Assembly: GCA_937928615.1 (NCBI GenBank)
Contig: CALFWI010000182.1
Coordinates: 1 to 32,145 of the forward strand
DNA length: 32,145 nucleotides
Direction of reading: 5' to 3'
Source of the DNA: an uncultured Saprospiraceae bacterium
GTDB taxonomy: Bacteria; Bacteroidota; Bacteroidia; Chitinophagales; Saprospiraceae
Below, in pieces: positions 1 through 32,145 of the stretch; position 1 is the stretch's first letter, and each line of letters starts with the position of its first letter. The notes below the pieces were generated by a model. The model was given only the letters and a program-made list of their open reading frames with translations. It did no database searches and was not told the origin of the DNA. Made by a program: the position numbers and the translations under genes.

Positions 1-352
1 TGGAAAAATAATAAGGTCAAGAGACTACTAAATGCTAAGTAATAATTTATTTTTTTCATGGTTTAAATTTTTTAATTTGAGATAACAGTACGGTGAAATT
101 TGTCCTCGATTTAACGGAATTCATTTATCAACAAAGACCTAGACTACCAGGAAAAAGGTTGGGTTTTTATCTAAATTTTTATTTATACTAATATGTTAAT
201 TTTTGTTATAAAGTCGCAATTAGCCTATAATTTCCATAAATTTGAGCTTTCCCTCCTTTCCATTACTAATACTACCTTTTTAAGTATAACGAAACAACAT
301 ATAGAATTAGAGCTATAGATATGCTCGTTAAACAACAAAAAATCCACTATTT

Positions 353-2641
353 ATGAAATGGACATGGTTTACCCGTTTGTTATTGTTTGCTATTTTATTT
401 AATAGCCAATTAGACTTATCTGCTCAAAATGTTATTTTGACGAGTCAAGCGGAAGTCAATGCTTTTACTGGTACTAAGATTAATGGTTATCTATTAATTA
501 AAGGAGAAAATATTACGAATCTCCATAAATTGAGTACGCTAGATAGCGTTATGGGAGGTGTATTTATTGAGTATAATCGAAAACTGAAAGATTTAGATGG
601 ATTAGATAGTTTGCTTTACATTAAGAAGACGCTGTTGATTGAAGGAAACACAGAATTAGATTCTATCAATGCTTTTGGATTAGTAAAAGAAATTGGTGGG
701 CCACTTATCCTTAGAAAAAATTTCCTTTTAGAAGATTGTTGTGCTTTTTACCCACTTCTTGAAGCGGAGGTAATTAAAGGAGGAACTTTTATTAGTGACA
801 ATAAAGCTTGTAAAAGCGAAAAAGAATTAAGAGAAAATTGTGATTCAGATACCGATAAAGATGGTAAAGATGATACGGATGATGCTTGTCCAAATGACCC
901 AAATAAAATACAACCAGGTATTTGTGGATGCGGTGTAGCAGAAACAGATAGTGACAACGACGGAACACCTGATTGTAAGGATAAATGCCCTAATGACCCA
1001 GATAAAATAGCTGCGGGCAGTTGTGGTTGTGGAGAAACTGATAAAGATAGTGATAATGATGGAGTCGCTGATTGCGAAGACGAATGTCCTTATAATGCAG
1101 ATATAACAGAAGTGGGGATTTGTGGTTGCGAAAACCCAAGAATAGTAGATATTACCATTGCTAATATTGGTGAATGTGATGATAGAGGAACGGCGTCTTC
1201 TTTAGATGATACTTATACTGTAGATGTAACGGTTACTTTTGAACGAATACCTACTTCTGGAACAGTGTTAGTTACTGGACATACGAATGCGGAACTTACT
1301 TTTTCTCCAGCATCTATTTCAACCAGTTATACCTTGTTCGATTTACCTTTTACTGCAAATGGTCGACTGATTGAGGTCATCGCTACTTTTGAAGGCAATG
1401 GACATTGTACTAAAAGAAGAGTTTATGGTATTCGAGCGCCTCAAAGTTGTTCTACAGGGGCTTGTGATCCTCCAAGTAATAGTACAGTAGATACAGAAAA
1501 TTATTTAAATGGGGCATTGATTTCCTGGCCGAATTTAGGGGTAGGGATAGATTATGAATTGGATTACAGACCAATAGGTACAGACGTTTGGGCATCGAAA
1601 TCAATTAAAACTAACGAGTTATTAATTAGTGATTTAATAGAAAGCACGACTTATGATTATCGAATTCGCTCGATTTGTGATGGACAAAGAGAATCGACTT
1701 ATTTAACAAGTCAATTTACGACTATTAGTAAGGAATGTAATTTAACCAATGCGACTATCCAAAATGTGAATTGCCAAGATAATGGAACACCAACGGATGC
1801 ATCAGATGATTATTTGACTTTTGATTTAATGGTAACAGGAACAAATGTAGGGGATGGATTTACTATTAATAAGGTAGTAGGTGAAAATAGTGGGAAATAT
1901 AATACGATTAATACTTATAGCACTGCCATGGGGAGTTTTGGAAATGATGATATTTTGATTGTCATTACAGATAATACTGATTCAATCTGTCAATTGGAAG
2001 CTATGTTAGTAGGCCCTGAAACTTGTGATGACGATTGTCAAATTAGTAGTATTTCTTTGGGTGAAGTTCATAGTTGTCATGAAGGAAGTCGTTTTACTTT
2101 AAATGACGATTTTATCATAGCAGATATAGTGGTGCATTTTAAAAATGTTCCTGAAAAAGGGCATTTAAGATTGGAAGCAGGTAGATTTTTTCAAAGTGTG
2201 AATGTGAGTAGATTACAAGGTGAAAATAGTCATGTTTTTAAACGAATCATAGTCCCAACTACAGGAAAGGATTTTTCTTTTAAAGCTATATTTTCTAAAG
2301 AAAAGACTTGTGTTTACACGGAGGAATTTACAGGACTTACCATTGGAGAAGATAAATTTTGTGGAGATGATTCCAGAATAGGCCTTGCTATTACCACACC
2401 GCTAAATTCAACGACCGCCTTAACAATTTATCCAAATCCAGTAAACGAGACTTTATTCCTAAATTATCAAGCAACGACAGCAACGCCTGTCGTAGAAATA
2501 TTTGATTTATTAGGACAGCGAGTAATGCATCAAGTAATGGACAAAAAAGAATTGAATATTGGGTATTTAGAGAAAGGCTTATACCATTTGGTTATAAGAG
2601 ATGGCATGGATATTCAAACTAGAAAATTCATTAAAAATTAA
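353..2641 (+). CDS. Secreted multidomain protein: signal peptide, thrombospondin type-3-like Ca-binding repeats, fibronectin III-like domain, C-terminal T9SS sorting domain
   Basis: Complete 762-aa ORF; N-terminal hydrophobic signal; repeated DxDxDG...CPNDPxK...GxCGCG units; FN3-like segment (ALISWPNLGVGIDYELDYRPIG...); tail LTIYPNPVNETLFLNY...GLYHLVIRDG...RKFIKN typical of T9SS type A sorting domains. Confidence 0.9.
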   Translation: MKWTWFTRLLLFAILFNSQLDLSAQNVILTSQAEVNAFTGTKINGYLLIKGENITNLHKLSTLDSVMGGVFIEYNRKLKDLDGLDSLLYIKKTLLIEGNTELDSINAFGLVKEIGGPLILRKNFLLEDCCAFYPLLEAEVIKGGTFISDNKACKSEKELRENCDSDTDKDGKDDTDDACPNDPNKIQPGICGCGVAETDSDNDGTPDCKDKCPNDPDKIAAGSCGCGETDKDSDNDGVADCEDECPYNADITEVGICGCENPRIVDITIANIGECDDRGTASSLDDTYTVDVTVTFERIPTSGTVLVTGHTNAELTFSPASISTSYTLFDLPFTANGRLIEVIATFEGNGHCTKRRVYGIRAPQSCSTGACDPPSNSTVDTENYLNGALISWPNLGVGIDYELDYRPIGTDVWASKSIKTNELLISDLIESTTYDYRIRSICDGQRESTYLTSQFTTISKECNLTNATIQNVNCQDNGTPTDASDDYLTFDLMVTGTNVGDGFTINKVVGENSGKYNTINTYSTAMGSFGNDDILIVITDNTDSICQLEAMLVGPETCDDDCQISSISLGEVHSCHEGSRFTLNDDFIIADIVVHFKNVPEKGHLRLEAGRFFQSVNVSRLQGENSHVFKRIIVPTTGKDFSFKAIFSKEKTCVYTEEFTGLTIGEDKFCGDDSRIGLAITTPLNSTTALTIYPNPVNETLFLNYQATTATPVVEIFDLLGQRVMHQVMDKKELNIGYLEKGLYHLVIRDGMDIQTRKFIKN

Positions 2642-2676
2642 ATAATAGTGTTTATTCTAAAATAAATCGTATGGAA

Positions 2677-2709
2677 AATGCTTCCAGAACTTGGAGTTCT
2701 GGAAGCATT
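2677..2709. repeat. Perfect palindrome AATGCTTCCAGAACT-TGG-AGTTCTGGAAGCATT, nested in an outer 12-bp inverted repeat (2651-2662 / 2715-2726); possible terminator
   Basis: Direct reading: 15-bp arms, 3-nt loop; outer TTTATTCTAAAA / TTTTAGAATAAA. Confidence 0.9.
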
Positions 2710-2861
2710 AAGCCTTTTAGAATAAAGTCTAATAGGGAATAAAAAAATACAGATTTAGACTAAAGAAAAAGTGATAGTTTCTAATTTGAAGCTATCGCTT
2801 TTTTTATTTTTAAGAAAAGACACTTATTTTGGCGTTTTATTTTTTTTAAAAAAATTTGGTA

Positions 2862-4535
2862 ATGACTCATTCCTACCTTAAAAATCTGATTTTATACTTC
2901 TTTTCTTTATTCTTCATTTTCTTCTCTTGTAATACTTATAAACATCCAGATTTTTCTAAAAAAGATGTTCGAAAAGCGCAAAAAGTAATTGGGGTAGATT
3001 TTTCTAAAAATGCCATTGATACGATGTATCGTTATTTAGGAAGAAATCAAACAGGTTATGATTCTTCTAGAGTTTATGCCATCGACAATGAAGTTTTTCC
3101 AGCCTTGCTTTTTGACCCACATCCAAACGGTTTCGTCATTCCTAAACAACAAATTCCTAATAACTGGGAGGTTACTAAAGAGGTGATTTTACCCCTAAAT
3201 GAGGAAACCATTGCCTTTTATACGATTCCGCAATTGGCGGCATTGCTCCAGTCTCAACAGATTACAGCGGAGGCATTGACTAAAATTTATATTAATCGCA
3301 TTAAAAAATATGATGATATTTTGCAAGCAGTAACTACTTTAACGGAGGACAGAGCTTTAACACAAGCTAAAAAGGTAGATGCAGAAATTGCTGCGGGAAA
3401 TTATAAAGGATTATTACATGGAATCCCATATGGTACGAAAGATTTAATGGCGGTAAAAGGGTATAAAACAACTTGGGGAGCTGCTCCTTATAAAAATCAA
3501 ATGATTGATTATACGGCAAGTGTGATTGAGAAATTAGATGAGGCAGGTGCTATTTTGATTGCAAAATTAACCTCTGGGGCTTTGGCAAGAGGAGATGTTT
3601 GGTATGGCGGAAAAACCAAGAACCCTTGGGATATTACACAAGGTGCCAGTGGTTCTTCTGCTGGTCCTGGAGCAGCTACGGCAGCTGGTTTGGTTGCGTT
3701 TGCTTTAGGAACAGAAACACTAGGCTCTATTGTTTCTCCATCTAATCGTTGCGGATTGACTGGATTACGGCCTACTTATGGTCGAGTGACAAGATATGGC
3801 GTGATGCCGCTTTCTTGGTCAATGGATAAAGTCGGTCCGATGTGTCGGAGTGCAGAAGATTGTGCGATTGTTTTTGAGGCTATTCGTGGTACAGATGGTA
3901 AAGATAGAACCGTAAGGGATGCCGCTTTTAATTATACAAACGACCTTGATTTAAATACCTTAAAAGTGGGGTATTTAAAGGAATATTTTGACAAGGATAC
4001 TACCGTTATTGGGGAGAATAATCGAATAGCATTAACTACTTTAAAAACAATGGGCTTAAATATTGAGGCTGTTAGTTTTCCTAAAGATTTTCCTTATGCG
4101 ATTTTTGATGTAATTTTACGTGCAGAAGCAGGAACTTTCTTTGATGAATTAGTCCGTTCGGAAGAAGTAGATAAAATGGTTCAGCAAGATTATCGATCTA
4201 GGGCGAACTCGTTACGACAAGCTAGATTCATCCCTGCAATAGAATATTTACAAGCTAACCGACATAGAAAAGTTTTAATTGAAAAAATGCATAAAATTTT
4301 TCAAAATTATGATGTCATTATTAGTCCTACTTTTGGCGGACGGCAACTATTAATTACTAATTTGACTGGGCATCCGGCAGTAGCTTTGCCAAATGGATTT
4401 GATGAAAAAGGAAGACCTACTAGTATTACTTTATTGGGGAATTTGTATGAGGAAGGTGTTTTATTAGGACTCGCTAAACGATTTCAAGAGAAGACTAATT
4501 TTGATGAACTAAACCCTCCTAATTATAAGGAGTAA
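2862..4535 (+). CDS. Amidase signature family protein, probable lipoprotein
   Basis: Amidase signature elements GTKD (catalytic Lys), GASGSSAGPGAA (cis-Ser) and GSIVSPS (nucleophile Ser). Lipobox-like FFSCN after a hydrophobic N-terminus. ATG at 2862 preferred over TTG at 2856. Confidence 0.92.
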   Translation: MTHSYLKNLILYFFSLFFIFFSCNTYKHPDFSKKDVRKAQKVIGVDFSKNAIDTMYRYLGRNQTGYDSSRVYAIDNEVFPALLFDPHPNGFVIPKQQIPNNWEVTKEVILPLNEETIAFYTIPQLAALLQSQQITAEALTKIYINRIKKYDDILQAVTTLTEDRALTQAKKVDAEIAAGNYKGLLHGIPYGTKDLMAVKGYKTTWGAAPYKNQMIDYTASVIEKLDEAGAILIAKLTSGALARGDVWYGGKTKNPWDITQGASGSSAGPGAATAAGLVAFALGTETLGSIVSPSNRCGLTGLRPTYGRVTRYGVMPLSWSMDKVGPMCRSAEDCAIVFEAIRGTDGKDRTVRDAAFNYTNDLDLNTLKVGYLKEYFDKDTTVIGENNRIALTTLKTMGLNIEAVSFPKDFPYAIFDVILRAEAGTFFDELVRSEEVDKMVQQDYRSRANSLRQARFIPAIEYLQANRHRKVLIEKMHKIFQNYDVIISPTFGGRQLLITNLTGHPAVALPNGFDEKGRPTSITLLGNLYEEGVLLGLAKRFQEKTNFDELNPPNYKE

Positions 4536-4550
4536 CTGAAATGTAAAAAA

Positions 4551-4586
4551 CCGTAAGTATTCTGTGATAGAATGCTTACGGCTTTT
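4551..4586 (+). terminator. Intrinsic terminator downstream of amidase
   Basis: CCGTAAGTATTCT-gtgat-AGAATGCTTACGG stem (13 bp, one G-T) followed by CTTTT. Confidence 0.8.
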
Positions 4587-4709
4587 AGCAAGGTGCTCTC
4601 AGTGGAGAGCGTGTGATTTGTTAGATTGAGGCTTAGGGCAAAGTAGTAAATACGAATTGTCGTGTCAGTTGAATAACTTTAACTGTTACTACTTACTGCC
4701 ACTAGTCAC

Positions 4710-4940
4710 TTACGCTTCTACAGTTGCTTGCGCACTATACTTTAAAATGTTCTGAAGTGCAGAACTAGTAGGCGCAAAAGTAGCTTTTGGAAGCTCCATG
4801 TAACCGCTCATCAATGTTTGATAATTATCAAACAAATCAGCGTCTATGGTTAAAGCTTCTTGAATAGCTAGTGTTTTGATGGCAGAAGTTTCTTTGTAAA
4901 TAAACCTAACTAAATCGTTGTTCGTAAAGGTTTGCTTCAT
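4710..4940 (-). CDS. Small conserved-looking hypothetical protein (76 aa)
   Basis: ORF from ATG at 4940 (the track start at 4964 is TTG): MKQTFTNNDLVRFIYKETSAIKTLAIQEALTIDADLFDNYQTLMSGYMELPKATFAPTSSALQNILKYSAQATVEA. Resembles short anti-sigma-like Bacteroidota proteins, but only weakly. Confidence 0.65.
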   Translation of the reverse strand: MKQTFTNNDLVRFIYKETSAIKTLAIQEALTIDADLFDNYQTLMSGYMELPKATFAPTSSALQNILKYSAQATVEA

Positions 4941-5170
4941 GAAAAATGTTTGTAGTAAAAACAAAATAATTAATTAATTCTTTTTTTTGAATTTACTTGT
5001 TTTTGAAATAAAAATTACATCTATTAAACTAAAGCGAGAATCGAATTATTGTATCAATTGAAAAAAATATTAGCCTTTTTATAACATTAACAAAAACGAA
5101 TATATTTAAACCTAAGGGATTCAAATTATAAGTAGCTAGGAAATTATATCCGTTTAGTATCTAAATTTTC

Positions 5171-5201
5171 TTGCTGTATTTATTAAAATACCGTATATTT
5201 G
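5171..5201 (+). promoter_or_regulatory. Predicted Bacteroidota primary-sigma promoter for rimP-nusA(-infB)
   Basis: TTG (5171-5173), 20-nt spacer, TATATTTG (5194-5201), matching the Bacteroidota -33/-7 consensus TTG/TTTG...TAnnTTTG. Confidence 0.65.
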
Positions 5202-5219
5202 CAGTCAAATAGTAAAAAA

Positions 5220-5258
5220 CACAGGAGAGGGAGCAATTAGCTCCCTCTTTTTTGTGTC
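5220..5258 (+). promoter_or_regulatory. Structured 5' leader hairpin with T-tract upstream of rimP (candidate attenuator)
   Basis: ACACAGGAGAGGGAGC-AATTA-GCTCCCTCTTTTTTGTGT: perfect GAGGGAGC/GCTCCCTC stem followed by TTTTTT, lying between the predicted promoter and the rimP start. Confidence 0.65.
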
Positions 5259-5301
5259 CTAACTAAAAATCTGACTAAGAGACAACAAAAAAGTAAGGAC
5301 T

Positions 5302-5784
5302 TTGATTGAGCAAAAAATAACCGCTTTATTAGCTGAAAAATTTACAGAAGAAGATTATGCAGATTTCTTTATTGTAGAGATAAAATTGCATAGCAATAAT
5401 AAATTGGAAGTCTTCATTGATAGCGATACGTCATTGCCATTGTCAAAATGTCAGAAAATTAGCCGCTATTTAGAATACCATATTGATGAGCATCAATGGT
5501 TAGGAGAAAAGTATATTATTGAGGTGTCTTCTCCAGGAATTAGTAGACCACTAACTTTAGCTAGGCAATATCAAAAAAATATTGGTAGAAAGTTATCTAT
5601 TAATTTTTTAGTAGATGGTGTGAAAGGTAGAGAAGGAATCTTAGTAGATGCTAATGAAACGGCTTGCTTTATAGAAGAAAAAGTAGTTTTGAAAGAAGGA
5701 AAGAAAAAAATAAGAACAAAAGAAATTACAGAAGTACCATACGATGCGATAAAAAAAGCAGTGATAAAACCTGCCTTTAAATAA
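5302..5784 (+). CDS. rimP: Ribosome maturation factor RimP
   Basis: RimP-like sequence (KLEVFIDSDTSLPLSKCQKISRYLEYHID...YIIEVSSPGISRPLTLARQYQKNIGRKL), directly upstream of nusA; TTG start. Confidence 0.93.
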   Translation: MIEQKITALLAEKFTEEDYADFFIVEIKLHSNNKLEVFIDSDTSLPLSKCQKISRYLEYHIDEHQWLGEKYIIEVSSPGISRPLTLARQYQKNIGRKLSINFLVDGVKGREGILVDANETACFIEEKVVLKEGKKKIRTKEITEVPYDAIKKAVIKPAFK

Positions 5785-5857
5785 AATTAAATCCCTTGAT
5801 AATACCAAAAGCGTTATTATTAACAAGGATAAAATCTGACATAAAAATTTAAAAGCG

Positions 5858-7096
5858 ATGATGAATCTCGTTGATACTTTCTCTGAATTTAAAGCAGGGA
5901 AAAACATTGACCGTCCGACAATGGTTAGAGTATTAGAGGACGTATTTAGAACCTTAATTAAAAAGAAGTTTGGTTCTGATGAGAATTTTGATGTGATTGT
6001 AAACACCACTAAGGGAGACCTTGAATTGTGGCGGGTAAGAGAAATTGTACCAGATGGAGAGGTAACAGATGATAAAAGCCAAATTTCTATCTCAGAAGCA
6101 TTAAGTATTGATGATGATTATGAAATTGGAGAGGAATGCTATGAACAATTGCAATTAAAAGATTTTGGTAGAAGAGCAATTATGGCAGCTCGTCAGACAC
6201 TAATCTCCAGAATTATGGAATTAGAGAAAGATGAGATTTATAAAAAATACATGGAACAAGTGGGTACTATTGTACTTTGCGAAGTCCACCAAATTCTGAA
6301 AAGAGAACTACTTGTACTAGATGATAAGACAGGAAACGAATTAATCTTACCTAGAAAGGAAATGATTAATGGTGACTTTTTCCGAAAAGGGGACATGGTT
6401 AAAGGAGTGATTAAGAATGTAGAGATGAAAAACAATACCCCTATTGTTATCTTATCTAGAACTGATAATTTATTTTTATCTAAATTATTGGAACAAGAAG
6501 TACCTGAAATTGAAGATGGTTTAATTACTATTCAAAAAATTGTAAGATTACCTGGAGAGCGTGCTAAAGTAGCTGTAGAGTCTTATGATGATAGAATTGA
6601 CCCAGTTGGCGCTTGTGTAGGTATGAAAGGGTCGAGAATTCACGGTATTGTCCGAGAATTGAAAAATGAAAATATTGATATTATCAACTTTACCAATAAT
6701 GAATCTTTATTAATCCAAAGAGCACTGACACCAGCTAGAGTAAGTTCGATTGATTTGGATACTGAAAATAAGAGAGCATCTGTGTACTTAAAGCCAGATC
6801 AAGTTTCATTAGCTATTGGAAAAGGAGGGACTAATATTAAACTAGCAAGTTTATTGACAGAATACGAAATCGACGTTTACAGAGAGAATGATACAACAGA
6901 ATTAGACGATGTAGATTTAGATGAATTCTCTGATGAAATCGAAGACTGGATTATTGAAGAATTGAAAGCTATTGGCTGCGATACAGCTAGAAGTGTACTT
7001 GAATTGAGTGTCAAAGAATTGGTTAGAAGAACCGATTTGGAAGAAGAAACAATCGGTACTGTATTGAAAGTATTAGAAGCTGAATTTGAAGACTAA
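5858..7096 (+). CDS. nusA: Transcription termination/antitermination factor NusA
   Basis: S1 and KH domain sequences (GERAKVAVESYDDRIDPVGACVGMKGSRIHGIVRELKNENIDIINF...ALTPARV...SLAIGKGGTNIKLAS); gene order rimP-nusA-infB. Confidence 0.97.
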   Translation: MMNLVDTFSEFKAGKNIDRPTMVRVLEDVFRTLIKKKFGSDENFDVIVNTTKGDLELWRVREIVPDGEVTDDKSQISISEALSIDDDYEIGEECYEQLQLKDFGRRAIMAARQTLISRIMELEKDEIYKKYMEQVGTIVLCEVHQILKRELLVLDDKTGNELILPRKEMINGDFFRKGDMVKGVIKNVEMKNNTPIVILSRTDNLFLSKLLEQEVPEIEDGLITIQKIVRLPGERAKVAVESYDDRIDPVGACVGMKGSRIHGIVRELKNENIDIINFTNNESLLIQRALTPARVSSIDLDTENKRASVYLKPDQVSLAIGKGGTNIKLASLLTEYEIDVYRENDTTELDDVDLDEFSDEIEDWIIEELKAIGCDTARSVLELSVKELVRRTDLEEETIGTVLKVLEAEFED

Positions 7097-7574
7097 TTGA
7101 CTATTTTTTAAGAATGAATTAACTTGTTAACTATTTTTAATACAAGATTATTCATCTTTAGTGCCATCAATTCTAGAAAAAAAACTATCCTCAGGAACTA
7201 ATTGATCTAATTTTATATTAAATCTATTAAAAAAGAGCAGATAATAGTGGTTTTTTTAAAATGACAGCTAAGTAGCAATAAGAATTCTGTAACTTTGTAG
7301 GATATTATTAAAAAATAGGGTCTTTATTTTTTGTAGGAATGAAAAGACATACAAAAAAGAGCTCAATTACTTTTTATTATCATATAAGTATAATTAATAA
7401 CGCCGCTCATCAATTGTAGAATTGGGGAGAGAACAGGCAAGTGCAAAATCTCTTTCTCTTTTATGATTTTAATAAGAATCGTTAAAGGGAATTAAGAACA
7501 CTTCAACATCAAGTTAATTTTAGATGTTGTTTAACAAAATCAAGGAATTTCTAAAAGAGCGGAAAAGGAATTTA

Positions 7575-10500
7575 ATGGCAAAACGTCTGATTAAAGTAGC
7601 AAAAGAACTTAATGTAGGTACAACTACAATTGTGGACTTTCTCAACCGAAATGGATTTGAGATAGAGGATAAACCTATTGCTAAAGTTACGGCAGAGATG
7701 GAACAGAAACTTCATCAAGAGTTTCAGGAATCCTATGCGATCAAAGAAAAAGCAAATCAGTTGATTATTGGTACTCGTCCGACAACCAGGAAAGAGCCAG
7801 TAGCACCTCCGCCCCCAGTAGCACCACCTCCTCCTCCAATAACGAAGAAGGCGGTAGCACCACCGCCACCTCCAATTCCTCCAGTAGTTGAAGTGAAGCA
7901 GGAAGAAGTGATTGTACCTGAACCTCCGAAGAAAGAGGTGAAGGAAGAAGCACCTATTCCTGAAAAAAAGGAACGAGGGCCTGGATTGAAAATTCTTGGT
8001 AAAATTGATTTAGATGCAAGAAGGCATAAGAAGAAGCCAAAGAAAGAAACACCTCCTCCAGTGGTTGCTAAACCTAAGAAAGAAATAAAAGAAGCAACAC
8101 CTATAGTCGAAGTGCAAAAAGAAGTGATAAAGCCTGTTGTTGAAAAAGTAGAAGCTCCTGTAATTGAGCCTAAACCTATAGTTTCAATACCTAAGGAAGA
8201 AATACCCAAAGCAGAAACGCCTAAGGAAGCAACACCTAAAGCAGAAACGCCTAAGGAAGCAACACCTAAAGTAGAAACGCCTAAGGAAGCAACACCTAAA
8301 GTAGTGGCAACACCACCCGTTGCATCTCTCTCGGAAGTAGAAAAGCCTGTAGTTGAAAAACAAAAGCCTGCGGAAGAGAAGCCTGTTGCAGAAAAAGAAG
8401 AACCTCTAAAAGAAAAGCTTACAGAAGAAAAACCTGTTGCAGAGAAACCACCGGTACCTAAAGCGACTCCTGCCGCTGATGTGGACGCGCCTAAAGAAAT
8501 TATTAAGCGTGGAGTTATTAGAGCAGAGGCACCAAAGCTTAAAGGCACAAAAATTCTTGGTAAAATTGATATTGGCAAATTTTCAAAGCCAAAGAAAAAG
8601 AAAAGTGGTAATCAATCACAATCAAATCGTGGAAATGCTTCTAAGCCTACTGGCGATAAAAGTGCGAAACCTGTAGCTTCTTCGGATTCTACTACCCCTA
8701 AAAAACGTAGAAGAAAAAGAAAGAAAATAGAGACGCCTGCTACTGCATCAGGTGGTCAGCAGAGACAAGGCCAAGGCGGTGGTGGTAATAGAACCAGACG
8801 ACCAACTCAAGGCGGTGGTAATCGAGGAGGAGGTAACAACAGGACTGGTGGCAATAATAGAGGTGGTAGTAGAGGTAACAACAGGACTGGCAAAGGCCGA
8901 AATGACGAAGTTAAAGAAGTTTCTCAAAAGGAAATCGAAGAGAAAATCAAAGCAACAATGGCTCGCCTTCAAGGTGGAGGTGGCAAAAGACGCCAGAAGC
9001 TTAGAAGAGATAAGAGAGAGAGTATTCGAGAGAAACAAGAACAAAAAGAATTAGAAAGTGTAAACGAAAAATTACAGTTGACAGAATTTGTTTCTGTTTC
9101 TGAATTGGCGAGTCTAATGGATACACCCGTGACGGATGTAATTATGACTTGTATGAATTTAGGGGTGATTGTTTCCATAAATCAGCGATTAGATGCAGAG
9201 ATTATTGAAGTAGTTGCTGCAGAATTTAATCATGAAGTTGAATTTATTTCTGCTGAAGAGCAAGTAGAGGAAGAAGAAGAAATTGTAGATGCACCAGAAG
9301 ACTTAAAGCCTCGTGCGCCAATTGTAACCGTAATGGGACACGTTGATCACGGTAAAACTTCTTTATTAGATTATATTAGAAAAGCCAATGTAGCGGACGG
9401 TGAAGCGGGTGGAATTACGCAACACATTGGAGCTTATGAGGTATTGGTAGGCGAAGAACAAAAGAAAATTACTTTCTTGGATACACCTGGTCACGAAGCC
9501 TTTACGGCAATGCGGGCAAGGGGAGCGAAAGTGACAGACGTAGCTGTTATTATTATTGCAGCGGATGATAGTATTATGCCTCAAACTAAGGAAGCTATTA
9601 GTCACGCACAAGCAGCTGGTGTGCCGATTATTTTTGCGATTAATAAGATTGATAAAGATGGAGCATCGCCAGATAGAATTAAACAACAACTTTCAGGAAT
9701 GAATTTGTTGATTGAGGAATGGGGTGGACCGATTCAATCTCAAGATATTTCTGCTAAAACGGGATTGAATATCGATTTACTTTTAGAGAAAATTTTGTTA
9801 GAAGCTGAATTATTAGAACTTCAAGCAAATCCTAATAGACAAGCAATTGGTGCTATTTTGGAGGCTTCTCTAGATAAAGGTCGAGGGTATGTTTCTAAAG
9901 CATTGGTTCAAACAGGTACTTTGAAAATCGGAGATCCTGTTGTTGCTGGAGAACATTCTGGTAAGATTAAAGCCATGTTCAACGAAAGAGGGGAGCGAAT
10001 TAAAATAGCTGGCCCAGCTACACCTGTCTTAATTTTAGGATTAAGTGGTGCGCCACAAGCAGGGGAGAAATTTAGAGTATTGGATAGTGAACAAGAAACC
10101 CGACAAATTGCGGCTAAACGAGCACAGATTTCTAGAGAACAAAGTAATAGAGCTAGTAAACGTATTAGTTTAGATGAAATCGGAAGACGTTTAGCTTTAG
10201 GTACCTTTAAAGAATTGAACTTGATTGTGAAGGGTGATGTGGATGGTTCTATTGAAGCCTTAGCAGATTCTTTAATCAAGCAATCTATTGAAACGGTACA
10301 GGTAAATGTTATTCATAAAGCGGTAGGACAGATTATTGAATCGGATGTCTTATTAGCTTCTGCTTCTGATGCGATTATTATTGGTTTCCAAGTAAGACCG
10401 TCTTTAGGTGCTAGAAAGTTAGCAGAGAAAGAAGGTGTGGAAATTAAAACGTACTCTATTATTTATGAAGCAATCGAAGAAATCCGTTCTGCGATTGAAG

Positions 10501-10850
10501 GTATGCTAGAACCTACGAAGGAAGAGAAAGTAATGGGCGAGGTTCAAATCCGTGAAACGTACAAAATTAGTAAAATTGGTACGATTGCTGGATGTTACGT
10601 TCAGGATGGAAAGGTTACTAGAAATGCACATATCCGCTTGATTAGAAATGGTATCGTTATCTACCCAACTAAAGAAGGTGTACATGGAGAGATTAGTTCT
10701 CTTAAACGCTTTAAGGATGATGCGAAGGAAGTTAAAGCAGGCTTAGAATGTGGTATTACCATAAAGAACTTCAATGACATTAAGGTCGATGATATTATCG
10801 AAGCTTATGAAATTGTTGAAGTGAAGCAAACGCTTGAAGCGAATAGATAA
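7575..10850 (+). CDS. infB: Translation initiation factor IF-2 with long low-complexity N-terminal region
   Basis: [35 protein letters not shown]-terminus; G-domain motifs [29 protein letters not shown] at 7575 preferred over the track start at 7524. Confidence 0.97.
8211..8300 (+). repeat. Three tandem 30-bp in-frame repeats within infB ([10 protein letters not shown] units)
   Basis: gcagaaacgcctaaggaagcaacacctaaa at 8211-8240, 8241-8270 and 8271-8300 (third differs by one base). Confidence 0.95.
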
Positions 10851-10895
10851 TTCATAAAATTGTTCAGTTAAACTTTGACTGATACACTATAAATA

Positions 10896-10938
10896 AACCT
10901 CCTACGTGATGATAAATCCGTAGGAGGTTTTCTTTTTA
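10896..10938 (+). terminator. Intrinsic terminator after infB
   Basis: AACCTCCTACG (10896-10906) / CGTAGGAGGTT (10919-10929), 11-bp perfect stem followed by TTCTTTTT. Confidence 0.9.
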
Positions 10939-11127
10939 GTTCATGTTTAAAAAATTAGTGTAAAATATACACTAAGCTTTTCCTTTTAGGTTTATTTCAA
11001 CTACTTTTGTTGGAATTTAATATTGAATTGTTTGAGGTGAATAACGTTCTTTTACACTTATAAAATTCATTGATTTATCCCCCTTTTTTAAGGGCAATTG
11101 AGTTTTAATATATAAACGAAAATAAAA

Positions 11128-12654
11128 ATGCAAACGGAAAAAATAATTTTAGTAATTCTTGATGGATGGGGACATGGAAAAGACCCTAAAGTAAGTGCCT
11201 TAGCACAGGCCAATACCCCTTACGTAGATAGTTTGTATGAAAAATATCCAAATGCTGAATTGGTAACTTATGGAGAAGAGGTTGGGTTACCAGAGGGACA
11301 AATGGGGAATTCTGAAGTCGGGCATTTGAATATTGGTGCGGGTCGAGTCGTTTATCAAGAATTAGCTAGAATTAATAAAGCGATTAGAGAAAAGACCTTA
11401 GCAAAAAATGAGACTTTAGTTGCTGGGTTAAAATATGCTAAAGAAAATAATAAAGCGGTTCATTTGATTGGCTTGGTTTCTGATGGTGGGGTACATTCTC
11501 ACATCAATCACCTCAAAGCTTTGTGTGATATAACGACAGATTATGACTTAGAAGACGTGTTTATCCATGCTTTTATGGACGGTCGAGATACTGCGCCTAA
11601 TGGGGGCTTGGGGTACTTAAAAGATTTAAAAAAGCATATTAAGGGAACATCTGCTAAAATTGCTTCTGTTATTGGACGGTATTATGCAATGGATAGAGAT
11701 AACCGCTGGGAAAGAATAAAATTAGCTTACGATGTTTTGGTTAATGCTACTGGGGAAAAAACTAATGATGTCCTAAAAACGGTTAAAGCTAGATATGTGG
11801 CAGGAGAAACAGATGAATTTCTAATGCCAATAGTTAGAACTTTTAGAGGGAAACCAATTGCTAAAATTGAGTCGGATGATGTCGTTATCTTTTATAATTT
11901 TAGAACAGACAGACCAAGAGAAATTACCGAAGTATTGACGCAATCCGATAAACCTGAATTTGGTATGAAAAAATTGCCACTTCGATTTTTGACGATGACT
12001 CGATATGATGAAAGTTTTAAGGGAATCGATGTCCTATTTACCAAAGATAATATCGAAAATACTTTAGGAGATGTGTTGGCGAAGGCAGGGAAAACACAAG
12101 TGAGAATAGCAGAGACAGAAAAATATCCACATGTTACTTTTTTCTTTAATGGAGGGAGAGAAGCAAAATTTGAAGGCGAAAGTAGAATCTTAATCCCTTC
12201 TCCAAAAGTAGCTACTTACGATTTACAACCAGAAATGAATGCTATTGAAGCTACAGATAAACTAATTGCACATATTGAAGAACACCAACCTAATTTTGTG
12301 TGTTTAAATTATGCGAATACAGATATGGTTGGACATACGGGCGTATTTTCAGCAGCGATGAAAGCTGCCGAGACGGTTGATACTTGTTTAGAGCGATTAA
12401 TGGAGGTAACGCTAAAAAATAATTATGATGCCATTGTCATTGCAGACCATGGTAATTCTGATTTTATGATCAATGCAGATGGTTCGCCACATACCGCCCA
12501 TACAACAAATCCTGTTCCTTGCTTTTACCTTAGTAATACGGTGAATGGACGGACTATAAAAGATGGAAAATTAGGAGATATTGCTCCAACCATCTTAAAT
12601 TTGCTAGGATTGGAAATACCTCAAGATATGGATGGAGATAATTTAATTGCTTAA
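11128..12654 (+). CDS. gpmI: 2,3-bisphosphoglycerate-independent phosphoglycerate mutase
   Basis: ILVILDGWGHG, GNSEVGHLNIGAGRVVYQEL, DGRDTAPNGG, GRYYAMDRDNRWER, NYANTDMVGHTG and IADHGNSD motifs. Confidence 0.97.
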   Translation: MQTEKIILVILDGWGHGKDPKVSALAQANTPYVDSLYEKYPNAELVTYGEEVGLPEGQMGNSEVGHLNIGAGRVVYQELARINKAIREKTLAKNETLVAGLKYAKENNKAVHLIGLVSDGGVHSHINHLKALCDITTDYDLEDVFIHAFMDGRDTAPNGGLGYLKDLKKHIKGTSAKIASVIGRYYAMDRDNRWERIKLAYDVLVNATGEKTNDVLKTVKARYVAGETDEFLMPIVRTFRGKPIAKIESDDVVIFYNFRTDRPREITEVLTQSDKPEFGMKKLPLRFLTMTRYDESFKGIDVLFTKDNIENTLGDVLAKAGKTQVRIAETEKYPHVTFFFNGGREAKFEGESRILIPSPKVATYDLQPEMNAIEATDKLIAHIEEHQPNFVCLNYANTDMVGHTGVFSAAMKAAETVDTCLERLMEVTLKNNYDAIVIADHGNSDFMINADGSPHTAHTTNPVPCFYLSNTVNGRTIKDGKLGDIAPTILNLLGLEIPQDMDGDNLIA

Positions 12655-12807
12655 AAAAGAGGGGGATGAACGAATTTAGTATAAGAAACGAGCGGTTTTA
12701 ATCAAGTCACCAAACTATAGTTTTTGGGATGTGAATATAGATTCAATGACTATTTGATAAATACAGAGGGAATTCGTTTTACTAAATTCATTCATTAGGT
12801 AAAAAAA

Positions 12808-12838
12808 GTTCCACAGGCTTTAAGAAAACCTGTGGAAC
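12808..12838. terminator. Hairpin downstream of gpmI; poly-T tract lies on the minus-strand side
   Basis: GTTCCACAGG-ctttaagaaaa-CCTGTGGAAC, preceded on + by AAAAAAA, so it reads as stem + TTTTTTT on the minus strand. Confidence 0.6.
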
Positions 12839-13230
12839 GCTAGCGTGTAATTTTCTCAACATCGTTTAAATTAGGAGACCTTTTTTTCATAAAGCCGCCT
12901 CCCCATAAGGCAGGCGGCATTGGGGGGATTTTGAGTTTGGTTAAAATCCATTTCGGGGGGAAGAAATGAAAGTTATTCTTAGCCGTGGCTCCCTTAATGC
13001 CTGAATTGCGAGAGTATGAGTTACGGTCTTGGATGGTGCCTATTCAGTATCAGCATTCATCCAGTCTCGTAATTACCAACTAAAAAAGTAATGTAAAACA
13101 AGTATTTATTCAGCTTTCATTAAATCACTTATTTAATACGATTTATTGAATTTGAACTTGATACTTGAATTTGAACTTTTGAGTAATTTCCCTTCTCTCA
13201 TAGCTCACAACTCAAAATTAACGAAAGCCT

Positions 13231-13782
13231 ATGCGACTTTGTATTGTTTTTTTAGGATTAATAATGATCTTTTTACCTGCTTGTCAAGAGGCTGTTAAAC
13301 CATTACAAGTTGATAAACGTGCCGTGTTTTTTGATCTAAAAGATTTTTTTCAAAAAGAAAAAATCCGTTTAGAAAAGATAAATTCATTTAAAAAGACAGT
13401 ATCTATTAATGGAGTATCCGAAGAAAAAGAGCTAACTACGTTAAATTTTGACAACGAACTCTCCATTTTTATTGCATCTGATATTAATAGACCTGCCTGG
13501 TCTGATAAATATAAAGTTGATAGTGTTTTTACGGCTCAAAAAGAACTAAGTCAAATTACTTATACGGTCTTAGATGAATCGCTTAAGACTAAAAAAATTG
13601 CTATTGATTTCCGAAATAACGCACTTGTAAATATCAAAATTGAAAAAGCTACAGATAATGCAGTTGCTCAATCAAAACAAACTTTATCTTATCATGTGGG
13701 TAAAGGATATGTTATCCAAAGCGAACAAGCTTTAAGCCTTTCTGATACAAAAACAATTTTAGTACAAGTGGAATATCAGTAG
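13231..13782 (+). CDS. Hypothetical lipoprotein
   Basis: 183-aa ORF, signal MRLCIVFLGLIMIFLPACQE with lipobox LPAC. Confidence 0.75.
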   Translation: MRLCIVFLGLIMIFLPACQEAVKPLQVDKRAVFFDLKDFFQKEKIRLEKINSFKKTVSINGVSEEKELTTLNFDNELSIFIASDINRPAWSDKYKVDSVFTAQKELSQITYTVLDESLKTKKIAIDFRNNALVNIKIEKATDNAVAQSKQTLSYHVGKGYVIQSEQALSLSDTKTILVQVEYQ

Positions 13783-13828
13783 GCAGTTTTCCATAAAAAG
13801 CAGTGCTACTGCTTAACTGCCAACTGAA

Positions 13829-14629
13829 TCAGGTTACGTTGATAAATTTCAGCAAAACGGCGGGATTTTCAAATAAAGATAGCCTTTTATCTGATACGTT
13901 TTGCTGTTGAAATTTATCAATCACTATTTCTTCTTTTACGTCAACTAGTGTCATAATAATTCTTCTATTAAAATCTCTAGTTTTTGGTAATCCTTTTCCT
14001 TTAAAATAAACTGCTGGACTAGATGTTTCCGCTACCTTCATTTTTAATCGGTAAGCAGGAATACCACTTGCCAATAAAAAATTCTGAATCATTCGAGCTC
14101 GTTTTTTGGAAATCATCTGATTACGTGCCTTTTCTCCAATATCATCTGTATGACCGACAATTCTTAATTTTAGCTGAGGATGCTTCTTCATAACGGTTAA
14201 TGCTTCTTCCAAAGAGTTTAACAGTTCTTTACTAAAGCTTAAATCTTCTGCTGTAAATCGAACGGAACGGATAAATAACGCCTCTTTTTCTGGCACCATC
14301 ATTAATGGTAATTCATGTGAATCTTCCATGTAGGCAAATAAGGGTTGATCTAACTCAATAATATGCGTGTTTGAGAAACCACTACTAATAGCCTTTTGTT
14401 GAGCCGCCTTTGCTGCCTCTAAAGTATAAAATTCACCTAAAGTATAACGTGTAAAATTATTATGGTCTTTTTCTGCGTAAAAATGGTTATAGCCAGCAAA
14501 AGCAAAAAAAGTAGGGGATATTTCTTCTGTAAAAGCTGCTAATTGTACCTGATAAATTTGAGCCTGTATATTTCCCAAAAAGCTCAAGTATAAGTAACAA
14601 ATAGTCAATAAGGTGCATCGCTTTCTCAT
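13829..14629 (-). CDS. OmpA-family C-terminal domain protein
   Basis: OmpA-like region: EALTVMKKHPQLKLRIVGHTDDIGEKARNQMISKKRARMIQNFLLASGIPAYRLKM...NRRIIMTL; N-terminal region SPOR-like (YQVQLAAFTEE...FYTLEAAKAAQQKAI). Confidence 0.85.
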   Translation of the reverse strand: MRKRCTLLTICYLYLSFLGNIQAQIYQVQLAAFTEEISPTFFAFAGYNHFYAEKDHNNFTRYTLGEFYTLEAAKAAQQKAISSGFSNTHIIELDQPLFAYMEDSHELPLMMVPEKEALFIRSVRFTAEDLSFSKELLNSLEEALTVMKKHPQLKLRIVGHTDDIGEKARNQMISKKRARMIQNFLLASGIPAYRLKMKVAETSSPAVYFKGKGLPKTRDFNRRIIMTLVDVKEEIVIDKFQQQNVSDKRLSLFENPAVLLKFINVT

Positions 14630-14819
14630 ACGAAAAAGAATTTAAAACCTTCGGTAGTTTGAAGATTTAATTAAAAAATGTCATGTGATTTTTTTGCAAA
14701 GTGCGATTGTAGCATACATCAAATACGCTACCATCTTTTTTTGCTATACTTAAATGTAATCTAGTATAAAAAGTAAGTGATGCTTTTTTATCCAAGAACA
14801 AGCTAATTTCACTCGACGT

Positions 14820-14862
14820 AAATAGTTAATCGTTTATCAGTAATAGGGATGATTAACTATTT
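14820..14862. repeat. Inverted repeat/hairpin in divergent intergenic region
   Basis: AAATAGTTAATC (14820-14831) / GATTAACTATTT (14851-14862), 12-bp perfect arms. Confidence 0.85.
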
Positions 14863-15238
14863 TGAGCCTAAGCGATTATAGCCTCGGTTTATACGATAAT
14901 TATAGTTTTTTTAGTAAAATTATTAAATCTAAAAGACGTAAAAATCTTTTACAATTTAATTTGGTGGTAAGTTTTGGTTTCCCGATTGAAATTCGGGATT
15001 GTGTGTAAGAAATATCTAAAATATTCCTATTGTGTGTAAGTATGGTTCAAAAGTACAGCAATTCTTATTAAAACACAAAATAATATATTTTTTTTAATAA
15101 AATAATGAAACATTTGCTAATAACTGTCAAATTTTAGGAGGCATGACTTATAAAAAGTTATATTAGAGTGAAGGTGACGTATTTATTTTTTTAATTATTA
15201 TTTAAAAAATGCCTAGAAACCTTATTTTTCGCTAATAA

Positions 15239-15271
15239 TTTGGTAATATTAGGATTCAATTAATATGTTTG
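15239..15271 (+). promoter_or_regulatory. Candidate Bacteroidota promoter upstream of pcm
   Basis: TTTG (15239-15242), 21-nt spacer, TATGTTTG (15264-15271). Confidence 0.4.
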
Positions 15272-15396
15272 AAGAAAATAAGCGTATGCTATCCTTTTAA
15301 TTTTAATCATTCTTTTAGTACTTCGCTATTCTTAAAAACAAAATTGAGCATTTACAACTATTACAATCAAACTAGAGATAAAACTATACCTAACTA

Positions 15397-16044
15397 TTGA
15401 AAGATACTTACAGACATAAAGGTTTGCGAAAGAGGTTGATTGATACCTTGTATCAAAAGGGAATTCGAGATGAACGAATTTTACATGCCTTTAATTCCGT
15501 ACCTCGTCATTTGTTTTTAGATAAGGCATTTGAAGAATGGGCTTATACTGATAAGGCGTTTCCGATTGGCAATAAGCAAACTATTTCTCAACCATTTACA
15601 GTCGCTTACCAAACAGACTTATTAGAGATTAAAAGACGAGATAAAGTATTAGAAGTGGGGACAGGTTCTGGTTTTCAAGCTGCTATTTTAGATAAACTAG
15701 GAGCAACAGTGTTAACTGTAGAGCGGCAAGAATTGCTTTATAAAAAAACAAGTAAATTATTAATGAAATTGGGATTCAATAATATTCGTACTTTTCTAAA
15801 AGACGGGATGAGTGGGTTGCCAGAATATGCACCTTTTGATAAAATAATCGTGACGGCAGCAGCTAGTGAAATTCCGACAGCGCTTTTAAGTCAATTGAAG
15901 ATTGGTGGTATTTTAATTATTCCGATAGGAAAGGAGCGTCAACAAATGTGTAAAATTATTAAAGAATCCGCCAAACAATACAAGCGAATATATTTAGATT
16001 ATTTTAAGTTCGTCCCTTTACTAAAAGGATTGAATAAAGATTAA
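15397..16044 (+). CDS. pcm: Protein-L-isoaspartate O-methyltransferase
   Basis: VPRHLFLDKAFEEWAYTDKAFPIGNKQTISQPFTVAYQTDLL...VLEVGTGSGFQAAIL; probable TTG start. Confidence 0.92.
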   Translation: MKDTYRHKGLRKRLIDTLYQKGIRDERILHAFNSVPRHLFLDKAFEEWAYTDKAFPIGNKQTISQPFTVAYQTDLLEIKRRDKVLEVGTGSGFQAAILDKLGATVLTVERQELLYKKTSKLLMKLGFNNIRTFLKDGMSGLPEYAPFDKIIVTAAASEIPTALLSQLKIGGILIIPIGKERQQMCKIIKESAKQYKRIYLDYFKFVPLLKGLNKD

Positions 16045-16168
16045 GTTATTGTAGGTTTGTTGGAAACTGTGATTTCCGACTGAAAATTATTTTTTGAAAT
16101 GAATTAATTGCATTTTTTCTGATTATCTATCCTTTCTGTTTCGACCGTGAACTGTTTACCGTCTTCTT

Positions 16169-16807
16169 TTAATCAAAGCGAATAATCATGGACCTAACCT
16201 TTAAATCAGCAATTTTTGCTTTTGGGTGGTTGGAAGAGAATAATTCATCGCCTAATAAATCAGGATAAACTGCTTCTGGATTAGTAGGTTCTAAAAAGAC
16301 GGCTAAATTTTTAGAAATACGCCCTTCTTGCCAATCGTTTGTATAGCCGCTATAATCCCATTCAAATCCTGCAAATTTGAAATCTTTGCCATTTATTTTG
16401 ACTAACTCTTCTAATGTCGTTCCTATACTTACGCCTTGACTTGTTCCCCAAGGAGATTTTTCATTTTCTATGAGGATTTCTGAAATTACTTGAAAAGGTT
16501 GGTCTAGTTGCCAAGAGATAAAAATTTCATTGTCTGTTTTAGGGAATACAACGGTAGCAATAGCTACTTCTCCTTCCCCCATACTTATTTCTTCTCGCTT
16601 GACATTTTCTTTACCGTAGGCTTTTATAATAGCTGCCTCTGTAAAATTTTTATTAATTAACCCCACTTTTTCTCCAGGAATACAAGTCCAGTTAACTATA
16701 TTTTTACTAGCATCAATTGCTTTTGGTGTATCATATTTTTTGTCGGTAGACTCAAATTTACAGGCTACAAGACATAATAAAAGTAATAAAAGAGATAGAT
16801 TTTTCAT
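16169..16807 (-). CDS. Hypothetical lipoprotein
   Basis: Start revised to ATG at 16807 (MKNLSLLLLLLCLVACKF; lipobox LVAC). Confidence 0.75.
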   Translation of the reverse strand: MKNLSLLLLLLCLVACKFESTDKKYDTPKAIDASKNIVNWTCIPGEKVGLINKNFTEAAIIKAYGKENVKREEISMGEGEVAIATVVFPKTDNEIFISWQLDQPFQVISEILIENEKSPWGTSQGVSIGTTLEELVKINGKDFKFAGFEWDYSGYTNDWQEGRISKNLAVFLEPTNPEAVYPDLLGDELFSSNHPKAKIADLKVRSMIIRFD

Positions 16808-16882
16808 AAGTAATTTAGTTTTGACATAGCTGGTGTAGTGGGTAGTAAACAATAAGTGGTTGTCTGTTGTCAGTTAGCTTAA

Positions 16883-17416
16883 TTAAAACTTTAAGGTATC
16901 TTCATTTTTAGCATTATTAAAAAGCAAATAATCTTTTCTATTTTTTGGTCCTTTAATACTTATGATGTTTTTTTGGTCATCAAAAGCTTCTAATAAGGTA
17001 TTGTTTTTTACATGTAATTTGCTGAAAGGCTGGATGTTTTCGACCTCTAAGTAACACCAAACTGCAACGAGGTCTTCTGATACTTCTTTTCCTACAAATG
17101 TATAATTCACCGCTTCATCGTCTAAACTAATTTTTAATTTTTGTTGTAAATACTTATAAATATATTCCTCCGCTTTATCAGACTCTTTTTCTGTACAGAT
17201 AAATAATTTATCTGCTCCCTGTAGCCGAAGGGCATCTTCTAAATCATCGATAAAAATATGTAAGGTTAATTGTAAAGCACTTTCTTTTTCATTATACTCA
17301 ATGGAGCATTTACTGATATGAAATTCATGAGGTGGAAGTACCCTAGCACTAGAAAAGATAGCTGCGGAAGGAAACAATAAACAGCATAAAAAAAAATAGA
17401 ATTTCAATTGTTGCAT
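16883..17416 (-). CDS. DUF6702-like hypothetical exported protein
   Basis: Start revised to ATG at 17416 (MQQLKFYFFLCCLLFPSAAIFS); HEFHISKCSIEYNEKESALQLTLHIFIDDLEDALR is typical of the family. Confidence 0.75.
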   Translation of the reverse strand: MQQLKFYFFLCCLLFPSAAIFSSARVLPPHEFHISKCSIEYNEKESALQLTLHIFIDDLEDALRLQGADKLFICTEKESDKAEEYIYKYLQQKLKISLDDEAVNYTFVGKEVSEDLVAVWCYLEVENIQPFSKLHVKNNTLLEAFDDQKNIISIKGPKNRKDYLLFNNAKNEDTLKF

Positions 17417-17629
17417 AGTTCTTAAAGTTACTAAATTGAAATGGTTTTTTATTATAGGGATGCAAAAAATGGAGTTATCAATTCTCGGCACCTTGTTTAG
17501 ACAAAAATACGGAACTATTAGTCACTTAAAAAATATTAGTGTCCTAACTTTTATAAATAGATTTGCTATCCTTTGAAAAATGCTTGACGAATTTTTACCT
17601 GTCAGTCGACAGGCATCATTCATCGTTTT

Positions 17630-18910
17630 CTATTCTTTTTTAGTTAGAATAGTATTGCTTTCCGCAATTTTGATACTCAAAAAATTGGTGTCTAATGTCC
17701 AATCTTGCTTGTTTAAAGGAGGATTTTTATAGAAATGATTGAGAATGGTGGCGTGCTCACCTACCTGTAATTGTACATCTTTTGCGTGAATATAGCCATA
17801 GTTGCCACTAGGAGATTGGACATATAAATAAGGAACGATTTTTTTACTCCCTCTTTGGCTGATTATTTTTTCAAAATGTTGGATGACTTTTAATGTTGAC
17901 TCAGGAGCTAATTTTTCTACCACTTCACTTAAGTACGTTGGTTCAGACCGAAGAAACCCCTTTTCTGGTAGTAATTTGCCCTCAATTGCTGTTCGGCTTT
18001 CTTCGTAGAGTGGTTGATAAGTTTGGGTAGCTTCTTGCCAAACAAAAGAATAAGTGACGTACTCTAAACACTTTTCATTCGCTTTATCAAATTCTTTTGG
18101 TGCGAGCATTAGACTATAATCTGAACAAGCCAGATAATCTACATAAGCAACCCGAATGGTTTTTTCATCAATTTCTATAAATTTAAATAAAGCAGGAGAA
18201 CGTTCTCTTGGTGCAAAGGTCAAATCCATTTGTTCTTCAAAAACCTTAGTGACAGACCCTGCTTGAAAAGAAAATATTTCAACTACTCTATTTTCTAAAC
18301 GACTGTCTGTATCAATATTACTCTTTAAAAATAATAGTTCTGGAATATCATCTGCGGTTAAATCTTGTAAAACAAATGCTCGTAATTTACTTTGTCCCAT
18401 GGCACTCTCTCCTGCAAATGGGATGTGATAAGATTTACCTAAACGACTCGTTAAGACTAGATAATATTCTTTATACAATGGATTTAAATAATCATCTTCG
18501 TGAAAATTATCTTTTCCCTCGATACTTGCGACCCAAACAGAAGTGGCTTCTAAATCAGCTGAAAAATTGAACTTTTTTAAATGGAAATGACTTAACGTAG
18601 GCGGAATATCTTCGGGAGGTAGAATGACTGCCAAACCATCTCCATAAATCCAGCCTATTTTATCATCAGGCCCTTTAACTTGGTACCATTTAAATTTTTG
18701 ATTTTGTGCCTCATCTTCATGCTCAAAACGAGTTTCTTTCAGGACTTCAAAAAGAGTCCCTTCTTCATAGAAAATATTAGAATGTGCAAAAAAAGAAGAA
18801 TCAGGATAGAGGATAACTTTATTTAAAGCCGTACCAGGCCTTAAAGGTAGCGTTTGTCCTTGCAACCAAAGCGAAAGACATAAGCAAATATATAGGGGAA
18901 ATAACCGCAA
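17630..18910 (-). CDS. SH3-like domain hypothetical exported protein
   Basis: 426-aa ORF with signal peptide; SH3-like segments (WYQVKGPDDKIGWIYGDGLAV; PYLYVQSPSGNYGYIHAKDVQL); TTG start. Confidence 0.65.
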   Translation of the reverse strand: MRLFPLYICLCLSLWLQGQTLPLRPGTALNKVILYPDSSFFAHSNIFYEEGTLFEVLKETRFEHEDEAQNQKFKWYQVKGPDDKIGWIYGDGLAVILPPEDIPPTLSHFHLKKFNFSADLEATSVWVASIEGKDNFHEDDYLNPLYKEYYLVLTSRLGKSYHIPFAGESAMGQSKLRAFVLQDLTADDIPELLFLKSNIDTDSRLENRVVEIFSFQAGSVTKVFEEQMDLTFAPRERSPALFKFIEIDEKTIRVAYVDYLACSDYSLMLAPKEFDKANEKCLEYVTYSFVWQEATQTYQPLYEESRTAIEGKLLPEKGFLRSEPTYLSEVVEKLAPESTLKVIQHFEKIISQRGSKKIVPYLYVQSPSGNYGYIHAKDVQLQVGEHATILNHFYKNPPLNKQDWTLDTNFLSIKIAESNTILTKKE

Positions 18911-19303
18911 ATTATTGGGATTAAAGTTATGTTCAGTTGTCTGTTATCGGTTGTCCGTTTAGTTTGGCCTAACACTGATAACCGATAAGAGATAATTGTT
19001 TGACTAACTTATAAATTCAAATTTAATAATATATAAACCACAACCATGCCGCTTTAGAACGTTAAGAATACATGATTTAGCGTAATTTTTAATAATAATA
19101 GTTATTATTGGTCGAACAAAATTAAGAGACTAGCGATTAAAGAGATGTCGGCGCTCTACAAAGTAAGGAAATAAATGTTTTTTTTAAGAGATTTGCTTAC
19201 TTTTATAATATTATTTGAAAGTTCCATAACATTTTAAGTCGTGACCAATTCTTTTTTCAACGTCTTAAAGTTGTATTTATTAATACTCAAAAATTTAATC
19301 AAA

Positions 19304-20041
19304 ATGAATTTAGATAGATTGAATAAGTCTAATAACCCAATGATTAAGGAAGAAGTCCTTAGAGAAAATATGACCAATAACCGTCAAGAAGTGATGACGG
19401 TACAAGGTGGGGTGAATAAGTCTTTTGTCCTCTTCGGTGTTTTATTAATGACCTTCTTTGTAGGCTATTCTACCCCAAGTCCATTATTTATGTATGGTGG
19501 TATGATTGGTGGTTTTATCGTTAGTATCATTGCATCCAGAGATTTGAAACGATCTAATATCTGGGCACCGCTTTTTGCAGGTCTTTATGGATTAGCTATC
19601 GGGGCAATTTCCTATTACTATAATGCTAGATTTGATGGGATTGTGCTTCATGCAGTTACGATAACTTTTGCTATTTTCTTTACGATGTTAACTTTGTTTA
19701 AATCAGGTTTAATTAAAGTAACGGAGAAATTTAGAAGTATCATTATGATGGCTACAGGAGCAATTATGCTGTTGTATATCGTTAGTTTTGTATTGAGCAT
19801 GTTCTCTATTAATATGCCATTCTTGCACGAGCAATCCATGATGGGTATTGGTATTAGTGGCGTAATTGTGGTGATTGCTTCTTTAAAATTATTGGTTGAT
19901 TTCGATAATTTTGAAAAAGGAGAGCAGTTTGGTTCGCCTAAGTACATGGAATACTATATCGCTATGGGATTATTGTTTACCATGATTTGGTTGTATACAG
20001 AAATCCTTTGGTTGTTGTCTGCTGTAATGAGTGGCGACTGA
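19304..20041 (+). CDS. Bax inhibitor-1/YccA family membrane protein
   Basis: Seven or so hydrophobic segments; GLYGLAIGAISYYYNARFDGIVLHAVTITFAIFFTMLTLFKSGLIKVTEKFR is typical of the family. ATG at 19304 preferred. Confidence 0.88.
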   Translation: MNLDRLNKSNNPMIKEEVLRENMTNNRQEVMTVQGGVNKSFVLFGVLLMTFFVGYSTPSPLFMYGGMIGGFIVSIIASRDLKRSNIWAPLFAGLYGLAIGAISYYYNARFDGIVLHAVTITFAIFFTMLTLFKSGLIKVTEKFRSIIMMATGAIMLLYIVSFVLSMFSINMPFLHEQSMMGIGISGVIVVIASLKLLVDFDNFEKGEQFGSPKYMEYYIAMGLLFTMIWLYTEILWLLSAVMSGD

Positions 20042-20061
20042 TTTTAAAAGTTCACTGAATT

Positions 20062-20105
20062 AAAAAAGCCTGCTTCATTTTTATATGGAGCAGGCTTTTT
20101 TTATA
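20062..20105 (+). terminator. Intrinsic terminator after Bax inhibitor-1 family gene
   Basis: AAAAAAGCCTGCT...AGCAGGCTTTTTTT. Confidence 0.85.
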
Positions 20106-20111
20106 GTATAA

Positions 20112-20153
20112 GGGAACTTTAGTTCCCTGTATTTCGGTGAACTGAAGTTCACC
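20112..20153. repeat. Two adjacent palindromes sharing core GAACT-NN-AGTTC
   Basis: GGGAACT-TT-AGTTCCC (20112-20127) and GGTGAACT-GA-AGTTCACC (20136-20153). Confidence 0.9.
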
Positions 20154-20162
20154 CGTACTGGT

Positions 20163-22619
20163 TTATTCCTCCCGCAAAGCCTGAATAGGATTCTCCACTG
20201 TAGCCTTAAATGTCTGTAAATAAATAGTCCCTATTAATAAAATAAAAACTAGGCTAATAGCGACTAAATAAACCATTGGCGAGATGTCAATATGGTAAGC
20301 AAAATTTTGTAACCATTCCGAAATCCATTGATAACTTATTGGGATGCCGACTAAAGTTGCAATGAGTAAAATCCATAAGTATTCTTTACCAATCAACATG
20401 GTTAAATTAGTTAGGTCTGCTCCAATAACTCTTCGGATAGCTAATTCTTTAGAACGAGTTTTTAGTGCATAAGCGACTAAACTCACTAACCCCATAAAAG
20501 AAATTAAGATAGCTAAGAAAGATAGCATACTTAATAATTTTAGCTGAATTCGGTCTTGCTGATATAACTTGTTAAATAATTCATCTAGAAAGGCGTATTC
20601 CAAAGCATAGGGAAATAAATCATTCCAAACGGTTTCTATACCTGCTATGGTTTTTTCGAGATTTGCCGTTTCTACTTTGATTAAAATATTAGACATCCAA
20701 ATTGGCTCGACTGTCAACACTAAAGGGTCTACTTTATTGCGTAAAGATTCTTGATGGTAATCTTTGATGATGCCTGTAATTGGTCCATACGCCAGTTGAA
20801 AATTGCCGATAGACCAATTGATTTGCTGACCAATTGCTTCTGAAGGCGTATTCCATCCAAGCTGTTTCATGGCTGTTTCATTGATTAAATATTTTCTAGG
20901 CTTTTCATTTAGGTATCTTTGTGGCGTTAATTCTTCTGTGTAAATAGGTGGTTTGCTTAAAATTTCATTGGCGGTGAAATTTTCTCCTGCTAACATTTCG
21001 ATACCCATCATCTCAATAAAATCAGGGTCTATAATCTGCATATCCATCATCGGAACTTGAGCATCGTCACTATTTTGCCCTTGAATCCGAACAGGTCCGA
21101 CATCCCTAATTTCACTTGAAGGCATTTGCATACAAGCCGTTACTTCGCTTACGCCAGGAATTTCTTTTAGCCGATTTTTAAAAGTCAAATAATTATTATT
21201 CACTTGACTAGGTACTTCTGGGATGCCAATAATTTGCTCAGATTTTAAGCCTAAATTTTTGTTGTTGATATAATCGAATTGCTGGTAAGCCATCATCGCA
21301 CTGCCAATTAAAATAATGGTCGCACTAAATTGAATGGCTATCATGACTCGTTTAATATTGATTTTGTTGGCCTGCTTTTTCATAGACCAATTATTTCCTT
21401 GTTTGATGATTTGCAATATTTTTATGGAAGTTGCCACTAAAGCTGGAAGAATACCTGCTAATAAACCACTCAAAAGCGCGACGCCTAATGAGCCAAATAT
21501 AAAATAATTAGTTGGAGGTAAGCTGGCAATGCCTGTCAATTGACTAAAAGATGAGAAAGTTAAAAAAGCTAATACCCCACCAAAAAATAAAGCAATGAAA
21601 CTATAAACAATCGTTTCTATAAAGGAGAAAAACACCAAATTGCTTTTAGTTGCTCCTAAAACCTTTCGTACGCCTATTTCTTTGCCTCGACTCATTGCTA
21701 AAGCGGCACTTAAATTGGCAAAATTGACTAAGGCAATTATCCAAACAAATAAACCTACCCAGAAAAATATTTTGATGTATAATGCTTCGCCATTCGGTTT
21801 AATTTCTCTGGCAAGATTTGATTGTAAATGAATGTCTTTCAATGCTTGGAAATCATAAACGATGGTAGACGTACTTTGAGGGCTAACAAAATTGCTGAGA
21901 AAATCAGGCATTTTTGCATTGATATCTGCTATTGTTGTTCCTTTTGCCAATAGGGTATAAATATATGCCCAGCCAGAACGGGCTTCCTCATTAGGAAAGG
22001 AGAACAATATTTCTATGGGCAAATGTGTGTTGATTGGAACATCTTTTATCACGCCAGTCACTTCATAAGCCGTTTCCGTTTCCGCATTATTTCCTGTAAC
22101 CATTAACTCTTTTCCAATAACATCTAAAGTGGCGAAGTATTTTTTAGCCATGGTTTCGGTCAATACAATGGCATTGGGTTTAGCCAAGGCAGTTTTTGGA
22201 TTTCCTGCTAGAAAGGGTAGTGTAAAGACTTCAAACACATCGGCATCTGTAATATAGGCATGTTTAGGTTTAAACCTTTGGTCGCCAATCCGAATATACT
22301 TTTGTTCTTTATTTTGAAAGCGAATTAATTTTTCAATTTCGGGGATTTCATTAGGTAATTCATTAATGTAGGCCGCAGGTATTCTCGCAAAATGGGCATT
22401 GAACCCACTCTGTGCCGTAAAGTTGTAAGTAGGTCGATAAATTCTATCTGCCTTTTCGTGAAAGGTATCATAACTGGTTTCTTGATATAAATAGGCAGTT
22501 ACTAAAATTAAAGTAGCAAAAGCGATGGACAAGCCTAGAATATTTAAACTCCCATATTGCCAGTTTTTACGGAAGCTCCGAAGGGTACTTTTGATAGCTA
22601 TTGAAACATGGTGAAGCAT
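20163..22619 (-). CDS. ABC transporter permease, MacB/FtsX type
   Basis: N-terminal MacB-PCD-like region (NILGLSIAFATLILVTAYLYQETSYDTFHEKADRIYR) and two FtsX-like membrane blocks (GVRKVLGATK, AIRRVIGAD). Confidence 0.92.
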   Translation of the reverse strand: MLHHVSIAIKSTLRSFRKNWQYGSLNILGLSIAFATLILVTAYLYQETSYDTFHEKADRIYRPTYNFTAQSGFNAHFARIPAAYINELPNEIPEIEKLIRFQNKEQKYIRIGDQRFKPKHAYITDADVFEVFTLPFLAGNPKTALAKPNAIVLTETMAKKYFATLDVIGKELMVTGNNAETETAYEVTGVIKDVPINTHLPIEILFSFPNEEARSGWAYIYTLLAKGTTIADINAKMPDFLSNFVSPQSTSTIVYDFQALKDIHLQSNLAREIKPNGEALYIKIFFWVGLFVWIIALVNFANLSAALAMSRGKEIGVRKVLGATKSNLVFFSFIETIVYSFIALFFGGVLAFLTFSSFSQLTGIASLPPTNYFIFGSLGVALLSGLLAGILPALVATSIKILQIIKQGNNWSMKKQANKINIKRVMIAIQFSATIILIGSAMMAYQQFDYINNKNLGLKSEQIIGIPEVPSQVNNNYLTFKNRLKEIPGVSEVTACMQMPSSEIRDVGPVRIQGQNSDDAQVPMMDMQIIDPDFIEMMGIEMLAGENFTANEILSKPPIYTEELTPQRYLNEKPRKYLINETAMKQLGWNTPSEAIGQQINWSIGNFQLAYGPITGIIKDYHQESLRNKVDPLVLTVEPIWMSNILIKVETANLEKTIAGIETVWNDLFPYALEYAFLDELFNKLYQQDRIQLKLLSMLSFLAILISFMGLVSLVAYALKTRSKELAIRRVIGADLTNLTMLIGKEYLWILLIATLVGIPISYQWISEWLQNFAYHIDISPMVYLVAISLVFILLIGTIYLQTFKATVENPIQALREE

Positions 22620-22829
22620 AAAGTTGGTATTTCGATGATTATTTCCTAAAGTTAATCTATTCTACTTTTTTAACGAGCGAAAGAATAGTTAAGTAGGCTA
22701 ATGAAAAGTTAATGGAATAGTCTAAGGTTATATTTTGCCTGCTATCTTAGAATAATTTAGGCCTTTGGTCTAAAAACTTTCTTTTAATTATAAAGCTTTC
22801 TTAACTTGTGTTTTCCGAGTTGAAACTTT

Positions 22830-22884
22830 TAGTAAAGTCTTACTAATTATTATTTGAATAATTAGTAAGACTTTACTATATTTG
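22830..22884 (+). promoter_or_regulatory. tetR promoter with embedded inverted-repeat operators
   Basis: TAGTAAAGTCTTACTAATTATT (22830-22851) - ATTTG - AATAATTAGTAAGACTTTACTA (22857-22878), 22-bp perfect arms. TTTG (22853-22856), 20-nt spacer, TATATTTG (22877-22884). Confidence 0.8.
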
Positions 22885-22905
22885 ATGAAAAATAATAATT
22901 AAATT

Positions 22906-23526
22906 TTGAATAAGACCAAAAAGCGAATACTTGAGACAACTATACGTCTCTTTAATAGAGATGGTTTTGCGAATGTGAGCTTGCCTCAGATTGCAGATAT
23001 CGTGGATATTAGTTTAGGTAATTTGACGTATCATTTTAAGAAAAAAGAAGACTTAATTGAAAGTATTTACGCGTTATTCCAAGAAGAATTAGCTATTATT
23101 ACGAAGGATTATAAGCAACTATCTAATCTAGGAGAAATGGATGAGCAGTTGCGAGGTTTTTATGAATTTCAACAACGTTTCCAATTTTTTTATTTAGATT
23201 TATTGGAAATAGAACGAGCTTATCCTGCTATTGCAGAGCGGCATCAAAAGCACATTGAAGGACAAATTAATGGGTTGGCGAAGAGTTTTACTCATAATGC
23301 TTCTTTAGGGAATCTAACGGAATACGAAAAACCAATAATTTACCAACATTTGGGACAGCAATTCTGGCTGAATACGGTTTTCTGGTCCATGCAAATAGCT
23401 GTTAGAGGAAGGACAAGTAACGTAGAAGAAATGACGCAAGCCGCTTGGTTATTAGTGTTACCACATACTACGGAAAAAGGGAGAATCGATTTTGAACATA
23501 TCTTTAAAACAGAAAAAATAGACTAA
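22906..23526 (+). CDS. TetR/AcrR family transcriptional regulator
   Basis: N-terminal HTH KKRILETTIRLFNRDGFANVSLPQIADIVDISLGNLTYHFKKKEDLIESIYALF; TTG start. Confidence 0.93.
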   Translation: MNKTKKRILETTIRLFNRDGFANVSLPQIADIVDISLGNLTYHFKKKEDLIESIYALFQEELAIITKDYKQLSNLGEMDEQLRGFYEFQQRFQFFYLDLLEIERAYPAIAERHQKHIEGQINGLAKSFTHNASLGNLTEYEKPIIYQHLGQQFWLNTVFWSMQIAVRGRTSNVEEMTQAAWLLVLPHTTEKGRIDFEHIFKTEKID

Positions 23527-23528
23527 CT

Positions 23529-24650
23529 ATGGATGTAATTATTGCAGAGAACTATATAGTTTTAGTCCTAGGAGTATTAATATTGTTTGCACTGGGCGAC
23601 ATTATCGTTGGATCATATCGTCGAGGAAAGCGTAGAAAAGATGACCTAGCACAAGAGGCGGTAGGATTTGTTCAATTGTACACCTTAGTACAACCGGCAG
23701 TAGCGGGGCTTGCTTTTCTACTGATGGGCTTGCTTTTCCCTAATTCAGAAAATGAATTCTTAGGAACCACTCTTTGGATTGCTCTACCTTTATATTTATT
23801 AGTAGACGATTGTTCTCAATATTGGTATCATCGAAAAGCACATGAATGGGAATGGCTGTGGAAATTGCATCGTCCGCATCACGCTACACCAGAAATGGGG
23901 GCTTTTGCGACTTATCGGAATGCTACTTTATACTATGCTTTATTACCAAATTTGTGGTGGGGGGGTATTTTTACTTATTTCGGTTTTGGTTTAGCGGTAA
24001 TCATAGGTTTAGTGCTAAAAAATATTGTGGTTATCGGCGCTCATGGCAGTATTAAATGGGATAGATTTTTATATGAAAATAAATGGTTGCATCCAGTAGC
24101 TTGGGTCGTCGAAAGATTTATTTCTACGCCTGCCACTCATTTTGCACATCATGGAAAATCAGCTAAAGATGGTATAAGCGACCCTAATGGTAACTTTAGT
24201 AATATGTTTTTCTTCTGGGATATTTTATTTGGTACAGCGATTATTACTCGCCAATATCCTGAAGAGATTGGCTTAGATAACGACCCTAACGACCCTTGGT
24301 ATGCCCATTTATATTATCCAATTATTAAGTCGAAGCAAGAAGGGAGTGAAATATCAGCAGGTTTCAAAAAACAGTCTTACGTAAGTAATGAACCGCTTAA
24401 AATAGCATTGGAGGTAGGCAATCATTTATATTGCGTCTGTGGAATGAGTAAGGATAATCCATTTTGTAATGGATCGCATCATGGAACAGGTAAAAAGCCT
24501 ATTTTGTTTGAGGTTAAGAAAAAACGAACAATGTCTTATTGTACCTGTAAAATGACGAAGACGCCACCTTATTGTGATATGTCGCATGAGCAAATGGATA
24601 TGCCGAGTGCAGGAAATATTAAAAAGAAGAAAGAAACAACTAAAGTGTAA
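23529..24650 (+). CDS. Fatty acid hydroxylase/sterol desaturase superfamily membrane protein fused to two C-terminal CDGSH iron-sulfur motifs
   Basis: His motifs YHRKAHEW, HRPHH, HFAHHGK. C-terminal CVCGMSKDNPFCNGSHHG and CTCKMTKTPPYCDMSHEQ fit CxCxx(S/T)xxxPxCxx(S)H. Confidence 0.9.
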   Translation: MDVIIAENYIVLVLGVLILFALGDIIVGSYRRGKRRKDDLAQEAVGFVQLYTLVQPAVAGLAFLLMGLLFPNSENEFLGTTLWIALPLYLLVDDCSQYWYHRKAHEWEWLWKLHRPHHATPEMGAFATYRNATLYYALLPNLWWGGIFTYFGFGLAVIIGLVLKNIVVIGAHGSIKWDRFLYENKWLHPVAWVVERFISTPATHFAHHGKSAKDGISDPNGNFSNMFFFWDILFGTAIITRQYPEEIGLDNDPNDPWYAHLYYPIIKSKQEGSEISAGFKKQSYVSNEPLKIALEVGNHLYCVCGMSKDNPFCNGSHHGTGKKPILFEVKKKRTMSYCTCKMTKTPPYCDMSHEQMDMPSAGNIKKKKETTKV

Positions 24651-24692
24651 AACATAATCCACCAAAATTTCTTATATTTGAGTATATTCGTT

Positions 24693-24741
24693 TAATGTTC
24701 AAATTGTTCGCTAGAATCGAATAATTTGAACATTATTTTTT
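24693..24741 (+). terminator. Intrinsic terminator after tetR-hydroxylase operon
   Basis: TAATGTTCAAATT (24693-24705) / AATTTGAACATTA (24723-24735) followed by TTTTTT. Confidence 0.8.
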
Positions 24742-24787
24742 GTGGAGTAATCCTATTCATCTTGAATTATCCTGTCATCTTGTAATT

Positions 24788-26017
24788 ATGTTTTTAAAAT
24801 TCTTCTACGGTCTAAGAACACACGGCATTAAAGTAAGTCTGCACGAATACTTGACCTTAATGCAAGCATTAAAGTTAGAGTTTACAGATTATACTTTAGA
24901 TGATTTTTACTATTTGTGTAAAACTATCATGGTTAAACAAGAGGTTCAACTAGATCGTTTTGACCGAGTTTTTGGACATTATTTTAAAGGCTTAGAATTA
25001 ATTCCAGATGATTTTTTTGTCTCCAAAATTCCTGAGGATTGGTTGAAAGGGGAGCTTAGAAAAATACTATCTGAGCAAGAGATGGAGGAGATTGAAAAGA
25101 TGGGCGGTTTAGATGCTTTGATGCAGAAGTTCCGAGATTTAATGGCAGAACAAAGAAAGCAACATGAAGGCGGCAATAAATGGATAGGCACAGGTGGTTC
25201 GTCTGCATTTGGCGCTTTTGGTTTTAATCCAGAAGGTTTTAGAATTGGGCAAGACAAAAGTCGAAATAATAAAGCCATTAAGGTTTGGGACAAACGAGAA
25301 TTTAGAAATTTAGATGATAAGATTGAGTTGAATACCCGTAGTATCAAAATGATTTTGAAACGGCTAAGGCATTTGACGAGAGAAGGGCTACCTACAGAAT
25401 TGGATATTGATGACACCATCAAAAATACGTCTAAGAATGCAGGATTGTTGGATATAAAGATTGTTCCGTCTAAGAAAAATAGAGTAAAGGTTTTATTATT
25501 GATGGACGTAGGTGGGACGATGGATGAACATATTGATACTTGTCAAAAAATATTCTCTGCTGCTAAACATGAATTTAAGCATCTAGAATTTTTCTACTTT
25601 CATAATTGTTTGTACGAATCTGTTTGGAAAGATAATCGTCGTCGATTTTCTGAACGCATGCCGACTTTGGAACTTATCAATAAGTACAATAAAGATTATA
25701 AATTGATTTTTATTGGAGACGCTACCATGTCGCCTTATGAGATTTTTTATTCTGGTGGAAGTGTAGAACATCATAATGATGAAGCGGGGATTAAATGGTT
25801 AAAGCGGATGAAAGACCATTTTTCTAGTATGATTTGGATTAATCCAACCGCAGAATATGAATGGAGTTTTTATGAAACGATTCCTATGTTGCGGGAATTT
25901 TCAGGCAATCGCATGTTTCCACTGACTTTAGATGGTTTGACACAAGGCATGAAATGTTTGCGAAATCCAAAAAAGACTTATGATAATAATGCTTGGGATT
26001 TGGAAGATTTTAAGTAA
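24788..26017 (+). CDS. CoxE-like von Willebrand factor A domain protein
   Basis: MFLKFFYGLRTHGIKVSLHEYLTLMQAL N-terminus and MIDAS-like VLLLMDVGGTMDEH. ATG at 24788 preferred over the track start. Confidence 0.85.
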   Translation: MFLKFFYGLRTHGIKVSLHEYLTLMQALKLEFTDYTLDDFYYLCKTIMVKQEVQLDRFDRVFGHYFKGLELIPDDFFVSKIPEDWLKGELRKILSEQEMEEIEKMGGLDALMQKFRDLMAEQRKQHEGGNKWIGTGGSSAFGAFGFNPEGFRIGQDKSRNNKAIKVWDKREFRNLDDKIELNTRSIKMILKRLRHLTREGLPTELDIDDTIKNTSKNAGLLDIKIVPSKKNRVKVLLLMDVGGTMDEHIDTCQKIFSAAKHEFKHLEFFYFHNCLYESVWKDNRRRFSERMPTLELINKYNKDYKLIFIGDATMSPYEIFYSGGSVEHHNDEAGIKWLKRMKDHFSSMIWINPTAEYEWSFYETIPMLREFSGNRMFPLTLDGLTQGMKCLRNPKKTYDNNAWDLEDFK

Positions 26018-26160
26018 TGTACCGTTGATTAATTATTAGATGATTGATTACTCATAAAACTTAAAGAAGTAACTTGATAGATATCTGTTGCCTGCATTCA
26101 TCCGTTGGTATTTTGCTTCAAGAAATGAATTAAGACAATAGATTAATTTTATAGCTTGTA

Positions 26161-27156
26161 ATGTCCAATTTTAGAACGGTACTCCCACTTGAGAAAGCTA
26201 ATTTTGATATTAATTATCGAAGCCCAATACTCTGTATCGGTTCTTGTTTTACGGAAAATATTGGTCGCTTGTTAGCAACTCATAAATTCCCTACCCTACT
26301 CAATCCTTTTGGTATTTTATACAACCCAATTTCTATTAAAAATAGTTTAGAGGTACTCCTTTCTGAAAAAAAATATACCGCTAGCGACTTATTCTTTCAT
26401 CAAGACTTATGGCGTAGCTTTGACCATCATGGCGTTTTTGCAACGACGAATCAGCAACAAGCTTTATCGATTATTAATGACCAATTGGAGATTGCTAGAA
26501 TATTTTTAAAACAAACTAAACGACTCGTGCTTACCTTTGGTACTGCCAATGTTTTTATCAATAAATCAACTGAAAAAGTAGTCGCAAATTGCCATAAGTT
26601 ACCGAATACTAATTTTGAAAAACGAAGATTATCTGTTGCTGAAATTATAGCAGCTCTTTCCCCCGTTTTACAACAATTAAAAATGCATAATGAGGACTTA
26701 GAAATTATTTTTACCCTTAGCCCAGTCCGACATATTCGAGATGGCTTATTAGAAAATCAACGTAGTAAAGCGACCTTATTATTAGCATTGGAAAACCTTT
26801 CAAAAGAATGCTCCTTCATCCATTATTTTCCTGCTTATGAATTGGTCTTGGATGATTTAAGAGACTATCGTTTTTTTGGAAAAGACATGATTCATCCTAA
26901 TGAAATAGCCATTGATTATATCTGGAATTGTTTCCAACAAACTTATTTTTCTACCGAAACGATGGCTATTTTAAAACAAGTCAAAAAAATAGTGCAAGCC
27001 AGCCAGCACCGACCGCTTCATGAGCAAACTATCACTCACCAACAATTTGTCCGAAAGCAATTGGAAAAAATTATCGCTTTTTCCAAACAATATCCTTTTA
27101 TAAATCTTAAAACAGAGCAAGAAACATTTCAAGCACAGTTAATAGACTCGAAATAG
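26161..27156 (+). CDS. GSCFA domain-containing protein
   Basis: ILCIGSCFTENIGRLL with downstream NPFGILYNP, LTFGTA and SPVRHIRDGL blocks. Confidence 0.93.
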   Translation: MSNFRTVLPLEKANFDINYRSPILCIGSCFTENIGRLLATHKFPTLLNPFGILYNPISIKNSLEVLLSEKKYTASDLFFHQDLWRSFDHHGVFATTNQQQALSIINDQLEIARIFLKQTKRLVLTFGTANVFINKSTEKVVANCHKLPNTNFEKRRLSVAEIIAALSPVLQQLKMHNEDLEIIFTLSPVRHIRDGLLENQRSKATLLLALENLSKECSFIHYFPAYELVLDDLRDYRFFGKDMIHPNEIAIDYIWNCFQQTYFSTETMAILKQVKKIVQASQHRPLHEQTITHQQFVRKQLEKIIAFSKQYPFINLKTEQETFQAQLIDSK

Positions 27157-27300
27157 CATATTGTAGTGACTCCTACAAAAGGGCTACTTTTGTTACTGGT
27201 TTTCCATCAGCCCTCTTTTGGTTGTACACTTCTGATAGAAATCGGAACAAGCTGTGTACCGTCAACCGATAACCATTATTTCAACAAAAAATCAGCAAGC

Positions 27301-29202
27301 GTGGACGAAAAATTGTATTTCAAAATATTACTAGAGCAAGTTTTAGCGGAAAAGAAAGCTGATTTTGAAGCTTATAAAAAGTTAATTGCTGATTTGCCAT
27401 TAGCAGAACGTAAGGAGCAAGGGTTTACTTGGCATCCTTTAAATGTGGTGAAATTTGGGTATACCATTGGTGAACGGTCTTTTGTGATTGTGGAAAAGAC
27501 TTCTGAAACAGATGCGCCAAGACAATTTCGTTCGGGGAAAACGGTTCGTTTGTTTACATTAGCCCCCGGTGCTTATAAACCAGAAAGAATTGGAGTCATC
27601 AATTACATTAAGGACAAAAAAATGAAAATTGTCCTCAATGCTAAAGATATTCCAGATTGGCTAAGCCAAGGGAGTTTAGGCGTTGACATACAATTCGATG
27701 AGCGCACCTACTTAGAGATGGAAAAGGCGATTAAAATTGTCAGTAAAGCGAGTAGAGATAGGTTGGCAGAATTAAGGAATATCTTATTACAGAAAGTAGG
27801 CGCTCGCTTCCTAAATGGCCATCCAATTACGATTCCTACTTTAAATGATTCCCAAAATAAAGCAGTTAACCAAGTATTAGCGGCCCAAGATGTAGCGATT
27901 ATTCATGGCCCTCCAGGGACTGGAAAAACAACGACTATTATCCAAGCCATTAAACAATTGGTTAAAACAGAAAATACGGTTTTGGTTTGTGCACCGAGTA
28001 ATGCTGCCGTGGATTTATTGACGGAAAGAGCGGCGAGAGAAGGCTTATCCGTTGTCCGATTAGGGAATATTTCAAGAGTAGATGAAGATATCATTAAACA
28101 TACTTTAGAAGCACAATTGGGGACGCATCCAGATAGTAAAAATATTAAGAAGGTAAAAATTCAAGCGGCGGATGCTAGGAAAAAAGCAGGGAAATTTAAA
28201 AGAAAATTTGGCGGTAAAGAACGAACGGAAAGACGTGATTTATACAACGAAGCTAGAGAATTAACTGCTTGGGCGAATCAGTTAGAAGACCGTGTAATTG
28301 ACCAGATTTTAGATGGAGCGCAAGTAATTACTTGTACTTTAGTCGGTGCGACTCAAAGAGTTTTAAGTAAACGAAAATTTAGGACGGTCTTGATTGATGA
28401 AGCTGCACAAGCATTAGAACCTGCTTGTTGGATTCCAATTATCAAAGCTAGTAAAGTGGTCTTCGCAGGCGACCCGTTTCAATTGCCACCAACTGTTAAA
28501 TCGACGACTTCTAAAAAAGAAGGCTTAAATATTACCTTAATAGAGAAATGCTTACAATTTTTACCTCAAATTAGTTTTCTCAATGTGCAATACCGAATGC
28601 ATGAAGTAATCATGGGCTTTTCCAATCAACAATTCTATTCCAATGAATTAATTGCCCATGAAAGTGTCAAGACGCATCAATTGGCGTTGCCAGAAGGACA
28701 ACCTGTTACCTTTATTGATACGGCTGGTTGTGGATTTGAAGAGAAAGTAAATCCAGAATTTAAAAGTCGATATAATCCCGATGAATTTCAAATGCTTTGT
28801 GAACATCTATATTTATTAATCAATACTTATCAGGAAGCAGAAATGGATTTACCAAGCATTGGTATTATTTCTCCATATCGGGAACAGGTGATTTATATGA
28901 AAACACAAATTGCAGCAGATGAACGACTAGCTACTTTACCTCTTACAATTAACACTATTGATGCTTTTCAAGGACAAGAACGAGATGTCATTTATATCTC
29001 CTTAGTTCGGTCAAATGGAAAGGGAGAAATTGGCTTTCTGAAAGATTATCGTAGAATGAATGTGGCGATGACTCGGGCTAGAAAAAAATTAGTTGTTCTA
29101 GGAGATAGCGCAACTATTGGAATGGATAAATTCTATGGCAATTTTTTAGATTATTGTGATCAAGCAGGGGAATATAAGACTGCTTGGGAGTATATGCAGT
29201 GA
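27301..29202 (+). CDS. UPF1/IGHMBP2-like SF1 helicase (AAA domain)
   Basis: GPPGTGKTTT, LIDEAAQALEP, VQYRMHEVIMGFSNQQFY, NVAMTRARKKLVVLGD. Start uncertain; GTG at 27301 preferred because track residues 1-45 look like translated intergenic sequence. Confidence 0.9.
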   Translation: MDEKLYFKILLEQVLAEKKADFEAYKKLIADLPLAERKEQGFTWHPLNVVKFGYTIGERSFVIVEKTSETDAPRQFRSGKTVRLFTLAPGAYKPERIGVINYIKDKKMKIVLNAKDIPDWLSQGSLGVDIQFDERTYLEMEKAIKIVSKASRDRLAELRNILLQKVGARFLNGHPITIPTLNDSQNKAVNQVLAAQDVAIIHGPPGTGKTTTIIQAIKQLVKTENTVLVCAPSNAAVDLLTERAAREGLSVVRLGNISRVDEDIIKHTLEAQLGTHPDSKNIKKVKIQAADARKKAGKFKRKFGGKERTERRDLYNEARELTAWANQLEDRVIDQILDGAQVITCTLVGATQRVLSKRKFRTVLIDEAAQALEPACWIPIIKASKVVFAGDPFQLPPTVKSTTSKKEGLNITLIEKCLQFLPQISFLNVQYRMHEVIMGFSNQQFYSNELIAHESVKTHQLALPEGQPVTFIDTAGCGFEEKVNPEFKSRYNPDEFQMLCEHLYLLINTYQEAEMDLPSIGIISPYREQVIYMKTQIAADERLATLPLTINTIDAFQGQERDVIYISLVRSNGKGEIGFLKDYRRMNVAMTRARKKLVVLGDSATIGMDKFYGNFLDYCDQAGEYKTAWEYMQ

Positions 29203-29205
29203 TTC

Positions 29206-29260
29206 AGTTGCCAGTTGCCTGTGGCGAGTTTCTAAAACTGATAACAGGCAACTGGCAACT
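29206..29260. repeat. 17-bp perfect inverted repeat downstream of helicase gene
   Basis: AGTTGCCAGTTGCCTGT (29206-29222) / ACAGGCAACTGGCAACT (29244-29260). Confidence 0.95.
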
Positions 29261-29380
29261 CCAAACGTTAAAAAATGACCAAATAATAGCAAAAGATTAT
29301 TTTTTTTTGTATTTTGTTACTTCTTACCATCGCCTTAATGACACTCAACTAACGATTGTATATGAACAAAATTTGACACT

Positions 29381-29755
29381 ATGAATCAATTTCACTGGAC
29401 TTATTGGGATCATTTCGGCCGACAACATATTGTCGGCATTTTACATGGTATCAAAACAGGGCATTTAGTCATTCATTTAAACTCAAAGGTACTTATCATT
29501 GATTTTAATGTATTGAATGCGAAAAAATACTCTTTTCTAATTAATGAAGAGATTTGTGAGCTACAGATTAAAGAAGAAGATAGTGGCTTTAAATATGACC
29601 TTGGCGTCAATGAGCAACAAGCAGCGGAACGAAAAGCTGTAGAAAAGAAAGCAAATCGTAAATTTTTATATCAACAAATAGGAGCGGTTGCCTTGACTAC
29701 TTTAGTACTTTTTGTGATTGCATTTTTTGTTTTCTATTTAAATAGTCCTCAGTAA
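29381..29755 (+). CDS. Hypothetical protein with C-terminal transmembrane helix
   Basis: 124-aa ORF with ATG start; C-terminal ALTTLVLFVIAFFVFYL. Confidence 0.7.
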   Translation: MNQFHWTYWDHFGRQHIVGILHGIKTGHLVIHLNSKVLIIDFNVLNAKKYSFLINEEICELQIKEEDSGFKYDLGVNEQQAAERKAVEKKANRKFLYQQIGAVALTTLVLFVIAFFVFYLNSPQ

Positions 29756-29789
29756 TTTGAGTTCCAGTCAAAGCGTGTAACTCAGTAAC

Positions 29790-31283
29790 TTAGTATTCTC
29801 CTTTCAACACCGCTCTTAAGGGTTTCTCTTCCTGCGTATAAATAAAAAACAAGTATAATAATAACAATAAGGTATTCATGCCTAAGGTAGCGATTAAATT
29901 TTGAGTGGGTATCCATTCACTTATTAAATAAACACCTACTGCTACTAATAAATAAAGCCCCATCCGCCAAATAGCATAAGGAATTGGATAATGCTTTTGT
30001 CCTAAAAAATAACAGGTAATGGTCATAAAAGTGTAGCAAATTAAAGTTGCCCAAGCAGAACCCATATAACCAAATATCGGAATCCACCAGATGTTTAACC
30101 CAATTGTAATTAAAGCGCCTCCTATAGAAATGTATGCTCCCCATTGAGTTTTATCAATCAATTTGTACCAAACAGAAAAATTATAATATAACCCTGCTAG
30201 TACATTGGCGACTAGAATTATGGGGACTATTTTTAGCCCTTCCCAATAACCGCTTCCTATTAGGTGTTTAAATAAATCTAAGTAAAGCGTGACAACTAAG
30301 AAGCCAGTTAATCCAAAAATGAGGAAATATTTGGCAACAATGGCATATAGCGTTTTTGCATTTTTATCATTTTTACTCCTAAAGAAAAAAGGTTCTGCAC
30401 CATATCTAAAGGCTTGGGTGAATAGGGAAATAAGTATAGCTAATTTATAATTGGCACTATAAACGCCTACTGCTTCCATCCCGCAATCCTCTCCTTCTGC
30501 ATGTAGTTGAGGTAGTAGCAACTTATCTAACATCTCATTAATAAGATAAGCAAAACCGACAATAACTAATGGTAATACATAGCGCATCATTTTTTTCCAT
30601 AGCGTAAAATCAAAGAAAAATTGATATTGTTTAAACGTAGGGGATAGTAATAAAAAAGAAACAAGACTAGCAATGAAGGTAGAGATGAAAATATATCCAA
30701 TTCCTATTTCAGCAGAATAGACAGTATTAACAAATGGATGTAAAAAAGCGAGTTGACTATTTCCTAAGACCCAAGGACAAAATAGTATAAAAAAAAGATT
30801 TAGACCAAGGTTAACAAAAATATTGGATAATCGAACGGTTGCAAAGCGGATAGGCCTTCCACTTAACCTTAATTCTGCATAAGGTAGTTCACTCAGTGCA
30901 TCAAGGAAAATAATTCCAACACATAAATAAATATAAATTTGATAGGCTTCGAGATTATAAGCTTGCGCATAAAAAGGCGATAAAAAGAAGAAAAGAATAC
31001 CTAAAATTAAAGTGGAAATAATTAAGGAAGACAAAGAAGTATTAAAAATGTCTTTCCTATTTAAGGACTTATCTGTACCAAATCGAAAATAAGCAACTTC
31101 CATTCGATAGGTAAATAAAACCATTAAAAAAGCAATGGCAGAAAAAAGTACACTTACTTTTCCATATTCACCTGTGGAAAATTTAGTTGTATAAAGTGGA
31201 ACAAGCGCAAAATTCAAAATTCGCCCTAAAATACTACTAACGCCATATATCGCTGTTTCGCCAGCCAATTTTTTGATGGACAT
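29790..31283 (-). CDS. Polysaccharide biosynthesis/oligosaccharide flippase (Wzx-like, MATE/MVF superfamily)
   Basis: Polytopic 497-aa protein: MSIKKLAGETAIYGVSSILGRILNFALVPLYTTKFSTGEYGKVSVLFS. Confidence 0.92.
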   Translation of the reverse strand: MSIKKLAGETAIYGVSSILGRILNFALVPLYTTKFSTGEYGKVSVLFSAIAFLMVLFTYRMEVAYFRFGTDKSLNRKDIFNTSLSSLIISTLILGILFFFLSPFYAQAYNLEAYQIYIYLCVGIIFLDALSELPYAELRLSGRPIRFATVRLSNIFVNLGLNLFFILFCPWVLGNSQLAFLHPFVNTVYSAEIGIGYIFISTFIASLVSFLLLSPTFKQYQFFFDFTLWKKMMRYVLPLVIVGFAYLINEMLDKLLLPQLHAEGEDCGMEAVGVYSANYKLAILISLFTQAFRYGAEPFFFRSKNDKNAKTLYAIVAKYFLIFGLTGFLVVTLYLDLFKHLIGSGYWEGLKIVPIILVANVLAGLYYNFSVWYKLIDKTQWGAYISIGGALITIGLNIWWIPIFGYMGSAWATLICYTFMTITCYFLGQKHYPIPYAIWRMGLYLLVAVGVYLISEWIPTQNLIATLGMNTLLLLLYLFFIYTQEEKPLRAVLKGEY

Positions 31284-31309
31284 TCGGTTTTATTTTTCCT
31301 TTTATGAAA

Positions 31310-31342
31310 AGAGCTTCCAGAACTTAAAGTTCTGGAAGCTCT
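31310..31342. repeat. Perfect palindrome sharing GCTTCCAGAACT...AGTTCTGGAAGC with 2677-2709
   Basis: AGAGCTTCCAGAACTT-A-AAGTTCTGGAAGCTCT, 16-bp arms. Confidence 0.95.
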
Positions 31343-31540
31343 GAGCCGTTCAAAATAATAGCTAAGTAATCAGATAAATTTAAGCTAACAACTTTGTTCT
31401 AAAAGATTAAGTTATACTCGTCAAAAAACTATTCGATACTAAGGACAAGTTGTGAACGCTATGAATTATATTACTTTGTGGTAAAGGTATACGGTACTCG
31501 TCAAAGTATAAATTGTTCGTTTATTTTTGTTATACTACCG

Positions 31541-32145
31541 TTACATAAATAACGCAATTACTAAAACAATAGAAGTCGCTACAAAACCGACCATGAAAAT
31601 ATTATAAGACGTGGTTAAATAACGATATTTTTTGTCTAAGACTTTTCCTAAATAATATAAATCTCGAACCATATTGCCATACATCAATTCTCCATCTCTA
31701 AAAACGGCATCCATTGCTGCTTCGTATTGGTCTAAATCTAAATGAACAAAATTACCAAAGAAAACGATATTTTTTTGATTGATAATTTTATCTTTTGATT
31801 GTTTATTAATCGTCGTTACTTTTGGTCGAGCAGATAAGACGGCAAAAACTAGCGAAGTTAGTCCAGTTATAAAAAAGACACTAATTGCTGCTAATATCAT
31901 CGGTTTTGTTTCTGCAATATTTCTATAGGTTAATAAAGAAATCATGACAGATAACAAAATAGCATTGACACTAATCATGATATTTGCCTTATTATCTGCA
32001 ATAGCACTTAGATTAATGTGATTTCTATAATTGGTTCGGAAGAAGGTTTGAATGGCTCTATTAGGGACTTTTTCTTCTAGATGCTGAAATGGATTAGGGG
32101 TGACTTCTTCAACAAAAAGATTTCTTTTCTTTTTTATTTTTTGAA
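31541..32145 (-). CDS. Pycsar effector family protein (DUF5706/PycTM-like), C-terminal part; gene extends past window edge
   Basis: The frame is open from the stop at 31541 to the window end: ...QKIKKRNLFVEEVTPNPFQHLEEKVPNRAIQTFFRTNYRNHINLSAIADNKANIMISVNAILLSVMISLL...KNIVFFGNFVHLDLDQYEAAMDAVFRDGELMYGNMVRDLYYLGKVLDKKYRYLTTSYNIFMVGF. The ADNKANIMISVN, NIVFFGNFVHL and DLYYLGKVLxKKYRYL blocks match my recollection of the family. The track's Met at 31978 is internal. Confidence 0.82.
   Translation of the reverse strand, partial: QKIKKKRNLFVEEVTPNPFQHLEEKVPNRAIQTFFRTNYRNHINLSAIADNKANIMISVNAILLSVMISLLTYRNIAETKPMILAAISVFFITGLTSLVFAVLSARPKVTTINKQSKDKIINQKNIVFFGNFVHLDLDQYEAAMDAVFRDGELMYGNMVRDLYYLGKVLDKKYRYLTTSYNIFMVGFVATSIVLVIALFM

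What the first reader, a model, noticed from the sequence alone, without database searches (positions are those of the whole stretch)
23529..24650. Membrane fatty-acid hydroxylase fused to a tandem CDGSH iron-sulfur module
The di-iron His-box hydroxylase/desaturase domain is followed in the same ORF by two CxC-x2-(S/T)-x3-P-x-C-x2-S-H motifs, the 2Fe-2S ligand pattern of CDGSH/mitoNEET-type proteins. This suggests a self-contained electron-transfer partner or redox sensor for a lipid or carotenoid hydroxylase. It is co-transcribed with its own TetR (2-nt gap), so a small inducible lipid-modification operon is plausible. I cannot establish how widespread this architecture is.
Basis: partly seen in the sequence, partly recalled or inferred. 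Interest (0 to 1): 0.6.

Follow-up and report, generated by a model that had tools for sequence, protein, structure and literature searches.

The report
Membrane hydroxylase with built-in NEET module
A bacterial membrane enzyme that probably adds oxygen to fatty molecules carries, in the same protein chain, a pair of mitoNEET-like iron-sulfur centres that most likely feed it electrons; the arrangement is real, conserved in over 100 related genes and apparently undescribed, but its chemistry is untested.

Summary
ORF 23529-24650 (+, 373 aa) is a PF04116 fatty-acid-hydroxylase-type di-iron membrane domain followed by a tandem type-6 (CISD3/MmCISD-like) CDGSH module. It is not an assembly accident. 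The host, a Saprospiraceae MAG, has three paralogous fusions, and I collected 102 non-identical fused proteins. In these all nine conserved histidines and, with one single-residue exception, all eight cluster ligands are invariant. AlphaFold2 gives one well-defined chain (pLDDT 91.8, pTM 0.88) whose C-terminus matches solved type-6 NEET structures. The fusion is concentrated in Saprospiraceae (40 of 199 genomes); a related clade lacks the module. The TetR gene 2 nt upstream has a conserved palindromic operator (TAGTA-N6-TACTA) abutting a Bacteroidota -7 box, and a strong terminator follows the fusion gene, so this is a two-gene, probably autoregulated operon. Across lineages the neighbours include alcohol- and aldehyde-oxidising enzymes. 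Most likely it is a lipid/alkyl-chain hydroxylase with a built-in [2Fe-2S] electron relay, working like AlkB-rubredoxin or cytochrome-b5 hydroxylase fusions but with a NEET module as partner. Electron transfer and substrate are inferred, not shown. No paper found in the held library describes the architecture.

The parts
22830..22845 (.). Candidate TetR operator O1, TAGTAA-AGTC-TTACTA; with O2 it forms a perfect 22-bp inverted repeat (22830-22851 / 22857-22878)
   Evidence: TAGTA-N6-TACTA conserved upstream of the TetR, or in the TetR/fusion intergenic region, in all nine TetR-linked loci with sequence there. Binding untested
22863..22878 (.). Candidate TetR operator O2, TAGTAA-GACT-TTACTA, overlapping the -7 box
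22877..22884 (+). Candidate -7 promoter box TATATTTG
   Evidence: sequence read; matches the TAnnTTTG consensus of flavobacterial sigma-A promoters (PMC9723704); same box after the operator in L037 and L038
22906..23526 (+). TetR-family regulator, 206 aa, TTG start conserved in orthologues
   Evidence: PF00440 4e-10, PF13972 4e-13; start codon context in L037-L039
23529..24650 (+). FA_hydroxylase-CDGSH2 fusion protein, 373 aa
23790..24236 (+). PF04116 di-iron hydroxylase domain (residues 88-236)
23829..23843 (+). Histidine box 1, HRKAH (H101, H105)
   Evidence: both His in 102/102 fused and 37/37 unfused homologues
23868..23882 (+). Histidine box 2, HRPHH (H114, H117, H118)
   Evidence: all three His invariant
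24138..24152 (+). Histidine box 3, HFAHH (H204, H207, H208)
   Evidence: all three His invariant
24387..24590 (+). Tandem type-6 CDGSH/NEET module (residues 287-354)
   Evidence: phmmer to 3tbn and 6avj; Foldseek to 3tbn E 3.4e-6 and 6avj E 1e-5
24432..24479 (+). Cluster motif 1, CVCGMSKDNPFCNGSH (C302, C304, C313, H317)
   Evidence: ligands in 102/102 fused homologues
24540..24587 (+). Cluster motif 2, CTCKMTKTPPYCDMSH (C338, C340, C349, H353)
   Evidence: Cys in 102/102, His in 101/102; spacer to motif 1 is 20 residues in every complete tandem
24693..24741 (+). Intrinsic terminator: 18-bp stem, 7-nt loop, T run
   Evidence: MFE z-score -5.7

Best explanation
The gene encodes an integral-membrane, non-haem di-iron hydroxylase of the PF04116 superfamily with its own electron relay attached. 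The chain appears not to cross the membrane again after the third histidine box, so the C-terminal tandem NEET module should sit on the same (cytosolic) side as the di-iron site. A reductase encoded elsewhere, probably flavin-dependent, would reduce the two Cys3His [2Fe-2S] clusters, which would pass electrons one at a time to the di-iron centre for O2 activation and hydroxylation of a lipid or other alkyl-chain substrate. The alcohol or aldehyde product would then be processed by dehydrogenases or oxidases, encoded nearby in some lineages. The TetR, binding TAGTA-N6-TACTA operators that abut the promoter, would repress its own two-gene operon until a substrate-like ligand appears. Shown by computation: architecture, ligand conservation, predicted type-6 NEET fold, conserved operator, terminator. 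Inferred: cluster binding, electron flow, substrate, induction.
For: Both domains over curated cut-offs. All nine His invariant in 102 fused and 37 unfused homologues; cluster ligands invariant in the fused ones but for one residue in one sequence; motif spacer always 20. Confident single-chain model, pTM 0.88, C-terminus matching 3tbn and 6avj. Precedents for the same logic: AlkB fused to rubredoxin or to ferredoxin plus ferredoxin reductase, desaturases fused to cytochrome b5 (PMC8918992; AlkB-AlkG cryo-EM, PMC10113152). mitoNEET clusters have a midpoint potential near 0 mV (PMC9737848) and mediate NADH oxidation through flavin reductase (PMC6006223). Neighbours of the fusion include SDR, GMC, ALDH and flavin oxidoreductases. 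Operator and promoter; terminator.
Against: No biochemical test. Unfused homologues with all nine histidines exist, so the NEET module is not essential to every member of the family. No reductase gene is fixed next to the fusion. NEET proteins also act as cluster-transfer proteins and sensors. Neighbour counts include related genomes and were not tested against a background set.
Confidence: 0.6

Rival explanations
1. The NEET module is a redox, oxygen or pH sensor that switches the hydroxylase on or off or controls its stability, while electrons come from a separate ferredoxin or cytochrome.
For: NEET clusters are labile and redox-active (PMC6006223); unfused homologues must use another donor.
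Against: Two complete clusters are kept in essentially every fused copy, whereas a switch would need only one; fusion of carriers to di-iron membrane enzymes is a known route of electron supply.
Confidence: 0.17
2. The NEET module stores or delivers iron (or clusters) for assembly and repair of the di-iron site.
For: mitoNEET transfers clusters to apo-proteins (PMC9737848).
Against: The known transfers quoted are of [2Fe-2S] clusters to Fe-S proteins, not of iron to His-ligated di-iron sites; the unfused sister clade keeps the complete set of histidines without it.
Confidence: 0.12
3. The module is mainly structural: an oligomerisation or docking element whose clusters are incidental.
For: The module is predicted with high confidence in the same chain; some homologues do without it.
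Against: Strict conservation of all ligands; type-6 CISDs are monomers with an internal pseudo-dyad (PMC3174974), so they are not expected to dimerise.
Confidence: 0.08
4. The fusion is an assembly or frameshift artefact.
For: The window comes from a draft MAG, 55% complete.
Against: The same fusion occurs in 102 non-identical proteins from many assemblies, including a 7.5-Mb contig (G086) and records not labelled MAG (L161, L210).
Confidence: 0.005

Closest known systems
Type-6 CISD proteins (MmCISD, PDB 3tbn; human CISD3/MiNT, PDB 6avj)
   Same: Tandem Cys3His motifs about 20 residues apart in one chain; sequence and predicted fold match
   Different: Those are small stand-alone proteins; here the module is the tail of a membrane hydroxylase
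Type-5 CISD (type-6 module fused to a glutamate-synthase FMN-binding domain, Lin et al. 2011, PMC3174974)
   Same: Precedent for a type-6 module fused to a redox enzyme domain
   Different: Partner there is a C-terminal flavin domain, here an N-terminal di-iron membrane hydroxylase; the seven types of that paper include no hydroxylase fusion
AlkB-rubredoxin (FtAlkB-AlkG) and ferredoxin-reductase/ferredoxin-AlkB fusions (PMC10113152, PMC8918992)
   Same: Membrane di-iron hydroxylase with its electron carrier in the same chain; alcohol and aldehyde oxidation genes nearby in some systems
   Different: The carrier is a NEET module; the catalytic domain matches PF04116 and not the desaturase/AlkB model; no fused reductase
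Cytochrome-b5-fused fatty-acid hydroxylases and desaturases (FA2H/Scs7 type)
   Same: Fatty-acid-hydroxylase-type di-iron chemistry with a fused one-electron carrier (membership of FA2H in PF04116 is from general knowledge)
   Different: Haem b5 carrier, eukaryotic; here [2Fe-2S] Cys3His
Ornithine-lipid hydroxylase OlsE (NF052566)
   Same: Best named bacterial relative of the catalytic domain, E 1.5e-8
   Different: 34 bits against a cut-off of 475, so not an OlsE

Membership tests
PF04116 fatty acid hydroxylase superfamily | Profile match over the curated cut-off | tested here: met
   78.2 bits against 31
PF04116 fatty acid hydroxylase superfamily | HX3H, HX2HH, HX2HH histidine boxes | tested here: met
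   H101/105, H114/117/118, H204/207/208 plus H172, all invariant
PF04116 fatty acid hydroxylase superfamily | Bound di-iron and hydroxylase activity | not testable with these tools
   needs purified protein
Type-6 CISD | Two Cys3His motifs about 20 residues apart in one chain | tested here: met
   spacer 20 in all complete tandems; ligands C302/C304/C313/H317 and C338/C340/C349/H353
Type-6 CISD | NEET fold | tested here: met
   AF2 model matches 3tbn (E 3.4e-6, TM-score by target length 0.77) and 6avj
Type-6 CISD | Stand-alone protein without further domain | tested here: not met
   preceded by PF04116 in the same ORF; hence a type-6-like module in a new fusion
Type-6 CISD | Binds [2Fe-2S] | not testable with these tools
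   needs UV-vis/EPR
[quoted passage not shown]
   no such Pfam match
Alkane monooxygenase AlkB | Match to the membrane desaturase/AlkB profile | tested here: not met
   the only Pfam matches at E 0.01 are PF04116 and PF09360
OlsE (NF052566) | Score over the equivalog cut-off | tested here: not met
   34.3 against 475 bits
TetR family regulator | TetR_N DNA-binding domain | tested here: met
   PF00440 39.7 bits against 24
TetR family regulator | Palindromic operator at its own promoter | tested here: met
   TAGTA-N6-TACTA in nine of nine TetR-linked loci with upstream sequence; binding itself untested

The most novel reading that the evidence does not exclude
A NEET (CDGSH) domain acts as the dedicated, covalently attached redox partner of a membrane di-iron monooxygenase. 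That would add a further carrier type beside rubredoxin, ferredoxin and cytochrome b5, and would give a NEET protein a defined enzymatic electron acceptor.
Probability: 0.5. Interest if true: 0.65.

Novelty: new variant of a known kind. Interest (0 to 1): 0.5.

Why it matters
What NEET/CISD proteins hand their electrons or clusters to is still debated. A natural fusion that puts the NEET module beside a di-iron oxygenase names a candidate acceptor and makes the question testable in one polypeptide. If the relay works, it is also a new kind of self-supplied membrane hydroxylase.

Tried and rejected
Rosetta-stone test: the unfused homologues have no CDGSH gene among their near neighbours, and co-occurrence with a solo CDGSH elsewhere in the genome is not clearly enriched (my count: 14 of 19 genomes with the unfused form against 10 of 20 without a close homologue).

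Apparent losses of the module that were artefacts: G157 (L095) runs off its contig; UBA7328 (L088/L227) keeps a CDGSH remnant in another frame.

Carotenoid role: no supporting neighbour; the Lycopene_cycl matches are weak side hits to FAD domains.

A wide TetR regulon: the 16-mer TAGTAA-N4-TTACTA occurs 0-8 times per genus genome against 0-3 for the reversed control, but most sites outside the fusion loci are far from gene starts or inside ORFs, so only the TetR operon and, more tentatively, a second fusion paralogue are claimed. A site before a molybdenum-oxidase 2Fe-2S subunit (G000:C75) is only partly conserved in orthologues and is left as a lead.

Foldseek against PDB gave no significant match for the catalytic domain. 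A neighbour cluster first taken for TetR (c0) proved to be a cNMP-binding, Crp/Fnr-like protein. Literature searches for the two domains together returned nothing.

Full report
What is there. The ORF at 23529-24650 encodes 373 aa with a PF04116 hydroxylase domain (residues 88-236) and two PF09360 CDGSH stretches. The closest solved sequences to the C-terminus are the type-6 NEET proteins 3tbn and CISD3 6avj. The pentapeptides read CNGSH and CDMSH, but all Cys3His ligands are present.

Not an accident. The genome (G000, 3.7 Mb, 55% complete) has two more fusions of the same kind, on C284 and C179. Fused homologues, one of them cut by a contig end, occur in all eight other genomes of the genus searched. 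In an even draw of 199 family genomes, 61 have a strong homologue; from that table I count 40 with a fused form, 20 with only the shorter form and one (G157) cut by a contig end. In a phylum-wide draw of 396 genomes, only the window's own genome had fused forms among matches at E <= 1e-30; the other strong matches lacked the module. A scan of named genomes, which kept the 80 best of 562 relatives, gave fusions mainly in Saprospiraceae, and also in Lacihabitans, Flavobacteriaceae including Candidatus Arcticimaribacter, a Flammeovirgaceae MAG, and MAGs labelled Acidobacteriota, Gammaproteobacteria, Calditrichota and Verrucomicrobiota. The Acidobacteriota MAGs group with each other, as do the Gammaproteobacteria MAGs. 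That suggests horizontal transfer, but misbinning is not excluded.

Conservation and evolution. In 102 fused sequences all nine conserved histidines are invariant; seven cluster ligands are present in 102/102 and the motif-2 His in 101/102. In 37 sequences classed as unfused, all nine histidines are kept and the ligands are absent. The motif spacer is 20 residues in every complete tandem. On a tree of the catalytic domain the fused state is strongly clustered: 5 changes against a shuffled mean of 33, with 2 forced by well-supported branches. Two of the apparent losses are artefacts. A clade of about 20 Saprospiraceae homologues (mostly 293 aa) and a set from another family of the class really lack the module. 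In a 67-column tree the fused CDGSH modules separate from the few solo type-6 rows included (97/85). A single ancestral fusion with later loss fits, but the root is not fixed and the solo sample is small.

Structure. AlphaFold2 on a 72-sequence alignment gave pLDDT 91.8 and pTM 0.88. The C-terminal module matches 3tbn and 6avj by Foldseek. After the helix ending at residue 197 there is no helix long enough to cross the membrane, so the third His box and the NEET module should lie on the same side (inference).

Operon and control. The TetR stop lies 2 nt before the fusion's ATG. Upstream of the TetR is a perfect 22-bp inverted repeat, 22830-22851 / 22857-22878, whose arms each contain TAGTAA-N4-TTACTA. 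The promoter-proximal copy overlaps a TATATTTG box that matches the flavobacterial -7 consensus TAnnTTTG (PMC9723704). TAGTA-N6-TACTA is conserved in all nine TetR-linked loci with sequence there, including four distant ones in which the TetR is divergent. The same 16-mer lies 23-34 bp upstream of a second fusion paralogue in three genus genomes, just after a TAnnTTTG-like box, so the TetR may act there too; the own-genome copy on C179 starts near a contig end and shows no site. An 18-bp-stem terminator follows the fusion gene, so the conserved VWA/CoxE-like gene downstream is probably a separate unit.

Functional context. Of 82 upstream neighbours, 16 match a cNMP-binding (Crp/Fnr-like) domain and 12 match TetR_N, so about one in three fusions has a regulator next door. 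Among 80 downstream neighbours, oxidation and acyl-metabolism families recur: SDR 6, flavin/NAD(P) oxidoreductases 6, thiolase/KASIII up to 5, GMC 3, ALDH 3. These counts include related genomes and were not tested against a background. ALDH genes lie beside a TetR divergent from the fusion in L114, L116, L119 and L125, and directly upstream of the fusion in L118. In L056 (G006) a molybdopterin-binding subunit lies directly upstream of the second fusion paralogue, with the matching 2Fe-2S subunit just before it. This suggests a product that is oxidised further to an aldehyde or acid. It is a pattern, not proof.

Interpretation and novelty. Lin et al. 2011 describe seven CISD types, including a type-6 module fused to a flavin domain (type 5), but no hydroxylase fusion (PMC3174974). 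Searches for both domains together returned no paper, although only an open-access library was searched and sequence databases may hold the architecture unremarked. Membrane di-iron enzymes fused to rubredoxin, ferredoxin or cytochrome b5 are known (PMC8918992, PMC10113152), so this is a new variant of a known kind. The near-0 mV potential of mitoNEET (PMC9737848) makes a relay role plausible on energetic grounds. Electron transfer, substrate and TetR ligand remain to be tested.

Noticed in passing
window 24740-26017: A VWA/CoxE-like protein gene (PF05762, just under its cut-off) follows the fusion in the same order in five genomes of the genus, but a strong terminator separates the two.
   Followed up: partly
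G000:C179:157-1233 (L043) and G000:C284:3629-4702 (L042): Two further hydroxylase-CDGSH fusions in the same genome; the C284 copy is followed 9 nt later by a DUF4442-length (155 aa) gene.
   Followed up: partly
L054:2688-2703, L056:5977-5992, L057:5207-5222: The TetR operator 16-mer lies 23-34 bp upstream of a second fusion paralogue, so the regulator may act in trans.
   Followed up: yes
L293:3470-3485 (G000:C75) and L294:168-183 (G000:C171): The same 16-mer occurs 41 bp before a 2Fe-2S (Fer2_2) subunit gene of a molybdenum-oxidase type, and near the end of a related Mo-subunit gene; conservation in orthologues is only partial.
   Followed up: partly
L044, L046, L047, L049, L055, L112, L113, L117, L130, L135, L139, L140: In other lineages a Crp/Fnr-like cNMP-binding protein of about 200 aa takes the place of the TetR directly upstream of the fusion.
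   Followed up: partly
L229-L241: Homologues (about 42% identity) in other families of the class lack CDGSH and end in a short variable tail.
   Followed up: partly
L176, L181, L190, L212 and L179, L196, L200: Fusions on contigs of MAGs labelled Gammaproteobacteria and Acidobacteriota; each set groups together on the tree, which hints at horizontal transfer, though misbinning is possible.
   Followed up: partly
L088:3951-4883 / L227:4890-5822: A Saprospiraceae UBA7328 copy whose CDGSH region is frameshifted: a decaying gene or a sequencing error.
   Followed up: yes
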